NCBI RefSeq assembly: GCF_014252955.1
Contig: NZ_JACMIA010000001.1
Coordinates: 3,308,258 to 3,372,257, forward strand
Direction of reading: 5' to 3'
Origin: Stappia sp. 28M-7
GTDB taxonomy: Bacteria > Pseudomonadota > Alphaproteobacteria > Rhizobiales > Stappiaceae
Length of the DNA: 64,000 nucleotides
Under the pieces are notes generated by a model that had not been told where the DNA came from, ran no database searches, and worked only from the letters and a program-made list of their open reading frames with translations. Shown one piece after another: positions 1 to 64,000 of this stretch; the stretch's first letter is position 1, and each line of letters begins with the position of its first letter. Made by a program: the position numbers and the translations under genes.

Positions 1-282
1 GATGCCGAGCGCCTCGGCCTGGACCAGGCCTGCCCGGTCGCTGCCCGGCGCGACATAGATCGTGTCGCTCCTGCGGCGGTCCTCATGGAGGATCGAGGCG
101 AGCAGGGAGACCTGGCTCTGACGTCTCAAGGCACTGTAGAGGACCACGACGCGGGCCTTATCGAGGCGCGCGGCATCGGCCTCGGAAAGCGAAATGCGCT
201 CAACCTTGAAAGCCAACGCCAATGCGTTGGCGAATGCCGGTTCGGCGTTGTCCTGGTCTACGAGAATGATGACGTCGATCAT
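1..282 (-). CDS. hypothetical protein, C-terminus cut by window edge
   Basis: The reading frame opens with ATG at 282 and runs off the left edge, so 94 codons are visible. The N-terminus (MIDVIILVDQDN) is a hydrophobic beta strand followed by acidic residues, and a second strand (ARVVVLYSAL) lies near residue 47. This looks like the start of a Rossmann or receiver-like fold, but no family motif is complete and I do not recognise the protein. It lies downstream of dksA on the same strand, separated by a strong dksA terminator and about 160 bp. Function unknown. Confidence 0.55.
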   Translation of the reverse strand, partial: MIDVIILVDQDNAEPAFANALALAFKVERISLSEADAARLDKARVVVLYSALRRQSQVSLLASILHEDRRRSDTIYVAPGSDRAGLVQAEALGI

Positions 283-438
283 GCCAACCGCCAACCTTGA
301 ATGACGCTGAAGTTCCTCTGCGTCATCCTTATCCGGCGTAACTTGTCGAACCCTTAATCGGCTCGAGCACGAACTCTTAACGAGATATGAACCGCAGCTG
401 CGGCACGGCCACGCGCCAGAGGAATGCGGGGAAAACGA
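283..438. other. intergenic region upstream of the edge ORF
   Basis: No gene seen. The stretch is richer in AT than its surroundings and has two TTAA tetramers (in cccttaatcgg and actcttaacg), so it probably carries the promoter of the minus-strand ORF that starts at 282. Confidence 0.3.
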
Positions 439-464
439 AAAGGCCCGGACGATGCCGGGCCTTA
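439..464 (-). terminator. rho-independent terminator after dksA
   Basis: Read on the minus strand, AAGGCCCGG and CCGGGCCTT form a 9-bp perfect stem around a short loop, followed by a T-rich run (TTCGTTTT). It lies about 45 bp past the dksA stop. Confidence 0.8.
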
Positions 465-508
465 AAAAGTTGGTTCAGACAAATGCTGCCGGGCGGGCCG
501 GCGTTACA

Positions 509-925
509 TCAGTCGTCGCGATAAACCTTTTCACGGCGCTCATGGGCTTCCTGCGCTTCGAGCGACAGGGTCGCGATCGGACGGGCTTCCAGCCGCTTGA
601 TGGAAATCGGCTCGCCCGTTTCGATGCAGTACCCGTAAGACCCGTCCGCGATACGCTCCAGCGCCGCATCGATCTTTGCGATCAACTTGCGCTGGCGGTC
701 GCGGGCCCTGAGCTCGATCGAGCGATCCGTCTCGGAAGACGCCCGGTCGGCGATATCGGGGTGATTCTGGCTTTCCTCCTGGAGGTTTGCGAGCGTTTCG
801 CGGCTTTCCTTTAGGAGCTCTTCCTTCCACCGCAAAAGCTTGTTCCGGAAATACTCGCGCTGACGCTCGTTCATGAAAGTCTCGTCCTCGCTGGGACGAT
901 ACTCGGCATCCAGCTCAACCGTCAT
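509..925 (-). CDS. dksA: DksA-type RNA polymerase secondary-channel regulator, zinc-finger cysteines missing
   Basis: DksA proteins insert a coiled-coil tip into the RNA polymerase secondary channel and, with ppGpp, adjust transcription initiation. The protein is 138 residues, within a few residues of the usual length. A long coiled coil (about residues 19-92) carries the DxxDxA tip motif as D57-I-A-D60-R-A62. The C-terminal globular part starts at SYGYC. The four zinc-ligand positions of the E. coli C-x2-C-x17-C-x2-C pattern are read here as C100, T103, S121 and A124, so only one cysteine survives and a structural zinc is unlikely. Other alphaproteobacterial DksA proteins with fewer cysteines are known. 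A terminator follows the gene. Confidence 0.93.
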   Translation of the reverse strand: MTVELDAEYRPSEDETFMNERQREYFRNKLLRWKEELLKESRETLANLQEESQNHPDIADRASSETDRSIELRARDRQRKLIAKIDAALERIADGSYGYCIETGEPISIKRLEARPIATLSLEAQEAHERREKVYRDD

Positions 926-1098
926 GTTCTACTCCGGCTCCCGTTAGGCCGCGCGGAATATAGCGATCCTGCGGGCGATGGACAACGCCGCGGACGTCGA
1001 AAATAGCGCCAAATTTCTGTGATGTTTTTCATGTACTTAGGCCGGTTGCATCCGTTTTCGGCATGAGTCCGGCCCGATCAGGCGGCATTAACGGGCGT

Positions 1099-1518
1099 TC
1101 AATTTCCGTACAGTCCCAGCTTTGCCAGCTCCACTTTGGCGCGAAGCTCGATCTCGTCGATCACCTTTTCCAGCGCAGGATTGCCGCTGTCCGTGCGCCG
1201 CTCCAGCATCATTGCAAGCCGATTGAGCCGCTCAGGCGAAACCCGTCCGGCAAGCAGATCCGCCTTCATGCCCTCCAGCGTGTCGAGCAGGTCATGGCCC
1301 CGCGCCGTCGCCTTGCGCCGGCCGGTCAACGGGTCGTCGACCTCCTGCAGCGCTAGCAATGCATCGATACCGGCAATGCCGCTTGCGCCCCCTGCGGAGG
1401 AGGCGCTCTCCGAGCGTCCGGTGCCGCCGAGATCGAAACTCGAGCCCGACCCATCGGTCCGTTTTTTCTGGTTTCGTCCGCCGACCCCGGACAGGGGCGC
1501 GTAGCCTGAAATTCTCAT
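1099..1518 (-). CDS. fliX: flagellar assembly trans-acting factor FliX
   Basis: In Caulobacter, FliX couples basal-body assembly to activity of the sigma-54 activator FlbD, so that late flagellar genes are transcribed only after early assembly. The 139-residue product begins MRISGYAPLSG and has the small-residue-rich N-terminus and helical C-terminus (about residues 50-139, with LLALQEVDD and RLAMMLERR) expected of FliX. A start 15 codons upstream is possible in frame, but MRISGY is the family-like N-terminus. The gene is divergent from flgI, the same arrangement as in Caulobacter. A GTTAAC hexamer lies 70 bp upstream. Confidence 0.85.
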   Translation of the reverse strand: MRISGYAPLSGVGGRNQKKRTDGSGSSFDLGGTGRSESASSAGGASGIAGIDALLALQEVDDPLTGRRKATARGHDLLDTLEGMKADLLAGRVSPERLNRLAMMLERRTDSGNPALEKVIDEIELRAKVELAKLGLYGN

Positions 1519-1718
1519 GGTCGAAAACCGGACCCCGCTGGAGGAACTCTCAAGGCTACACAATTTTCCGAGTTGGTAAACGAAGCGTTAACAACCCGGC
1601 AAATCCTGCCGAGTAAGCCGAGGAAGATCATCGCAGACAGGCTTGAATTAGGAAAGGGAAATAAATTTTATCCATACAAAACAGATAGATAAGAAATTTA
1701 TCACACCAGCGGACATTC

Positions 1719-1733
1719 TGGCACGCTGCTCGC
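1719..1733 (+). promoter_or_regulatory. sigma-54 promoter of flgI-cheL-flbY
   Basis: TGGCACGCTGCTCGC matches the -24/-12 consensus TGGCACG-N4-TTGC at all fixed positions but one (TCGC for TTGC). GG and GC have the correct spacing. The predicted transcript start is near 1745, leaving a leader of about 47 nt before flgI. Class II flagellar operons of alphaproteobacteria commonly use sigma-54. Confidence 0.8.
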
Positions 1734-1791
1734 ATAAGGAAACGCGGGCAAGCCGCCCACGCCATCCGTCGAGCGATCGAGACACGCAAGA

Positions 1792-2937
1792 ATGACCCTG
1801 CCCGGCCTCCTCTCACGCCTTTCCGGCCTCCTGCAGATCCTCTGCCTGGCCTGGACGCTCGCCCTCGTCGTGACATTGGCGACCCCCGCCAGCGCCGCGT
1901 CGCGGATCAAGGATATTGCCGACTTCGAAGGCATTCGCGACAACCAGCTCATCGGTTACGGCCTCGTGGTCGGCCTGCAGGGTACCGGCGACAGCCTGCG
2001 CAACGCACCTTTCACCCGGCAGAGCCTTGAAGCCATGCTGGAGCGCCTCGGCGTCAACACCCGCGGCTTCAACCTCAACACCCAGAACGTGGCCGCCGTC
2101 ATGGTCACAGCCAACCTCCCGGCATTTTCTACCCAGGGCACCCGGATCGATGTTTCGGTCAGCGCCCTTGGCGATGCCGACAGCCTGCAGGGCGGCACCC
2201 TTCTGGTCACACCGCTGCTCGGCGCCGACGGCGAAGTCTACGCCATTGCGCAAGGACCGCTCGCCATCGGCGGCTTCTCGGCACAGGGCGACGCGGCCTC
2301 GGTCGTGCGCGGCGTGCCGACCTCCGGCCGGATCGCCAACGGCGCCCTGGTCGAGCGCGAGATCGACTTCAAGCTGGCGTCGATGACCAGCCTGCGCCTT
2401 GCCCTGCGCAATCCCGACCTCACGACCGCCCGCCGCATGGCCCTGGCCGTCAACGAGCTGATCGGCCTGCCGACCGCCGAACCGCTGGATCCGGCGACGG
2501 TTCGCATCGACCTGCCGCGTCAGTTCAACGGCAACATCGTCGACCTCTTGACCGATATCGAACAGCTGATCATCGAGCCGGACCTGCCCGCCCGCATCGT
2601 CATCGACGAGAATTCCGGCATCATCGTCATGGGTCAGAACGTCAAGGTTTCCACGGTCGCAATCGCCCAAGGCAACCTGACCGTCACCGTTGCGGAAAGC
2701 CCGACGGTGGTGCAGCCCCTGCCTTTCGCCAACGGACAGACGGCGCTTGAGCCCCGGACCGACATCCTTGTCGACGACGCGAGCGACAACAAGCTGGCGG
2801 TCGTGCGGGAGTCGGTGACGCTCCAGCAGCTGGTCGACGGCCTCAACGCCCTCGGCATCGGTCCGCGCGACATGATCTCGATCCTGCAGGCCATCAAGGC
2901 CGCCGGTGCACTCCAGGCCGAAATCGAGCTGATGTGA
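1792..2937 (+). CDS. flgI: flagellar P-ring protein FlgI
   Basis: FlgI polymerises in the periplasm into the P-ring, the peptidoglycan-level bushing around the flagellar rod. The 381-residue protein has a Sec signal peptide (hydrophobic core about residues 11-31, likely cleavage after A-S-A at 33-35). The mature part starts with the hallmark RIKDIADFEGIRDNQLIGYG and continues with GLQGTGDS, and the C-terminus carries the conserved LVDGLNALGIGPRDMISILQAIKAAGAL region. Length and motifs fit full-length FlgI. It is first in a translationally coupled operon: its stop overlaps the start of the rod-binding protein gene. Confidence 0.97.
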   Translation: MTLPGLLSRLSGLLQILCLAWTLALVVTLATPASAASRIKDIADFEGIRDNQLIGYGLVVGLQGTGDSLRNAPFTRQSLEAMLERLGVNTRGFNLNTQNVAAVMVTANLPAFSTQGTRIDVSVSALGDADSLQGGTLLVTPLLGADGEVYAIAQGPLAIGGFSAQGDAASVVRGVPTSGRIANGALVEREIDFKLASMTSLRLALRNPDLTTARRMALAVNELIGLPTAEPLDPATVRIDLPRQFNGNIVDLLTDIEQLIIEPDLPARIVIDENSGIIVMGQNVKVSTVAIAQGNLTVTVAESPTVVQPLPFANGQTALEPRTDILVDDASDNKLAVVRESVTLQQLVDGLNALGIGPRDMISILQAIKAAGALQAEIELM

Positions 2938-3269
2938 TGAGCATGCCCGGCATCGACACCGTCCTCGCCAGCGCCCATGGCCGCTACACGGCCAAAGGCA
3001 GCGCTCTCAACACCGGCTCGGCAAATCCTGCCGGCATGACCCGCGAGAACGCCGAACAGTTCGAGGCCGTGTTCTTGAACACCATGTTCCAGACGATGTT
3101 CGCCGGTCTGGAAGAAGGCGGCGCCTGGGGCAGCGACACCGGCTCCGAAGCCTGGAGCGGCATGCTGGTCGAAGAATACGCCAACACCATCGCCAAGGCC
3201 GGCGGCATCGGCATCGCCGACGCGGTCCAGCGAGAACTTCTTGCCCTTCAGGAGACGGCCGGACAATGA
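2937..3269 (+). CDS. cheL: rod-binding protein, CheL/FlgJ N-terminal-domain type
   Basis: The 110-residue protein matches the rod-binding domain of FlgJ (A-E-Q-F-E-A-V-F-L-N-T-M-F near residues 40-52 and a GG-I-G-I-A-D-A-V region near the end) without the C-terminal muramidase domain of enterobacterial FlgJ. Caulobacter CheL is this short form and lies between flgI and flbY, as here. It probably caps or scaffolds rod assembly in the periplasm. ATG at 2937 overlaps the flgI stop; a GTG one codon earlier (2934) is also possible. The stop overlaps the next start (ATGA). Confidence 0.85.
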   Translation: MSMPGIDTVLASAHGRYTAKGSALNTGSANPAGMTRENAEQFEAVFLNTMFQTMFAGLEEGGAWGSDTGSEAWSGMLVEEYANTIAKAGGIGIADAVQRELLALQETAGQ

Positions 3270-3763
3270 GCCTCGACACCAAACAGCTCGCAGAAATTGC
3301 CCCTGAGTTCTTTTCCGGCGCGATAGCCGATCGCAAGGCGGCGGAAGCGACCTGCAACCGCCTCGAAGCCGCGATGGGTGACCTCCTGGCCGTCATCGAG
3401 CGCGAGACGGAACTCGTCCGCCTCGGCAAGCTGGACGCGGCCGGCGACCTGCAGCCCGAGAAGGCAAAGCTGGTCAGCATCTACATGCGCGGCATGACCT
3501 TCGTGCGCGACCAGACCACCTCGCTCGGCAATCTGGCTCCGGAAGCGGTCGACAGGCTGAAGCGGCGCCATGCGGAGTTCCAGCCGGTGCTACGCATCAA
3601 CCTGGCAGTTCTTGCCACGGCCCGCGAGGTCGCCGACAACCTGCTGCGCAAAGTGGCGCAAGGGGCAGCCAGCACGCGCGCACCCTCGACCTACGGCCCC
3701 GGCGGCAGCGCACCGCGCACCCCGGCCCTGGCCGATGGCATCGCCGTCAACCGGGCACTCTGA
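3266..3763 (+). CDS. flbY: FlbY-like / FlgN-type flagellar chaperone candidate
   Basis: A 165-residue, mostly helical cytoplasmic protein. Residues 25-115 form long amphipathic helices (EAAMGDLLAVIERETELVRLG, then ...KAKLVSIYMRGMTFVRD) like FlgN, the export chaperone of hook-filament junction proteins FlgK and FlgL. The last 45 residues are Pro/Ala/Gly-rich and probably disordered. It is third in the flgI-cheL operon with a 4-nt ATGA overlap, the position of flbY in Caulobacter. The FlgN-like role is inferred from helical character and position, since sequence conservation is weak. Confidence 0.7.
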   Translation: MSLDTKQLAEIAPEFFSGAIADRKAAEATCNRLEAAMGDLLAVIERETELVRLGKLDAAGDLQPEKAKLVSIYMRGMTFVRDQTTSLGNLAPEAVDRLKRRHAEFQPVLRINLAVLATAREVADNLLRKVAQGAASTRAPSTYGPGGSAPRTPALADGIAVNRAL

Positions 3764-4118
3764 CGCCGCCCCGTCCCACGCATCAGACCCGACGAATTCA
3801 ACGCGCCGCCCGCCGTCACACGCGGGCGGCGCTGTCGTTTGGCGCAGGGCATCGGCCGCGCCTGTTAACTCTGACAGAACGAATCGGGATCAGAGGGGAT
3901 CAATCGAAAACCCTAATGAATTCCTTAAGACGGGATTCACAGTTTTCAGATAAGATGCTTGCCAGGATATGGAAGTTGATCCCCCCCTTTTTCGGTTGGT
4001 CGACCTGCGTATCGAAGGACCTGAACAAGGTTAACGAGTGAAAGGCGAGATGCTCAACGGACGACGTTGATACCGGGCGCGTTGCCTTCGCGGATATGTC
4101 CGGTGGAGGGGTAAGCAA
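3764..4118. other. intergenic region between flbY and flaG
   Basis: It holds the flbY terminator (separate entry), then about 285 bp without a convincing gene. This part is comparatively AT-rich, has GTTAAC hexamers at 3864 and 4030 and a run of seven C at about 3979-3985. It probably contains the flaG promoter. No sigma-54 match was found. Confidence 0.5.
3803..3838 (+). terminator. rho-independent terminator of flgI-cheL-flbY
   Basis: GCGCCGCCCGC and GCGGGCGGCGC form an 11-bp perfect stem with an 8-nt loop, followed by tgtcgttt. It lies 40 bp after the flbY stop. Confidence 0.75.
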
Positions 4119-4484
4119 ATGGAAGCGACACCGATCAGGACTATGTCCTATACGCTTGTACCGACGGCACCGAGACCTTCGGAAGCCAGCGCATCGCCGG
4201 CTGCGCGAACGGACGTGCCTGCCGAAAAAGCGGTGCAGCCACCGACCGAGACCGCGGCCAATCGCCCGGCGGCCGAGAACAATTTCGCCAAGGCCGAGGC
4301 CAACATCAAGCGCGAGGAATTTCGCGACAAGATCACCGATTCCATCGTCTTCAGGGCCGTCGATCTGACCACCGGCGAGGTGGTGCAGCAGATCCCGGAG
4401 GAATCCATCCTGCGCCTACGCCGGGCTTTTGCCGAGACCACCCAGAAGAACATGACTGGCCTTGCCTTCAGCCGCAGTCTTTGA
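4119..4484 (+). CDS. flaG: FlaG-family flagellar protein
   Basis: FlaG proteins influence filament length. The 121-residue protein has a disordered Ala/Pro/Thr-rich N-terminal half and the FlaG core in its C-terminal half: FRAVDLTTGEVVQQIPEE followed by SILRLRRAF (about residues 83-110), the V-D-x-x-T-G-E-V-x-x-Q-I-P signature of the family. A strong Shine-Dalgarno (GGAGGGG) sits 8 bp before ATG at 4119. It is separated from the preceding operon by a terminator and from the following TPR gene by 95 bp. Confidence 0.8.
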   Translation: MEATPIRTMSYTLVPTAPRPSEASASPAARTDVPAEKAVQPPTETAANRPAAENNFAKAEANIKREEFRDKITDSIVFRAVDLTTGEVVQQIPEESILRLRRAFAETTQKNMTGLAFSRSL

Positions 4485-4579
4485 AGACGTGCGGGGCGTC
4501 CACCCGCCCCGCCGGCAGCCCGCACGGGTTTTCGAATCGGCTATAGTCCGCGCTCACTGACCTCGAGCCGGACGCACGG

Positions 4580-6412
4580 ATGCCGCCCTCCTCCCAGACC
4601 ATCCTGGACCAGATGCGAAAGGCGCTGCTCTTGCAGCGCGACGGGAAACCCGCACGCGCACGGCCGATCTACGAAAAGGTCCTCAAGCAGGACCCCGGCA
4701 ATGCCGAGGCCACCAGCCTGCTGGGTCTGTGCTTCCTCGAACAGGGCTATCCGAAGCGCGCGGCCGCGCTGTTCGAGCGGGCCATCTCCCTCGCCCCTGG
4801 CGAACCCCGCTACCGGATCAACCTCGTGGAGGCGCTCGAAGCCCTCGGCGATACGGACGCGGTACTTGCCGCCAGCGCACAGGCAGGGGCGGACGGCGTT
4901 GCGGATGCCGCCCTGCTCCATCGCCAGGCCCGCCTGCTGCGCCAGTCCGGACGACTGGCGGAAGCGCTCTCCACCTACGATGCAGCCCTCCGCGCCGCGG
5001 CCGACGATCTGGCCGACAACCTGGATATCCTTGTCGAATTCGGGCAGACGCTGATTCTGGCGAGCAAGCACGAGGAAGCCGTCCGCGTGCTGCAATTCGC
5101 CCTTTCGGCCGCCCCGGACCATCGCATCGCCCTGCTCAGCCTCGCCGACGCACTCAACCAGCTGCATCGCGGGGCCGAGGCGCTGGAGCTTCTTTCCGGC
5201 AGGGCCGCCGCCTTCGACGCAGAAACCGATGCAACCTATCGGCTGAGCCTTGCCAACGCGCTCTGGGGGACCTGCGACTACCTCGCTGCGCTTGCCGAGA
5301 CCGACCGCGCGATCGCGCTCGGCGCGAGCGGCAGCGATGCCCGCCTGTTGCGCGGCAAGGCGCTGTACCACCTCGGCCGCTTCCCCGAGGCTGTCGAGGA
5401 ACTGGAGAAGGCGATGGCGGTGGATCCGGGCCGCCACGAGACGGCCATGACCCTTGGCCTCGCCTGCCTTGCCAACGGCGATCTCGCGCGAGGCTGGAAG
5501 CTGGCGGAGCGCCGCGTCGAGGCGAATCTCCAGGGATTGATCCAACGCCGTTTCTCCCGCCCGACATGGCGGGGCGAGCCGCTTGCCGGCAAGACCCTGA
5601 TGATCTGGGACGACCAGGGCATTGGCGACGTCCTGCGATCCGCCTCCATGTTCGCTGAACTGGCCGAGCAGGCGGAGCGGCTGATCGTCGAGTGCCACCC
5701 CAAGCTCGTCCCGCTGCTTGCGCGCAATTTTCCGCAGGTGGAGGTGCGACAGCGGAGCCATGAAGGCCTCAACGCCCTTACCCGGGGCGAGGACTTCGAC
5801 TTCCAATGCGCGTTCGGCGGTCTGCCCACCCTTCTGCGACCGGATATTTCCGCCTTTCCGGGGACACCGACAATACTCGGCGCCGACCCGGCGCGCGTCG
5901 CCGCCCTGCAGCAGCGGGCGCCGCTCGGCAACACGGCCCGGCCGAGGGTCGGTCTGTCCTGGACCAGCGGCAACCGTGTCGGCCAACGCGGCCGCTCGTA
6001 TCTTGCCCTGGAGGACCTGCTTCCCCTGTTCGCCGTCGACGATGTCGACTTCGTCCTGCTGGACTATACCGACCGCAGTGCGGAAATCGCGGCCCTGCAG
6101 GAGCGCACGCCCTTCACCTTGCACCGGTGGGAAGATCTCGATCTCTTCGACGACCTGGAGACCGTTGCCGCTCTGACCTCCTGCATGGATCTGGTCATCT
6201 CGGCAAACACCTCTGTCGCCGACATGTCCGGTGCGCTCGGCGTGCCCACCTGGCGCTTCGGCCCGGTCACCGGCACGATCCTGTTGGGGCAGGAAAACCC
6301 ACCCTGGGCCCCGGCGACGCGCTATTTGCGGCTCGACCCCGAACGCCCGGCAGCCGACATCGTGCCCCGCCTCGTTGCCGATCTGCGGCACTGGCTGGAG
6401 GAGCGCCGGTAG
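4580..6412 (+). CDS. TPR-repeat protein with C-terminal glycosyltransferase-like domain, possible flagellin glycosyltransferase
   Basis: A 610-residue soluble protein. Residues 1-300 are tandem TPR helices (for example ARPIYEKVLKQDPGNAEATSLLGLC and RAAALFERAISLAPGEPRYRINL). Residues about 320-605 form a GT-B-like domain related to the GT9/GT41 type, with WDDQGIGDVLRSASMF near 345, a beta strand VGLSWTSGNRVG near 460 and a nucleotide-site-like region (ISANTSVADMSGALGVPTW) near 540. TPR-glycosyltransferase proteins of this build sit beside flagellin genes and nonulosonic acid genes in many bacteria. It is convergent with the sugar operon at 6432-9949 and lies 4 kb from the flagellins, so transfer of that sugar to flagellin is a reasonable inference. 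The exact family is uncertain. Confidence 0.72.
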   Translation: MPPSSQTILDQMRKALLLQRDGKPARARPIYEKVLKQDPGNAEATSLLGLCFLEQGYPKRAAALFERAISLAPGEPRYRINLVEALEALGDTDAVLAASAQAGADGVADAALLHRQARLLRQSGRLAEALSTYDAALRAAADDLADNLDILVEFGQTLILASKHEEAVRVLQFALSAAPDHRIALLSLADALNQLHRGAEALELLSGRAAAFDAETDATYRLSLANALWGTCDYLAALAETDRAIALGASGSDARLLRGKALYHLGRFPEAVEELEKAMAVDPGRHETAMTLGLACLANGDLARGWKLAERRVEANLQGLIQRRFSRPTWRGEPLAGKTLMIWDDQGIGDVLRSASMFAELAEQAERLIVECHPKLVPLLARNFPQVEVRQRSHEGLNALTRGEDFDFQCAFGGLPTLLRPDISAFPGTPTILGADPARVAALQQRAPLGNTARPRVGLSWTSGNRVGQRGRSYLALEDLLPLFAVDDVDFVLLDYTDRSAEIAALQERTPFTLHRWEDLDLFDDLETVAALTSCMDLVISANTSVADMSGALGVPTWRFGPVTGTILLGQENPPWAPATRYLRLDPERPAADIVPRLVADLRHWLEERR

Positions 6413-6431
6413 AGCGTTGATCTTCGCGCCG

Positions 6432-7142
6432 TTACATCTGGATGGGATGGACGTCCAGATTGCGCTCCAGCCGCTCGAGCATCAGCTCGGCGACCGCGAT
6501 GTCCTGCGGCTCGTCGATCTCCACGACTTCCTCATCGCTGGTCTCCCAGAAACCGATCCGGCCCGTCAGGCGGCACCCGGTCCGCTCGAAGCTCTCCGTG
6601 CGGAACAGATAGAAGTTGCCGGTCTCGCGATAGTAGCGGTCCTCGGCCGGGATCTGTTGGCGCATCAAGCGATTATGCGGATCGTAGAGCGGCTGCGGTT
6701 CCGGCAGGTTGCGCCAGATGTAGTTGCGGATGAGCCTTGCCGAAAACAGCGAGTCGTAGCCGCCCTCGGAGAAATGCCGGTAGGCATCGGCCAGCGTATC
6801 CTTGCGCCGAACCGGAGAGGTGACCTGCGGAAACAGCACCGCCTCCGGCTTTTCGTCCCGGCACATATGGGCAATCGCATGATGCAGTGAGGCCTCGGCC
6901 GGCGACGTATCGGTCGCAAACTCGTCAGGCCGCAACACAGGCACCCTTGCCCCGAAAGCGCGCGCGGTTTCGGCGATTTCCTCGCTGTCGGTCGAGACGA
7001 TGACATCGCGCACGAAGCCGGCCGCCTGCGCCGCCTCGATGGTCCAGGCGATCAGCGGCTTGCCGAATACCGGCACGAGGTTCTTGCGCGGGATCCCCTT
7101 CGAGCCCCCGCGGGCAAGCACGATCGCATCACAGGTCATCAT
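6432..7142 (-). CDS. CMP-nonulosonate (sialic/legionaminic/pseudaminic acid) cytidylyltransferase, NeuA-like
   Basis: It activates a nonulosonic acid as its CMP sugar. The 236-residue length matches NeuA/LegF/PseF proteins. The nucleotide-binding loop ARGGSKGIPRKN is at residues 10-21, with STDSEEIAETARAFGA near 50 and an acidic metal-binding end (EVVEIDEPQDIAVAE, about 205-219). Substrate specificity within the family cannot be read from these motifs. It is the last gene of a four-gene minus-strand operon and overlaps the methyltransferase stop by 4 nt. Confidence 0.9.
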   Translation of the reverse strand: MMTCDAIVLARGGSKGIPRKNLVPVFGKPLIAWTIEAAQAAGFVRDVIVSTDSEEIAETARAFGARVPVLRPDEFATDTSPAEASLHHAIAHMCRDEKPEAVLFPQVTSPVRRKDTLADAYRHFSEGGYDSLFSARLIRNYIWRNLPEPQPLYDPHNRLMRQQIPAEDRYYRETGNFYLFRTESFERTGCRLTGRIGFWETSDEEVVEIDEPQDIAVAELMLERLERNLDVHPIQM

Positions 7143-7888
7143 CTCTTTTCCGCAAAAACCGTCACGAAGGAGCCCCAGAAGGCGGGCGACACGCCACTGT
7201 CCGGCGCCTGCATCCTTTCCCAGGCCTCAAGAGTCGCGAACCGCGTGCCGAAGAACGGATACTCGACCGAGGCGATCCGGAAGCCACTATCTCGCAGCAG
7301 GCGCATCAGCGAGTCATCGGTGAAGAGGCTGACATGCGTCGGATCGTGGAGCAAGCGGAAGCGATCGCCGAAAAGACGCGCGGCAGCACTGGCGAAATTG
7401 GGCGTACCGACCACGAAAAGCCCGCCGCGGCGAAGCGCTTCCTCGACAAGCCTGACGAAGGACACCGGATCCTCGACATGCTCGATAACGTGATGCGCAA
7501 CGATGACGTCGCAGGAGGCCGACTGAAAGCGGCCCGGCTCTAGAACGCCGCGGATCGTCGTTGCACCGCTGCGCCGCGCCGCCATCTCCACGGCCTTTTC
7601 GGACGGATCCAGCCCGATCCGCTCGTGGCGCGGGTCGATCTGCTCCAGCAACTCGCCGAGACCGCAGCCGATATCGACCACCCGAGCCGGAACACGCGCA
7701 TTCACCGCCTCGGCGATATAGGCAAGGTCCGCCTTGCGCATCTCACGCTCCGAGGCGATGTCGCGCAGCCGCCCGTCCGGATCGCGCTTTTCGTCCCAGT
7801 ACTCCCCGGCTGCGACACGCGCCGGATAAGGCACGAAATAGTCGTCCGATCCATACAGAGCCAGGCAGCGATCGATGATCGAGCTCAT
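7139..7888 (-). CDS. class I SAM-dependent methyltransferase
   Basis: A 249-residue protein with SAM motif I VVDIGCGLGELLEQI near residue 70, an acidic motif II (RIGLDPSEKAVEMA) and motif IV DVIVAHHVIEHVEDP near 130, typical of methyltransferase type 11/23 enzymes. The conserved ends VSLFTDDSL and SGFRIASVEYPFFGT resemble sugar-modifying methyltransferases. It overlaps both operon neighbours by 4 nt. A role in O- or N-methylating the nonulosonic sugar or glycosylated flagellin is inferred from context only. Confidence 0.85.
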   Translation of the reverse strand: MSSIIDRCLALYGSDDYFVPYPARVAAGEYWDEKRDPDGRLRDIASEREMRKADLAYIAEAVNARVPARVVDIGCGLGELLEQIDPRHERIGLDPSEKAVEMAARRSGATTIRGVLEPGRFQSASCDVIVAHHVIEHVEDPVSFVRLVEEALRRGGLFVVGTPNFASAAARLFGDRFRLLHDPTHVSLFTDDSLMRLLRDSGFRIASVEYPFFGTRFATLEAWERMQAPDSGVSPAFWGSFVTVFAEKR

Positions 7889-9069
7889 GCCAGCCCCTCC
7901 ACGCGCGGCGACAGCCAGGCGGCGAGATCGTCATGGTGCCGTTTCAACACCTCCCGCTCGCGGGCTCTTGCCGATGCGAGCCGCTCTAAGCTCGCAGCCG
8001 GTTGATCGAGATCGCGCGCAACCGCCTGAAACAGCGCGGTCAGATCGCTTTGCCCATCGAAGGCATGGCAACGATCCGCAAGACCCATCGCGGCGAACTG
8101 GCCGGCAATCTTGTGATGGGTGGAAATGCCGAAGACCGGCGCTCCCAAGCCGATGGAGGCCAGCCCCGCATGGTAGCGCATGGCGATGACGGCGGAGGCA
8201 CGGCGATAGAGGTCGAAGCTTGCAGACCAGCCCCCCTCTCCTTGCGCCAGTCCGGCGACAATCACGCGCTCTCGCCGCAGCCTGTCGTCGAGCGCATCGA
8301 GGACGGAGCCGATGGGGCCGAAATCGCTGTAAATGTGGGGGACGAAAACACAGATGAGCGTTTCGTCCGCCGCCAGTAGCTCCTCGATCCCCGCTGCGAC
8401 CGCAGCACCGAAGCGCTCCGTCAGATCCTCGCCATCCGCGCTCGCATAACGCTTGTCCGGCATGTCGCCGGCAAGGTTCACGGCAATGAAGCGACGGCCC
8501 TCGGGCAAACCGGGATGCGGCCACGCCTGCGGCTCGGCGAAAAGACCGCCGTCCGGCACGACCTGCATGGCATCGGCATAGGCCGCGCCCACATGCTGGC
8601 GAATGAAGTCGCCGGACCCGTCATTGCGCAATGAGAAGCGGCAATGGTCGAAGGCGAGCATCTCGTCGAGAAACGCGCGGGTCCGCGCCACCGCCACCGG
8701 ACTGACGCCGCGCGTCGCATCGACGCCGAGCCCATGGAACAGGATCGGCCGGCGTATCGCCGCAAAGAGTTCCGGGCCGGCCTCCAGATAGGTGCCGGAG
8801 GAGGTAGTCTCGCGCCAGAGCTGGAACAGGCTGAAGCCACCGACCACAACAACGTCGGCCTCGTTCGCTTGTGCCACGAACGTCTCGTCGAAAGCCCGGC
8901 GACGCCAATGGATGAAATCGCGCACCTCGCAGGGGCGATGCTCGAGAGCCCAGGGAAGGTCCTCGGCCCTGGTGCGGTACTCCCCGTCATGCATGGCGTT
9001 GTCGCCGAGATTGCCGACGAAGGAAGCCAGATGAAGGACGGAGAGCGCTCGCATGCGGTCGAAGGTCAC
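7885..9069 (-). CDS. polysaccharide pyruvyl transferase family protein
   Basis: A 394-residue member of the polysaccharide pyruvyl transferase (CsaB-like) family: LHLASFVGNLGDNAM near the N-terminus, EADVVVVGGFSLFQ near 90, PILFHGLGVDATRGVSP near 125, SLRNDGSGDFI near 160 and AMRYHAGLASIGLGAPVFGIS near 310. The family adds ketal pyruvate to sugars, though many members in glycan clusters have other roles. The start is GTG at 9069 with GAAGG 7 nt upstream; an ATG five codons later (9054) is an alternative. The start lies 10 bp after the NeuB-like stop. Confidence 0.82.
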   Translation of the reverse strand: MTFDRMRALSVLHLASFVGNLGDNAMHDGEYRTRAEDLPWALEHRPCEVRDFIHWRRRAFDETFVAQANEADVVVVGGFSLFQLWRETTSSGTYLEAGPELFAAIRRPILFHGLGVDATRGVSPVAVARTRAFLDEMLAFDHCRFSLRNDGSGDFIRQHVGAAYADAMQVVPDGGLFAEPQAWPHPGLPEGRRFIAVNLAGDMPDKRYASADGEDLTERFGAAVAAGIEELLAADETLICVFVPHIYSDFGPIGSVLDALDDRLRRERVIVAGLAQGEGGWSASFDLYRRASAVIAMRYHAGLASIGLGAPVFGISTHHKIAGQFAAMGLADRCHAFDGQSDLTALFQAVARDLDQPAASLERLASARAREREVLKRHHDDLAAWLSPRVEGLA

Positions 9070-9079
9070 GATCCGGCCT

Positions 9080-9949
9080 TCACAGCGAAGCCAGCGTATC
9101 CTTGCGGCGCAGTTTCTCCATGACCGGACGCTCGCGGGAATAGATGTCGATCACGCCGTCGCCGCGCACCTTCTCGGCAAGGCGGATACCGGCGATCATC
9201 TCCTTCACCTGCGCAACGTCGATGGAGGACGACTGGTCGGAGCCCCACATCGTGCGGTCCAGCGTGAAATGCCGCTCGACAGAGACCGCGCCGAACGCGA
9301 TCGACAGGATGCTCGGCAGGATCCCCTCCTCATGGCCGGAATAGCCGATCTTGAGATGGGGAAAGCGCTCGCGCAGGGTCGAGATGCCGGCGAGATTGAT
9401 TTCCTCCGGCAGCGCCGGATAGGTCGAGGTGCAATGGTAGAGGCAGGCGATCTCGCCACCGGCCTCCTCGATGGTTTCCACCACCGCTTCCACCATTTTG
9501 AGATTGCACATCCCCGTCGACACGAGCAGCGGCACACCGGTACGCGCCGCATGCACCAGCAGTGCGCGGTCGGTGACCGAAGCCGAGGCGATCTTCAGAT
9601 AGGGAGCGTCCAGCGCCACGAGGAAGTCGACGGAGGCCTCGTCCCAGGGCGACGCATACCAGGTGATGCCCAGTTCGGCACACAGCGCGGAAATGCGTTC
9701 GTACTCCTTGCGGCCGAACTCCAGTCCCCGCTTCAGATCCCCATTGGTCTCGCCGAGCGGCGACTTGCGCGGCTTGGCCAGTTCCTCTGCGGAATAGACG
9801 ATGTCGACGGTGCGCTTCTGGAACTTGACCGCATCGCAGCCGACACGATGCGCCGCACGGATCATCTCCAGCGCAAGGTCGATGCTGCCATTGTGGTTGA
9901 TGCCGATCTCGGCGACGACCGTGCACCTGTCGAATGTAAAGAGGCTCAT
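9080..9949 (-). CDS. NeuB-family nonulosonic acid synthase, short form without SAF domain
   Basis: NeuB-family enzymes condense phosphoenolpyruvate with a hexosamine-derived sugar to give sialic, legionaminic or pseudaminic acid. The TIM barrel is intact: AEIGINHNG (13-21), VKFQKR, WYASPWDEASVDFL, YLKIASASVTD, STGMCNLKMVE, LYHCTSTYPALPEEINL, GYSGHEEG and the metal-site VERHFTLDRTMWGSD (about 232-246). The protein stops at 289 residues with KLRRKDTLASL. Usual NeuB proteins are about 340-350 residues with a C-terminal SAF (antifreeze-like) domain that closes the dimer's active site, and that domain is absent. ATG at 9949 was chosen because the family N-terminus follows it; the upstream in-frame stretch is unlike the family. 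First gene of the operon. Confidence 0.88.
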   Translation of the reverse strand: MSLFTFDRCTVVAEIGINHNGSIDLALEMIRAAHRVGCDAVKFQKRTVDIVYSAEELAKPRKSPLGETNGDLKRGLEFGRKEYERISALCAELGITWYASPWDEASVDFLVALDAPYLKIASASVTDRALLVHAARTGVPLLVSTGMCNLKMVEAVVETIEEAGGEIACLYHCTSTYPALPEEINLAGISTLRERFPHLKIGYSGHEEGILPSILSIAFGAVSVERHFTLDRTMWGSDQSSSIDVAQVKEMIAGIRLAEKVRGDGVIDIYSRERPVMEKLRRKDTLASL

Positions 9950-10313
9950 CTCGCGATCTTTTCGGGCTCGCGGCAAACGCTGTACCGCCCTGTGGCAACA
10001 CGATGCGTTTGCGGGTTTCGCTGTCCGTCCCTCGCCGCACGGCAATCCCTTAACCGCTGGGAGAGGCAGGCCGGCGCCGATCCATCGGCGGCAGCCTTCG
10101 AAGCACCCCTGCAGTATCCCCGTTTCAGCGTGATTCGGCGAGCAAATTTAAGGACCTGTCGCAGGATGCGAGACCCTGCGGCAACCGGTAACCGCGCGTT
10201 TACCTTAATACCCGTTAACCACCTGTTTTTACGAATGATTCTGAAACGAAAGGCTAGTTTGGGCCAGCAACGAGGATGCGTTGCGTTAGTTGTTACCAGA
10301 AAGGTAAATCACA
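9950..10313. other. divergent regulatory region, sugar operon / first flagellin
   Basis: No gene seen. The right half (10140-10313) is relatively AT-rich and contains a CtrA-like site (separate entry). The ribosome-binding region of flagellin 1 (AGAAAGG) precedes ATG at 10314. No terminator or sigma-54 match was found. It must also contain the promoter for the minus-strand sugar operon. Confidence 0.5.
10215..10229 (+). promoter_or_regulatory. CtrA-like site upstream of flagellin 1
   Basis: TTAA-CCACCTG-TTTT, close to the CtrA consensus TTAA-N7-TTAA with the second half degenerate. A third TTAA lies just 5' (CTTAATACCC). It sits about 85 bp before the flagellin ATG. Assignment is by pattern only. 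Confidence 0.4.
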
Positions 10314-11699
10314 ATGAGCGTTACTCTCTCCGCTGGCGTGCGCCAGAACCTCCTGTCGCTGCAGAAGACTGCCGACATGATGTCCCAGACGCAGAACCGG
10401 CTCGCCACGGGCAAGAAGGTCAACTCGGCCCTCGACAACCCGACCAACTTCTTTACCTCGCAGAACCTGAACTCGCGTGCCAACGAGCTGTCGAGCCTGC
10501 TCGACGGCATCTCCAACGCGACGAAGACCCTGGAAGCTGCCGACAACGGTATCAAGGGCATCACCAAGCTGGTCGAGAGCGCCCAGTCGACTGCTCGTCA
10601 GGCGCTTCAGGCCGGCGGCGGCGGTTCCGGCACCGTGGTGGAGAGCTCCTCGTCGATCTCGACCAACGGCCTGACCCCGGCCTCGGGCGAGACGATCCAG
10701 GACCAGGCCAAGCGCCAGACCCTGTCCAACCTCGGCTTCACCAACGGCGACACGATCACCGTTCAGACGACCGACACCGACACCGGTGCCGTTTCCGAGA
10801 TCGAGATCACCGTCGGCACCACCCAGAAGGCTGACGGTACGGGCGCGGTCGCGACGGTTCAGGACGCTGTCGACGTCATCAACGCTTCGGGCGTTGCCAC
10901 GGCGGAAGTCACCGATGCCGGCAAGCTGAAAATCTCCGGCTCCGACACCGAGACGGTGAACCTTCAGATCGGCGACAACGACGGCGACGGCAACTCGGCA
11001 ACCACGCAGGCGACCTCGCTGGCCGCTTCGCTCGGCTTCGGCAGCAACACGTCGGTCGACCTGTCGAGCCCGGCGGACGGCGACTATGTTGACGCTGGCG
11101 AGACGGCCGTCACCTTCACCAACGGCGCCACCGTCGGTGCAGCCGACACCTTCTCGATCACCACCCAGGCCAACCCGGCCTCGAACTCGTCCTCGCGCCA
11201 GAAGCTGGTGTCGCAGTTCAACGAGATCCTGGGCCAGATCGACAAGCTCGCTGCCGACTCGTCCTACAACGGCGTCAACCTGATCAACTCTTCGTCCTCG
11301 AAGCTGACCGTCGCCTTCAACGAGAAGCGTGACGCAGCCAACAAGTCGGAGCTGTCGATCAGCGGCAAGGACCTCACCTCGTCGGGCCTGGGCCTGGGCA
11401 GCGTGTCGAGCCTCAGCGACGCCGAGGCGAACGCCACCCTCGACAAGCTGAGCGACGCCCTGACGTCCCTGCGCGAGACGTCGTCCACCTTCGGTTCGAA
11501 CCTGAACACGGTCACGATCCGCAAGGACTTCACCAAGGACCTGATCAACACCCTGCAGACGGGCGCTGACAACCTGGTGCTGGCCGACACCAACGAGGAA
11601 GGTGCGAACCTTCTCGCCCTGCAGACCCGCCAGTCGCTGTCCACCACGGCGCTGTCGCTGTCCTCGCAGGCCGACCAGGCGGTGCTGCGTCTCCTCTAA
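10314..11699 (+). CDS. flagellin, copy 1 of 3
   Basis: Filament subunit, 461 residues. The conserved N-terminal coiled coil (SAGVRQNLLSLQKTADMMSQ, then TGKKVNSALDNPTNFFTS) and the C-terminal coiled coil ending in QADQAVLRLL are the D0/D1 parts. The centre (about residues 110-290) is the surface-exposed variable domain and contains a flagellin IN-type motif (DVINASGVATAEVTDAGKLKI, residues about 186-206) and an EF-hand-like DNDGDG loop near 223. Expected for polymerisation: hydrophobic termini and no signal peptide. This copy diverges most at its ends (MSVTLSAG; ends LL instead of LF). Its leader differs from those of copies 2 and 3. A strong terminator follows. Confidence 0.95.
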   Translation: MSVTLSAGVRQNLLSLQKTADMMSQTQNRLATGKKVNSALDNPTNFFTSQNLNSRANELSSLLDGISNATKTLEAADNGIKGITKLVESAQSTARQALQAGGGGSGTVVESSSSISTNGLTPASGETIQDQAKRQTLSNLGFTNGDTITVQTTDTDTGAVSEIEITVGTTQKADGTGAVATVQDAVDVINASGVATAEVTDAGKLKISGSDTETVNLQIGDNDGDGNSATTQATSLAASLGFGSNTSVDLSSPADGDYVDAGETAVTFTNGATVGAADTFSITTQANPASNSSSRQKLVSQFNEILGQIDKLAADSSYNGVNLINSSSSKLTVAFNEKRDAANKSELSISGKDLTSSGLGLGSVSSLSDAEANATLDKLSDALTSLRETSSTFGSNLNTVTIRKDFTKDLINTLQTGADNLVLADTNEEGANLLALQTRQSLSTTALSLSSQADQAVLRLL

Positions 11700-11728
11700 G
11701 GAGCCAGCCGCAAGGCACGAAACGAACC

Positions 11729-11761
11729 AGGGCGGCGAGTCGCGACTCGCCGCCCTTTTTT
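11729..11761 (+). terminator. rho-independent terminator of flagellin 1
   Basis: Perfect inverted repeat AGGGCGGCGAGT / ACTCGCCGCCCT around CGCG, followed by six T. It lies 30 bp after the stop. Confidence 0.9.
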
Positions 11762-11831
11762 CCGGCTCTTTCGATATGGTTAACGAACCTGTTGGAAGCA
11801 CAGGCAAATTGAGAACGAGGACAAGGAGCTG

Positions 11832-11846
11832 TTAACCCTAATTTAG
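11832..11846 (+). promoter_or_regulatory. CtrA-like site upstream of flagellin 2
   Basis: TTAA-CCCTAAT-TTAG matches the TTAA-N7-TTAA CtrA consensus at seven of eight fixed bases, about 76 bp before the flagellin 2 ATG. A further GGTTAAC lies at 11778. Confidence 0.5.
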
Positions 11847-11922
11847 CGTTTCCACGCCAGTCTGGCTGCGAGCCTCAGGACGAGGCCATGCATAGTTTTG
11901 GACAGCCAGAAAGGATTTCCGA

Positions 11923-13311
11923 ATGTCCGACATTACTCTCTCCGCCGGTGTGCGTCAGAACCTGCTGACGCTGCAGAACACCGCCGACATGATGGCCACC
12001 ACCCAGAACCGCCTTGCCACCGGCAAGAAGGTCAACTCGGCCCTCGACAACCCGACCAACTTCTTCACCTCGCAGTCGCTGTCGGCCCGCGCCAAGGACC
12101 TGACCAACCTGCTCGACGGCATCGGCAACGCGATCAAGACGATCGAGGCCGCCGACAACGGCATCACCGCCATCACCAAGCTGGTGGAGAGCGCCCAGTC
12201 GACCGCCCGCCAGGCGCTGCAGGACGGTTCGGCCGGTTCCGGCACCGTGGTGGAAAGCTCCTCGTCGATCTCGACCAACGGCCTGTCGCCGATCTCCGGC
12301 GAGTCGATCCAGGACCAGGCCAAGCGCCAGACCCTGGCCAACCTGGGCTTCACCAACGGCGACACGATCACCCTGCAGACGACGAACACCGACACCGGCG
12401 GCGTCGCCTCGATCCAGATCTCCGTCGGCACCACCCAGAAGGCTGACGGCACGGGCCCGGTCTCGACCGTCCAGGACGTCCTCGACGTGATCAACGCCTC
12501 GGGCGTTGCCACGGCCGAGGTCACCGACGCCGGCAAGCTGAAGATCACCGGCTCCGATTCGGAGACCGTCAATCTCAACATCGGCGACAACGACGGCGAC
12601 GGCTCGACCACGACGTCCCAGGCAACGTCGCTGGCCGCATCGCTCGGCTTCGGCACCAACACCTCGATCGATCTGTCGAGCCCGGCAGACGGCGACTATG
12701 TTGACGCCGGCGAGACGGCCGTCACCTTCACCGACGGTGCCACCGCCGGTGCAGCCGACACCTTCTCGATCACCACCCAGGCCAACCCGGCTTCGAACTC
12801 GTCCACCCGCCAGAAGCTGGTGTCGCAGTTCAACGACATCCTGGGCCAGATCGACAAGCTCGCTGCCGACGCCTCGTTCAACGGCATCAACCTGATCAAT
12901 TCCTCGTCCTCCAAGCTGACCGTTGCCTTCAACGAGAAGCGCGATGCGGCGACGAAGTCGGAGCTGAAGCTGCAGGGCGAGGACCTCACCTCGTCGGGCC
13001 TCAACATCACCAAGGCGTCGAGCCTGAACGACACCGAGGCGAACAACGCGCTCGATGAGCTCTCCGAGGCGCTGATCACCCTGCGCGAGGCCGGCTCCAA
13101 GTTCGGTTCGAACCTGTCGACGGTGCAGATCCGCAAGGACTACACCAAGGCTGCGGTGAACACGCTGCAGACCGGCGCCGACAACCTGGTGCTGGCCGAC
13201 ACCAACGAGGAAGGTGCCAACCTTCTCGCCCTGCAGACCCGCCAGCAGCTGTCCACCACGGCGCTGTCGCTGTCCTCGCAGGCCGACCAGGCGGTGCTGC
13301 GTCTGTTCTGA
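11923..13311 (+). CDS. flagellin, copy 2 of 3
   Basis: Filament subunit, 462 residues, colinear with the copies on both sides. The first 100 residues (MSDITLSAGVRQNLLTLQNTA onward) are almost identical to copy 3, while the central domain is closer to copy 1 (TETVNLxIGDNDGDG and GETAVTFTxGAT). This mosaic pattern suggests gene conversion. The IN-type motif and the DNDGDG loop are present. It shares the 19-base leader GAAAGGATTTCCGAATGTC with copy 3, spanning the Shine-Dalgarno and start, a plausible site for the post-transcriptional regulator FlbT. It has its own terminator. Confidence 0.95.
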   Translation: MSDITLSAGVRQNLLTLQNTADMMATTQNRLATGKKVNSALDNPTNFFTSQSLSARAKDLTNLLDGIGNAIKTIEAADNGITAITKLVESAQSTARQALQDGSAGSGTVVESSSSISTNGLSPISGESIQDQAKRQTLANLGFTNGDTITLQTTNTDTGGVASIQISVGTTQKADGTGPVSTVQDVLDVINASGVATAEVTDAGKLKITGSDSETVNLNIGDNDGDGSTTTSQATSLAASLGFGTNTSIDLSSPADGDYVDAGETAVTFTDGATAGAADTFSITTQANPASNSSTRQKLVSQFNDILGQIDKLAADASFNGINLINSSSSKLTVAFNEKRDAATKSELKLQGEDLTSSGLNITKASSLNDTEANNALDELSEALITLREAGSKFGSNLSTVQIRKDYTKAAVNTLQTGADNLVLADTNEEGANLLALQTRQQLSTTALSLSSQADQAVLRLF

Positions 13312-13333
13312 TCAAGAGCGATACGAAGCAACA

Positions 13334-13366
13334 AACGGCGGGCGAAAGCCCGCCGTTTTCGTTTTC
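13334..13366 (+). terminator. rho-independent terminator of flagellin 2
   Basis: AACGGCGGGC-gaaa-GCCCGCCGTT, a 10-bp stem with a GNRA-type loop, then TTCGTTTTC. Confidence 0.9.
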
Positions 13367-13415
13367 AGAAAATCTTTTTGAATCCCTAACATTTTCATCG
13401 CGATATGCGACATGG

Positions 13416-13430
13416 TTAACCAGTCGTTAG
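13416..13430 (+). promoter_or_regulatory. CtrA-like site upstream of flagellin 3
   Basis: TTAA-CCAGTCG-TTAG, seven of eight fixed bases of the TTAA-N7-TTAA consensus, about 76 bp before the flagellin 3 ATG, nearly the same distance as before flagellin 2. Confidence 0.5.
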
Positions 13431-13506
13431 GATTTTCGCGCCAATTATTAACGCGTTCTCAGGATGAGATGCGCCTGACTGCCAGGCGGTGCGAAAGGAT
13501 TTCCGA

Positions 13507-14895
13507 ATGTCTGACATCACTCTCTCCGCCGGTGTGCGCCAGAACCTGCTGACGCTGCAGAACACCGCCGACATGATGGCCTCCACCCAGAACCGTCTCG
13601 CCACCGGCAAGAAGGTCAACTCGGCCCTCGACAATCCGACCAACTTCTTCACCTCGCAGTCGCTGTCGGCCCGCGCCAAGGACCTGACCAACCTGCTCGA
13701 CGGCATCGGCAACGCGATCAAGACGATCGAAGCAGCCGACAACGGCATCACCGCCATCACCAAGCTGGTGGAGAGCGCCCAGTCGACCGCGCGCCAGGCG
13801 CTGCAGGACGGCTCGGCCGGTTCCGGCACCGTGGTGGAAAGCTCCTCGTCGATCTCGACCAACGGTCTGACCCCGGTTTCCGGCGAGTCGATCCAGGACC
13901 AGGCGCGTCGTCAGACCCTGGCCAACCTCGGCTTCACCAACGGCGATACGATCGAGCTGTCGACCGCCAACACCAGCAACGGTTCGATCGCCGGCATCTC
14001 CATCACCGTCGGAACGACCCAGAAGACCGACGGCACGGGCCCGGTCTCGACCGTCCAGGACGTCCTCGACGTGATCAACGCCTCGGGCGTTGCCACGGCT
14101 GAGGTCACCGACGCCGGCAAGCTGAAGATCACCGCCTCCGACGCGGAAGATCTGTTCCTGAACATTTTCGACAATGACGGCGACGGCAACTCGGCGACCA
14201 CGCAGCAGACCTCGCTGGCGGCATCGTTGGGCTTCGGCACCAACACTTCCATCGATCTGTCGAGCCCGGCCGACGGCGACTATAACGACCCCGGCGAAAC
14301 CCAGGTCAGCTTCAGCAACGGCGCCACCGCCGGCGACATGGACTCGCTGATCATCGCCGCCCGAGCCAACCCGGCTGCGAATTCCTCCACCCGCCAGAAG
14401 CTGGTCGGGCAGTTCAACAACATCCTGGGCCAGATCGACAAGCTCGCGGCTGACGCTTCGTTCAACGGCATCAACCTGATCAATTCCTCGTCCGCCAAGC
14501 TGACCGTTGCCTTCAACGAGAAGCGCGATGCGGCGACGAAGTCGGAGCTGAAGCTGCAGGGCGAGGACCTCACCTCCGCCGGCCTCAACATCACCAACGT
14601 GTCCAGCCTGAGCGACACCGAGGCGAACCAGGCGCTCGACGAGCTCTCCGAGGCGCTGATCACCCTGCGCGAGGCGGGATCCAAGTTCGGCTCGAGCCTG
14701 TCGACCGTGCAGATCCGCAAGGACTTCACCAAGTCCTCGATCAACACGCTGCAGACCGGCGCCGACAACCTGGTGCTTGCCGACACCAACGAGGAAGGTG
14801 CCAACCTCCTCGCCCTGCAGACCCGCCAGCAGCTGTCCACCACGGCGCTGTCGCTGTCGTCGCAGGCTGACCAGGCGGTGCTGCGTCTGTTCTAA
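13507..14895 (+). CDS. flagellin, copy 3 of 3
   Basis: Filament subunit, 462 residues. Termini are nearly identical to copy 2. The central domain is the most different of the three (ELSTANTSNGSIAGISITVG, then AEDLFLNIFDNDGDGNS, then a stretch around GDMDSLIIAARANPAA). The IN-type motif is kept, as is DNDGDG. An upstream in-frame ATG (13489, six extra codons) exists, but the MSDITLSAG start with GAAAGGA 8 nt upstream matches copy 2. It is followed by its own terminator, then flbT and flaF. Confidence 0.95.
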   Translation: MSDITLSAGVRQNLLTLQNTADMMASTQNRLATGKKVNSALDNPTNFFTSQSLSARAKDLTNLLDGIGNAIKTIEAADNGITAITKLVESAQSTARQALQDGSAGSGTVVESSSSISTNGLTPVSGESIQDQARRQTLANLGFTNGDTIELSTANTSNGSIAGISITVGTTQKTDGTGPVSTVQDVLDVINASGVATAEVTDAGKLKITASDAEDLFLNIFDNDGDGNSATTQQTSLAASLGFGTNTSIDLSSPADGDYNDPGETQVSFSNGATAGDMDSLIIAARANPAANSSTRQKLVGQFNNILGQIDKLAADASFNGINLINSSSAKLTVAFNEKRDAATKSELKLQGEDLTSAGLNITNVSSLSDTEANQALDELSEALITLREAGSKFGSSLSTVQIRKDFTKSSINTLQTGADNLVLADTNEEGANLLALQTRQQLSTTALSLSSQADQAVLRLF

Positions 14896-14919
14896 GGTAA
14901 ATACTAGGCAAATATTTCC

Positions 14920-14952
14920 AGGCGGCGGGGGCACCTGCCGCCTTTTTTATTC
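14920..14952 (+). terminator. rho-independent terminator of flagellin 3
   Basis: AGGCGGC / GCCGCCT, a 7-bp stem with a loop of about 10 nt, followed by a run of T (TTTTTTATT). Confidence 0.8.
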
Positions 14953-15004
14953 TGGAAGCGCTTAAATTCTTGCTTGAATCACTGCGCTATGAGAGTATTT
15001 GACC

Positions 15005-15478
15005 ATGGCACTGAAGATCGAACTACGCCCCAAGGAAAGGTTTATCGTCGGGTCCACCGTGATCACCAACGGCGACCATCGGACGCATATCTTCATCGAG
15101 GGCAACGAACCGATCCTTCGCGAGAAAGACATCTACACTGCCGAAACCGCGAATACACCCGCGAAACGGATCTATCTTGCGGTGCAGCTCATGTATCTCA
15201 ACCAGGACATCGAGCGGCACAGGAAGGTCTATTTCGATCTGATCAACGACTTCATTCAGGCGGCACCGAGCACCATCGGCCTGATCGATGCCGTCAACAA
15301 TGAGATCTTAACCGGTTCTCTCTACGCTGCCTTGCGACGGGCTAAGGAACTGGTCGAGTACGAACGGGAACTGATCGCACATGCACAATCTGGCCACCGC
15401 AGCTTATCAGCAGACGACGCAATCGACCGTGAGCCCGCGCGAGCTGGAGGCCACGCTGCTGCTCAAGGCGGCAGCTAG
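15005..15478 (+). CDS. flbT: flagellin biosynthesis regulator FlbT
   Basis: FlbT binds flagellin mRNA 5' regions and couples flagellin synthesis to hook assembly in alphaproteobacteria. The product (157 residues) begins MALKIELRPKERFIVGSTVI and keeps the conserved ILREKDIYTAETANTPAKRIYLAVQ centre and YFDLINDFIQAAPST. The last 32 or so codons overlap flaF in another frame and code a low-complexity tail (GGHAAAQGGS), so the functional core probably ends near residue 125. ATG at 15005 fits the family; a TTG two codons upstream is less likely. It lies just after the flagellins, the usual position. Confidence 0.93.
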   Translation: MALKIELRPKERFIVGSTVITNGDHRTHIFIEGNEPILREKDIYTAETANTPAKRIYLAVQLMYLNQDIERHRKVYFDLINDFIQAAPSTIGLIDAVNNEILTGSLYAALRRAKELVEYERELIAHAQSGHRSLSADDAIDREPARAGGHAAAQGGS

Positions 15479-15752
15479 GCTTCAGGCCGTCAAGGACGAC
15501 TGGGGCAACGACAACGGCTTGGTGACGCTGGATGAGGCGCTGTCGTACAATCGTCGGCTCTGGACGATCCTTGCGACGTCGGTCACGAGCAACGACAATC
15601 CGATGCCGAAAGAGATCAAGCAGAACCTCGGTTCGCTTGGCGCGTTCATCCTCAAGCATACGCTCGACGTGATGACCAATCCGAGCCCCGACCGGCTGAC
15701 GACGCTGATCCAGATCAACCGCAACATCGCTCAGGGCCTGCGGGGCACCTGA
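15381..15752 (+). CDS. flaF: flagellar biosynthesis regulator FlaF
   Basis: FlaF acts with FlbT: in Caulobacter it is needed for flagellin synthesis and secretion and opposes FlbT. The 123-residue helical protein has the family features AYQQTTQSTVSPRELEATLL, NRRLWTILATSVTSNDNPMP and LKQNLGSLGAFI-like sequence near residue 80. The start (ATG at 15381) lies 98 bp inside flbT in a different frame, an unusually long overlap implying translational coupling. A terminator follows 40 bp later. Confidence 0.92.
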   Translation: MHNLATAAYQQTTQSTVSPRELEATLLLKAAARLQAVKDDWGNDNGLVTLDEALSYNRRLWTILATSVTSNDNPMPKEIKQNLGSLGAFILKHTLDVMTNPSPDRLTTLIQINRNIAQGLRGT

Positions 15753-15792
15753 CGACAGCGCGACAAGGGCCCTCCCCTTTCATCGTCTTTCG

Positions 15793-15819
15793 AACGCCGG
15801 CCTCGCGCCGGCGTTTTTT
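15793..15819 (+). terminator. rho-independent terminator of flbT-flaF
   Basis: AACGCCGGC / GCCGGCGTT, a 9-bp perfect stem with a 5-nt loop, followed by six T. Confidence 0.9.
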
Positions 15820-15848
15820 GTATCCGCTCCTTGTCTGAACCAGACAAG

Positions 15849-15879
15849 ACAAAGCCCGGCGAATGGACTTCGCCGGGCT
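15849..15879 (-). terminator. rho-independent terminator of flgE-flgK-flgL
   Basis: On the minus strand AGCCCGGCGAA / TTCGCCGGGCT forms an 11-bp perfect stem with a 5-nt loop followed by TTGTCTTGTC. It lies 80 bp beyond the flgL stop. With the flaF terminator it separates the two convergent operons. Confidence 0.75.
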
Positions 15880-15958
15880 CGACAGTTCTTCAAGAGTGCC
15901 TGGCGCTCGCCGGGCGGACGGCTCGTTGCCCGCTCGTGCTCAGGAGCCCGGCAAGGGC

Positions 15959-17488
15959 CTAGAGATAGCTGGCCAGGGACAGCTTCAGCGAGATGCTGGT
16001 CGCCTGATAGCTCACTTCAAGGTTTGTCCGCAGGGTAAGCAGTTGGGCCGCAACCTCTTCGCGGTTGACGCCTTCGATCTCGCCCACCATCAGCTGCAAT
16101 GATCCTTCCTCGATCCGGTGGCGTTCCTTGGCATCTGCAAGGGTCCGCTGTACAGCCGCAAACTCCATGTGGTTCTTGCGGATACCGGAGGCCTCGGCGC
16201 CGTTCGGCGTGAGCCCGGCGTTCGAGCGGTCGGCCATCGCCTGGTAGAAGCCCTGGTTCTCGGGCTGGGACGAGGAAAAGTCGGACGCGATGAACGCGGC
16301 AAGCGCCTGCACGACCTGACGGTAGCCGTCCTCGTTGGCGCGCGCTCCGTAGCCGACCGTCAGGTTCTCATCGATGGTCGAGCGCATGTCGGCGCGCGGA
16401 TCCCCGGCCGAGTTGTCGCCCACATACCAGGAGACCGTATCCGCCGTGCCGTCGCGCAGTGTGGTCGCGGTGGTAAAGTCGCCGCCATTCGGCACCACCC
16501 GGGCCTGTGGCAGATAGCCGGGAGGCGCCGGAGACTTCGGGGCGGTATCAAAGAAGGTCTCGGAAGCGCGCACGCTTGAGGCCGCCTTCAGCTCCGTGTT
16601 GGCCACCTTCTGGAGCGCACTGTCCAGAGCCGACTTGAAATTGGCGGCCGTGTCGGCCGGTGTCGCCCCGCGCTGGAACGTGAACTCCGGGTCGTCCTGC
16701 CCGCCCTGGACGCCGAGCGTGATCTCCGTACTCGTCCCGTCGGGCAGGTCCATGAAGATGCGGATCGCCTGCCCCGGCTCGGGCTGTCCAGTGAAGTCGA
16801 CGTCCAGTGAGGCCGGCGGCCCGGCAGTCTGGGTCACGGCGACGTTGCTGAGCCCCGAGGACACGCTGTCGATCTTGAAGCCGAAGGGATGCGCCCCGTC
16901 CTCGGCCAGCGTCGCTGTGGTGCCGGCAACGGCGGTTGTGGTACGCCCGTTGCCGAGCGCGCCGAGATCCGCCTGATTGTACTCGCTGATCACCGTCTTG
17001 AGGCCGGCATAGTTGCCGTCGCCCGCCAGAGTGTAATCGAGGCTCTGCACCGGGAGCTTGTCGGCTGTCTTGCCGGAGAAGAGATAACGTCCGCCGACAT
17101 CTGTGTTCAGATGGGCCATGAACTCGCGCAGCGAGATCTCGGCCGAGGTCTGGGACGAGGTTCGGCCGTTGCTGAACAACTCGAAATTGTTGCGATCGGT
17201 GGAGGCCTTGGACTCGACGCGGATCGCCTCCAGCCGCCCGCTGGTCTTGTCCAGCGTGTCGAGCCGCAAACCGGCGATCTGGACCGTCTGCTTGTAGACG
17301 CCGACGGATGTGAGCTGCTGGCGCAGCGACAGATCGAGCACGCGCTCGGAGCCGAGCCCGCCATAGGTTTCCGACTTCATACCGGTGCCGAGCTGACGCT
17401 GCAGATCATCCATCTGCGAACGCAGGGTGGTCAGGTAGCTGACCTGTCGCGGCATGTTGAAGCTGCTCGAATAGGGATTGATCGCCAT
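15959..17488 (-). CDS. flgL: flagellar hook-filament junction protein FlgL (HAP3)
   Basis: FlgL forms the second junction ring between hook and filament. At 509 residues it is longer than enterobacterial FlgL (about 317), with an enlarged centre. The flagellin-like N-terminus (SSFNMPRQVSYLTTLRSQMDDLQRQLGTGMKSETYGGLG) and C-terminal coiled coil (EIEGVNREEVAAQLLTLRTNLEVSYQ) are clear. Large FlgL is common in alphaproteobacteria. It lies 8 bp after flgK and is surely cotranscribed. Residues about 170-400 are the variable outer domain, where beta-rich sequence dominates. Confidence 0.9.
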   Translation of the reverse strand: MAINPYSSSFNMPRQVSYLTTLRSQMDDLQRQLGTGMKSETYGGLGSERVLDLSLRQQLTSVGVYKQTVQIAGLRLDTLDKTSGRLEAIRVESKASTDRNNFELFSNGRTSSQTSAEISLREFMAHLNTDVGGRYLFSGKTADKLPVQSLDYTLAGDGNYAGLKTVISEYNQADLGALGNGRTTTAVAGTTATLAEDGAHPFGFKIDSVSSGLSNVAVTQTAGPPASLDVDFTGQPEPGQAIRIFMDLPDGTSTEITLGVQGGQDDPEFTFQRGATPADTAANFKSALDSALQKVANTELKAASSVRASETFFDTAPKSPAPPGYLPQARVVPNGGDFTTATTLRDGTADTVSWYVGDNSAGDPRADMRSTIDENLTVGYGARANEDGYRQVVQALAAFIASDFSSSQPENQGFYQAMADRSNAGLTPNGAEASGIRKNHMEFAAVQRTLADAKERHRIEEGSLQLMVGEIEGVNREEVAAQLLTLRTNLEVSYQATSISLKLSLASYL

Positions 17489-17496
17489 CGCTCTCG

Positions 17497-19380
17497 CTAG
17501 CTCCGCATCAGGATGTCATAGAGTTCCCGCACCACCTGCATCACCCGGGCATTGGCCGCATAGGCATTTTGCAAGGTTACGAGTTGCGCCAGTTCCTGGT
17601 CGACATCGACCTTCGAGCTGTCGTCCAGCCGCGTCTTCAGGTTGGCGGTCACCACTTCCTGGCCGGCCAATGTTGCCTTGGCCTGGGCCGCACGGCCGCT
17701 CTGATGCGACACGCTCGCGGTCACGAAGTCGGAAATCGAGCCCTTGAAGACCGAACTTGGACCGCCAATCCTCGTGCCGGGGGAAAAGGCCGTCGACGGA
17801 CCCGTCAACTTGTCCAGGATCGCTTGCGGCCGCGTCGTGTCGCCGCTGGCAACCCCTGGCGCATATTCCACGAGCAGCGTCGGATCGTTGAGCAGGTCTT
17901 CCGAAATACGGATACGGGACGCGAACCCGGTGACGTTCGGCCGCCCGTCCGCCATTCCCGTGAACGGTTTGCCGGCATCGTCCACGAAGAGCGAGAACGC
18001 ATCGCCATAGGCAGACGGGCCACTGGCCGTCTCGAAGGCGCTGAGGCCCTCGATACGCTGGCTTGCAGGAGCCGTGCTTTCCAGCCGAAGTGTGGAGCCC
18101 GCCGGATTGGAGGCGGCAAAGACACCAGCACCGATCCGCGGATCCCCATCCAGTGCCGCCTGGATATTGCCGGCAATGGTGTTGTAGTCGCCGCTGGAGA
18201 AGTCGACCGCCAGGAAGATGTCGTTGGAATCGTTGGTCGCGGTGAGCGCCGGCGGTACGGGACCATCGCTCCGGTAGATCGTCACCGATTTGGTGCGGCC
18301 GGTCGCGAGGTCCTTGAATTCGAAACTGAGATTGTCGCCCGGCTGCAGATTGGCGAGATCGACGTCGTAGCCGGTCTGCACGCCGGCATTTACGTAGGGC
18401 GTGCCCTGCTGCTCATGGGTGGAGAAGGCTCTGGCGATCGAGCCCGCGAGCTCGTCCAGCTGGTTCTGCGCATGCACCAAGGCTTCGTCGCGCATATTGA
18501 CGAGGCCGGCGATGGAACCGCTGCGCAGCGTCCGTGTCGACAACAGGTCGATCTGGTTGCCTTCCGAATTCTCCAGAACCAGGGTGCCGACCCCGCGCTC
18601 GTTCGAATTGAGCGAGTAGAGCGCGTTGGCATTGACGCTGCCGCGCGCGTCGAACTTCAGCTTCATCACGTCCACATCGTAGAGCAGCGTGCCGCCGCTC
18701 ATATGGATGCGCACGCCGCCCTGCTCGGTCGGCTTGACGGTGATGTCGATGTAGCCGGAAAGCTCCTCCAGCATCATGTCGCGCTGGTCCATCAGGCCGA
18801 CGGGAGCGGAGCCGTCCTGGGACGAGGCCACGATCTGGCGATCGAGCTTCTGGATATCGCCGAGCAACTCGTTGACCCGGTCGACCTGGTCGGAGATCTG
18901 ATATTCGACCTCCTGGCGCATGGACTGGATGTCGGACGACATCGAGTTCAGCTTGCCGGCGAGCTGCTCCGCCATGCGCATGACTTCGAGCCGATTGGAA
19001 TAGTTCTCCGGCCCCGAGACCAGGTTCGACATCGAGGCAACGAATTCATTGTAGGAATTCGACAGCGAGCCGGCATCGCCAATGGTGCCGAACAGCGTAT
19101 CCATCCGCCCCAGATACTGCTGCGAAACCGAGGCATACTGGTTTTCGGCAAGCGACGTGCGGTACTGGCCCTGCACCGCAACGTCGAGGTAGCGCCGCAT
19201 GCTGTCGACGTCGAGACCAGTAATGCGCCCGTTGCCGTCATAGGCAGCGGACGCACTGATGGACTTGCGCGTGTAGCCGATATTACCGGCATTAGCGATG
19301 TTGCCCGCAGTTACATCGAGCTGGCGCTGGTTGAACCCAAGCCCGATCAATGCGGTGTTGAGAGCGCTGCTCAGTCCCAT
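17497..19380 (-). CDS. flgK: flagellar hook-associated protein FlgK (HAP1)
   Basis: FlgK forms the first junction ring on the hook tip. The 627-residue protein starts MGLSSALNTALIGLGFNQRQLDVTA, followed by the rod/hook signature NIANAGNIGYTRKS near residue 26, and ends with the conserved coiled coil QELAQLVTLQNAYAANARVMQ then VRELYDILM. The internal region ISDQVDRVNELLGDIQKLDRQI (about 155-180) is typical of FlgK. It lies between flgE and flgL. A hairpin with a short T-run precedes it, so the flgE message may be partly terminated before flgK. Confidence 0.95.
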   Translation of the reverse strand: MGLSSALNTALIGLGFNQRQLDVTAGNIANAGNIGYTRKSISASAAYDGNGRITGLDVDSMRRYLDVAVQGQYRTSLAENQYASVSQQYLGRMDTLFGTIGDAGSLSNSYNEFVASMSNLVSGPENYSNRLEVMRMAEQLAGKLNSMSSDIQSMRQEVEYQISDQVDRVNELLGDIQKLDRQIVASSQDGSAPVGLMDQRDMMLEELSGYIDITVKPTEQGGVRIHMSGGTLLYDVDVMKLKFDARGSVNANALYSLNSNERGVGTLVLENSEGNQIDLLSTRTLRSGSIAGLVNMRDEALVHAQNQLDELAGSIARAFSTHEQQGTPYVNAGVQTGYDVDLANLQPGDNLSFEFKDLATGRTKSVTIYRSDGPVPPALTATNDSNDIFLAVDFSSGDYNTIAGNIQAALDGDPRIGAGVFAASNPAGSTLRLESTAPASQRIEGLSAFETASGPSAYGDAFSLFVDDAGKPFTGMADGRPNVTGFASRIRISEDLLNDPTLLVEYAPGVASGDTTRPQAILDKLTGPSTAFSPGTRIGGPSSVFKGSISDFVTASVSHQSGRAAQAKATLAGQEVVTANLKTRLDDSSKVDVDQELAQLVTLQNAYAANARVMQVVRELYDILMRS

Positions 19381-19410
19381 GGTCTCACCCGGCGTCTAGT
19401 CCTCGCGTCC

Positions 19411-19445
19411 AAAAGGCCGGCCGGCGCCGCGGCGCCGACCGGCTG
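19411..19445 (-). terminator. GC-rich hairpin between flgE and flgK, possible attenuating terminator
   Basis: On the minus strand a long stem (GCCGGTCGGCGCC / GGCGCCGGCCGGC, with one mismatch) is followed by TTTT. It lies just after the flgE stop and 30 bp before the flgK start, so it may lower flgK-flgL expression relative to flgE. Confidence 0.5.
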
Positions 19446-19459
19446 GTCCCTGGCCCGCG

Positions 19460-20863
19460 TCAGCGGATCATGTTGATCGCTTCCTTCAGCATCTGATCGC
19501 TGGAGCTGACGATACGGGTGTTTGCCGAATAGGCCTGCTGGGTCACGATCAGCTTGGAGAACTCGTCGGCGATATCCGTGTTGGAGGCCTCGAGGCGCTT
19601 GCCCACGATGCTGCCATTGGCACCCGCAATCGGCTCGCCCGACGCCGGCGTCACCTCGAAGGCGCCACCGTTGACGCGCTCAAGCCAGGCTTCGCCCGAG
19701 AACGACACGAGGGAGATCTCGTAGAGCTCGCGGGTACGGCCGTTGGAGTAGGAGGCAACCAGGCGTCCGGCCTCCGAGACTGCCACGCCGGTCAGGTCAC
19801 CGGCCGGATAGCCGTTCTGGCGCAGCTTGGAGATCTTGGCCGCACCGTTGCTGTCGGCAAACTGCGTCAGCGCATTGGTGCCGAAGTCGAGCGTCACGTC
19901 GCCGACGGACTGTCCGTCGACGGTGAGGCCGGTCATCGTCATGTTGCTCGTCGCCGGGATCGCCATGCGACCATCGGCGCCGAACTGGGCGTCGGAGACC
20001 TTCGTCCACTTCGGATCGGTGCCGGTCGCATCGGAATCGGAGAGGTAGTACAGCGACCAGGTGTCGGACTGCGAGCCGTCATCCTCGAAGGTCTTGGCCC
20101 AGCGCATCTGGACGTTCACCGGCGTGCCGCTCGAGTTGTAGACCGTGATGGCCTCGCCAGCGATGGAGCTGTTCAGGAAGTTGACTTCGTCATCGGCGGA
20201 AATCTCGTTCACGCCGACCACCTGAGGGGCAGGAACCGCATCCGGAGCCGCACCGGTCGAGGCCTTGGTCAGAGACGCATCGAGCAGATCCGAGCCGCCA
20301 GCCAGACGGGCACTGGTCTGCGGCGTCGTCGGCAGGTTGCCCTCATAGCTGATCCGGTCGGTCACCACCGCCGGGATCACCGAGCTGTCGATGGTGATGA
20401 TCGAAGGCACCGAACCGGAGACGTTCTTGGTGACGGGATCGATCGGCTGACCCATCAGGTAGTAGCCGGCACCGTTGACCAGGCGGCCTTCCTTGTCGAT
20501 CTCGAAATCGCCGCGGCGGGTATAGAGATCATTGCCGGTAAAGATCGAACGTCCGTCGACCTCACCCGCACGGCCCTGCACCACGAAATAGCCGCTGCCG
20601 TTGATACCCATGTAGGTATCGACCTGGCTCTGCTGCAGATCGCCCTGGATACCGTTGGTCGCCCGAGAGCTCGCCGAAACCGTACCGGCGATCTGGCCGG
20701 GCTGCGCGCCCTTGCCGCCGCCCACCAGGTCGGAAAACGACGTGTCGAGCCGCTTGTAGCCGACGGTTGCCGAGTTGGCGATGTTGCCCGAGATGTTCTC
20801 CAGCGCATAGGCCTGCGCGGAAAGGCCGGACACGGCCGCATTCAATGCACCAAAAACACCCAT
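19460..20863 (-). CDS. flgE: flagellar hook protein FlgE
   Basis: FlgE polymerises into the hook. The 467-residue protein begins MGVFGALNAAVSGLSAQAYALENISGN, with the signature NIANSATVGYKRLDTSFSDLV near residue 27. It has the FlgE D1/D2 features TQPGQIAGTV-like and GYFVVQGRAGE (about 85-95) and ends with SNTDIADEFSKLIVTQQAYSANTRIV and MLKEAINMIR. Longer in-frame starts exist, but ATG at 20863 is preceded 6 nt upstream by GGAGG and begins the conserved N-terminus. A consensus sigma-54 promoter lies about 75 bp upstream. Confidence 0.97.
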   Translation of the reverse strand: MGVFGALNAAVSGLSAQAYALENISGNIANSATVGYKRLDTSFSDLVGGGKGAQPGQIAGTVSASSRATNGIQGDLQQSQVDTYMGINGSGYFVVQGRAGEVDGRSIFTGNDLYTRRGDFEIDKEGRLVNGAGYYLMGQPIDPVTKNVSGSVPSIITIDSSVIPAVVTDRISYEGNLPTTPQTSARLAGGSDLLDASLTKASTGAAPDAVPAPQVVGVNEISADDEVNFLNSSIAGEAITVYNSSGTPVNVQMRWAKTFEDDGSQSDTWSLYYLSDSDATGTDPKWTKVSDAQFGADGRMAIPATSNMTMTGLTVDGQSVGDVTLDFGTNALTQFADSNGAAKISKLRQNGYPAGDLTGVAVSEAGRLVASYSNGRTRELYEISLVSFSGEAWLERVNGGAFEVTPASGEPIAGANGSIVGKRLEASNTDIADEFSKLIVTQQAYSANTRIVSSSDQMLKEAINMIR

Positions 20864-20935
20864 GTGAACCTCCAGAACGGATCGGATGGCGTGACGGGCC
20901 CACCAGACGGACCACGATCTTGATGACTGGAGTTG

Positions 20936-20950
20936 GCAAGTGTCGTGCCA
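20936..20950 (-). promoter_or_regulatory. sigma-54 promoter of flgE
   Basis: Minus-strand TGGCACGACACTTGC matches the -24/-12 consensus TGGCACG-N4-TTGC at every fixed position. The predicted start of transcription is near 20924, giving a leader of about 60 nt. It is the best promoter match in the window. Confidence 0.9.
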
Positions 20951-21149
20951 GTTTCGAAAGAGCTCCCAAGCCATTGAAAAACAACAATCCGGCTTTCGCG
21001 ACCGGCCGCCGCAACGCCTGAAGGCGGCAGCTTTGTCCCTGCTTCCCGGCAACAAATGCCGAGCACTGACGCCGACCGGGCAGGTCTTGCGCAGCCTTTC
21101 ACCGCCCCATACTGTGCAGCGCAACGAGATCAGTCTGGCGAGGAAATCC

Positions 21150-21995
21150 ATGCGCTTCGAAGGCACGACCGGCTATGTCGCCACCGAGGATCTGCGGATC
21201 GCGGTCAACGCGGCGATTGCCCTGCAAAGGCCGTTGCTGGTGAAGGGCGAGCCGGGAACGGGCAAGACCGTCCTGGCGCAGGAGATCGCATCCGCCCTCG
21301 GAGCGAACCTCATCGAATGGCACATCAAGTCGACGACGAAGGCGCAACAGGGCCTTTACGAGTACGATGCCGTCTCGCGCCTGCGCGACAGCCAGCTCGG
21401 CGACGACCGCGTCCATGACATTGCGAACTACATCCGCAAGGGCCGGCTTTGGGAGGCCTTCACCGCGGATGAGCGCCCGGTGCTGCTGATCGACGAGATC
21501 GACAAGGCAGACATCGAGTTCCCGAACGACCTGCTTCGCGAGCTCGACCGGATGGAGTTCCACGTCTACGAGACCGGCGAGACCATCAGCGCCCGCCAGC
21601 GGCCGGTGGTGATCATCACCTCCAACAACGAGAAGGAACTGCCGGACGCGTTCCTGCGCCGCTGTTTCTTCCACTACATCACCTTCCCCGATACCGAGAC
21701 TATGTCCGAAATCGTCGAGGTGCACTTTCCGGGCCTGAAGCAGGAGCTGCTGCGCGAAGCGCTCAAGGTGTTTTACGACATCCGCGATACGCCGGGCCTC
21801 AAGAAGAAGCCTTCGACCTCCGAGCTGCTCGACTGGATCAAGCTGCTGCTCAACGAAGACGTGGACACGGCAACCCTGCGAGAGCGCGACGGCCGAAAGC
21901 TGATCCCGCCGCTGCACGGGGCGCTTCTGAAGAACGAGCAGGATGTGCAGCTGTTCGAGAAGCTGGCTTTCCTCAACCGGCGGGACGGGCGCTGA
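21150..21995 (+). CDS. MoxR-family AAA+ ATPase
   Basis: MoxR ATPases act as chaperone-like activators, often with a von Willebrand factor A (VWA) partner. The 281-residue protein has Walker A GEPGTGKT at 33-40, Walker B VLLIDEIDK at 111-119, sensor 1 ITSNNEKELPDAF near 155 and arginine finger FLRRCFFHYI after it. A longer in-frame start would overlap the flgE promoter, so ATG at 21150 is preferred (GCGAGG upstream). The likely partner is the CoxE-like VWA protein at 25904, separated by four genes on the same strand. Close homologues of this pair are usually next to each other or nearly so. Confidence 0.9.
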   Translation: MRFEGTTGYVATEDLRIAVNAAIALQRPLLVKGEPGTGKTVLAQEIASALGANLIEWHIKSTTKAQQGLYEYDAVSRLRDSQLGDDRVHDIANYIRKGRLWEAFTADERPVLLIDEIDKADIEFPNDLLRELDRMEFHVYETGETISARQRPVVIITSNNEKELPDAFLRRCFFHYITFPDTETMSEIVEVHFPGLKQELLREALKVFYDIRDTPGLKKKPSTSELLDWIKLLLNEDVDTATLRERDGRKLIPPLHGALLKNEQDVQLFEKLAFLNRRDGR

Positions 21996-21999
21996 CGCC

Positions 22000-22539
22000 A
22001 TGATCGGGCCGACGGTGCGCAGGGCTTCCGTCGCCTTCGCCGCCCTGGCGCTCGCCGGGGCATGGACGCCGCCGGCCGCCGCACAGGAACGGGGAACCGA
22101 CGCCGGCTGGACCAATGTCGTCAACGGCATGCGCCATTTCACCGGCCTCGTGTGCCCCGACACGCTGGCCTCGCTCAACCGTACGCGCGTGCTGGTCGGC
22201 TCGGCAGACCGGCTGGCCGGGTGCGTCTACCAAAACGCGGAAGGCATTTCGGCCGTCCTGCGCAGCCACCCGTCCGGGGTTGGCGCACAGGCCGCCCGCG
22301 CATTTCGCGACCGGTTCCGGGCCGCAGGCTTCAAGCTGATCACCACATCCGGCGCCGCCGCCTCGGGGATTTCCTTCCTGACCGGCAAGCGTGGTACGAC
22401 GGACCGGTGCGAAACGCTCTGGCGCTTCCGCAATGGCGATGCCGACTATACGCTGTGGATCTCCTATTCCCTGCCGGACGAAGCGAGCGAGATCGGACCG
22501 CTGGTCACCGCCTTTGCCGGACTGCTGGCCTCGCGCTGA
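22000..22539 (+). CDS. secreted hypothetical protein
   Basis: A 179-residue protein with a clear signal peptide: positive start (MIGPTVRR), hydrophobic core ASVAFAALALAGAW and an A-A-A-Q type cleavage near residue 29. The mature part contains NGMRHFTGLVCPDTLA and two or three cysteines (around LVCP, AGCVY and DRCETLW) that could form a disulfide in the periplasm. I do not recognise the family. The start lies 4 bp after the MoxR stop, which suggests cotranscription. Confidence 0.75.
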   Translation: MIGPTVRRASVAFAALALAGAWTPPAAAQERGTDAGWTNVVNGMRHFTGLVCPDTLASLNRTRVLVGSADRLAGCVYQNAEGISAVLRSHPSGVGAQAARAFRDRFRAAGFKLITTSGAAASGISFLTGKRGTTDRCETLWRFRNGDADYTLWISYSLPDEASEIGPLVTAFAGLLASR

Positions 22540-22665
22540 GGCAACAGGGGCTACAAGCCTCCTCTGCGGCAGGCATTTTCCCGGCGCATTGCGGACGGCT
22601 TGCCGCTAGACTTGCCAACAGCCCCAGCGGCTACCAACGATCTTTGTCCGGGAGCGATGCCTGCC

Positions 22666-23244
22666 ATGCTGCGACTGCTGCTGTTGAGACACGCGAAATC
22701 CGATTGGGGCCATCCAGGCCTTTCCGATTTTCAGCGCCCCCTCAACGATCGCGGCCGCCAGGCGGCTCCCGAGGTCGGCGCTCATATGGCGCGCCACGGC
22801 CTGCAGCCATCGCGCATCCTCTGCTCCACCGCCCAGCGCACGCGCGAAACGCTCGCCGCACTTCTGCCCGCCCTTGCGGGCGAAGCCGATATCCGCCTGA
22901 CGCGCGCGCTCTATGACGAGTCCGATCTCGACTACCTGAAGATCATCCGCAGCCATGGCGGCACGGCGCGCAGCCTGCTCGTGGTCGGGCACAACCCGGC
23001 AACGCAGGACACCGCCCTGTCGCTGATCGGCGCTGGCAATCCGGCGCTGCGTGAGGCGATTGCCGCCAAATATCCCACCGCCGCGCTGTCGGTGATCGAC
23101 TTCGACGCAACCGAATGGTCGGCGGTCGAGCCCGGCTCCGGGCGTGTCGTCGCCTATTGCCTCCCCCGGCACCTTGCCGCCACCTCATCCATGTCGGCCC
23201 TGCCCGAGGCGGCCAACGACGGCACCCCCGCTCAAGACCGCTGA
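22666..23244 (+). CDS. SixA-type histidine phosphatase
   Basis: A histidine-phosphatase superfamily protein of the SixA branch, which removes phosphate from phosphohistidine. The catalytic LRHAKSDWG motif is at the N-terminus (residues about 6-14), with CSTAQRTRETLAALL near 50 and the second catalytic histidine in VVGHNPATQ near 105. The product has 192 residues from ATG at 22666. An earlier ATG at 22657 is only 2 nt from the possible ribosome site (GGGAG), so 22666 is favoured. The last 30 residues are a low-complexity tail. No phosphohistidine substrate is encoded next to it. Confidence 0.85.
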   Translation: MLRLLLLRHAKSDWGHPGLSDFQRPLNDRGRQAAPEVGAHMARHGLQPSRILCSTAQRTRETLAALLPALAGEADIRLTRALYDESDLDYLKIIRSHGGTARSLLVVGHNPATQDTALSLIGAGNPALREAIAAKYPTAALSVIDFDATEWSAVEPGSGRVVAYCLPRHLAATSSMSALPEAANDGTPAQDR

Positions 23245-23283
23245 GCCGGCCCGCCGCTTGCAACGCCGGTCGTGCTTCCCCAC

Positions 23284-24771
23284 ATGGATCGGCGGAGAAC
23301 CATCTTGACGCAGCGCAGCTTTCTGACCCGCGTGACCGATGAGGTCCGCTATTCCATCGAGAACATCGCGGAGACCGCAACCACGCTCGGCACGCCGACG
23401 CTGCGGCTCGGCGTTACCGGCTTGTCGCGCGCCGGCAAGACGGTGTTCATCACCGCCCTGGTGCACAACCTGATCCACGGCGGGCGGCTGCCCCTGTTCG
23501 AGGCGGCGGCCGGCGGGCGGATCGCCCGCGCTTATCTGGAGCCGCAACCGGACGACAACGTGCCCCGCTTCGATGTAGAGGCACATGTCGACACGCTGCT
23601 GAAGGAGCGTGTGTGGCCTCAGTCGACCCGACAGGTCTCCGAACTGCGGCTCACGATCGAGTTCGAGTCCGCCCATTTCCTGTCGCGCGCCCTCGGCCGC
23701 GGCAAGCTGCATCTCGACATCGTCGACTATCCTGGCGAGTGGCTTCTCGACCTGCCGCTCCTGGAGAAGGACTTTCGCACCTTCTGCACGGAAGCACTGG
23801 CGCGTGCGCGTGAGCCCGGCCGCGAGGCCGTCGCGGCCCCCTATCTGGAGATCCTTGCGGAAATCGATCCGGGCGCGGAAGCCGATGAGCAGCAGGCCCG
23901 GCGCCTCGCCGCCACCTATACCGACTACCTGCGCGCCTGCCGCGAGGACGAGCAGGCTCTGTCGATGCTGCCTCCCGGGCGGTTCCTGATGCCTGGAGAC
24001 CTGGAAGGCTCCCCCGCCCTCACCTTCGCACCGCTCGACCTGTCCGGCCACGATGGGACGCTCAAGCCCGGCTCGCTGGCCGCGATGATGGAGCGCCGCT
24101 TTGAGGCCTACAAGAAGCATGTGGTCCGTCCGTTCTTCCGCGACCACTTCGCCCGTCTCGACCGCCAGATCGTGCTGGTTGACGCTCTGAACGCCCTGAA
24201 TGCCGGCCCAGCCGCACTGGCCGACCTGGAGGCCGCGCTGGCAGAGATCCTGTCCGCCTTTCGGCCCGGCAAGGTCGCGCGGATCTTCTCGATCTTCGCA
24301 CGGCGCATCGACCGCATCCTGTTCGCCGCGACCAAGGCCGATCATCTCAACCGTGCCGATCACGACCGGCTGGAAGCGATCCTCCGCCGCCTCGTCGGGC
24401 GGGCGATCGCACGCGCCGAATATGGTGGTGCCGATGTCGACGTACTGGCACTCGCCGCGATCCGTGCCACGCGCGAGGCGAGCCTGACCCATGACGGCGA
24501 GACCATGCCGGCGATCCTCGGGACCCCGCTCACCGGTGAGCGCGTCAACGGCGAGACCTACGACGGGCGCACGGAAATCGCGCTCTTTCCCGGCGACCTG
24601 CCGGACGATCCGGACGTTCTGTTTGCCGCCGATGCCCCCGCATCGTCGGTTCGCTTCGTGCGCTTTCGCCCGCCCGAGCTGCAGGTGACGGCCGAGGGCG
24701 TGAAACTGTCGCTGCCCCATATCCGCCTCGACCGCGCCTTGCAGTTTCTCATCGGAGACCGTCTGGCATGA
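23284..24771 (+). CDS. ycjX: YcjX-family P-loop GTPase-like protein
   Basis: YcjX proteins are P-loop proteins of unclear role, linked to envelope stress (the psp regulon) in E. coli and paired with YcjF. The 495-residue protein has Walker A GLSRAGKT at 46-53, a DIVDYPGEWLLDLP motif near 145 in the position of Walker B, and KADHLNRADHDRLE near 360 as a guanine-specificity (TKAD) motif. The family motif VRFVRFRPPE lies near the end. ATG at 23284 is used; TTG at 23305 with GGCGGAG upstream is a credible alternative. It overlaps ycjF by 4 nt. Confidence 0.9.
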   Translation: MDRRRTILTQRSFLTRVTDEVRYSIENIAETATTLGTPTLRLGVTGLSRAGKTVFITALVHNLIHGGRLPLFEAAAGGRIARAYLEPQPDDNVPRFDVEAHVDTLLKERVWPQSTRQVSELRLTIEFESAHFLSRALGRGKLHLDIVDYPGEWLLDLPLLEKDFRTFCTEALARAREPGREAVAAPYLEILAEIDPGAEADEQQARRLAATYTDYLRACREDEQALSMLPPGRFLMPGDLEGSPALTFAPLDLSGHDGTLKPGSLAAMMERRFEAYKKHVVRPFFRDHFARLDRQIVLVDALNALNAGPAALADLEAALAEILSAFRPGKVARIFSIFARRIDRILFAATKADHLNRADHDRLEAILRRLVGRAIARAEYGGADVDVLALAAIRATREASLTHDGETMPAILGTPLTGERVNGETYDGRTEIALFPGDLPDDPDVLFAADAPASSVRFVRFRPPELQVTAEGVKLSLPHIRLDRALQFLIGDRLA

Positions 24772-25844
24772 CCTCAAGAAACGACAGGCCAAGGCAGGAT
24801 CGCAAGCCGGCTGCCTTCCGCCTGGACGATGCCCGCGTGCGCATGAGCGCGGAAGACGACCTGCAGCCGACGCTGGCAGGAGAAACGAAGATCGTGCCGA
24901 CCCGCGAGGGAGACGCGGCCGGGCTGCCTGCACCCGAGCGCAAGGCCGGCATCCGCTGGGGGCGCTGGTTCTCCGTCGGTCTCGGAGGTCTGGTGTCCCT
25001 CGCCATCGGCCTTTCCGTCGACGCGTTGATCCGCGACCTGTTTTCCCGCAACGACTGGCTCGGCTGGCTGGGCCTTGGCCTTGCCGCCATCGCGGCGCTG
25101 GGTGCGCTGGGACTGGTGCTTCGCGAGATATTCGGAATTCTGCGCCTGCGGCATATCGAGAGCTTGCGTGCGACCTTCGCCCAGGCAGCAGAGGCCGACG
25201 ACCAGGACAAGGCGCGCGCCGGCATCCGCGAGCTCGTCGCTCTCTACGGCGAACGCCCGGAGACCGCCCGCGGCCGCACTGCCCTGAGCGGCCACATGCG
25301 TGAGATCATCGACGGCCGCGATCTCGTCGTGCTGGCCGAGCGCGATCTGCTCAAGGAGCTGGACGCGCGCGCCGTTCGCATCGTCAAGGAGAGCGTCAAG
25401 CGCGTCTCCATCGTGACGGCGGTGTCACCGCGTGCCGCCCTCGATCTCGCCATCGTGTTGATCGAGAACCTGCGCATCATGCGCCGCCTCTCCACCCTTT
25501 ATGGTGGTCGCCCCGGCCTCATCGGCTTCTTCCGGCTCGCCCGCCATGTCGGCGCCCATCTTGCCATGACCGGCGGCATGGCGGCCGGCGACAGCCTCGT
25601 CTCGCAGCTGCTGGGCCATGGCCTTGCCGCGCGGCTCTCCGCCCGCCTCGGCGAAGGCGTGGTCAACGGGCTGCTGACCGCCCGCGTCGGCATCGCCGCC
25701 ATCGAGGTGTGCCGTCCCATTCCCTTCATCGGCAGGGCGGGCCCGGGCATCTCCGATGTAATGGGCGAACTGTTCCGGGCAGACCCAGAGGCCAAGGCGC
25801 TGCTGGAAAAGGCGGAAGGCCGTCCTCAGGGCGAGCGCCCGTGA
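24768..25844 (+). CDS. ycjF: YcjF-family (DUF697 / TIGR01620) inner-membrane protein
   Basis: The 358-residue protein has a disordered charged N-terminus, two transmembrane segments (about residues 66-86 and 97-120: SVGLGGLVSLAIGLSVDALI and WLGLGLAAIAALGALGLVL) and the conserved C-terminal DUF697 region (SVKRVSIVTAVSPRAALDLAIVL and RVGIAAIEVCRPIPF). This is the usual partner of YcjX and overlaps its stop (ATGA). It probably anchors YcjX at the membrane. The biochemical role of the pair is not established. Confidence 0.9.
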   Translation: MTSRNDRPRQDRKPAAFRLDDARVRMSAEDDLQPTLAGETKIVPTREGDAAGLPAPERKAGIRWGRWFSVGLGGLVSLAIGLSVDALIRDLFSRNDWLGWLGLGLAAIAALGALGLVLREIFGILRLRHIESLRATFAQAAEADDQDKARAGIRELVALYGERPETARGRTALSGHMREIIDGRDLVVLAERDLLKELDARAVRIVKESVKRVSIVTAVSPRAALDLAIVLIENLRIMRRLSTLYGGRPGLIGFFRLARHVGAHLAMTGGMAAGDSLVSQLLGHGLAARLSARLGEGVVNGLLTARVGIAAIEVCRPIPFIGRAGPGISDVMGELFRADPEAKALLEKAEGRPQGERP

Positions 25845-25903
25845 GCTTTCCCCGCTTCAAACGCCCGCTCGACAAGCGTCCGCGTTGTACCTAACCTTCG
25901 CCC

Positions 25904-27082
25904 ATGTTCCTGACCTTCCTCACCAACCTGCGCGCCGCCGGCCTGCCCGTCTCCTTGCGGGAATACCTGACCTTGATGGAGGCGCTGAAGGCCGACCTCG
26001 CCGACAAGAGCGTGGAGGATTTCTATTACCTCTCACGGGCCTGCCTGGTGAAGGACGAGGCCAATCTCGACCGGTTCGACCGGGTGTTCGGCCAGACCTT
26101 CAACGGCCTGGAGCTGGGCGGGAGCGGCACCGAGGCCCGCGAACTGCCTGAAGAATGGCTGCGCAAGCTCGCCGAGAAGCATCTCACCGAGGAAGAGAAG
26201 GCCCAGATCGAGGCTCTCGGCGGTTTCGAGAAGCTGATGGAGACCCTGCGCGAGCGCCTGAAAGAGCAGAAAGACAGGCACCAGGGCGGCAGCAAGTGGA
26301 TCGGCACGGCCGGCACTTCGCCCTTCGGCGCCTATGGCTACAATCCGGAAGGCGTCCGCATCGGCCAGTCGGAGAGCCGCCATCGCCGGGCGGTCAAGGT
26401 CTGGGACAAGCGGGCTTTTCGCGACCTGGACGGCACGGTCGAACTCGGCACGCGCAACATCAAGGTCGCGCTGAAGCGGCTGCGCCGCTTCGCGCGCCAG
26501 GGCGCCCACGACGAGCTCGATCTCGACGATACGATCCGCGCGACCGCCCATCGCGGCCTGCTCGACATCCGCATGCGCCCCGAGCGGCGCAACGCGGTGA
26601 AGGTGTTGCTGTTCTTCGACATCGGCGGCTCGATGGACGACCACATCCGGGTCTGCGAGGAGCTGTTTTCAGCCGCCAGGTCCGAATTCAAGGTGATGGA
26701 GTATTTCTACTTCCACAATTGCCCCTACGAATTCGTCTGGAAAAACAACGCACGCCGCCATTCCGAGCGCATCCCGACCTGGGACGTACTGCACAAATAC
26801 GGCCCCGACTACAAGCTGATCTTTGTCGGCGATGCCTCGATGAGCCCCTATGAGATCGCCTATGCAGGCGGCTCGGTGGAGCACTGGAACGAGGAAGCCG
26901 GCTCGGTGTGGGTCGATAGGCTCGCCAGCCACTACTCCCGTAGCGTTTGGCTCAATCCGGTGGCCGAGCGCCACTGGAGCTACACCCATTCTATTCAGAT
27001 GATCAAGGAACTGATGGACGGCCGCCACTATCCGCTCACGCTGAACGGGCTCGAGGCGGCCATGAAGGAACTGTCACGCTAG
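25904..27082 (+). CDS. CoxE-like VWA-domain protein
   Basis: A 392-residue cytoplasmic protein of the type encoded with MoxR ATPases. The N-terminal 200 residues are helical and charged; the C-terminal VWA fold begins near 225 at VKVLLFFDIGGSMDDHI. The metal-ion-dependent adhesion site is D-x-G-x-S rather than the classical D-x-S-x-S. Later conserved parts are YKLIFVGDASMSPYEI and WLNPVAERHWSYTHSI near the end. It lies 60 bp after ycjF on the same strand and 3.9 kb after its likely MoxR partner at 21150. Confidence 0.88.
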   Translation: MFLTFLTNLRAAGLPVSLREYLTLMEALKADLADKSVEDFYYLSRACLVKDEANLDRFDRVFGQTFNGLELGGSGTEARELPEEWLRKLAEKHLTEEEKAQIEALGGFEKLMETLRERLKEQKDRHQGGSKWIGTAGTSPFGAYGYNPEGVRIGQSESRHRRAVKVWDKRAFRDLDGTVELGTRNIKVALKRLRRFARQGAHDELDLDDTIRATAHRGLLDIRMRPERRNAVKVLLFFDIGGSMDDHIRVCEELFSAARSEFKVMEYFYFHNCPYEFVWKNNARRHSERIPTWDVLHKYGPDYKLIFVGDASMSPYEIAYAGGSVEHWNEEAGSVWVDRLASHYSRSVWLNPVAERHWSYTHSIQMIKELMDGRHYPLTLNGLEAAMKELSR

Positions 27083-27173
27083 CAAAACACGGCGCACTTC
27101 CCGCCCGCCTCGACGGCACTTTACGCGCCTCGCAATTTTTGACGAGCCAGTTAAGTCTTACGCAAGGGAAAAC

Positions 27174-27187
27174 TGTCATTAGTGACA
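27174..27187 (+). promoter_or_regulatory. short palindrome upstream of the chemoreceptor
   Basis: TGTCATTAGTGACA, a 5-bp inverted repeat with a 4-nt spacer, 31 bp before ATG. It could be an operator or chance; nothing else supports it. Confidence 0.25.
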
Positions 27188-27217
27188 ATTACCCAAATCA
27201 CCGTAGGCAGCGCTCGC

Positions 27218-29377
27218 ATGAAATCCCTCCGCATCTCCCAGAAAATTCCCTTGATGGTGGCCGCTGCCGTTGCGATGGCAACGGTGATCACCGCCGAGGT
27301 CGGGTACGAGACATCGCGAGCGGAGCTTTACGCATCCTCTCTCGAATCCATGCGAGCCACAGGTGCCTCGCGGAAATCCGAGCTTTCCAGCTATCTCGAA
27401 AGCATCAAAGAGGATCTGGTGCTCCTCGCCGCAAATCCGACGGTAAATGGAGCCATCGACCGCCTACGCGATACCTATCGCGAGGCGCTCCCGGCCCCCG
27501 GTGCCAATGAGGCACTTCGGCAGGCCTATATCGACGGCAATCCTCATCCCTTGGGCGAGAAGTACAAGCTCGACGCTGCCAAGGACGGCTCGGCCTACTC
27601 GGCGGCACATGCGGCACTGCACCCCTGGTTCCGACAGGTCCAGAAGACCCGGGGCTACTACGACCTGTTCCTGATCGATGCGGACGGCAACGTCGTCTAC
27701 ACGGTATTCAAGGAAGCCGATTTCGGCACCAACCTGCTGAACGGCGAATGGCGCGGGACCGGACTTGGCGAGGTGTTCAGTAAGGTGCGCGGCAATGCGA
27801 CCCCCGGCGCGGTCGAGTTCGTGGACTTCGCTCCGTATGCTCCATCCGCCGATGCGCCTGCCGGCTTCATCGCTTCCCCGCTCCTCGACGAGGCGGGCGG
27901 CTTCAAGGGAGCATTGGTGCTCCAGATGCCGATCGACCGCATCAATGCGGTGATGAACAATGCAACAGGCCTTGGCAAAAGCGGCGAGACCTACATCGTC
28001 GGCTCCGACTTCCTGATGCGCTCAGAAAGCCGCTTCCGCAAGCAGGGAGAGCCGTCGGCAATCCTCAACCGCAAGTCCGATACGCCGTCGGTGCGCGCTG
28101 CTCTGGCTGGAGAGAGCGACGTCGCGCTCTCGACCGACTACCGGGGCCACGAGGTCATCGCCGCCTTCATGCCGCTGCAGTTCAACGGCACCGGCTGGGC
28201 AATTGTCTCCGAGATCGACCTTGCCGAAATCCAGGCACCGATCAATGCCATGGCCCTGCGCTTCATCCTCATCGGAAGCGCGGTCGTTCTGGTCATGGGC
28301 GTCGGCGGCTTCCTGTTCGCCCGCACGGTCTCGCGGCCGATCACCCGCATGAACGCCGCCATGCGGGAGATTGCCGGAGGTGATCTGTCCATCGAAGTGC
28401 CGGATACCCACCGTACCGACGAAATCGGCGAGATGGCCGTGGCTGTCCAGGTGTTCAAGGACAATGCACTGGAGGTGAAGCGGCTCGAGGCGGAGCAGGC
28501 GGAAACCCAGGCGCGGATCGATGCCGAGGCGCGTGCGGCACGCACGAAGCTGGCGAACGACTTCCAGAACGCGGTCGGCGGTATCGTCGAAACCGTGGCC
28601 TCGGCGGCAACCGAAATGCTGGCAGCTGCCAGCAGCCTGTCGGAAGGTGCTTCGGACACCTCGCAGCGCTCGCAGGTTGTCGCCTCGGCAGCGGAGGAAG
28701 CCAGCAGCAACGTACAGGCGGTCTCCAGCGCCGCCGAAGAGCTGACCAGCTCGATCTACGAGATCGGCCGTCAGGTCGAGGAGTCTCAGACGATCGCACA
28801 GACGGCGGTGGAGAATATCGACGCAACCAACGTCAAGGTCGGCGAACTGTCTACCGCCGCCAACCGCATCGGCGAGGTGATCGCCCTCATCACCGACATC
28901 GCCGAGCAGACCAACCTTCTGGCGCTGAACGCCACGATTGAGGCAGCCCGCGCGGGAGAGGCCGGCAAGGGCTTTGCCGTGGTGGCTGCGGAGGTCAAGT
29001 CGCTCGCCAACCAGACCGCTCGGGCCACCGACGAGATCGGCGGCCAGATCAAGGACATCCAGAACTCCACTCGCAGCACCGTTTCGGCAATCACCGACAT
29101 CGGCAAGACGGTGCGCGACATGAGCCAGGTCTCGGCCGCGATTTCCGGCGCAGTTACCCAGCAGAACGCAGCGACCCAGGAAATCGCCAGCAACATTTCC
29201 CAGGTCGCCTCGGGCATGACGGAGGTCAGTTCGACGATTGTCCTGGTCAACAGTTCGGCACAGGAAACCGGGGCCTCCAGCAGTCAGCTTCTGGCTTCGG
29301 CCAACGAACTCTCCAGCCAGGCCGAGCTGCTGCGCAAGGAAGTCGACATCTTCCTTGCCAGCGTCAGGGCCGCCTGA
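27218..29377 (+). CDS. methyl-accepting chemotaxis protein
   Basis: A transmembrane chemoreceptor of 719 residues. TM1 is about residues 8-27; a large periplasmic sensor (about 30-345) of Cache type contains [25 protein letters not shown]2 is about 348-368. A HAMP domain (about 369-421) and a signalling coiled coil follow. The hairpin tip is canonical ([20 protein letters not shown], about 560-580, then [22 protein letters not shown]). No C-terminal CheR/CheB tether pentapeptide is visible (ends FLASVRAA). ATG at 27218 starts a normal MKSLRIS N-terminus; the frame is open 12 codons further upstream. The ligand cannot be predicted. Confidence 0.95.
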
Positions 29378-29394
29378 CGGCGCTTTCCGCTACG

Positions 29395-30171
29395 TCAGCC
29401 ACCACCGAAGTAGCGGCCGGGCGTCACGCCGAAGGACTTCTTGAACGAGGCGACAAAGGCGCTCGGCCCCTCATATCCAAGCCTGTCCGACACTTCGCCG
29501 ACGGACAGGCCCTGCGACAGCCACTCGACGGCCTTCATCAGCCTGGCCTGCTGCCGCCAGGCACGAAACGACAGGCCTGTCTGCGCCGGAAAATGCCGCT
29601 CGAAGGAGCGCAGCGACAGGTTCGCCCGAGCGGCAAGGTCACTTGCGGAGAGCTCCGCGGCCGGGTCCTCAAGCAAGGGCCGTACCGCCTCGCGCAAGCG
29701 CGGCTCCTGCGGGATCGGCAGGTGCAGCGGGGCAACGCGCGAGGCCGCGATCTGGTCTACCAGCACCGCTGCGAGCCGCCCGGTCGGGCTGTCCGGGTCA
29801 TAGTCCGGCGCCGACCCCATGAAGGCGAGGATGAGCTCGCGCAGCAACGGCGTCACATGCACCACGAAGGCTGCCTCGGGCATCGCCGGCAGCCCTTCGG
29901 GACGCATGTAGAGAAACCTGACGTCGGTCTCCGTGTGGTAATTGGAGTGGTGCACGATACCGGGCGGGATGAAGATCGCCCGCTCCGGCGGCACCACGAA
30001 GCTCCCCCCCTGTGTCACCACCGTCACCGATCCGCGAAGGATGTGAAAGAGCTGCGCCCGCTCGTGCATGTGCGGCTTGGTGACGGCGCCGGGCGGCTCC
30101 GTTCCCACGAAGGATATGATGGGATCCGGATGCTCCTCCGGAAACTTGTTGAGACGCAGCGGGTGGATCAT
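29395..30171 (-). CDS. AraC-family transcriptional regulator with cupin domain
   Basis: A 258-residue regulator. An N-terminal cupin (about residues 25-95, with HMHERAQLFHILRGSVTVVT and IFIPPGIVHHSNYH) is followed by a linker and two helix-turn-helix motifs in the last 100 residues (LSASDLAARANLSLRSFERHF, and LSVGEVSDRLGYEGPSAFVASFKKSFGVTPGRY). The cupin has the His pattern of a small-ligand sensor. No adjacent divergent target is obvious: upstream (30172-30555) is an AT-rich region leading into the small-ORF cluster, which could be its target. It is convergent with the chemoreceptor. Confidence 0.9.
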   Translation of the reverse strand: MIHPLRLNKFPEEHPDPIISFVGTEPPGAVTKPHMHERAQLFHILRGSVTVVTQGGSFVVPPERAIFIPPGIVHHSNYHTETDVRFLYMRPEGLPAMPEAAFVVHVTPLLRELILAFMGSAPDYDPDSPTGRLAAVLVDQIAASRVAPLHLPIPQEPRLREAVRPLLEDPAAELSASDLAARANLSLRSFERHFPAQTGLSFRAWRQQARLMKAVEWLSQGLSVGEVSDRLGYEGPSAFVASFKKSFGVTPGRYFGGG

Positions 30172-30555
30172 GGGATCACCGATATCGGATGGCCTGCACC
30201 GCGATCATACAGGCAAGGCAGCGCCTTGGTCACGTCCGGAAACCCGCAGAACCCTCGCACTTTCACTCGAACTCCGTCGAAATACAAAAATAAAAACTCA
30301 CGACATCCGGCAAAAATATTTTCGAAAAATAAATAAAAATCTAGAGAAAACGCAGGCAATACGATATCGTCATCATTGGAACTTAATTCGGAACTATGAT
30401 CGATTTCGTTCTTTAAAAGATGCCCGGTAAAAATCGATAGCCATCGGCTCATCGCAGCGGCACCACCAGACAACACCACGACGACCGTTCCCGGATCGCC
30501 TGGCCCGACCCGGAAAACGCCGGGCTTCCTTTCCAGGCCCGCGAAGGTCGGCACC
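30172..30555. other. AT-rich intergenic region before the small-ORF cluster
   Basis: No gene seen. The stretch from about 30270 to 30420 is by far the most AT-rich in the window (for example ataaataaaaatctaga). GGAAC occurs twice near 30380 and 30393, but no CGTT lies at the spacing needed for a general-stress EcfG promoter. It may hold divergent promoters for the AraC gene and the small ORFs, or mark the edge of acquired DNA. Confidence 0.45.
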
Positions 30556-30816
30556 ATGACCACACGCACCACGCAATCCATCGTTCGTTTCCAGACAGCC
30601 TTCCTGTTGCCCGACTTCGTCGAGCCACAGCCACCGGGGGACTACCAGGTGGATCGGGATGAGGAATTGATCGAGGGACTTTCCTGGATCGCCTGGAAAC
30701 GTGTCGGAACGTTCATTCACTTGCCGGCAATCGGCGTGCGGACCGCGATACGGCAATTGGTGCCGATCGACCCGGCGCAAATAGATGCCGTGACCGAAAA
30801 GGAAAATCAGAGATGA
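30556..30816 (+). CDS. small hypothetical protein
   Basis: An 86-residue protein, TTRTTQSIVRFQTAFLLPDF near the start, then a short beta-strand-rich middle and GLSWIAWKRVGTFIHLPAIG. It resembles small uncharacterised proteins found in rhizobial genomes, but no domain name can be given. Start ATG at 30556. The stop overlaps the next start by 4 nt (ATGA), evidence that both are real and cotranslated. Confidence 0.65.
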   Translation: MTTRTTQSIVRFQTAFLLPDFVEPQPPGDYQVDRDEELIEGLSWIAWKRVGTFIHLPAIGVRTAIRQLVPIDPAQIDAVTEKENQR

Positions 30817-31130
30817 CCGCAACAAGCGTTTCCCGGCGTAGACCCGCCCCGCCCACCGCCGAGCCGAAGCTGCACCTTTTGGCGATCGGCCAGGATGTCC
30901 GGCTGAAGAGCACCAGGGGCAGGCAGGCCACCAAGGGCGACATCTATCGGATCACCGGCGTCATGCCCGTGGAGGCAGGCGCCCCCCAATACCGCATCCG
31001 CAATGCCGAAGAGAACCACGAGCGGGTGGCGATGCAAGACGAACTGGAGCCGCTCGACGCACCGGGCTCCAACACACAGTCAACCTTGATGGAAAGGACG
31101 TTTGGATATGGCCAAAGGACAAAAGCGTAG
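30813..31130 (+). CDS. small hypothetical protein
   Basis: A 105-residue protein with a central LAIGQDVRLKS...GDIYRITGVMP and YRIRNAEENHERV (about residues 23-75), an SH3-like beta arrangement with charged loops. It resembles small rhizobial proteins whose function is unknown. The start overlaps the previous stop. The C-terminal 20 residues overlap the next small ORF. Confidence 0.62.
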   Translation: MTATSVSRRRPAPPTAEPKLHLLAIGQDVRLKSTRGRQATKGDIYRITGVMPVEAGAPQYRIRNAEENHERVAMQDELEPLDAPGSNTQSTLMERTFGYGQRTKA

Positions 31131-31251
31131 CAACCGGGAGATCCGCAAGCCCAAGCAGGCGAAGGCGGAGGTGAAGCCGGAGATTCCGTTCGCCAACCGG
31201 GTCAAGCTCTCTGCCATAGCCGCCGACCCGCGCCAGAAGGGCAAGAGCTGA
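31108..31251 (+). CDS. tiny lysine-rich protein (47 aa)
   Basis: Starts MAKGQKRSNREIRKPKQAK and ends AADPRQKGKS: 47 residues, strongly basic and probably disordered. A Shine-Dalgarno (GGAAAGGA) sits 9 nt before ATG at 31108. It overlaps the preceding ORF by 23 nt. Short basic proteins opening MAKGQ-R-N-RE are common in Rhizobiales beside similar small ORFs; function unknown. Confidence 0.6.
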   Translation: MAKGQKRSNREIRKPKQAKAEVKPEIPFANRVKLSAIAADPRQKGKS

Positions 31252-31283
31252 CGAAAGCGCGGCGTGCCAAGGGAGAGTGGGCC

Positions 31284-31541
31284 ATGAAGGTCGTGATCAA
31301 GTTCTTCCGGATCCGCACGCCGGACGGAGCGCATGCCATCATCGGCTGCGAGACGGTCGACGCCATCGACCAGAACGATGCCGTCGCGCGCGCCACACGC
31401 CTGCTCGACACCCTCGACATGCCGCAGCGACCCGACGGCGTTACAATTACCGACGCCGCCGGGACTCCCTTCCATTCCGCCCTCTTCACCCGAGGGCGCT
31501 ACACGATGGACAACGACAACCATGAGCACCGTGACACGTGA
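31284..31541 (+). CDS. small hypothetical protein
   Basis: An 85-residue protein. The N-terminus MKVVIKFFRIRT gives a beta strand, followed by a mixed fold (IIGCETVDAIDQNDAVARATRLLDTLD). Ribosome site GGGAGAG lies 9 nt before ATG. The last 20 nt overlap the following ORF. Not recognised. Confidence 0.5.
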   Translation: MKVVIKFFRIRTPDGAHAIIGCETVDAIDQNDAVARATRLLDTLDMPQRPDGVTITDAAGTPFHSALFTRGRYTMDNDNHEHRDT

Positions 31542-31878
31542 GCTCGGTCGTGACGCAGCCGCAACGACCGTCGGCAGCAGGGAGAATCCCAACATAGCCC
31601 CGCAAAAGGGCCGGATGGACGAACACTTCGGGCGGCGGATCGAACAGGACCGAACCTGGACGATCTACCACGTCTACACCGGGGTCCCGGCATCCTCGCA
31701 CGGCGAGAACATGACCGGCCTGAGTCGTTCGGCCGCCACCGACGGGATGCAGTTCCTCAACAATCGCAACTGCGAACGCAGGGTGCGTCGCAACGGCAGG
31801 CACAAGAAGCAACACGGCAGGCTCTCCTCGTTCCTGCGGGCCGCCTGGTGCCGTATGGGAGGTCTGTCTTGGCATTGA
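31522..31878 (+). CDS. small hypothetical protein
   Basis: A 118-residue reading frame. The core (about residues 32-90, MDEHFGRRIEQDRTWTIYHVYTG then MTGLSRSAATDGMQFLNNRN) is a recognisable kind of small uncharacterised rhizobial protein; the true start may be the internal ATG at 31615 (MDEHFGRR). The basic tail RRVRRNGRHKKQHG is followed by WCRMGGLSWH. It overlaps the next gene by 10 nt. Unknown function. Confidence 0.5.
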   Translation: MSTVTRELGRDAAATTVGSRENPNIAPQKGRMDEHFGRRIEQDRTWTIYHVYTGVPASSHGENMTGLSRSAATDGMQFLNNRNCERRVRRNGRHKKQHGRLSSFLRAAWCRMGGLSWH

Positions 31879-32144
31879 ACTTTCCCAATCCCAGCCGGAA
31901 CTTCGATGCGAGCCGCAACGGCGTGCGTTTTGTCGGTCATGACGGCGTTTTCGAGGTGCCCTTCTTCATAGAAGCCGACGCCTTGATGAAACCTTCGGGA
32001 GCAGCCGGCGGGATCGAGACCACCCAGGCCGAATGTCTTGCGGCCTTCGATCGCCTGCGCTCCGCCATTCACGACGTCGCACGCAAGATCCACAACACCC
32101 GTCGCCGTTCATCCTACATCCTGAACGCCTCGGATTTCCGATAG
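31869..32144 (+). CDS. DUF1488-like small protein
   Basis: A 91-residue protein beginning MALNFPNPSRNFDASRNGVRF and containing GHDGVFEVPFFIEADALM, the usual DUF1488 pattern (short proteins with an N-terminal F-x-x-P/F-D signature). The start is TTG at 31869, preceded by GGGAGG 6 nt upstream; a GTG seven codons earlier is possible. The C-terminus is helical (AECLAAFDRLRSAIHDVARKI). Function of DUF1488 is unknown. Confidence 0.65.
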   Translation: MALNFPNPSRNFDASRNGVRFVGHDGVFEVPFFIEADALMKPSGAAGGIETTQAECLAAFDRLRSAIHDVARKIHNTRRRSSYILNASDFR

Positions 32145-32163
32145 GATAGGAGGCGTTCAGGAC

Positions 32164-32976
32164 ATGATCATTCGCTGCGGTTACGAGATCCGGCTGGAAT
32201 GCACGCAACCGACCGCACTGGTCTGCCTGATGTCGATCGACAAGGACCGCGAGGCCGACATCCGGGAACCGGAGACGCTGTCCACCTCCCCCGACGTGAC
32301 GACGACCACTTATCGCGATCTATTCGGCAACACGTGCCGCCGCCTGATGGCGCCGGCCGGCGAGTTCACCATCCGCAGCAACGCGACTGTCGCAGATCAC
32401 GGCCGTCCGGACACGCTCAGGCCCGACGCCCTCGAGGTGCCGGTCCAGGATCTTCCCGATGCCTGTCTCGTCTACCTCATGGGAAGCCGCTACTGCGAAA
32501 CAGACCATCTCAGCCAGACCGCCTGGGACCTGTTCGGCTCCCTCCCTCCCGGATGGCAGCGGGTGCAGGCAATCTGCGACTTCGTCCATCAGCACCTGCA
32601 TTTCGACTACATGCAGGCCAGGGCCACTCGGACGGCTTTCGAAGCCTTCAACGAACGCGTTGGCGTTTGCCGCGACTTCGCCCATCTCGCGTTGGCATTC
32701 TGCCGGTGCCTCAACATTCCCGCCCGATATGTGAACGGATATCTCGGCGATATCGGCGTGCCGGTGGTCGATCCCATGGACTTCAGCGCCTGGATCGAGG
32801 TCTTCCTGGACGGCGAATGGCACACATTCGACCCGCGCAACAACATTCCCCGGATCGGCCGCATCGTCGTTGCCCGGGGGCGGGACGCGGCGGATGTTCC
32901 GCTCATCAATTCCTTCGGGCCGCACATCCTGAAAGATTTCCGCGTATGGGCCTACGAGGAGCCGACCCTGGCATAG
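32164..32976 (+). CDS. transglutaminase-like cysteine protease family protein
   Basis: A 270-residue protein of the transglutaminase-like superfamily. The catalytic cysteine is C169 in ERVGVCRDFAHLALAF. The aspartate of the triad could be D223 in HTFDPRNN. In the histidine position the sequence reads F-S-A-W (S208) where many family members have H-A-W, so catalytic competence is uncertain unless H220 or another histidine substitutes. N-terminal beta-sandwich (about 1-95), then the catalytic core, ending GRIVVARGRDAADVPL. RBS GGAGG 10 nt upstream of ATG. Last gene of the plus-strand small-ORF run. Confidence 0.82.
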   Translation: MIIRCGYEIRLECTQPTALVCLMSIDKDREADIREPETLSTSPDVTTTTYRDLFGNTCRRLMAPAGEFTIRSNATVADHGRPDTLRPDALEVPVQDLPDACLVYLMGSRYCETDHLSQTAWDLFGSLPPGWQRVQAICDFVHQHLHFDYMQARATRTAFEAFNERVGVCRDFAHLALAFCRCLNIPARYVNGYLGDIGVPVVDPMDFSAWIEVFLDGEWHTFDPRNNIPRIGRIVVARGRDAADVPLINSFGPHILKDFRVWAYEEPTLA

Positions 32977-32980
32977 CCGC

Positions 32981-33400
32981 TTAACCGGCCCAGAACGCCC
33001 TTGCTTGCGGGGAAAGGGTGGACAGAATCCGGTCGAGGTCGGCGCCATCGCAACAGGCACGCACGGCCCGGGCAACATCGCGGATGCAGGTATCGGGCGC
33101 AAAGTTGTGGTGCCTGCGCAGGGCCTGCACCTCGCGGGTCAGCGCCTCGCGATCCTCGAACGGCAAAAGCGGCGCACCGAGGTCCCAGTCCGCGACGAAC
33201 AGGGCGCGGGCAACCGCCGGCAGAACCTGTGCGAAACGGATCGCATCGGCAAGCTCAAGCCGGCGACGGAAGACGATAAAAACCCCTTGGATCATCGTGT
33301 AGGCTTGGTTGCGAGTGGCAAGTCCCGCGCTCTCGCGGGCGATATCCAGCAACCGGTCGAAATCGGCGGCAGCGCGCTGATACTCGAGGGGCATCGGCAT
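32981..33400 (-). CDS. DUF2267 domain protein
   Basis: A 139-residue helical protein that is essentially one DUF2267 domain: LATRNQAYTMIQGVFIVFRRRL near 26-47, ALFVADWDLGAPLLPFEDREALTREVQALRRHHNF in the centre. DUF2267 proteins are common in alphaproteobacteria and linked with stress responses, but no activity is established. It lies 9 bp after the AraC regulator on the same strand and is convergent with the transglutaminase-like gene, with 4 bp between the two stops. An ATG two codons later (33394) is an alternative start. Confidence 0.85.
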   Translation of the reverse strand: MPMPLEYQRAAADFDRLLDIARESAGLATRNQAYTMIQGVFIVFRRRLELADAIRFAQVLPAVARALFVADWDLGAPLLPFEDREALTREVQALRRHHNFAPDTCIRDVARAVRACCDGADLDRILSTLSPQARAFWAG

Positions 33401-33409
33401 GACGGTCCC

Positions 33410-34387
33410 TCAGCGGGCTTTCCTGGCCTGGCCGGGCGGCGTACCGGTCACGCGTTTGTAGGCGCGGCTGAACGCGGCCTGCGACTGGTAGCCGAGACGA
33501 TAGGCCACCTCGTCGACGGCTATGCGGTCACGTCCCAGCCACTGCGCGGCAAGACGCATCCGCAAGGCAGCCACATAGCGCAAGGGAGTTGTACCCGTGG
33601 CGGTGGCGAACCGCTCGGCAAAGACCGAGCGCGAACTGCCCATTTTTGCCGCCATTTCGGCGAGCGTCCAGTTGTGCGCCGGGTCTTGGTGCAGCGCCAC
33701 CAGCACCCGGCCGAGACGCTCGTCGCGCAGCGCCGCCACCCAGCCAGTGGCATCCCCGCACCCGCATTCCACCCAGTTGCGGATCACCGAGACCGCCACC
33801 GCCTCGGCAAGACGCGCCAGGATCGTCGCCGATCCGGCGCGGTTCCCCGTCATCTCCCGCTCCATGGCATCGAGCAGCGGACGCAGTTCCGGCTCCTCGC
33901 CGGAGGGAGGACTGACCTGCAGGAAGCCGGGCATGAGTTCGATCAAGGGATGAAGTGTGTCGAGCTCGAGCTCCATACGCGCGGAAAAGAGCAGGACGTC
34001 GCGAGACCGGCACTGCTGCTCCTGTGTTTCGGTGACACAGCAAATGCCCGGGCATAGCGGCACCGATTCGTACGTCTCGAACGCCCGCACGGCTGCCCCG
34101 GAAGACGAGACGATGGCATGTTCGCCGCCGCGCGGAAGCAGCACCGCATCGCCGCAAGCAAGCGGTAGCATCTCGCCTTGCGCGGTTTTCAGGAATCCCG
34201 TGCCGCCTGCAACGAAGTGAAATCGCGCCTCCCGAGAGCCCGGAAAGCCCACACCGAACGGCGGTGACAGCCGAATCTTGCTGTAGCTGGCCCCGCGCAG
34301 CCTCATGCCCGTCAGCAGCTCACTGACAGGGTCGGTTGGCAAAGTGGGGCGAACTTCGGACGATCGATCAAGCATGACGGAATTCAT
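33410..34387 (-). CDS. AraC-family transcriptional regulator with cupin-type N-terminal domain
   Basis: A 325-residue regulator. The N-terminal part (about 30-130) has a cupin-like sensor with GDAVLLPRGGEHAIV; the C-terminus has two helix-turn-helix motifs (WTLAEMAAKMGSSRSVFAERF and IAVDEVAYRLGYQSQAAFSRAYKRVTGTPP). The segment CPGICCVTETQEQQC is cysteine-rich and could sense redox state or metal; that is inference. It is divergent from the MFS exporter at 34453 across only 65 bp, so that exporter is the likely target. It lies upstream of and may be cotranscribed with the DUF2267 gene. Confidence 0.9.
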   Translation of the reverse strand: MNSVMLDRSSEVRPTLPTDPVSELLTGMRLRGASYSKIRLSPPFGVGFPGSREARFHFVAGGTGFLKTAQGEMLPLACGDAVLLPRGGEHAIVSSSGAAVRAFETYESVPLCPGICCVTETQEQQCRSRDVLLFSARMELELDTLHPLIELMPGFLQVSPPSGEEPELRPLLDAMEREMTGNRAGSATILARLAEAVAVSVIRNWVECGCGDATGWVAALRDERLGRVLVALHQDPAHNWTLAEMAAKMGSSRSVFAERFATATGTTPLRYVAALRMRLAAQWLGRDRIAVDEVAYRLGYQSQAAFSRAYKRVTGTPPGQARKAR

Positions 34388-34452
34388 GTCATGGATCGTC
34401 CGGAAAATCCATCCATCTTGGGATCAACACTTATCAAACGTGGAATGCTCCC
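34388..34452. promoter_or_regulatory. divergent promoter region between AraC regulator and MFS exporter
   Basis: Only 65 bp separate the two divergent starts. It contains GGATCGTCCGGAAAATCCATCC-like half-sites (ATGGATCG and ATCCATCC in opposite directions), a reasonable operator for the AraC protein. Confidence 0.35.
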
Positions 34453-35655
34453 ATGACAGACAGAAACCCTGCCGCCGGTTCGCCGGCAGCCTCATTGGCG
34501 CCCGCCTGGGCCGCCGTCTTCGCCATGAGCCTTGGCGTCTTCAGCCTTGTCGGTGCGGAATTTCTGCCCGCCAGCCTGCTGACGCCGATGGCTGCCGACC
34601 TCGACATCACCGAAGGTCTCGCCGGACAGGCGGTCACCGCAACGGCAGCCATGGGCGTCATTGCCAGCCTTACCGTCGCCGCCCTCACCCACCGGATCGA
34701 CCGGAGGCGGGTGCTCATCGGCTTCTCGCTACTACTGATCCTGTCCAATCTCATCGTCGCACTTGCCGGCAGTGTCGAGGTGCTGCTGGCCGGCCGACTG
34801 CTGCTGGGCGCCGCGCTCGGCGGCTTCTGGTCGCTCTCCACCGCCGTCGTGATGCGCCTGGTGCCGGAAGCCAATGTGCCGAAGGCACTGTCGATCATGG
34901 TCTCCGGCGTCTCGGCAGCCACGATCTTTGCCGCCCCGGTCGGCAGCTATCTCGGCGACCTTTTCGGCTGGCGCTACGTCTTCGCCGGTGCCGCCGGGCT
35001 GGCCGCGCTGGTGCTTGCAGTCCAGATGGCGACGCTGCCCTCCCTGCCGCCTCGTGGCCGCTCGAGGTTCTCAACCTTGGTCGAGCTGATGTCCCGCCGG
35101 GATATCGCGCTGGCAATGCTCGCAGTTCTGATGGTGTTCTCCGGGCACATGTCGCTGTTCACCTACATCCGGCCGTTCCTCGAGACGGTGACCGGCATCG
35201 GGGTGACCGCGATCTCGGCAACTCTCCTGGCCTTCGGCATTGCGAATTTCGTCGGAAACTATCTCGGCAGCGTTCTGGTGGCCCGCTCCCTGCGCCTGAC
35301 GCTGGCGCTGGCGCCCCTGGCAATCGCCGCGCTCGCCTTCCTGCTGACCAATCTCGGCGCCAGCTTCCCCTCCGCATTGGCCATCGTCACGCTGTGGGGC
35401 CTTGCTTTCGGCACCGTGCCGGTTGCCTGGTCGGCCTGGATATCCCGGGCGGTCGCGGATGAAGCGGAAAGCGCCGGTGGCCTGCTGGTGGCGGCGATCA
35501 ACCTCGCGATTGCAGCCGGGGCCGCCGTCGGCGGCCTGGTGCTGGATCTCAGCGGTGTCACCAGCGTCTTCCTGACCAGCGGCTCGGTGCTGGTGCTGGC
35601 AACGCTGACCGTCCTGGCCGGTGTGCAGACCGGGCGGGCCGCCGCACGGGCCTGA
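34453..35655 (+). CDS. MFS transporter, DHA1 family exporter
   Basis: A 400-residue, 12-helix membrane protein. The first helices AAVFAMSLGVFSLVGAEFLPASLL resemble DHA1 drug or metabolite exporters of the AraJ/NepI type; the loop DRRRVLIGFS after helix 2 fits motif A. The likely cargo is a small toxic compound or nucleoside; specificity cannot be read. Divergent from an AraC regulator. A strong terminator follows immediately. Confidence 0.88.
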   Translation: MTDRNPAAGSPAASLAPAWAAVFAMSLGVFSLVGAEFLPASLLTPMAADLDITEGLAGQAVTATAAMGVIASLTVAALTHRIDRRRVLIGFSLLLILSNLIVALAGSVEVLLAGRLLLGAALGGFWSLSTAVVMRLVPEANVPKALSIMVSGVSAATIFAAPVGSYLGDLFGWRYVFAGAAGLAALVLAVQMATLPSLPPRGRSRFSTLVELMSRRDIALAMLAVLMVFSGHMSLFTYIRPFLETVTGIGVTAISATLLAFGIANFVGNYLGSVLVARSLRLTLALAPLAIAALAFLLTNLGASFPSALAIVTLWGLAFGTVPVAWSAWISRAVADEAESAGGLLVAAINLAIAAGAAVGGLVLDLSGVTSVFLTSGSVLVLATLTVLAGVQTGRAAARA

Positions 35656-35668
35656 TCTAAAGAAAAAC

Positions 35669-35701
35669 GCCCGCCGCGCAGACACGCGCGGCGGGCACTT
35701 G
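35669..35701 (+). terminator. hairpin terminator after the MFS exporter
   Basis: GCCCGCCGCG / CGCGGCGGGC, a 10-bp perfect stem with an 8-nt loop, 13 bp after the stop. The T-run is weak (ACTT), so termination may be less efficient. Confidence 0.6.
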
Positions 35702-35855
35702 ACGCTTCGCCGACATAAATTGACAAAATAGCGATAACACGCAAGCCGCATCCCGCGGTAAGGAAGGACAACAGCGTCGGCGACATGCTGGCGCCCCTTG
35801 CGGGTCCGGCAAGGCAATTACCGCCCCCGCTCCCCGCCTTCCTCATATCTTGCGG

Positions 35856-37163
35856 ATGCCTGTGATGCGAGAACCTACCCCCAACACCACGCCGGAGCCG
35901 GTGCCGGCCTTCGCTGCAGCGGAAGCCGGCGCCGCGATTCCCGGCACACGGCCGGCCGGCGGAGCACCGACCGGCACCGGCTGGCGGTCACCGCTGATCC
36001 TGCTGATGATCATGGCCGCGGCCATGCAGCTGTCCTTCGCCGCCTGGTGGAACCTCATGAACAATTTTGCGGTTCATGAGCTCGGCTTCACGGGGCGCGA
36101 GATCGGCATCCAGCAATCGATCCGCGAGATCCCGGGCCTGCTCGCCTTCACAGCGATCTACCTGCTGCTGTTCATGCGCGAGCAGACGCTGGCCTACCTG
36201 TCGCTCGGCCTGCTCGGCATCGGCGTCGCCGTCACCGGGTATTTCCCGACGATCTGGGGTTTCTACCTGACCACGCTCGTGATGTCGGTGGGCTTCCACT
36301 ACTACGAGACGATGAACCAGTCGCTGTCGCTGCAGTGGTTGCCGAAGGACCGGGCCGCGGCCGGTATGGGCAAGATCCTGTCCGTCGGCGCGGCCGCGCA
36401 GCTCGTCGCCTACGGCCTGATCTTCGTTGCCTGGAAAACCTTCGAGCTGAGCTTCACCACCGTGTTCCTGTTCGCCGGCCTGCTGACGCTGGTCGTCCTG
36501 GCCTTCCTTGTCATCGCCTTCCCGCAGTTCCGCGAGGGTGTGCCGCAGCGCAAGCAGCTGGTGCTGCGCAAGCGCTACTGGCTCTACTATGCGCTCACCT
36601 TCATGGGCGGCGCCCGCCGGCAGATCTTCACCGTCTTCGCCGGCTTTCTGATGGTCGAGCGCTTCGGCTACGACGTGCACGAGGTCGCCGGGTTGTTCCT
36701 GCTGAACGGCGTAGTGAACATGCTGTTGGCCCCGAAGATCGGCGCCTGGATCGGCAAGGTCGGCGAGAAGACCGCGCTCACGATCGAATATATCGGCCTG
36801 ATCGGCGTCTTCACGACCTATGCCTTCGTCACCAACGCGCATCTGGCCGGCGCGCTCTACGTGATCGACCACGCCTTCTTTGCGATCGCCATCGCCATGA
36901 AGACCTATTTCCAGAAGATCGCCGACCCGGCCGACATCGCCCCGACCGCCGGCGTCGCCTTCACGATCAACCACATTGCCGCGGTGTTCATTCCGGCTCT
37001 GTTCGGATTGATCTGGCTGGTTTCGCCTGCCGCCGTCTTCCTGATCGGCGCAGCCATGGCCTGTATCAGCCTGATCCTGTCGCGACTGGTACCGGACGTG
37101 CCCGAAGAGGGCAACGAGGTGGTGTTCTTCTGGCGCAAGCCGGCCGCTGCTCCCGCGGAGTAA
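35856..37163 (+). CDS. MFS-type membrane transporter
   Basis: A 435-residue protein. The first 45 residues are a Pro/Ala/Thr-rich cytosolic tail; 11-12 hydrophobic helices follow (for example LILLMIMAAAMQLSFAAWW, then FTAIYLLLFMREQTLAYL). IMPORTANT family clues are few: motif A is not obvious, and GFHYYETMNQSLSLQWL is characteristic of a conserved alphaproteobacterial MFS subfamily of unknown substrate. ATG at 35856 is used; TTG at 35850 and ATG at 35865 are alternatives. A terminator follows 40 bp later. Confidence 0.8.
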   Translation: MPVMREPTPNTTPEPVPAFAAAEAGAAIPGTRPAGGAPTGTGWRSPLILLMIMAAAMQLSFAAWWNLMNNFAVHELGFTGREIGIQQSIREIPGLLAFTAIYLLLFMREQTLAYLSLGLLGIGVAVTGYFPTIWGFYLTTLVMSVGFHYYETMNQSLSLQWLPKDRAAAGMGKILSVGAAAQLVAYGLIFVAWKTFELSFTTVFLFAGLLTLVVLAFLVIAFPQFREGVPQRKQLVLRKRYWLYYALTFMGGARRQIFTVFAGFLMVERFGYDVHEVAGLFLLNGVVNMLLAPKIGAWIGKVGEKTALTIEYIGLIGVFTTYAFVTNAHLAGALYVIDHAFFAIAIAMKTYFQKIADPADIAPTAGVAFTINHIAAVFIPALFGLIWLVSPAAVFLIGAAMACISLILSRLVPDVPEEGNEVVFFWRKPAAAPAE

Positions 37164-37203
37164 GCGATATCCGGCAGCTTCGTGCCGACCACAAACGACA
37201 TAG

Positions 37204-37235
37204 CGGCCGGGCCAGGTGCCCGGCCGTTTCGTTTT
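37204..37235 (+). terminator. rho-independent terminator of the MFS gene
   Basis: CGGCCGGGC-caggt-GCCCGGCCG, a 9-bp perfect stem, followed by TTTCGTTTT. Confidence 0.85.
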
Positions 37236-37357
37236 CCACGGGTGTTTGCCTGGTGCTGCCGACTGCGACAGGGTGATCCGGCGGCCGACAAATGCGCAAG
37301 TTCTGTCAGCCGGTATCCTGTAGCACTCGTCCCTGCACCAACCGGGATCGGACAGAC

Positions 37358-38227
37358 ATGCAACGCCCCTCGACCGGCCTCGACTACGCCCAGCGCATCG
37401 CCCGCGTGGTCGACCACATTGCTCGCCATCTAGATACGCCGCTGGATGTGGCGGGCCTGGCGGAGATCGCCTGCTTCTCTCCCTTCCATTTCCACCGGAT
37501 CTACCGGACCCAGACGGGCGAGACCATCGCCCAGACGGTCAGGCGCTATCGCCTGCACCGGGCAGCGGCGGAACTGGTGGGGGAGGAGTTGCCCGTGCCC
37601 CGCATCGCGCGGCGCGCCGGCTACGCAAGCACGGAGGCCTTCACACGGGCGTTCGCCGCCCATTACGGCATTCCGCCGGCAGCCTTCCGCGCCCTGCCCC
37701 GCGACCCGGTGCTTTGCTACCAGACGCAACAGGGAGACGAGACCATCATGGAAAATCTTCAGGTCCGGATCGAGGACATGGACACGCTGCGCCTTGCCGG
37801 CATCCCCCACAAGGGACCGTATATCGAGATCGGCAGCACCTTCGAGAAGACCTTCGCCTTCGCCGGCGGGGCGGGCCTGCTCGGCCCCTCGATGCGGATG
37901 ATCGGGCTGTATTACGACGATCCGAATTCGGTGCCCGCGCGGAACCTCAGGTCCTTTGCCGCCATCACCCTGCCGGACGGTTTTGCGGGCGACCTTCCCG
38001 CGGGCCTGGAGCTGCGAGAGATGCCGGCCGGACGCCATGCCGTCGCGATCCACAAGGGCCCTTATGCGGACCTGCACGTGACCTGGGACAGGCTGTTCTC
38101 AGCCTGGCTGCCGCAGAGCGGCGAGGAACCGGACGACAGGCCGACGATGGAGGAATATCTCAACAATCCGCGCGAGACGTCGCAGGCGGAGCTTCTGACC
38201 GCGGTCTGCCTGCCTCTGAAAGGCTGA
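37358..38227 (+). CDS. AraC-family regulator with GyrI-like effector domain
   Basis: A 289-residue protein of the Rob/SbmC layout: DNA-binding first (two helix-turn-helix, about residues 13-110: LDVAGLAEIACFSPFHFHRIY and PRIARRAGYASTEAFTRAF), then a GyrI/bacterial effector-binding domain (about 135-288: VRIEDMDTLRLAGIPHKGPYIEIGSTFEKTF ... MPAGRHAVAIHKGPYADLHVTWDRLF). Such regulators respond to hydrophobic or toxic compounds. The start (ATG at 37358) fits the first helix; earlier in-frame codons encode a poor N-terminus. It stands alone between two terminators. Confidence 0.9.
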   Translation: MQRPSTGLDYAQRIARVVDHIARHLDTPLDVAGLAEIACFSPFHFHRIYRTQTGETIAQTVRRYRLHRAAAELVGEELPVPRIARRAGYASTEAFTRAFAAHYGIPPAAFRALPRDPVLCYQTQQGDETIMENLQVRIEDMDTLRLAGIPHKGPYIEIGSTFEKTFAFAGGAGLLGPSMRMIGLYYDDPNSVPARNLRSFAAITLPDGFAGDLPAGLELREMPAGRHAVAIHKGPYADLHVTWDRLFSAWLPQSGEEPDDRPTMEEYLNNPRETSQAELLTAVCLPLKG

Positions 38228-38261
38228 GGCGCGCACCTAGCGCAATAAGCAAAAGATAAAC

Positions 38262-38292
38262 CGGCCGGGCGCGCGAGCACCCGGCCGTTTCG
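38262..38292. terminator. bidirectional terminator between AraC-GyrI gene and ferredoxin
   Basis: CGGCCGGG / CCCGGCCG stem; TTTCGT follows on the plus strand and GGTTTATCTTTT on the minus strand. It serves both convergent genes. Confidence 0.75.
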
Positions 38293-38613
38293 TCAGGCCT
38301 GGCGCTCGGGAATGCGGACGACGAGGCCGTCCATCGCATCCGTCACCTTGATCTGGCAGGACAGGCGCGAGCTCGGCTGAACGTCATAGGCAAAGTCCAG
38401 CATGTCCTCTTCCATCGGCTCCGGCGAGCCGGTAACGCCGGTCCAGGCATCGTCGACATAGACATGGCAGGTCGCGCAGGCGCAGGCGCCGCCACACTCC
38501 GCCTCGATCCCCGACACCATGTTCTTGATGGCATTTTCCATCACGGTCGAACCGACGGGAGCATCCACGACAGTTTCGGCACCGTCGGCGGCAATATAAG
38601 TGATCTTGGGCAT
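38293..38613 (-). CDS. adrenodoxin-type [2Fe-2S] ferredoxin
   Basis: A 106-residue electron carrier. Cluster ligands are C40, C46, C49 (C-x5-C-x2-C in [15 protein letters not shown]) and C86 (RLSCQI), typical of vertebrate-type/putidaredoxin ferredoxins; an extra C44 lies within the loop. The acidic surface [12 protein letters not shown] (about 65-76) is the usual reductase or P450 docking patch. The start [11 protein letters not shown] is canonical. Adrenodoxin-type ferredoxins serve P450s or Fe-S assembly, but no P450 or isc gene is in the window. Terminator shared with the convergent gene. Confidence 0.95.
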
Positions 38614-38724
38614 TGGCGGCTGGTCTCGGCACTGGAAGGGCACGGAAATATCCTGCCTTCGACATAACCAATCACGCCGAAACGTCAAGCACGCTACCGC
38701 CGCCCCGACCCGACCCGAGGCTGG

Positions 38725-39165
38725 TCAATCGCGCAGCAACTGCTCGATGAAGGTCTCGGCCTCCTCGACAGTTCCGGCCAGCACGGGAAGATCTGCCGCA
38801 CCGCCGTCATCCAGCGCGGCCTGCTGCCGTTCGGCCGCACCTGCCACGCCCCATGCGCCGATCCCCTTGGCGGACCCCAGCAGAGTATGCAGCAGGCGCC
38901 GCAGCGCCACCTCGTCCGGCGCCTCGTGCATGCGTGCCACCAGCATCCGCGCCTGCACGGCGAAAAGCCGCAGGACCTCACGCTCCAGGTCGCGATTGCC
39001 GAGGGTATGGCGCGTCAGGTGGACCAGATCGACCGGGGCATCGGCTTTCGATGCGTGGTCGGTATGCCCGGAAGCGGCATCGGGATGTCTCGCTGTTGCC
39101 TGCATGGCGGCAGCACCTTTCGTCAGTGGCGCGGCTTGCGGAGCCGTCGCGCATGGGTCTGCCAT
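38725..39165 (-). CDS. HPt-domain phosphotransfer protein (orphan)
   Basis: A 146-residue protein whose second half is an HPt domain: four-helix bundle with the phosphorylation site H93 in RRLLHTLLGSAKGIGAWGVAG. It would relay phosphate between a hybrid histidine kinase and a response regulator, neither of which lies nearby. Residues 1-44 are low-complexity. An ATG at residue 21 (MQATARHP) would give a 126-residue form. GTTAAC lies 80 bp upstream at 39246. Confidence 0.8.
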   Translation of the reverse strand: MADPCATAPQAAPLTKGAAAMQATARHPDAASGHTDHASKADAPVDLVHLTRHTLGNRDLEREVLRLFAVQARMLVARMHEAPDEVALRRLLHTLLGSAKGIGAWGVAGAAERQQAALDDGGAADLPVLAGTVEEAETFIEQLLRD

Positions 39166-39368
39166 CCAAAATCGTTAAAAGGCGCGAAAACCGGGTTAAG
39201 CATGCCGGCGATTTCCACCGGCCCGGCCAACAAAGTGAATCTTTGGTTAACGCGCGTAAACGTTTGCCCTGCGAGCAGACGTCGGGGCTGTGCCTCCAAC
39301 ACCCCGCCGGCGGGCCTGTCGCGCTGCGACCGGACAAGGTCGAACGGCTCGTCGTCGAGGCGCCGGCT

Positions 39369-39683
39369 TCACCTCTCCGACGACGATCTGGCGACCGCGC
39401 GGCCTGCTTCCGTCAACCGACAGACGAGCCAGTCAGGCTTGATCGGATTGGAAAACCAAGGCTCTGCCCATCCTGCGGCAATGCAGGCGCGGATGGTCTT
39501 TTCCGCAACACGGCGTCCGTCCGCGTCGAACAACGGAAGCTTGCCGCCGGCCTGATCGAGCCCTCTGGCAAGCCATGCGGCCTGGACGGCCGACGGCGCC
39601 CGCCCAGCCTTGGAGTGCGCACCCTGTGCGCCATCAGTCCCTGTGGAGGAACCGCGCCGCCCTCCTCCCGCAGCCCTGCCCAT
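39369..39683 (-). CDS. small conserved-looking hypothetical protein
   Basis: A 104-residue protein: N-terminal Gly/Arg-rich basic stretch (MGRAAGGGRRGSS), then a possible winged-helix-like C-terminus (KTIRACIAAGWAEPWFSNPIKPDWLVCRLTEAGRAVA). The start was chosen at 39683 because AAGGAG lies 9 nt upstream; an ATG at 39743 gives 20 more residues. It could bind nucleic acid, judging by the basic start. Unknown function. Confidence 0.5.
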   Translation of the reverse strand: MGRAAGGGRRGSSTGTDGAQGAHSKAGRAPSAVQAAWLARGLDQAGGKLPLFDADGRRVAEKTIRACIAAGWAEPWFSNPIKPDWLVCRLTEAGRAVARSSSER

Positions 39684-39940
39684 GCCCCTCATCTCCTTGT
39701 CATGACTCTGCAAATTGTTGTTCGCCTCGGCAGATTGTGTCATTAGCTTTAGGTGTGCGGCAAGTTTGGGAGAGCCGCGTCCAGCGACCAGAGGCCGGTC
39801 GGCGACGCAAGCAGTATGCCTCTCCTCGACACGATTCAGGCGCATCGCCGGATCCATGAAGCTGTGCAAGGTCTTGCGGCGACGTGTTTTGCGCCGCGGC
39901 ACCCGATGTGTAACGAGTACGGACGCGAGGCGAGTTAGAT

Positions 39941-42900
39941 ATGGCAAATCCCCCGAAGGCGAAGGATCCCGCCGAGGCTGCCCTGTCGGCTGTCGAGGAG
40001 GCGCTGAAGATCGATTTCGGCGACCTGGACGAGAGCGACAAGGCCAGCGGCAACGGGTCCGAGACCGCGAGCGCGGGACCGGCAAGCTCCGAGCGCAGCA
40101 CAAGCGAGCGCTCCGGTGATCTCGCCGCGACCTCTACGACCTCCGACAGCCAGCGCACATCCGCCAAGCGCGGTCGCGGCGGCGGACGTCCGACATCGGC
40201 GGCCAATGACGACCGCCGGACCATCGGCAACCTGATCTACGCCCTGCAGCGGCGGCCGAGCTCGGCCCCGTTCTGGTTCGCCCTCGCCCTCAGCGTCGTC
40301 TGGGTGGCCGTCGGCTGGTGGCTGGCCTCCGCCATCTTCAGCACCGAACTGTCCAGCGTCCAGAGCGCCGGCGACATCGCGTCCTCGCCTTCGCTCATCC
40401 TGCTGTCGGTCGCCGTTGTCGTGCCGGTGCTGTTCTTCTGGGCGATGGCCCTGATGATCTTCCGCGCCCAGGAAATGCGCATCGTCGCCCGCGGCATGAC
40501 CGAGGTCGCCCTGCGCCTCGCAGAGCCCGAGGACGTCGCCAAGGAGTCCATTCTCAGCGTCGGCCAGGCCATCCGCCGCGAAGTCGCCGCCATGGGCGAC
40601 GGCATCGAGCGCGCCATCGCCCGCGCCAGCGAGCTGGAAGTTCTCGTGCACAACGAGGTCTCTTCGCTTGAGCGCTCCTATAATGACAACGAGCTGAAGA
40701 TCCGCGCGCTGATCGACGAGCTGGTCACCCAGCGCGAGGCGGTGGTTTCCAACGCCGACCGCGTCCGCGACAGCATCACCGGCGCGCATGAGAGCCTTGC
40801 AGCCCAGCTGCAGGCAACGTCTGAAAAGATCGGCGAGATCACCGACACCGCGACGGACCGCCTCACCGGCGCCATTGAGGCCCGCGTGAGCGAGTTCAAC
40901 GCAACCGTCGACGGCCGCGTGCGCGAGATCACCGATACGTTCAGCACCGCCGGCGGCGAGCTCATCGAGAACCTTGCCTCGCATGGCGAGAGCTACGTTG
41001 CCCGCCTCACCGGCACCGGTGAGACGCTGGTCGACAGCATGAGCCGTACGGGCCGCGAGTTCGCAGAGACGCTCGAGTCTCGCGGCGGCGAGATCAACGA
41101 TCGCTTCGCGGCGACCGCGACCGAGTTCGTCGAGACCCTGTCGCTGCGCGGCGGCGAGATCAACGACCGCCTGGCGGAAACCTCGGCCAACCTCTTCGAG
41201 ACGCTGGAAAGCCGCGGCACGGAGATCAACGACACGCTGGCCAACACCGGCGCCTCTATCGTCGACACCCTGTCGGTGCGCAGCCACGAGATCACCGAGG
41301 CCCTCACCTCCACCGGCCAGACCGTCGGCGACACCATCACCCAGCGCGGCGAGGAGATCACCGCCAACCTGTCGCTCACCAGCGGCAAGCTGATCGACAC
41401 GATCACCACCCGCACCGAAGACCTGCTGTCGACCCTCGACAGCCGCGTCACGGGCCTTGATGCCTCGCTCGCTGAGACCGGCGACCGGGTGGTCGAGAGC
41501 ATCTCGCTGCGCGGCCAGGAGGTCACCGACACCATCTCCGTCAAGGGCGCCGAGATCGTCGAGACGCTATCCTCGCGTACGAGCGAAGTGGCGGAAATCC
41601 TGCGCGGCACCGGCGAGTCCATCGTGGTCGACCTGTCGCTGCGCGGCGGCGAAATCGCGTCCAAGCTGGACGAGACGGCCGGCAGCCTCACCGAGACGAT
41701 CACCGTGCGCGGCACCGAGCTGGCCGATCGCCTCGGCTCGGTCGGCGACAAGATCCACGAAGCCATCTCCGTCAACGGCGAGGCCCTGGACCAGCGTCTC
41801 GAGACCCGCAGCCAGGAGATGGCAAAGCTCATCGACGGGCAGACACGTGCCTTCCGCGCGGCGCTCGACGAGGCCTCGGCCACGCTCGGCACCTCGCTGT
41901 CGATGCACACCAGCGACTTCGCCCGCACCCTGTCCGAGACCGGCACGGAGCTGGCCCATCTCATCGGATCGCGCGGCGAGCGCGTTGCCGGCGAGCTGAC
42001 CTCCATCGGCGATCGCCTCAGCCAGACCCTGGACGAGCGCGGCACAAGCCTGCAGAGCGGCCTCAGCGGCCATCTGGAGCAGATGGAGCACCTGATCGGC
42101 GAGCGCGGCACCGAACTGGTGGCCTCGTTCGAGCGGCGCACCAGCGAGCTGGGCGAAACCCTCGACGGCCGTATCGAGTCGCTGAACTCGACGCTGGACC
42201 TGCGCGCCTCGACCATGGCGGAAGCGCTCGACACCCGGATCCAGGGCTTCGACCAGACCCTGTCCGGCGGCATCGAAACGCTGACCTCGACCCTGGACCT
42301 GCGTGCCTCAACCATGGCGGAAGCCCTGGACACCCGCATCAGCGGTTTCGACGAGACCCTGTCCGGCGGTATCGAGCGTCTGTCCACCACGCTGGACGCG
42401 CGCACCGGCCAGTTCGAGAAGACCCTCAACGAGCGCACCGTCGCCCTGTCCGACCTTCTGGAAGACCGCTCGCAGGCGATCACCCTGCAGCTGTCCGACA
42501 AGGTCGACCAGGTCGGCGCGACGCTGGGCAGCCGCGCCGAGGAAATCGGCACCAGCCTGTCGGAGCGCTCGCGCCTGATCGGCGAGGCGATCGAGCAGCA
42601 TCTCGTCACCTTCGAGGGTTCGATCGGCTCCAAGGTCGAGCAGGCGGCCAACGCCATGTCCGACAAGGCCGAGCACCTTGCCAACACCATGTCGCTCGGC
42701 ACCGAGCGCATCGACCAGGCGCTGGACGCGCGTGCCCGCCAGATCAGCGAGACGCTGATCGCCCGGACTCGCGAGATCGCCGCCGCCTTCGTCGATGGCC
42801 AGACCGAGATGTCGAAGTCGCTGGACCAGCGCCTGACCGACGCCGGCGCCGTGCTGTCGCGCCAGAGCCAGGAGCTCACCGACACGCTGTCCGACCGCAT

Positions 42901-45508
42901 CGCGGAGATCAACGTGTCGCTCGGCTCCAAGGTGTTCGAGGTCGCCGAGACCCTGGACAGCCGCTCTGCGGAACTGGAGCGGATGCTGGCCGAGCGCCTT
43001 GCCGCGATCACCGGCACGCTCACCAGCGAGACCGAGCGCGCCCGCGAGACCCTCTCCGAGGTCGTCATCGAGGCCGGCGGCACGGTGGACCGCCTCAGCG
43101 GCACACTTTCGGGTGAAAGCAGCAAGCTGAAGGAGATCATCGAGACCACGCTGGACGAGGCGACCACCAAGCTGGAAGGCGAAGGAGCGCGTCTGCGCCA
43201 GATCGTCCTCGGCTCGGTCGGCGAGGCCCGCGGTGCCCTTCAGAGCGAGAGCGAGAAGGCCGCAGAAGCCATCATCGCCTCCCTGTCCGGCGCCACCGGC
43301 AACCTGTCGAGCGAAGGCGAACGCCTCCGCGAGCTGCTGCTGTCGGCTGTGGGCGAAGCCGCCCGTTCGCTGGCTGCGGAAAGCGAGAAGGCCCGCACCC
43401 TCTTCGTCGGCACGCTCGGCGAGATGAGCGGCGCCCTCGGCAGCGAGAGCGACAAGGTCCGCGAAGACCTGACCCGCACCGTCGCCGATGTCGCGAGCAC
43501 CCTGTCGGCAGAGAGCGAGCAGGCCCGCATGGTGCTTGCCCGCACGGTCGAGGAAATCCGCAACACCGTCTCCGGCGAAGCCGACGGCGTGCGCTCGCAG
43601 GTGGCTGGCGCGGTTCGTGCCGCGGCAGACCTGCTGGCCGAGCGCGGCAACGCAGTTGCCGAAGATCTGGTGGCCCGCGCGGATGCGCTCAACCAGGCGC
43701 TCGACGAGCGCGCCGGCACGCTGTCGCAGCTGCTCGGCACGGACGGCAACGCAATGGTCAACGCCATCGAGGAGCGGGCGCATGCCCTCACCTCGCGCGT
43801 GTCGGAAATCCACGACGCAATCCTGGAAGCCATCACAGTCAAGGGCCGCGACGTCACCGACAACTTCGCCCGTACCGGTCTGGATGCCACCCGCAAGCTG
43901 GTGGAAGCCGGCGACGCGCTGGTCGCCACGCTGGACGAGCGCAGCACGTCGGCGGCAGAAGTTCTCGGCAGCACCAAGGCGCAGCTGGAGAGCGACATCA
44001 CCGCCCTGCTGGACCGCCTGACCGAGTCCAACAGCCTGCTCAGCGACGTCGTCGCAAATGCCGGCGACAACCTCGGCAAGGTGGAGACGTCCCTGTCGCG
44101 CAGCGCCGGCGAGTTCCGCACGGCGATCGACCGGGCGCTCAGCGAGACCACGGCCTCGGCCGGTTCTCTCGAGAACCAGACCTCGGTCCTCAAGCAGGTC
44201 TCGCAGGAGGTCCTCAGCGACATCTCCTCGCTGGCCAGCCGCCTGGAGGACCATGGCCGCATGCTGAGCGAAGCCGCCAAGAACCTCGACGAAACCAACC
44301 GCGAAGTCGACGCCCGCGTCGGCGAGCGCAAGACCGCGATCGAGGAAGTGGCGGACACGCTGCTCGCCAAGACCGAGGCGGTCGACAGCCTGATGCGCAC
44401 CTTCTCCAAGCAGCTCGAATCGGCTCTGACCGGGGCCGACCAGAAGAGCCGCGAGGTGACCAGCATGCTGACGGCCGCGGCCGAGGCGGCAACCGCATCG
44501 GTGAGCGAGCAGTTCGAGTCGATGCGCCTGTCGGCCGGCCTGGAGGGCCAGAAGGCCCGCGAGGCCGTGCGTGCCGCACAGGACGACATCGTCGCCGAAA
44601 TGTCGAAGACCCTCTCGGAGGCCTCCGAGCGCTTCACCGAGGCAACGACCCGCATGCGCGACGTCGCCCGCGACGTCCACCGCGAGCTGGAGAAGACCCG
44701 CGCCGAACTCAAGCGCGGCATTCTCGACCTGCCGGAAGAAGCGGAGCAGTCCGCGTCGGCCCTGCGCAAGATCGTCAGCGAGCAGGTTCGCGCGCTGACC
44801 GAGCTGTCGGAGATCGTCGCCCGCCAGTCGAACGTGCTGGACACCTCGCGCGCCGGTGAGCGCGCGGCGACCGCCACGCTCGCCAATGTTGCGACGGCTG
44901 CAGCGCCTGCCCGCCAGGCTCCTGCACCGGAGCCGGCGGCACCGCGTCAGCAGCAGCAGCCTGCGGCTCCCGCACGCGGCGGAGAGATCCGCGGCGAGCT
45001 GCGCCGCAAGACGCTGAGCGACTTCGACGCTCCCAAGCCCGCACCGCAGGCCGAGGCTCCTCGCAGCGGCGGCCAGGGCAAGGGCTGGGTCTCCGACCTG
45101 CTGCGCCGTGCGTCGCAGGACGAGGCGCCGGCTGGTGACGAGCCCCAGGGCCGTTCACCGCTGCAGATGGTCGAGTCGCTGAACTCGCTGTCGATCGACA
45201 TCGCCCGTGCGATCGACCACGAGACGTTCATCGACCTGTGGGACCGCTACAAGCAGGGCGAGAGGCACGTGTTCACGCGCCGCCTCTACACCCTGCAGGG
45301 CCAGCAGACCTTCGACGAGATCCGCCAGAAGTACGCGCGCGATGCCGAGTTCCGCTCGGCTGTCGACCGCTACCTCGTGGATTTCGAGCAGCTGCTGTCC
45401 CAGGTCTCCCGCAACGACCGCGACAACATCATGAGCCAGACCTACCTGACGTCCGATACGGGCAAGGTCTACACCATGCTGGCGCATGCCAGCGGCCGGC
45501 TCGACTGA
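39941..45508 (+). CDS. giant apolipoprotein-like repeat protein, Growth Pole Ring (GPR) homologue candidate
   Basis: A 1855-residue protein. Residues 1-95 are a charged, disordered N-terminus. Two transmembrane helices lie at about 111-133 (FWFALALSVVWVAVGWWLAS) and 151-173 (SLILLSVAVVVPVLFFWAMA). From about 240 to 1500 the chain is built of helical 11/22/33-residue repeats of the type RGGEINDRLAETSANLFETL, giving a rod of more than 1000 residues; the repeat is that of apolipoprotein A1/A4/E. Residues about 1640-1740 are Ala/Pro/Gln-rich, and the last 115 residues are a distinct conserved-looking domain (HETFIDLWDRYKQGERHVFT ... YTMLAHASGRLD). The build equals that of the Agrobacterium GPR protein, a ring at the growing pole of Rhizobiales. 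Stand-alone gene with its own terminator. The GPR assignment is from architecture. Confidence 0.85.
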   Translation: MANPPKAKDPAEAALSAVEEALKIDFGDLDESDKASGNGSETASAGPASSERSTSERSGDLAATSTTSDSQRTSAKRGRGGGRPTSAANDDRRTIGNLIYALQRRPSSAPFWFALALSVVWVAVGWWLASAIFSTELSSVQSAGDIASSPSLILLSVAVVVPVLFFWAMALMIFRAQEMRIVARGMTEVALRLAEPEDVAKESILSVGQAIRREVAAMGDGIERAIARASELEVLVHNEVSSLERSYNDNELKIRALIDELVTQREAVVSNADRVRDSITGAHESLAAQLQATSEKIGEITDTATDRLTGAIEARVSEFNATVDGRVREITDTFSTAGGELIENLASHGESYVARLTGTGETLVDSMSRTGREFAETLESRGGEINDRFAATATEFVETLSLRGGEINDRLAETSANLFETLESRGTEINDTLANTGASIVDTLSVRSHEITEALTSTGQTVGDTITQRGEEITANLSLTSGKLIDTITTRTEDLLSTLDSRVTGLDASLAETGDRVVESISLRGQEVTDTISVKGAEIVETLSSRTSEVAEILRGTGESIVVDLSLRGGEIASKLDETAGSLTETITVRGTELADRLGSVGDKIHEAISVNGEALDQRLETRSQEMAKLIDGQTRAFRAALDEASATLGTSLSMHTSDFARTLSETGTELAHLIGSRGERVAGELTSIGDRLSQTLDERGTSLQSGLSGHLEQMEHLIGERGTELVASFERRTSELGETLDGRIESLNSTLDLRASTMAEALDTRIQGFDQTLSGGIETLTSTLDLRASTMAEALDTRISGFDETLSGGIERLSTTLDARTGQFEKTLNERTVALSDLLEDRSQAITLQLSDKVDQVGATLGSRAEEIGTSLSERSRLIGEAIEQHLVTFEGSIGSKVEQAANAMSDKAEHLANTMSLGTERIDQALDARARQISETLIARTREIAAAFVDGQTEMSKSLDQRLTDAGAVLSRQSQELTDTLSDRIAEINVSLGSKVFEVAETLDSRSAELERMLAERLAAITGTLTSETERARETLSEVVIEAGGTVDRLSGTLSGESSKLKEIIETTLDEATTKLEGEGARLRQIVLGSVGEARGALQSESEKAAEAIIASLSGATGNLSSEGERLRELLLSAVGEAARSLAAESEKARTLFVGTLGEMSGALGSESDKVREDLTRTVADVASTLSAESEQARMVLARTVEEIRNTVSGEADGVRSQVAGAVRAAADLLAERGNAVAEDLVARADALNQALDERAGTLSQLLGTDGNAMVNAIEERAHALTSRVSEIHDAILEAITVKGRDVTDNFARTGLDATRKLVEAGDALVATLDERSTSAAEVLGSTKAQLESDITALLDRLTESNSLLSDVVANAGDNLGKVETSLSRSAGEFRTAIDRALSETTASAGSLENQTSVLKQVSQEVLSDISSLASRLEDHGRMLSEAAKNLDETNREVDARVGERKTAIEEVADTLLAKTEAVDSLMRTFSKQLESALTGADQKSREVTSMLTAAAEAATASVSEQFESMRLSAGLEGQKAREAVRAAQDDIVAEMSKTLSEASERFTEATTRMRDVARDVHRELEKTRAELKRGILDLPEEAEQSASALRKIVSEQVRALTELSEIVARQSNVLDTSRAGERAATATLANVATAAAPARQAPAPEPAAPRQQQQPAAPARGGEIRGELRRKTLSDFDAPKPAPQAEAPRSGGQGKGWVSDLLRRASQDEAPAGDEPQGRSPLQMVESLNSLSIDIARAIDHETFIDLWDRYKQGERHVFTRRLYTLQGQQTFDEIRQKYARDAEFRSAVDRYLVDFEQLLSQVSRNDRDNIMSQTYLTSDTGKVYTMLAHASGRLD
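42191..42388 (+). repeat. in-gene tandem repeat, two 99-bp units
   Basis: Within the giant protein, the 33-residue unit LDLRASTMAEALDTR-I-x-GFDxTLSGGIE is repeated twice back to back (42191-42289 and 42290-42388) with few nucleotide differences. It is the most recent-looking duplication in the repeat array. Confidence 0.85.
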
Positions 45509-45560
45509 TCGCGGCGGGGCGGCATCGCCCCCCCTGCCCGGATACGGTTTCATCAAAAGC

Positions 45561-45592
45561 AAACGCGGTCCCTCGGGGCCGCGTTTGTCGTT
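45561..45592 (+). terminator. rho-independent terminator of the giant protein gene
   Basis: AAACGCGGTCCC / GGGGCCGCGTTT, a 12-bp stem with one G-T wobble and a 2-nt loop core, followed by GTCGTTT. It lies 52 bp after the stop. Confidence 0.8.
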
Positions 45593-46077
45593 TGGGGGCA
45601 GAGGGGATGAAAGGTCGCTCCCCCTCGGAGGTCATCCCGGTCAAGCGAAGCGCAGAACCGGGAGCCAATGGCAACCCCGGCAGGCGTGAGGCAGAAGGCG
45701 CTCACCCCACTCTCGGCTGTCATGCCTGCGAAGGCAGGCATCCAGCATCCGCCGGAGCGTGTGGGTTTGCGCAACCAGGCCCCCCTGAGCGAGGGGGCTC
45801 GCGGCAGTGCCGAGGTCTGAGCCGAAGCGTTCGGGGTTACTGGATCCCGGTCTTCGGCTGTGCCGAGACCGGGACGACAGGCGGGGCGTGGGCGCGCGTC
45901 GGCGTGCCCTCACCGCCGCTCTGGGAACGAATAGGCCCCGGCGCGCGCTTCGCTTGGCCGGGGTGACGGCAGAGGGGATGTGGGCAGGCCATTCTCAGAA
46001 CGTCGTCCCGGGCAAGGCGCCGCCCGACCCGTGATGACAACTGGACGACGGCCGCGAGGACGCCAAGCTCGCGCCGA
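45593..46077. other. intergenic stretch with palindromic repeats
   Basis: No gene seen. It holds the four palindromes listed separately, and beyond 45990 nothing recognisable up to the end of the minus-strand lipoprotein gene at 46078. Confidence 0.6.
45631..45963. repeat. cluster of four interspersed palindromic elements
   Basis: Four imperfect hairpins in a row: 45631-45664 (TCCCGGT/ACCGGGA, loop containing AAGCGAAGCGCAG), 45722-45741 (ATGCCTGC-gaag-GCAGGCAT), 45845-45874 (TCCCGGTCTTCGGC/GCCGAGACCGGGA) and 45936-45963 (CCCCGGC/GCCGGGG). The wording GTCATCCCGG(T/C)CAAGCGAAGCGC...CCGGGA is typical of small mobile intergenic repeats of alphaproteobacteria. They may spread as non-autonomous elements. 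Confidence 0.7.
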
Positions 46078-46713
46078 TCAGACGTTGGACAGGACCCAGG
46101 TCGACATCTCGCGCAGCACGCTGTCGGTTGCCGCATTTATCGCATCGACCGCGTCGCGCACGTTGGTGCTGCGCGCCGGGGCTTCTGCCCGGAAGATGCG
46201 GCTCGCTTTGGTGCGGCCGTTGCGGTCGTTGACCAGACGGGCCATCACCTCGACCACTGCGCGGTTCTGGCCGTCGATCTGCAGCTGGAAGGACCTGAGA
46301 TCCGTCTGAAGCTGGTAGTCGATCAGCAGTCCCTCGCCCGGCAGACCGACGCCGCGCAGGCCGCGGGTGTTCTCCAGCGACTGGACGATCTTTGCCTGCA
46401 CCACCTTGGGCAGCGTGTCCGTCCAGGCCGCCTTGGGGAAATAGGTGTAGACAGGGCCGGCATCGACGACGGCAATGGACGCCGTATCGAGCGCCTGCAG
46501 GGCGCGCGGCGCAGGCACCAGGACCTGGATGCTGCCGCTGCGCCCCGGCACGGTCTTTTCCGTGACGGTCGGCGTGGTCAGCCCGTAATAGGCGTCCGGG
46601 GTGCTCGCGGAGCCGCAACCGGCAAGCAGAAGTGCCAGCGACAGCCCTGCGGCCGTCACTGCGCCCCTGACGCGACCCGTCCCACACATACAAAACTCCA
46701 CTTTTCGCATCAT
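46078..46713 (-). CDS. ABC-transport auxiliary lipoprotein (MlaB/PqiC-like component)
   Basis: A 211-residue lipoprotein: signal peptide ending in the lipobox LLAGC (lipidated cysteine near residue 33), then the PqiC/DUF330-type fold (VLVPAPRALQALDTASIAVV; TDTLPKVVQAKIVQSLEN). It probably docks the MCE protein to the outer membrane. It overlaps the MCE stop by 4 nt and is last in the operon of permease, ATPase, MCE and lipoprotein. Confidence 0.85.
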   Translation of the reverse strand: MMRKVEFCMCGTGRVRGAVTAAGLSLALLLAGCGSASTPDAYYGLTTPTVTEKTVPGRSGSIQVLVPAPRALQALDTASIAVVDAGPVYTYFPKAAWTDTLPKVVQAKIVQSLENTRGLRGVGLPGEGLLIDYQLQTDLRSFQLQIDGQNRAVVEVMARLVNDRNGRTKASRIFRAEAPARSTNVRDAVDAINAATDSVLREMSTWVLSNV

Positions 46714-48359
46714 CGCCGCTGCGCACCTCCGAAGGTCGGCTTGTCCGGCCCGCCGAAGATCACGCGCTGCGGATCGCGGTTGAGGTCTGCCGCCGTGCGC
46801 TGGATCTCCAGCAGCGTGCGGCTGAGCTGTGCCATGGCATTGGAGAAATCGGTCGAGCCGCGTGCGGTGAAACGCTCCAGCCCGCTGGTGATCGGTCCGA
46901 CCCGCTCGGCGAGCACGTCGGCGACCTTGCGGATCGACGCGGCCGCCTGCGTCGCCTCGGCGATCAGTCCCTCGCCGTCACCCTCCACCATCGCGTCGAC
47001 CTTGTCGACGACGCTCTGGACGCGGGTCCCGGTCGCATTGAGCTTCGAGGCCAGTTCCTGCGCATCGCGGACGATCTGGTCGATCTGCGGGCCGCGTCCC
47101 TTAAGGCTCTGGCTGAACTCGTTCACATTGTCGACCGCTTCGCCGGCCTTCTCGATGGCATCGGTCACGATCTTCGTCTTGCCGGCGATCTCCCCTGAGA
47201 AGCGCTCGACGGACGCCACCAGGCTCTTGACCTGCTCCGGATCCACGGCAGCGACCACCTGGTCGATCCGGTCGACGGTGGCGACGAGCTGCGTGCCGAT
47301 GGCACGTGCATCCGCCAGGACCTGGCGAATGTCTTCCTTACCCTCGGCCAGGGACGTGCTGGCCTGTTCCAGGTTCTCCATCGTCCGGGTCGAGGACACC
47401 ACCAGCCGGTCGATATCCGCAGACCGCTCCTGAAGCACGGATGCAAAGGCCGAAGCGCCGTCGACGATCCGCGTGATCGCCTCGGGACGGACGGTCTCGA
47501 TCACCGCATCGACCTTGGCAAGGCTGGCCGTCAGGCCTGAAGCGAACTGCTGCAGCTCCTGGGCCGCGCCCTCGGCATTGGCGACGAGCTCTGTCAATCC
47601 GTCTGCCGCCTCTGCCGCCTTGGACGTGACCTCGGCGGCATTGTTGACGATCTCGGTCACACGGCCGGGGGGTACCGCATCGACAACGGCGGTCGCACTG
47701 TTGACCAGCCCTTCAAGCCGGCCGGACAGGCTCTGCAGCGCCTCGCCGGTGCTGGCGACGCTCGCCATGAAATTATCGACGCCATCGGCATTGCTCGCCA
47801 GCGCATCGGAAAACACGCGGGCATTGACGATGATCTTGTTCACTTCCTCACGATTGTCGTTCACCACCCGCTCGATCGAGGCGAGCGTGGTGTCGGCGCG
47901 GCTGAGAATGTCCCGCGCACCCTCCACGATATCCTCGAAGGCCGACTTCTCGGCATAGATGACCGGAGGCTCTTCGTCGTTGGGGTCGAGCAGCAGCGGC
48001 GCGCTGGTCGAGCCGCCGGACAGATCGACATAGGCAATGCCCGAAAGCGTCTGGAACCCGAGTGTTGCCTTGACGTCGCTGCGCAGGGGCGTGGTCGGGC
48101 TGACGCGGATCGTCGCAATCACGACGCGTGGATCCTTCGGATCGAAGCCCAGTTCCCCGACATCGCCGACCTTGATGCCGTTGAAATTGACAGCGCCGCC
48201 GACGGACAACCCGGTCACCGCCCCATTGAAGACGACCTTGACCGGCAACGCGCGCGGCCCTTCAGCCCGGCTGCCGAGCCAGTAGATAAAAACAAAACCG
48301 ACAATGAGCGTCGCGAAGACGAATGCACCAATGGCAATATAATTCGCGCGGGTTTCCAT
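46710..48359 (-). CDS. MCE/MlaD-family substrate-binding protein
   Basis: A 549-residue protein: N-terminal inner-membrane anchor (about residues 5-28, YIAIGAFVFATLIVGFVFIYWLG), one MCE domain (about 38-118) and a very long helical/coiled-coil tail (about 150-530). The short MlaD of E. coli has only the MCE domain; this long single-MCE type likely forms a hexameric tunnel with a needle crossing the periplasm, as in PqiB/YebT-like or long MlaD proteins. It handles lipid traffic between membranes. Neighbours are the matching permease, ATPase and lipoprotein. Confidence 0.92.
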   Translation of the reverse strand: METRANYIAIGAFVFATLIVGFVFIYWLGSRAEGPRALPVKVVFNGAVTGLSVGGAVNFNGIKVGDVGELGFDPKDPRVVIATIRVSPTTPLRSDVKATLGFQTLSGIAYVDLSGGSTSAPLLLDPNDEEPPVIYAEKSAFEDIVEGARDILSRADTTLASIERVVNDNREEVNKIIVNARVFSDALASNADGVDNFMASVASTGEALQSLSGRLEGLVNSATAVVDAVPPGRVTEIVNNAAEVTSKAAEAADGLTELVANAEGAAQELQQFASGLTASLAKVDAVIETVRPEAITRIVDGASAFASVLQERSADIDRLVVSSTRTMENLEQASTSLAEGKEDIRQVLADARAIGTQLVATVDRIDQVVAAVDPEQVKSLVASVERFSGEIAGKTKIVTDAIEKAGEAVDNVNEFSQSLKGRGPQIDQIVRDAQELASKLNATGTRVQSVVDKVDAMVEGDGEGLIAEATQAAASIRKVADVLAERVGPITSGLERFTARGSTDFSNAMAQLSRTLLEIQRTAADLNRDPQRVIFGGPDKPTFGGAQRR

Positions 48360-48377
48360 GCTTACGCCTGTTCCTGC

Positions 48378-49187
48378 CTATACCCGCCGCAACGCGCGTT
48401 CGCCGTTGAAATAGGACTGCACCCAGGCATTGTCGAATTCCATGAGTTCGACGACCGTCCCCGTCTTCAACACCTTCTTTTCTCCTAATACCGCGACGCG
48501 GTCGCAAATGGAATGCAGGCTGTCGAGATCATGAGTGACCATGTAGACAGTGAGGCCGAGCGTATCGCGCAGTTTGCGCACCAGATCGTCGAATGCCGCC
48601 GCGCCGATCGGGTCGAGACCTGACGTCGGCTCGTCGAGAAAGACGAGGTCCGGATCGAGGGCCAGCGAGCGCGCAAGGCTCGCCCGCTTGATCATGCCGC
48701 CGGAGAGCTCGGACGGGAACTTCTCCGCCGCATTGCGCGGCAGGCCGACCATTTCCAGCTTCAACAGGGCGAGCTCGTCCATCAGCCGCTGCGACATGCG
48801 CATGTGCTCGCGCATCGGCACCTGGATATTCTGCCGCACGGTGAGCGAGGAGAACAGGGCGCCTTGCTGAAACAGCACGCCCCAGCGGCGCTCCACCGCC
48901 TGCCGTTCCTCCGGCGAGGCCTTGTCGAGATCGACGCCGAACACCTCGATGGTGCCGGCCCGCTTCGGCGTGAGGCCGAGAATGGCGCGCATCAGCACCG
49001 ACTTGCCGGTGCCCGATCCGCCGACGAAGCCCAGGATCTCCCGTGTCCGCACGTCGAGATCCAGATCCTTGAGGACCACCGTCGAGCCGAAACCGACCGT
49101 CACGCCGCGGGCGCGCAGGATCACCTCCTCGCCGGGCGCGTTCGTCTCGTCCGCGGTCGGCGGCGCAAGGGCAGTATCGGACGGCAT
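48378..49187 (-). CDS. MlaF-like ABC transporter ATP-binding protein
   Basis: A 269-residue ATPase: Walker A GGSGTGKS (about 56-63), Q-loop LFQQGALFSSLTVRQN, ABC signature LSGGM with MIKRASLARSLALDPDLVFLDEPTSGLDP (Walker B) and H-loop VTHDLDSL. Length and motifs match MlaF of the Mla phospholipid transport system. ATG at 49187 abuts the permease stop. It energises transport with the permease at 49188. Confidence 0.95.
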   Translation of the reverse strand: MPSDTALAPPTADETNAPGEEVILRARGVTVGFGSTVVLKDLDLDVRTREILGFVGGSGTGKSVLMRAILGLTPKRAGTIEVFGVDLDKASPEERQAVERRWGVLFQQGALFSSLTVRQNIQVPMREHMRMSQRLMDELALLKLEMVGLPRNAAEKFPSELSGGMIKRASLARSLALDPDLVFLDEPTSGLDPIGAAAFDDLVRKLRDTLGLTVYMVTHDLDSLHSICDRVAVLGEKKVLKTGTVVELMEFDNAWVQSYFNGERALRRV

Positions 49188-50333
49188 TCAGATCCCGATC
49201 GAAGAAAAGAAGATGGCGAACAGGCCGTCGACGACGATCACCATGAAGATCGCCTTCACGACGGACATGGTCGTGTGATGGCCAAGCGACTCGGCCGAAC
49301 CCGAGACTTTCATGCCTTCCACACAGGCCACAAGGCCGATGATCAACGCCATGAACGGCGCCTTGACGATGCCCACCATCAGAGTGTCGACGGTAACCGA
49401 CTGCTGCATCAGGTTGATGAAGACCCGCGGCGCCATGTCGAGATAGAGCCAGGAGATCAACCCGGCACCGAACAGGGCAGCAAGGTTGGACAGGAAGGTC
49501 AGGATCGGCAGGGCGAGAATGAGCGCGAAAAGCCGCGGCAGGATCAGCACTTCCGTGACCCGCAGCCCGATGACATGCAGCGCGTCGATCTCCTCGCGCA
49601 TTTTCATCGAGCCGATCTCGGCGGTGAACGCGGACCCGGACCGTCCCGCGACCATGATCGCCGTGAGAATCACGCCGATCTCGCGCAGCACCAGCACGCC
49701 GGACAGGTCCACCACGTAGACGTCGGCACCGAACTGCCGGAGGTAGAAGCCGCCCTGCTGGGCGATGATCGCACCGATGAGGAAGCTCATCAGCATGACG
49801 ATGGGCACGGCGCCGATACAGGCCCTGTCGAACTGGGTGGCGATGGAGACAATGCGAAGGCTCCGCGGGCGCAGGAACACGCCCGACAGCACGCTGACCA
49901 GGGACCCGACGATGTGGAGAATGGCGAGCGCGTCGCGCCCAATACCGACGACCTCGCGCCCCGTCGTCTCGAGAATGCTGAACAGCGACAACTTGTGACG
50001 CGCCGGCGCCCAGGGAGTCGGGTGGTGCTGCTCGACCTCGGAAATCAGCGCATCGAAGGACGGGAGCGCCCCCTGCAGGCTGACACGCGAGCCGTGAAAC
50101 TCCAGGTCGCCGCGCAAGCGGTGGATCAGCCAGGCACCCGCCGTATCCAGTCGCCCGACCTGCGACAGGTCGATATGGATACGACCGCCGGACGGCGCGT
50201 CGATGCCCTCGACGGCCTGTTCGAGAATCTCGCCGTGATGGATCGTCCAGGGCCCTGCAAGCACGAGGAGCAGGTCGCCGTCCTTCTCCGTCGCCGTGAG
50301 ACGCGGTATCTCCTGTGCTGCATCAACCGTCAT
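49188..50333 (-). CDS. MlaE-like permease with N-terminal STAS-like domain
   Basis: A 381-residue inner-membrane protein. Residues about 8-105 form a STAS-like domain (LDTAGAWLIHRLRGDLEF), equivalent to MlaB fused to MlaE. The permease part has 5-6 helices (IVMLMSFLIGAIIAQQGGFYLRQFG; MVAGRSGSAFTAEIGSM, the conserved loop that contacts the ATPase). First gene of the operon; ATG at 50333 begins the STAS domain, the earlier in-frame codons are not family-like. Confidence 0.92.
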   Translation of the reverse strand: MTVDAAQEIPRLTATEKDGDLLLVLAGPWTIHHGEILEQAVEGIDAPSGGRIHIDLSQVGRLDTAGAWLIHRLRGDLEFHGSRVSLQGALPSFDALISEVEQHHPTPWAPARHKLSLFSILETTGREVVGIGRDALAILHIVGSLVSVLSGVFLRPRSLRIVSIATQFDRACIGAVPIVMLMSFLIGAIIAQQGGFYLRQFGADVYVVDLSGVLVLREIGVILTAIMVAGRSGSAFTAEIGSMKMREEIDALHVIGLRVTEVLILPRLFALILALPILTFLSNLAALFGAGLISWLYLDMAPRVFINLMQQSVTVDTLMVGIVKAPFMALIIGLVACVEGMKVSGSAESLGHHTTMSVVKAIFMVIVVDGLFAIFFSSIGI

Positions 50334-50586
50334 GCCAGCTGTCGTCCCGTCCCTTTGGATCCTGAGTCCGGCAGCCGGGCTGCCTGCCTCCTCCTCGCAT
50401 GAGGAGACCGGTCGGGCGGCCCCGCCCCCTTGCCGAGCCTCCCAGGCACCACGTATACCTTGGCGCCAATGCAAGCGTCCACCCGGCCACCGCTTTCGCG
50501 GGCGTACGGTCCTGCCAACGTCTGGCTGTCGCCCGGCAAGCGCCTGGCCGACCAGTCCGGAAAATTCCGACTATCAGGAGACCACG

Positions 50587-51600
50587 ATGGAAATCGCCCA
50601 TCCCTACCTGCTGTTCCTCGGCGACGTGCCGGACGCCCTGGCCGCCAAGACAGGCCTCGGCATCGTTGACTGGCGGCGCGACTGGTGCCTCGGCCAGCAT
50701 CGGCTGGACGGATGCAAGGCGGACGCGAAACTCCCCGACATGTCACCGCAGGACGCCGCGAAGGCCGGCGCGCGGACCATGGTGATCGGTGCCGTCAATG
50801 CCGGCGGCGTGCTCCCCGAACATTGGGTCGCCTCCATCGTTGCTGCCCTGGATGCAGGAATGGACGTGGCCAGCGGGCTGCACATGCGCCTCGGCGCGGT
50901 GCCCGCCATCCGCGAGGCGGCCGAGCGCAACGGCCGCAAGCTGTTCGACGTACGCCATTCCGACATCCGCTTCGACACCGGCAAGGGCACCAAGCGCAGC
51001 GGCAAGCGGCTGCTGACCGTTGGAACCGACTGCTCGGTCGGTAAGAAATACTGCGCGCTGGCGCTGGAACAGGCGATGCGCGCCAAGGGCTTCGACGCCG
51101 ACTTCCGCGCTACCGGCCAGACCGGCGTTTTCATTTCCGGACGCGGCGTCTCGCTGGACGCAGTGATCGCGGACTTCATCTCGGGCGCTGCGGAATGGAT
51201 CTCGCCGGCCGCCGACGAAAACCACTGGGACCTCGTGGAAGGCCAGGGGTCGCTGTTCCACCCGTCCTTCGCCGGCGTGACCCTCGGCCTGCTGCACGGT
51301 TCGCAGCCCGACGCCTTCGTCGTCTGCCACGAGCCGACCCGCACCAACATGCGCGGCGTCAAGACACCGCTGCCGACGATCCAACAGGTCATCGACATGA
51401 CTGTGGCGCTCGGCAAGCTCACCAATCCGGACATCCGCTGCGTCGGCATCAGCATCAACACGGTGGCGCTGGACGAGGCCGAGGCGCGCAAGCTGCTCGC
51501 CGACACCGAGGCCGAATACGGCCTGCCGGCGACCGACCCCGTCCGCTTCGGCTGCGACAGCATCGTCGAGCGGATCGCGACCGAGTTCGGCAAGCCATGA
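50587..51600 (+). CDS. dgcN: DUF1611 P-loop protein, D-glutamate N-acyltransferase DgcN-like
   Basis: A 337-residue DUF1611 protein. The N-terminal half is a Rossmann-like domain; the P-loop region is GTDCSVGKKYCALAL near residue 147. FISGRGVSLDAVIADFISGAAE and VEGQGSLFHPSFAGVTLGLLHGSQPD follow, both family signatures. DgcN acetylates D-glutamate in a D-amino-acid catabolic pathway; the partner DgcA racemises N-acetyl-D-glutamate. The gene overlaps the next by 4 nt, the known dgcN-dgcA arrangement. RBS AGGAGA 8 nt upstream of ATG. Assignment rests on the pair; for a lone DUF1611 protein function would be open. Confidence 0.85.
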   Translation: MEIAHPYLLFLGDVPDALAAKTGLGIVDWRRDWCLGQHRLDGCKADAKLPDMSPQDAAKAGARTMVIGAVNAGGVLPEHWVASIVAALDAGMDVASGLHMRLGAVPAIREAAERNGRKLFDVRHSDIRFDTGKGTKRSGKRLLTVGTDCSVGKKYCALALEQAMRAKGFDADFRATGQTGVFISGRGVSLDAVIADFISGAAEWISPAADENHWDLVEGQGSLFHPSFAGVTLGLLHGSQPDAFVVCHEPTRTNMRGVKTPLPTIQQVIDMTVALGKLTNPDIRCVGISINTVALDEAEARKLLADTEAEYGLPATDPVRFGCDSIVERIATEFGKP

Positions 51601-52580
51601 CCGTCGAGCTGAGCGTTGCCACCGACAGCTGGCCGATCGAGGGCGGCTTCACCATCTCGCGGGGAAGCCGGACCCACGCTAATGTGGTGATGGTCACGCT
51701 GAGCGAAGGGCCGCATCGCGGCCGCGGCGAATGCGTTCCCTATGCCCGCTACGGCGAAACGGTCGAGGGCGTGATGGCCGATATCGAGCGCATCGCGCCC
51801 GACATCGCCCGCGGGCTCGACCGTGCCGGCCTGCAGCAGGCGATGCCGGCGGGCGCGGCGCGCAACGCCATCGACTGCGCCTTCTGGGACCTTGCCGCCA
51901 AGCAGGCCGGCACGAGCGCCGCGAAACTCGCCGGCATCAGTGAGATGGGCCCCGTCACCACCGCCTTCACCATCAGCCTCGGCACGCCGGAAAAGATGGC
52001 CGCCGACACGGCGAAGGCGAAGGATCGCCCGCTGCTGAAAATCAAGCTCGGCGGCGAAGGCGACGATGTGCGGATCGCCGCGGTACGCGCTGCCGCACCG
52101 AATGCACGGCTGATCGTCGATGCCAACGAGGCCTGGAGCGAGGCGTTGTTTGCACGCAACATGGAGGCCTGCCGCGCGGCCGGGGTGGAGCTGATTGAGC
52201 AGCCCCTGCCTTCCGATGCGGATGGGGGCCTTGCCCACCTGCCGCGCCCCATTCCGGTCTGTGCCGACGAAAGCCTGCACACCTCGACGGATCTCGAGCG
52301 CCTTGCCCCGCTCTACGATGCGGTGAACATCAAGCTCGACAAGACCGGCGGGCTGACCGAAGCGCTTCTTCTTGCCGGCAAGGCCCGCGAGATGCACTTC
52401 AAGGTGATGATCGGCTGCATGCTCGGCACGTCGCTGGCGATGGCGCCGGGAGCACTGGTCGCGCAAGACGCCGATTATGTCGATCTCGACGCACCGCTCC
52501 TGCTGTCCAAGGACCGGGAGCCGGGTCTCGTCTTCGACGGCAGCTTGATGCACCCGCCACGCCCCGAGCTCTGGGGCTAG
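51597..52580 (+). CDS. dgcA: enolase-superfamily racemase, N-acetyl-D-glutamate racemase DgcA-like
   Basis: A 327-residue mandelate-racemase/muconate-lactonizing type enzyme of the dipeptide-epimerase branch. Catalytic lysines lie in LLKIKLGG (near 150) and KLDKTGG (near 250), with metal ligands D in IVDANEAW (near 178), E in ELIEQPLP (near 203) and D in CADESLHT (near 225). Start ATG overlaps the dgcN stop. Read as the enzyme interconverting N-acetyl-D- and L-glutamate; dipeptide epimerase is the alternative if unpaired. Confidence 0.87.
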   Translation: MTVELSVATDSWPIEGGFTISRGSRTHANVVMVTLSEGPHRGRGECVPYARYGETVEGVMADIERIAPDIARGLDRAGLQQAMPAGAARNAIDCAFWDLAAKQAGTSAAKLAGISEMGPVTTAFTISLGTPEKMAADTAKAKDRPLLKIKLGGEGDDVRIAAVRAAAPNARLIVDANEAWSEALFARNMEACRAAGVELIEQPLPSDADGGLAHLPRPIPVCADESLHTSTDLERLAPLYDAVNIKLDKTGGLTEALLLAGKAREMHFKVMIGCMLGTSLAMAPGALVAQDADYVDLDAPLLLSKDREPGLVFDGSLMHPPRPELWG

Positions 52581-52615
52581 GTGGACGAAGCTCGGACCGG
52601 AAATCCGGGCAGCTC

Positions 52616-53860
52616 TCAGCCTGCCCGCTTCGCCCGGCCCGAGACGACCAGTCCGCCGATCAGGCACAGCCCGCCGATGCCGGAAAGCACAGACATCGCC
52701 ACGAAGGCGGTAACCGGGCTCGACGCATAGAGCATGCCCGCGATCGCCGATGCCAGCGCCGTCACGGCACCGATCACCATCGAGTTGACGCCCTGGGCAG
52801 CGCCCGCCCATTGCGGCGGCGCCATGCGCGCGACGAATGCGACCGCGCCGAGATGCGTCGCACCGAAGCTGAGCCCGTGCAGCAGCTGCACCAGGACGAT
52901 GGAGACGGGATCCTCCACGAACGGAAACAGGATCCAGCGCAGGACCGCGCCGGCAATGCCGATGGCCAGAAGGCCGTTGACGCCCAGCACCGAGCGCACC
53001 CGGCCTGAGGCGGCGAACAGGCCGATCTCGGTGATCACTCCCAGTCCCCAGTAAATGCCCACCGCCGTGCCGGAAACACCGGTCTGCGACCACAGGAGCG
53101 CACTGAAGGCGTAATAGGCCGCATGGCTGGCCTGCGCGCAGGCTGCCGCCAGGATCACCAGCAGGAAGCCCGGCGTCACGAACGCCCCCTCGCGCAGCAG
53201 TGCCGCCAGCCCCTTTCGGCGCCCATTGGCGGGCACGGGCCCCGGTGCCTCGTCCTCCATCACCTCGGCAAGCGCGATGTCGGGGGAGGCAATCGAGACC
53301 GATTCGTTTTCATCGACCTGGATTCGCGGCAGCTTGACGCTGAGCGCCGCCGCTGCGGCTGCAACCAGGCCGGCGACGATGCCACCGACCACGACCCCGG
53401 TCGTCCACTCGCCGATCAGGGATCCGCCGATCACATTGGCAACGATGAACGAGACTGATCCCCAGAGCCGCATGCGCCCGTAGTCACCCTTGCCCTCACG
53501 CTCAACGCGCGCCGCCAGTGCATCCCCCAAAGGCATCAACGGCGACCAGGCAATGGAGATGACCACCAACAGCAAGGCACTTGCGAGGAAGCTCTTTGCG
53601 AGAAAAAAGCCTGAAAACGCAACAGCGGCGAGAATGCTGAGCAGCGCCAGCGCGCGCCCGGGTGTGCCGAAGCGGTCGACAGCGGCCCCGATCAGCGGGT
53701 TCGCCGCAAGCCTCACCAGCATCGGTATGGCAAGCAGAGTACCGATCTCGCCCGGGCTCAATCCCGCCTCGGACAGCACTAGCGGGAAGAACGGGAGAAA
53801 CAGGCCGAGGCCGAAGAAATAGGCTGCGAAGATCGCCGCAACCCTTGCGTGAAGGGGCAT
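52616..53860 (-). CDS. HcaT-like MFS transporter
   Basis: A 414-residue, 12-helix transporter. The start HARVAAIFAAYFFGLGLFLPFFPLVL is that of MFS_1_like/HcaT (3-phenylpropionate-type) and related permeases; the loop DRFGTPGRAL after helix 2 and YGRMRLWGSVSFIVAN near 130 are typical. A cytoplasmic central loop of about 45 residues is acidic. It is convergent with dgcA; substrate unknown. Confidence 0.85.
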   Translation of the reverse strand: MPLHARVAAIFAAYFFGLGLFLPFFPLVLSEAGLSPGEIGTLLAIPMLVRLAANPLIGAAVDRFGTPGRALALLSILAAVAFSGFFLAKSFLASALLLVVISIAWSPLMPLGDALAARVEREGKGDYGRMRLWGSVSFIVANVIGGSLIGEWTTGVVVGGIVAGLVAAAAAALSVKLPRIQVDENESVSIASPDIALAEVMEDEAPGPVPANGRRKGLAALLREGAFVTPGFLLVILAAACAQASHAAYYAFSALLWSQTGVSGTAVGIYWGLGVITEIGLFAASGRVRSVLGVNGLLAIGIAGAVLRWILFPFVEDPVSIVLVQLLHGLSFGATHLGAVAFVARMAPPQWAGAAQGVNSMVIGAVTALASAIAGMLYASSPVTAFVAMSVLSGIGGLCLIGGLVVSGRAKRAG

Positions 53861-53987
53861 GTGAAAGCATCCGCCAACCGTGAGGAACTGCCTTCTATAC
53901 CGATTTTAAGGATTTGGCGATTAAGCATGACCGACGGCTTTCGGACGACCCGAGACCGAGACGGATCAGGAACGCGGAACGACAGTT

Positions 53988-55157
53988 ATGGCTGAAATGG
54001 GCACGCCGAGCGCGATCCGGGAAAGCGACTACGAAGCGCTCCTGAACGCCTTGACGGACACGGATCGCGGTCGCTGGTTCCTGAGCGAGTACATGCGCCG
54101 GAACCAGAAGCCGGAGACCCAGATGGTGCTCGACGCCATCGCCCGCCTGGAAAAGGCATTGGTGCGCGAGCGCACCGTCCCCAGCATCGACCGCATTCGC
54201 CTCGACATTGCCGACATGCAGGAGGCGATCGAACGCACCAAGCGCGAGATCGCCAACATCAAGCACGAGCAAGAAGAGGGCAATCGCTTCATCGAGGCCT
54301 CGAACGAGCTCGACGCCATCGTCACCAAGACCGAAAGCGCGACGCAGGAAATCCTCGCGGCCGCCGAGGCGATCCAGGAGACCGCCTGGACACTGCGCGA
54401 AAACGGCGCGGACGAGGAAAGCTGCGACGACATCGATGCGCGTGCGACCGAGATCTTCATGGCCTGCTCGTTCCAGGACCTGACCGGCCAGCGCACCCAG
54501 AAGATCGTCCAGGTGCTGCAGTATCTGGAATCGCGCATCAACCTGATGATCTCCATCTGGGGCCTGGAAGGCAGCCGCGCCCAGGACACCACGTTCGTTG
54601 AGGACACCCGGCCCGATGCGCATCTGCTCAACGGGCCCCAGCTCGACGGCAAGGGCGTGTCGCAGGACGCGGTCGACGAGATGTTCGATGTCAGCGCGGT
54701 CGAGTTCGACACGCCGGATGCAGCGGACAAGGCTGCCGATGAGGCGAGCGCCTTTTCCGGAGAGACGGCCTCTGCCGACGAGATCGACGCTCTCTTTGCA
54801 ACGGTCGATACCGATAGCGAGAGCGACGCAGATATCTTCGACGCCGGCAAAGAGGCGAGCCAGGAGCAGGCAAACGCCCGCGAGATGGCTGGCCTCGAGT
54901 TTGACGACATCGAATTTGCCGATGCGGACGTCTTCGAGAAGCCGTCCCTTGCACCGGCAAGCGCTGCCGCCGAGGACGACTTCGACGACGTGGTGATCGT
55001 CGATGACGAGGATACCGCCGCCTGGGAAGCCGAATTCGAGGTCATCTCCAAAGTCGACGCGGCTCCTGCGCCCAAGGCGCGGCCCGAGAGCGTCGACGAC
55101 GGCGAGGACCCGCTCGATCGCCTCTCGCCCGGTGAGAAGCAGTCGCTGTTCAGCTAG
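53988..55157 (+). CDS. cheZ: CheZ-family protein phosphatase with long acidic tail
   Basis: CheZ removes phosphate from CheY-P. The 389-residue protein has a long helical hairpin (about residues 43-190) with the catalytic motif QDLTGQ at 163-168 (D164 and Q168 are the equivalents of the E. coli D143 and Q147) in ACSFQDLTGQRTQKIVQVLQ. Beyond 200 it is an acidic, disordered tail. The tail contains two copies of a FliM-N-terminal-like motif (SQDAVDEMF at 225-233 and SADEIDALF at 262-270), and the last residues are LSPGEKQSLFS. E. coli CheZ has a C-terminal CheY-binding peptide in the analogous place. No che operon is adjacent. ATG at 53988 within GTTATGGC; weak upstream RBS. Confidence 0.85.
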   Translation: MAEMGTPSAIRESDYEALLNALTDTDRGRWFLSEYMRRNQKPETQMVLDAIARLEKALVRERTVPSIDRIRLDIADMQEAIERTKREIANIKHEQEEGNRFIEASNELDAIVTKTESATQEILAAAEAIQETAWTLRENGADEESCDDIDARATEIFMACSFQDLTGQRTQKIVQVLQYLESRINLMISIWGLEGSRAQDTTFVEDTRPDAHLLNGPQLDGKGVSQDAVDEMFDVSAVEFDTPDAADKAADEASAFSGETASADEIDALFATVDTDSESDADIFDAGKEASQEQANAREMAGLEFDDIEFADADVFEKPSLAPASAAAEDDFDDVVIVDDEDTAAWEAEFEVISKVDAAPAPKARPESVDDGEDPLDRLSPGEKQSLFS

Positions 55158-55347
55158 GCTGCTCCGCCCGGACGGGGATGAGGACCTGGTCCGGCATAAG
55201 GCCGGGAAGCTGCGCTGACCGCGGCCGCCAGTTTCGGGGAGAGACGGCGACGCGGCGGATGCAGCACGCCGCAGTTTTCTCTTGGGCCTGCAAGGATTAC
55301 AGGTAGCTCTGCAAGCTGGAAGCAGACATCGCAATGGATGGAGGGGC

Positions 55348-56397
55348 ATGATCCACGACCGGCTGGAGGAACTGGCAAGGACACATGAGCCGTCGGCCCG
55401 GTCCGAACTCGTGCGTCTGCTCAGCGCCCAATATTCCGACAGGCTCGAACGCGAGCCGACCGAAGCCGAGCGCCATCTGTTTTCGGGGCTTGTGCTGGAC
55501 GTGTTCGACCAGCTCGATCATTCCGTCCGCCTCGACATCGTCGTGCGTCTTGCCCGCACCTCGCGCATTACCCAGCCGCTTGCCGACCGCCTCACCGAAG
55601 AGCCCTTCGACATCAGCGAACCCGTTCTGGAATATTCCCCGGTCGTCAGCACCGCAAAGCTGCTCGAGGTCTCGCGCAACCGGTCCGATCGCCATCGCCT
55701 GGCCATCGCCCGCCGGCTTCATGTCCCCAACAAGATCGTCGATACGCTGATCGCTCGCGGCACGTTTCCGGTGGTGAATGCCCTGCTTCAGAACCAGGGG
55801 GCAGAATTCGCCGTCCGGGCGATGCTTGCAGTCCTCATCCTGTCGGCGGCGGACCAGCGACTGCTCGGCGCCCTCGCCCGGCGCTGCACGCAGGACGAGG
55901 GCTTCCTCGGCGACATGAAAATGATCTCCCAGACGGACTGCCCGTTGATGCCCGCCAACCTCGAGCGCGCGCTCGACAATCAGGACGAGTTGGACCGGCT
56001 GGCGCAAACTGCAGTGGATGACGATCGGGACGCGGGGCTGGAAATCGACGGCCAGCAGCTCTCCCGCCACGAGCTCCATATCCAGATCGCATCCGGAGAA
56101 CTGGGTTTCGAGAGCATTTTCCTGACGCTGGTCGAGCGCAAGGACATGAACAGCATCATCTGGCTGGTGTCCCGCCATCTATCGCTGCGCGATTCCTCCG
56201 TGCGCGACACCTTCGCCTCGCAGGCGGGCGGTGCCGTCGCGATGCTGATGAAGGAAACCGGCATTGGGCACAAGACCTACGGCCAGTTCCTGCGCCTGAG
56301 ATGCGAATGGCTCGGGATCGGCTCGAAGACGGTGGCGCAGGACGTCTACATGTACCGGACGATGCGACATCCCGGCAGCCAGCGCGCCTTCAACTGA
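55348..56397 (+). CDS. DUF2336 domain protein
   Basis: A 349-residue, all-helical protein of the alphaproteobacterial DUF2336 type (HLFSGLVLDVFDQLDHSVRLDIVVRLARTS; EYSPVVSTAKLLEVSRNRSDRHRLAIARR). DUF2336 resembles helical repeat proteins (HEAT-like arrangement) and is often next to signalling genes. A Shine-Dalgarno GGAGGGG sits 3 nt before ATG at 55348, whereas the upstream in-frame codons look like non-coding sequence. It follows cheZ by 190 bp on the same strand. Function not established. Confidence 0.8.
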   Translation: MIHDRLEELARTHEPSARSELVRLLSAQYSDRLEREPTEAERHLFSGLVLDVFDQLDHSVRLDIVVRLARTSRITQPLADRLTEEPFDISEPVLEYSPVVSTAKLLEVSRNRSDRHRLAIARRLHVPNKIVDTLIARGTFPVVNALLQNQGAEFAVRAMLAVLILSAADQRLLGALARRCTQDEGFLGDMKMISQTDCPLMPANLERALDNQDELDRLAQTAVDDDRDAGLEIDGQQLSRHELHIQIASGELGFESIFLTLVERKDMNSIIWLVSRHLSLRDSSVRDTFASQAGGAVAMLMKETGIGHKTYGQFLRLRCEWLGIGSKTVAQDVYMYRTMRHPGSQRAFN

Positions 56398-56411
56398 GGC
56401 TTGGCCTCCGC

Positions 56412-57401
56412 CTAGCCGGCCAGCGCCTTCGCCATCATGTCGGCGTCGATATTGCCGCCAGACAGGGTGAGCGCGATCACGCGCCCCTTCATCGGCAGCC
56501 GGCCCGACAACACCGCTGCAAGGCACACCGCCCCGCCCGGCTCCACCACCAGCTTCAGCTCGCGAAAGGCGAAGGCGACCGCCGCCAGCGCCTCGGCATC
56601 GCTCACGGTCAGCCCCTGCTTTGCCCGGCGACGCGTGATCGCGAAACCGATCTCGCCCGGCTGGCGGGCAAGCAATGCATCGCAAACGGAACCCGCTTCG
56701 CTCGGATTGGCGACCACCGCCCCGCCCACGAGCGAGCGTCCATGATCGTCGAAGCCTTCTGGCTCCACCGGCAGCAACTCGCAGTCGGGCAGCAGCGTTT
56801 CCAGGGCAAGAGCTATACCGCCGGTCATCCCGCCGCCGCCGGCACAGGTCAGCATGGCATCCGGCGTCAGCCCCATGGCAGCAGCCTGTTCGGCGACCTC
56901 GGCCCCGATCGTGCCCTGGCCGGCAATGACGCCGGGATCATTGTAGGGGTGAACCATCGTTGCACCGGTCTCGCGCGCGATCTCAAGGGCCAGCGCATCC
57001 CGGTCGTCGACACCCCGGCGATAGGTGACGATCCGCGCGCCGGAACGGCGCGTGCGGTCGAGCTTTGCCTGAGGCGCGTCCTGCGGCATCACGATGGTTG
57101 CCGGCATGCCCAGCACCCGGGCTGCCTCCGCCACGCCCTGTGCATGGTTGCCGGACGAACAGGCGACCACCCCGCGCGGGCGGTCCCCTTCAGGGATCAG
57201 CGAGAGGCGGTTGAAAGCGCCGCGAAACTTGAAGGAGCCGGTGCGCTGCAGGTTCTCGGCCTTCAGCAATACGGTTCCGCCGGTCAGCTCGTCGAGAAAC
57301 GCCGAGCGCAGCAGGGGCGTCACCGCTGCTTCTCCGGCAATGCGCCGCTGCGCATCGCGAACATCCTGGAAAATCGGGGCAGTGACGGGAATCGCGTCCA
57401 T
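56412..57401 (-). CDS. PLP-dependent threonine/serine dehydratase-like enzyme
   Basis: A 329-residue fold-type II PLP enzyme. The Schiff-base lysine is K58 in TGSFKFRGA; CSSGNHAQG (81-89) and the tetraglycine loop GGGGM (about 187-191) bind the PLP phosphate, and LTLSGGNID near the end closes it. The length and lack of a regulatory C-terminal domain fit threonine ammonia-lyase (catabolic) or serine racemase. It is convergent with DUF2336, with 14 bp between stops, and stands alone. Confidence 0.88.
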   Translation of the reverse strand: MDAIPVTAPIFQDVRDAQRRIAGEAAVTPLLRSAFLDELTGGTVLLKAENLQRTGSFKFRGAFNRLSLIPEGDRPRGVVACSSGNHAQGVAEAARVLGMPATIVMPQDAPQAKLDRTRRSGARIVTYRRGVDDRDALALEIARETGATMVHPYNDPGVIAGQGTIGAEVAEQAAAMGLTPDAMLTCAGGGGMTGGIALALETLLPDCELLPVEPEGFDDHGRSLVGGAVVANPSEAGSVCDALLARQPGEIGFAITRRRAKQGLTVSDAEALAAVAFAFRELKLVVEPGGAVCLAAVLSGRLPMKGRVIALTLSGGNIDADMMAKALAG

Positions 57402-57475
57402 GAAGGCCTCCTGCAGAAGCCATCAGTCCTACATGATCGCAGCGCCGGGTTGAAGCGCCTGAAGCGCGCAGCGTA

Positions 57476-58510
57476 TCAGGCAGCTCCGCGAGCGTGAGCC
57501 CTCTCGGCGGCATCCAGGCAATTGTGCAGGAACTGCCGCGTACTGGCCTCCCAGCTGTAGGACAGGGCCAGCTCGCGGCACCGCTGACGCGAAATCTCGA
57601 GCGCTGCGACGGCCGCCTTGCCGAGGTCCTCGTCAAGCACCCCCGCCCCGGTTCCCTGAAGAATGTCGAGAGGCCCCATCACCGGATAGGCGGCAACCGG
57701 AACGCCCGCGGCCAGCGCCTCCAGCAACACGTTGCCGAACGTATCGGTGCGGCTTGGAAAGACCACGACATCCGCCGACGCGTAGTGGGCGGCAAGGTCC
57801 TCGCCCGTCTTGGTACCGGTAAAGAGAACGACTGGGTAGCGCGCACGCAGCTCCGCCAGCTGCGGCCCGTCGCCGACCACCACCTTGGTGCCCGGCAGCT
57901 CCAGATCGAGGAACGCGGCGATGTTCTTTTCCACCGCCACCCGGCCGACATACATGAATATCGGACCGGCGAGCGTCCGTGGGAGTACGCTCCCCTCCCG
58001 CGGGCGGAACAACTGATGGTCGACGCCGCGCGACCAGCGCATCAGGTTCGTGAAGCCGCGCTCCGCGAGATCCTGCTCCAGCGTCGCGGTGGCCACCATG
58101 CAGCCATGCCCGGCATTGTGGAAGCGCCGCAGCCAGGCGTAGGACCAGGAAACCGGCACCGGCATGCGCGCGGACAGATATTCCGGAAACCGTGTGTGAT
58201 AGCTCGTCGTGTAGGCCAGCCCCAGCAGCCGGGCAACACGCGCGGCCATCAGGCCCAGCGGCCCCTCTGTGGCGATGTGCAGGTGATCGTATCCCCCCGC
58301 AAGGATTCGCCGGCGCAGGACCGAGGGCGTTGTCAGCGACAGGCGGATTTCCGCATAGGTCGGACAGGGAACCGTGAAGAAGTCCGCTGGCGAGAGCACC
58401 TCGACCGGCACGCCCATCCGGCGCAGCTCGTCCACGGTGCGCTCGATCGAGCGCACGACACCGTTGATCTGGGGACGCCAGGCATCGGTGACGATGAGCA
58501 GCGACTTCAT
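57476..58510 (-). CDS. glycosyltransferase family 4 type
   Basis: A 344-residue GT-B glycosyltransferase: N-terminal VTDAWRPQINGVVRSIERTVDEL, HIATEGPLGLMAARVARL, YHTRFPEYLSARMPVP, and a C-terminal nucleotide-sugar domain with VGRVAVEKNIAAFLDL, VVGDGPQLAEL and FPSRTDTFGNVLLEALAAGVPV. It resembles GDP-mannose-dependent alpha-mannosyltransferases (MgtA/PimB type) acting on lipid acceptors. It overlaps the phosphoesterase at its 5' end by 4 nt. The frame is open upstream, but ATG at 58510 starts the canonical N-terminus. Confidence 0.88.
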   Translation of the reverse strand: MKSLLIVTDAWRPQINGVVRSIERTVDELRRMGVPVEVLSPADFFTVPCPTYAEIRLSLTTPSVLRRRILAGGYDHLHIATEGPLGLMAARVARLLGLAYTTSYHTRFPEYLSARMPVPVSWSYAWLRRFHNAGHGCMVATATLEQDLAERGFTNLMRWSRGVDHQLFRPREGSVLPRTLAGPIFMYVGRVAVEKNIAAFLDLELPGTKVVVGDGPQLAELRARYPVVLFTGTKTGEDLAAHYASADVVVFPSRTDTFGNVLLEALAAGVPVAAYPVMGPLDILQGTGAGVLDEDLGKAAVAALEISRQRCRELALSYSWEASTRQFLHNCLDAAERAHARGAA

Positions 58511-59316
58511 GCGGCCGCCTGCGCCCGGCGCGGTGCGCCGCTTTCCAATGCGGGCGCCCGCTCTGCCCGGTCCGCCCAGCGGATGATCTCGAACGTCCCG
58601 TCGTGATGCTCGGCGACGGCCGTGCAGCTTTCCACCCAGTCGCCGGTGTTGATGTAGTGAGTCCCGAACTCGGTATGGTCGGCGGCGTGGTGGATATGGC
58701 CGCAGATCACCCCGTCGACGCCCTGGCGCTCGGCTTCGCCCGCCAGCGTTTCCTCGAACTTGCCGATGAAGTTGACCGCGTTCTTGACCTTGAGCTTGGC
58801 CCAGGCCGAGAGCGACCAGTAGGTCAGGCCGAGGCGGCGACGCAGGATATTGAGCCCGGTGTTGAGATTGAGGGCACTCACATAGGCCCAGTCGCCGAGG
58901 AATGCGAGCCACCTGGCATGGCGCACCACCACATCGAAACGGTCGCCGTGGATGACCAGATAGCGGCGCCCGTCGGCGGTCTCGTGGATGGTCTCCTCCA
59001 TCACCTCAATGCCGCCGAAATGCGTGCCGAGAAAATCGCGAAGGAACTCGTCGTGGTTGCCGGGCGTATAGACGATGCGGGCGCCCTTGCGGCCCTTGCG
59101 CATCAGCTTCTGGACCACGTCGTTATGGGTCTGCGGCCAGTACCACATGCGGCGCAAGCGCCAGCCGTCGACGATGTCGCCGACCAGATAGATGGTTTCG
59201 GCATCATGATACTTGAGGAAATCGAGCAGCATGTCCGCCTGGCAGCCGCGCGTACCAAGATGAATATCGGAGAGGAAGATTGCCCGGAAATGTCTCTGGG
59301 TCGGCTCGGAGGACAT
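58507..59316 (-). CDS. UDP-2,3-diacylglucosamine diphosphatase-like metallophosphoesterase
   Basis: A 269-residue calcineurin-like phosphoesterase. Metal motifs are SDIHLGT (near 16), GDIVDGW (near 45), GNHDEF (near 86), HGDRFD (near 120) and GHIHHAADH (near 205). This is the LpxH-like layout; LpxH in other bacteria is about 240 residues and cleaves UDP-diacylglucosamine to lipid X. Alphaproteobacteria usually use LpxI, so this homologue may act on another sugar-lipid, perhaps with the neighbouring glycosyltransferase. It is the first gene of the pair and shares a 4-nt overlap. Confidence 0.85.
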   Translation of the reverse strand: MSSEPTQRHFRAIFLSDIHLGTRGCQADMLLDFLKYHDAETIYLVGDIVDGWRLRRMWYWPQTHNDVVQKLMRKGRKGARIVYTPGNHDEFLRDFLGTHFGGIEVMEETIHETADGRRYLVIHGDRFDVVVRHARWLAFLGDWAYVSALNLNTGLNILRRRLGLTYWSLSAWAKLKVKNAVNFIGKFEETLAGEAERQGVDGVICGHIHHAADHTEFGTHYINTGDWVESCTAVAEHHDGTFEIIRWADRAERAPALESGAPRRAQAAA

Positions 59317-59521
59317 GGCACGCTCCTGACAAGACTTTGAGCGTCTAGATGCGCGATTCCGGTCTCAGAAATATGACAAACGGCCGAAACGACCCAAAAG
59401 GCGAGAAGAAATAGGCCTTGTACGTCTGCAGCTGGACGGAGCGTGGACGGCTCCGCTATCAATTCGGCAACGATGCCCGCGGGGGCCCCTGCCCCGGGCG
59501 GGCCAGATCGGGAGATACGAC

Positions 59522-60301
59522 ATGGATCTTGGACTTTCCGGCCGCAAGGCCATCGTCTGCGCCTCGAGCCGCGGACTTGGCCGGGGATGCGCCGAAGCGC
59601 TGGCCGAAGCGGGATGCGATCTGGTGATCAATGGTCTCGACCGGCTCCGCCTGGAAACGACCGCGAGCGAGATCCGCGCCCGCTATGGCGTCAACGTCGC
59701 CTCGGTCGTCGCCAATGTCTCCACCCGCGAGGGACAGGACGCCCTGCTCGCCGCCTGTCCCGAGCCCGACATCCTGGTCAACAACAATGGCGGCCCGCCG
59801 CGCCGCGACTATCGCGAGCTCGACCGCGACGCGATGATCGACGGGGTCATCCAGAACATGATCTCGCCCATCGAGATGATCCAGCGCGTGGCCGACGGCA
59901 TGGCCGAACGGGGCTTCGGCCGCATCGTCAACATCACCTCGATCACCGTGCGCATGCCGCTGGAGGGGCTCGACCTGTCGAGCGGCGCCCGCGCCGGCCT
60001 GACCGCCTTCCTCGCCGGCGTCTGCCGGACCTATGCGGGGCGCAACGTCACCATCAACAACCTACTGCCCGGCAAGATGGATACGGACCGGCTGCGCGGC
60101 GGACTGGAGCGCACGGCCGGCATGACGGGGCAGAGCGTCGATGCGGTCGGCAAGGCCCAGCAGGCGGAAATCCCGGCCGGCCGCTTCGGCACGGCGGAGG
60201 AATTCGGCAAGATCTGCGCCTTCTACTGCTCCACGGCGGCCGGCTATGTGACGGGCCAGAACGTGCTCGTCGACGGCGGCCTCTATCCGGCAGCTTTCTG
60301 A
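59522..60301 (+). CDS. short-chain dehydrogenase/reductase, atypical active site
   Basis: A 259-residue SDR. The NAD(P) glycine motif is VCASSRGLGRGCAEAL near residue 12 (the usual TGxxxGIG replaced by ASSRGLG), and NNGGPPRR is in place of NNAG near 91. The catalytic Ser is present (NITSITV near 140), but the usual YxxxK is read as LSSGARAGL near 155, so tyrosine and lysine are missing. It ends with the normal GQNVLVDGGLYPA. This is a recognised SDR branch, yet its reaction is unclear. RBS GGGAG 8 nt before ATG. Standalone gene with a strong terminator. Confidence 0.85.
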   Translation: MDLGLSGRKAIVCASSRGLGRGCAEALAEAGCDLVINGLDRLRLETTASEIRARYGVNVASVVANVSTREGQDALLAACPEPDILVNNNGGPPRRDYRELDRDAMIDGVIQNMISPIEMIQRVADGMAERGFGRIVNITSITVRMPLEGLDLSSGARAGLTAFLAGVCRTYAGRNVTINNLLPGKMDTDRLRGGLERTAGMTGQSVDAVGKAQQAEIPAGRFGTAEEFGKICAFYCSTAAGYVTGQNVLVDGGLYPAAF

Positions 60302-60322
60302 GCGCCTGCACAGCCAAAGCAA

Positions 60323-60358
60323 AAGCCGGCGGGGAGCTCTCCCCGCCGGCTTCTTCAT
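60323..60358. terminator. bidirectional terminator between SDR and FadL genes
   Basis: AAGCCGGCGGGG-agctct-CCCCGCCGGCTT, a 12-bp perfect stem, with T-rich flanks on the plus side (CTTC) and TTTTGCTTTGG on the minus side. Confidence 0.8.
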
Positions 60359-60376
60359 ACCAAAGTGACCGACAGC

Positions 60377-61696
60377 TCAGTAGCCGCGCGCCACGTCATA
60401 CTCCGGACGCTCCGCAGGACCGCCCCAACGGTACCGCATCGACGCGGAGATGATGTTCACGCTCGCTTTTGCCTTGCCGACATAGCTGCCGACATTCGGA
60501 TTGTAATCCTGATGGCCGGGACCGATGTTGATGTCGGCATCGGCCGCGTGGATGTAGGTGTAGCCGAGGTCGAACGACAGGTCGTCGGTGAACTTGTAGC
60601 TGGCGCCGGCCGACAGCCACAGACGGTCGGTATCCGGCAGGCGGGTCGAGCGGATCTCGTCCGTGATCGGCGAGATCTCGTAGCCGATGCCGGCGCGCAT
60701 CGTCAGGTCCTCGTTGACGTCGTATTCGCCGCCGATCGCGAAGAACCAGCTGTCGCGGTAGTTGAAATGCAGCGTCTGCACGGTGGCGCCGGTCGCCTGC
60801 GACGTAACGCGCGGCGACTTGAGGCGGCTCCAGTTGGCCCATTCCACAGTGCCGAAGACCCGGAACGCATCGGTCACCCGTTGCTTGGCCGAGAAGTTGA
60901 TCATCTCCGGCGTGATCAGCGAGGCATTGATGTCCGTGAGGCCGGCCGGCGTCTGGATGTCGCCGTCGAGGGTCTGGCTGACGCCCGAGCGGAAGCCGAG
61001 GCCGAGCTCGGTGCCATCGAACGGCTTGAACGTCACACCGGCGGTGACGCCGAAGCCGATATCGTCGCCCTCAAGGATCGCGGAAGGGTAGCCCGGCACG
61101 TTGGGCAGGGCCGACTTGAGCGTCACTTTGAAATACTGGACCTGCACGCCGAACGCGAAAGACAGCATGTCGTTGAGCTTGTAGCCGACAGTCGGCGTCA
61201 CGTTCACCGACATCACCTTGGACGTTCTGGAATAGAACTGCCCCGCCCAGTTCTGGTGCGGCTTGGTAGCAAGGCCATAGGGTGCGTTGATGGACAGGCC
61301 CAGAAAGATCTGATCGGTGAGCTTGTAGGCCGTGTAGGACGCCGGAACATAGCCTTCGCTGCCGATGTCGCCGGACGGCGCCGAACTCGGCGTCAGGCCG
61401 AGGACGCCCCCGCCGATGGCCGACGGCGTGAAGGCACCGGTGATCTCGGCGGTGGGAGCGACCAGCGTGTGGTGGCTCTCGAAGGTGAACCCCTCCCCGG
61501 CCCCGGTGATGGTCGCCGGGTTCCAGAACATCGACGAGATCGACGGGCCGGTCGTGCCGTTGCCGGCAAACGACATGCCCTGGTAGTAGGCGCTTTGCTC
61601 GCGCAGGGCGAAGCCGCCCGCAAGGGCGGCTGACGAAGCAACCATCGCCGAAATTGCGGTAAATGACAGTAGAACGCTTCTGCTCTTGGGTGACAT
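60377..61696 (-). CDS. FadL/TodX-family outer-membrane transport protein
   Basis: A 439-residue outer-membrane beta-barrel. Signal peptide: MSPKSRSVLLSFTAISAMVASSAALAGG (cleaved after A-L-A). The FadL motif ALREQSAYYQGMSFAG begins the mature hatch domain, followed by SSMFWNPATITG. The rest alternates beta strands and ends RPEYDVARGY, with a Y as the terminal aromatic residue common in barrels. FadL proteins take up long-chain fatty acids and other hydrophobic compounds. ATG at 61696 matches the signal peptide; the longer in-frame start is not secretory. Upstream DNA (61697-62052) is long and regulatory-looking. Confidence 0.92.
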   Translation of the reverse strand: MSPKSRSVLLSFTAISAMVASSAALAGGFALREQSAYYQGMSFAGNGTTGPSISSMFWNPATITGAGEGFTFESHHTLVAPTAEITGAFTPSAIGGGVLGLTPSSAPSGDIGSEGYVPASYTAYKLTDQIFLGLSINAPYGLATKPHQNWAGQFYSRTSKVMSVNVTPTVGYKLNDMLSFAFGVQVQYFKVTLKSALPNVPGYPSAILEGDDIGFGVTAGVTFKPFDGTELGLGFRSGVSQTLDGDIQTPAGLTDINASLITPEMINFSAKQRVTDAFRVFGTVEWANWSRLKSPRVTSQATGATVQTLHFNYRDSWFFAIGGEYDVNEDLTMRAGIGYEISPITDEIRSTRLPDTDRLWLSAGASYKFTDDLSFDLGYTYIHAADADINIGPGHQDYNPNVGSYVGKAKASVNIISASMRYRWGGPAERPEYDVARGY

Positions 61697-61945
61697 GTCT
61701 CGACCACTCCTCCCCGGTCTGCAGGACGAAGCAAAGCCCCAATGCCCGCCCTGTTGAGAAGAGGATGAGAAAGTCACGACTGCTTCGCAATCGCCGTGAG
61801 CGACCGGATTTCGGCGGCCCGACATGACAAGAAGTAAGGTTTTGCAGGTTCCGCTAAGGAACGTTTCCGTTAGGGAAACCTGAACAGGATCTCAAAACCC
61901 GCAACTGTGTGACGATTTCACGACGGACGCGCACGCCCGATGCGC

Positions 61946-61968
61946 ATTTGCATATTTTTTATGCAAAT
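61946..61968. promoter_or_regulatory. AT-rich perfect palindrome, possible operator
   Basis: ATTTGCATA-ttttt-TATGCAAAT, a 9-bp perfect inverted repeat in an otherwise GC-rich neighbourhood. It lies 250 bp upstream of the fadL ATG and 85 bp after the RND stop. Candidate regulator-binding site; no specific regulator identified. Confidence 0.45.
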
Positions 61969-61979
61969 ATCCGCTGCCG

Positions 61980-62014
61980 GGGCAACACCTTCCCTTTTCG
62001 GAAGGATGTTGCCC
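61980..62014 (-). terminator. large hairpin after the RND gene
   Basis: GGGCAACACCTTCC / GGAAGGATGTTGCCC, a stem of about 14 bp with one bulge and a 6-nt loop. It lies 40 bp past the RND stop without a good T-run on the minus strand, so intrinsic termination is likely but not certain. Confidence 0.5.
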
Positions 62015-62052
62015 AACTGCAACGAAAGTGGCGGCGGAGAAACGGGGGGATG

Positions 62053-64000
62053 TCACTCCGCCGCCTGAGGCAGAGCCGGCGCGGGGGCCGGTGCACGCTC
62101 TGCCACATCGGTATTCGCGGCCTCGGACCTGCCATCCTCGCGCCGTGCCTGCAGGGCGGCCATCACCTCGTCCTCGGTCTTGTCGAGGCGCTTGCGGAAC
62201 CACAGGGCGTAGAGCGCCGGCAGGAAGACGAGAGTGAGCACGGTCGCGACCGTGAGCCCGCCGATCATCGCGATCGCCATAGGCCCCCAGAAGATGTTCA
62301 TCGTCAGAGGAATGAAGGCGAGAACAGCCGCCAGCGCCGTCAGGATCACCGGCCTCGCTCGGCGGACGGTGGATTCGACGATTGCCCGCCGCATGGTGGC
62401 ACCGGCATGAAGATCGTGATCGATCTGGTCGGCCAGAATGAGCGTGTTGCGCATCACCATGCCGCCCAGTGCGATAACGCCGAGAATGGCGACGAAGCCG
62501 AACGCCGCATCGGCGATCAGCAGCGAGGCCACCGCCCCGATCAACCCGAGCGGGAAGGTCAGGAACACCAGCGCCATCTTCGAGAAAGACTGCATCTGCA
62601 GCATGATCAGGACGGCCATGGCGAGGAACATCAGCGGGAACACCGCGGCCAGCGCCACATTGGCCTTGGCCGATTCCTCGGCCGCGCCGCCCGTGTCGAT
62701 CCGGTAGCCCGCCGGTAGGCTCGCCTCGATCTCGCGCATCTTCGGCAGCAGGGAGGCGGTCACGTCCGGTGCCTGCAGGCCCGGCGCGACATCCGCCCGC
62801 ACGGTCAGCACCGTCTCGCGATTGCGCCGCCACAGGATCGGATCCTCGGCCGTGTAGACGATGCGCGCCACCTGGGAGACAGGGATCGCCCGCCCGTCGC
62901 GCACCTGCAGCACCATGTCGCCGATATCGCCGAGCGCGGCGCGCTCCGTCTCGTCGGCCCGCACCACGACGCCGATCGAATGGCGCCCCTCGCGCAGCGA
63001 CGTCACCTCGTATCCGGACAAGAGCGTCTGCAGCGACTGGCCGATCTCGGAGGTGGATAGCCCCAGCGCCCGCGCACGGTCCTGATCGACTTCCAGACGC
63101 ACTGACTTGACCTTCTCACCCCACTGCAGCTCGGTGTTGCGGGTGTCGGGGCTGGCCCGCATCACGTCGCGCACCTTAGCGGCGGCCTGGCGGACCTCTT
63201 CCAGATCCGGCCCCACGACGCGGAACTGCACCGGATAACCGACCGGCGGCCCGAGCTCGAGCTTGTTGGCCCGCCCTCGCACGGCCCCTTCCGACTCGGC
63301 AAACCGGGTCTGGAGCTGGCTGACCAGCGCGTCGGCATGCTCGCCGCCCTTGGTCTGAACCAGAATCAGCGCATAGCTCGGATTGGGCAGGGCCGGGTTG
63401 TACGCGAGGAAGAAGCGCGGCGCACCCGCCCCCACATAGGTGGTGAAATAGTCGACATGCTCATTGGTCTTGAGCCAGTCTTCGATGGCCTTCGCCTCGC
63501 GCTCGGTCGCCGCGAAGGACGCGCCTTCCGGTCCCTTGAGCTCGACCAGCACTTCCGGCCGCGAGGAGTTTGGAAAGAACTGCTGCTTGACGAAGCCCAT
63601 GCCGTAGCCCGCCAGAACCAGCAGGCCGACGGTCGCCAGCACCACCGGCAGGCGGAAGCGCACGGCGGCGGTGACCATCTTGCGCAGGCGGTTGTAGGAG
63701 GGCGTGTGGTAGATCGCCTCCTCGTCGATCTCGCCGCGCTCCGCCGCATGGCGCTCCAGCGAGCGCGGCAGCAGTTTCAGGCCGAGGTAGGGTGTGAAAA
63801 CGACCGCCACGAGCCAGGAGATCAGCAGCGCCGTCGTCACAACCCAGAAGATGCCGCCGGCATATTCGCCGGCCGCCGACTTGGCAAAGCCGACGGGCAG
63901 GAAGCCTGCCGCCGTCACCAGCGTGCCGGTCAGCATCGGAAAGGCAGTGGATTCCCAGGCGAAGGTCGCCGCGCGGAAGCGGTCCCAGCCCTGTTCGATC
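62053..64000 (-). CDS. RND-family efflux pump permease, 5' end cut by window edge
   Basis: About 648 residues, the C-terminal two thirds of a transporter of about 1000-1050 residues. The reading frame is open to the window edge, and the ATG at 63936 is internal: the preceding codons read WESTAFPMLTGTLVTAAGFLPVGFAKS, a standard RND region. Visible parts are TM segments 5-6, the large periplasmic second porter/docking domain (GPEGASFAATEREAKAIEDWL ... ), and TM 7-12 (IALGGMVMRNTLILADQI; TALAAVLAFIPLTMNIFWGPMAIAMIGGLTVATVLTLVFLPALYALWF). Such HAE1-type pumps export drugs or hydrophobic compounds with a membrane-fusion protein and outer-membrane channel, which must lie beyond the window. C-terminal tail is acidic/Ala-Pro-rich. 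Confidence 0.92.
   Translation of the reverse strand, partial: IEQGWDRFRAATFAWESTAFPMLTGTLVTAAGFLPVGFAKSAAGEYAGGIFWVVTTALLISWLVAVVFTPYLGLKLLPRSLERHAAERGEIDEEAIYHTPSYNRLRKMVTAAVRFRLPVVLATVGLLVLAGYGMGFVKQQFFPNSSRPEVLVELKGPEGASFAATEREAKAIEDWLKTNEHVDYFTTYVGAGAPRFFLAYNPALPNPSYALILVQTKGGEHADALVSQLQTRFAESEGAVRGRANKLELGPPVGYPVQFRVVGPDLEEVRQAAAKVRDVMRASPDTRNTELQWGEKVKSVRLEVDQDRARALGLSTSEIGQSLQTLLSGYEVTSLREGRHSIGVVVRADETERAALGDIGDMVLQVRDGRAIPVSQVARIVYTAEDPILWRRNRETVLTVRADVAPGLQAPDVTASLLPKMREIEASLPAGYRIDTGGAAEESAKANVALAAVFPLMFLAMAVLIMLQMQSFSKMALVFLTFPLGLIGAVASLLIADAAFGFVAILGVIALGGMVMRNTLILADQIDHDLHAGATMRRAIVESTVRRARPVILTALAAVLAFIPLTMNIFWGPMAIAMIGGLTVATVLTLVFLPALYALWFRKRLDKTEDEVMAALQARREDGRSEAANTDVAERAPAPAPALPQAAE

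Follow-up and report, generated by a model that had tools for sequence, protein, structure and literature searches.

A probable GPR/RgsE orthologue in Stappia with a hendecad-patterned rod

Results

The gene at positions 39941-45508 (forward strand) of the window, by which we mean the whole 64,000-nucleotide stretch of Stappia sp. 28M-7 DNA analysed here, most likely encodes the Stappia orthologue of GPR/RgsE, a polar-growth scaffold, for which we infer localisation and oligomeric state. We assign this reading a probability of roughly 0.75. What might be new is the set of comparative constraints placed on this already known GPR/RgsE family.

Resemblance to the Growth Pole Ring protein had been proposed in a first-pass annotation and was borne out by homology. 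Compared with a 2,089-residue, RgsE-sized protein of S. meliloti Ak57, the Stappia protein is 73% identical in its C-terminal region and 37% identical over residues 12-223, which include the transmembrane region. Both regions have specific homologues beyond generic coiled-coil matches. Of 199 genomes sampled from the order (membership of the order being the grouping used by the genome search itself), 190 gave a single match to the C-terminal 115 residues, and a profile search of the remaining nine did not recover the domain. The N-terminal 223 residues were matched in 41/41 genomes of the family. Within the Stappia genome the C-terminal domain was found once, at this gene, which bears on the earlier concern that GPR might lie elsewhere; the nearest named records are Stappia, with 99% identity of this domain to that of Stappia sp. 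TSB10P1A. The neighbours also correspond, since Hpt and 2Fe-2S ferredoxin genes lie upstream of the Ak57 gene, on the opposite strand and in the same order as in Stappia. RgsE itself is reported to be 2,089 residues long and to share 42% identity with Agrobacterium GPR; every Rhizobiales family is said to have homologues, with distant ones also known from Emcibacterales and Rhodospirillales (PMC7327166). A separate observation concerns record CP090106.1 (L051; 3.7 Mb), which is titled S. meliloti pSymB. It contains rgsE, whose product is annotated as kinesin, together with folK and hemF, and is possibly a mislabelled chromosome.

The gene is a single intact open reading frame of 1,855 codons. 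Its ATG start is supported by relatives, whose N-terminal motif aligns with the Stappia protein from residue 1. This motif, DPAEAALSAVEEALKIDF (residues 9-26; 39965-40018, this and the following features all on the forward strand), is presumably cytoplasmic, is kept in most aligned sequences of the order and is a candidate partner-binding helix. Two hydrophobic segments conserved in the alignment (residues 107-135 and 143-177; 40259-40471) match the pair of N-terminal transmembrane helices read previously in a protein of this length, and a strongly conserved juxtamembrane segment covers residues 175-245 (40463-40675). A proline scan and periodicity analysis delimit a proline-free rod at residues 197-1597 (40529-44731), in which a 33-residue unit of three hendecads, read in the translation, is tandemly duplicated (residues 750-782 and 783-815; 42188-42385). 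The rod is separated by a Pro-rich linker at about residues 1651-1738 (44891-45154; 14 Pro within residues 1651-1750) from a conserved C-terminal helical domain of 115 residues (1741-1855; 45161-45505). Structure prediction gave this domain six helices at a mean pLDDT of 86.7, in agreement with the distinct domain earlier placed at about residues 1740-1855. A Foldseek search of the domain against the PDB returned no match at E <= 0.001 (best E 0.46) and the best phmmer match reached only E 0.039; on these values a fold-based identity for the domain was dropped.

Three further observations concern open frames. Antisense to the rod, at 40993-44886 on the reverse strand of the window, there are open frames of 725, 790 and 548 codons, probably a by-product of the repeat and of GC composition. 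The frame of the GPR gene is apparently interrupted in two Stappia-group assemblies (L185 and G173), candidates for a sequencing error or a frameshift. The Stappia sp. 28M-7 genome has a second, weak PF01442-type open reading frame of 729 codons (G000:C1:1182177-1183016).

The more than 1000 residues of apolipoprotein-like 11/22/33-residue repeats that had been described are readily detected in the rod. Its hydrophobic periodicity peaks at 3.664 residues with a power of 128.5, against a maximum of 11.8 in 500 shuffles, and the power at 7/2 (3.5) is 0.24. Self-identity is maximal at spacings of 22, 44, 33, 66, 77 and 88 residues, and the Pfam model PF01442 scores 239.8 bits (cut-off 90) in 8 stretches of the 1,855-residue protein. 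The phase of the 11/3 signal stays within -134 to -86 degrees in 110-residue segments whose first residue lies anywhere from 252 to 1242. The segment that begins at residue 197 has no such signal; from a start at 1297 onwards the phase drifts and is then lost, the signal being weak or absent at 1352 and 1407. These results show that the rod sequence reads as a phase-locked hendecad array, in register over more than 1,000 of its 1,401 Pro-free residues.

Repeat number had been said to differ between species, and within the genus it does so in exact hendecad steps. Measured between identical anchor motifs, nine same-genus proteins have seven different rod lengths, each equal to 4 modulo 11; all 36 pairwise differences, which are not independent events, are multiples of 11, and 34 are non-zero, ranging up to 352. 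Among 21 proteins of the Stappia family, lengths modulo 11 are 4 (12 proteins), 8 (7) or 0 (2), and the 24 named loci of the family (L184 and L186-L208) give 4 or 8, L185 having been left out because its frame is broken upstream. As a general rule, quantisation in steps of 11 residues was rejected: values modulo 11 are scattered in Rhizobiaceae, and the rule also fails in Mesorhizobium and kin.

The chemistry of the rod bears on what it does. Only two of the 11 hendecad positions are hydrophobic (0.79 and 0.66), Arg is concentrated at a single position and acidic residues at different ones, and the net charge is -101 over 1,401 residues. On the sequence, the narrow seam and the acidity argue against a wide lipid-binding face and make a hendecad coiled coil more probable than a lipid-binding apolipoprotein. 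The competing view, already put forward for Agrobacterium GPR, makes the rod a lipid-binding, apolipoprotein-like amphipathic helix that lies on, or sorts, membrane lipid at the pole; we hold it to be unlikely. An 11/3 period also fits membrane-lying helices such as those of alpha-synuclein and the perilipins, and the PF01442 score is well above its cut-off. SWISS-MODEL models of two GPR regions have in addition been published as resembling apoA-IV (PMC8262873). The same Pfam model, however, also gives sub-cut-off matches in seven of 14 control genomes and thus partly reads generic helical periodicity. Besides the two-position seam and the strong acidity, composition argues against lipid binding as well, with 2.4% Lys and 1.6% aromatic residues, though Arg reaches 8.1%. 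Relatives outside the order, all of which have the C-terminal domain since they were found by it, mostly keep the membrane helices, yet their rods mostly have a 25/7 period.

To place the rod in its family, we turn to these relatives. A profile of the C-terminal domain matched 148 of 387 genomes of the class, six in the order and 142 of 381 outside it, the weakest match having E 2e-4. Among the 141 outside genomes with listed lengths, open reading frames have a median length of 1,044 codons and reach 1,500 or more in 22 genomes, and MreB is matched strongly in 137 and only weakly in four (five best candidates scored per genome). The nearest rod period is 25/7 in 35 of 40 outside loci, 29/8 in four and 18/5 in one. 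Inside the order, the 29 MreB-negative loci divide into 22 nearest to 11/3, four to 29/8, two to 25/7 and one to 18/5, and the 12 MreB-positive loci into seven nearest to 29/8, four to 11/3 and one to 25/7. Among the loci listed, common self-identity spacings are 25, 50 and 75 outside the order and 11, 22 and 44 inside. On a tree of the membrane and C-terminal regions (76 rows), one branch (98/98) has the 35 outside rows all on the same side, and period class requires four changes. Rod length and period are correlated across the 41 loci of the order (Spearman 0.81) and not across the 40 outside it (-0.17), both values being uncorrected for relatedness. Family scans of seven and of eight outside relatives named nothing informative.

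Such a distribution could be taken to mean that the Stappia protein is a general TipN-like new-pole landmark, serving polarity or chromosome segregation instead of wall growth. Consistent with this, nearly all of the 142 outside genomes carrying the domain have MreB, and the literature likens GPR to TipN: a similarity of GPR to Caulobacter TipN is noted (PMC8546619) and TipN is called analogous to GPR (PMC13170164). Both the TipN resemblance and the fact that some homologues lie outside Rhizobiales have been published before. We nevertheless consider a landmark role in place of wall growth quite improbable. The orthologues of Agrobacterium, S. meliloti and Brucella abortus are reported at the growing or new pole (PMC7327166, PMC8262873, PMC9938171), and those of the first two are described as needed for shape (PMC7327166, PMC8262873). 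A generic long coiled coil of SMC, ZorA or kinesin type, sharing only its build with GPR, might explain sub-cut-off matches to the ZorA (E 1.4e-9) and SpiroCoCo models and the annotation 'kinesin' on the S. meliloti Ak57 homologue, but it is extremely improbable given that the non-repetitive C-terminal and transmembrane regions are specifically conserved and syntenic, and that the ZorA match attains 36.8 bits against a cut-off of 190.

The GPR/RgsE reading is accompanied by a conserved gene neighbourhood. The first-pass annotation held that the gene stands alone with its own promoter and terminator. It is indeed alone on its strand, but neither signal was recovered by consensus scan, and the gene is divergently paired with a conserved cluster on the reverse strand. 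This cluster consists of a small open reading frame of 124 residues lacking a Pfam match (39369-39743), a single-domain, ShpA-like Hpt (38725-39165) and a 2Fe-2S ferredoxin with a putative start codon (38293-38688). The small frame, which lies between the Hpt and GPR genes, is present in most loci fetched from the family, elsewhere in the order at L059, L144, L145 and L211, and outside the order at L104, L105, L108, L114 and L126. The Hpt scores 25.1 bits with PF01627 (cut-off 24.6), and its best PDB match is 2ooc (E 6.3e-4), which we take to be Caulobacter ShpA; 2ooc is also the best PDB match of two Hpts from outside the order (E 3e-10 and 1.5e-8). The phosphoacceptor His is present in 59 of 61 aligned Hpt neighbours, Stappia included, the exceptions being a Sphingomonas locus and L109.

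Conservation of the divergent arrangement was assessed in named loci, the 80 best-matching being taken out of at least 595; 72 had a complete gene and more than 1,500 bases upstream. Divergent Hpt and ferredoxin genes were found in 72/72 of these, one ferredoxin (L211) being non-adjacent, and some of the 80 genomes overlap those in the sampled-genome counts. The Hpt adjoins the GPR gene in 52 of 63 loci of the order (21 of the 63 being from the Stappia family), and in four of the 11 loci without it the upstream sequence ran to no more than about 1,000 bases. Outside the order it occurs in 9 of 41 loci, and 26 of the 32 without it had at least 2,000 bases upstream. In eight of these nine outside Hpt loci the ferredoxin is absent from the fetched stretch, which commonly extends 2-3 kb beyond the Hpt, and the ninth (L110) has it; the Hpt-GPR pair therefore seems to be kept there for longer than the other neighbours. 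Judging from gene order only, the divergent Hpt probably serves the same polar programme as GPR. A search of the open literature found no link between Hpt and the growth pole ring, a single co-mention concerning another gene.

As for expression signals, an E. coli-type consensus scan of 39000-46100, which alphaproteobacterial promoters may escape, found no forward-strand promoter and no terminator downstream of GPR. Reading the sequence, we found an 8-bp hairpin at 45561-45586 (forward strand), a possible terminator, which the scan missed because its 10-nt loop is too long for it. Further downstream, at 45600-46000, lie palindromic GC-rich intergenic repeats such as TGCCTGCGAAGGCAGGCA. Convergent with GPR, the reverse strand at 46078-50474 encodes an MlaE-like permease with a STAS domain, an ATPase, an MCE protein whose tail is a long coiled coil, and an ABC auxiliary lipoprotein, likely a lipid-transport operon.

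As expected of polar growers, the Stappia genome has no true MreB match, defined as E below 1e-28: the best PF06723 match among all seven candidates scored is 6.3e-16. Across the order as grouped by the genome search, a true match was obtained in 24 of 199 genomes, two of these being fragments and one of the 24 being without a GPR match; this observation is contrary to the absence of MreBCD in Rhizobiales stated in PMC8546619. Considering open reading frames of at least 700 residues (13 of the 190 frames, being shorter and presumed contig ends or breaks, were dropped), GPR frames in MreB-positive genomes of the order have a median of 1,103 with none above 1,500 (n=21), and those in MreB-negative genomes a median of 1,833 with 111 above 1,500 (n=156). 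The comparison gives p = 2.9e-7, or p = 2.5e-6 with the 13 short frames included, and p = 0.0024 by family (10 vs 37). On the gene tree, branches with good support yield only four independent MreB contrasts. If rods are divided at 1,200, one of the four goes in the expected direction and three are without difference; if they are divided at 1,000, one is for, one is against and two are equal. In one clade rods are short with or without MreB. The striking raw counts had suggested that rods are long because MreB was lost; this causal reading was rejected, as independent contrasts give it no support.

Discussion

Wall growth in Rhizobiales takes place at one pole without MreB, and GPR/RgsE is a leading candidate for its scaffold. 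In the mechanism that we propose, the N-terminus would tether GPR to the inner membrane of the new pole, and rods would pair through the two-position hydrophobic seam into long coiled coils. These could fix the spacing of adjacent anchors around a ring, and the C-terminal domain would recruit the growth machinery as far as about 200 nm away from the membrane anchor.

An alpha-helix rises 0.15 nm per residue. If its 1,401 residues form one continuous helix, the Stappia rod would be about 210 nm long, and rods within the genus would span 195-248 nm. Agrobacterium GPR is reported as six foci in a 200-nm ring (PMC8262873), so that an unfolded rod would be of the same order as the ring, making a ruler possible. 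The same source gives the foci as 50 nm wide, from which its authors infer folding, and argues for folding from an extended 1,700-residue helix put at 600 nm (PMC8262873). At 0.15 nm per residue, 1,700 helical residues amount to about 255 nm, against the printed 600 nm. The contribution of the C-terminal domain is not simple. In Agrobacterium GPR, deletion of the C-terminal 221 residues is reported to abolish function, whereas a deletion of 332 residues, which also lacks the domain, keeps more function, still with paired foci (PMC8262873). In S. meliloti, RgsE is reported to contact TolQ, RgsA and RgsS (among PMC8262873, PMC7327166 and PMC9938171).

A joint reading of these data would make the rod a hendecad-counted ruler, its length setting the diameter of the ring, with whole 11-residue units gained and lost in such a way that one seam keeps its phase for more than 1,000 residues. 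GPR would then be a lengthened Rhizobiales form within an alphaproteobacterial family of new-pole landmarks whose rod passed from a 25- to an 11-residue repeat, and a ShpA-like Hpt phosphorelay would act on it via the old divergent pair. We regard this combination as speculative. In the open literature searched, we found no hendecad described in a polar context in Alphaproteobacteria or, among the papers listed, in an apolipoprotein or Rhizobiales context. The constraints offered here are the hendecad quantisation within the genus, the coiled-coil argument, a different estimate of rod length, the class-wide C-terminal domain and the conserved Hpt partner gene. Were rod length to set ring size, the diameter would be tunable by whole hendecads.

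Among known systems, apolipoproteins of PF01442 have the 11/22-residue helical periodicity in common with the Stappia protein, which scores over the cut-off of the model; unlike them, it has a narrow acidic seam, a long Pro-free rod, a transmembrane anchor and a C-terminal domain. Caulobacter crescentus TipN (882 aa), compared by its published description, marks the new pole and combines membrane helices with a large coiled coil in the cytoplasm. ShpA, taken to be 2ooc, is the best PDB match of the Stappia Hpt, for which a role in an ShkA-TacA-like relay is putative; ShpA itself is reported to work in the ShkA-ShpA-TacA relay (PMC7010744). RgsE of S. meliloti (SMc00190, 2,089 aa), represented by its Ak57 homologue, shares the C-terminal domain at the identity given above, an alignable transmembrane region and the ferredoxin and Hpt neighbours; the homologue is longer and its hendecad register looser (period 3.654, with additional spacings of 29 and 106). 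With GPR of Agrobacterium tumefaciens (Atu1348, 2,115 aa), likewise compared by its published description, the Stappia protein shares two N-terminal transmembrane helices, a long apolipoprotein-like repeat rod and a Pro-rich segment, as well as a C-terminal region that in GPR is important for function. The Stappia rod is shorter, with 1,401 Pro-free residues against the published 1,700 helical residues, and a ring such as GPR forms in Agrobacterium is predicted for the Stappia protein.
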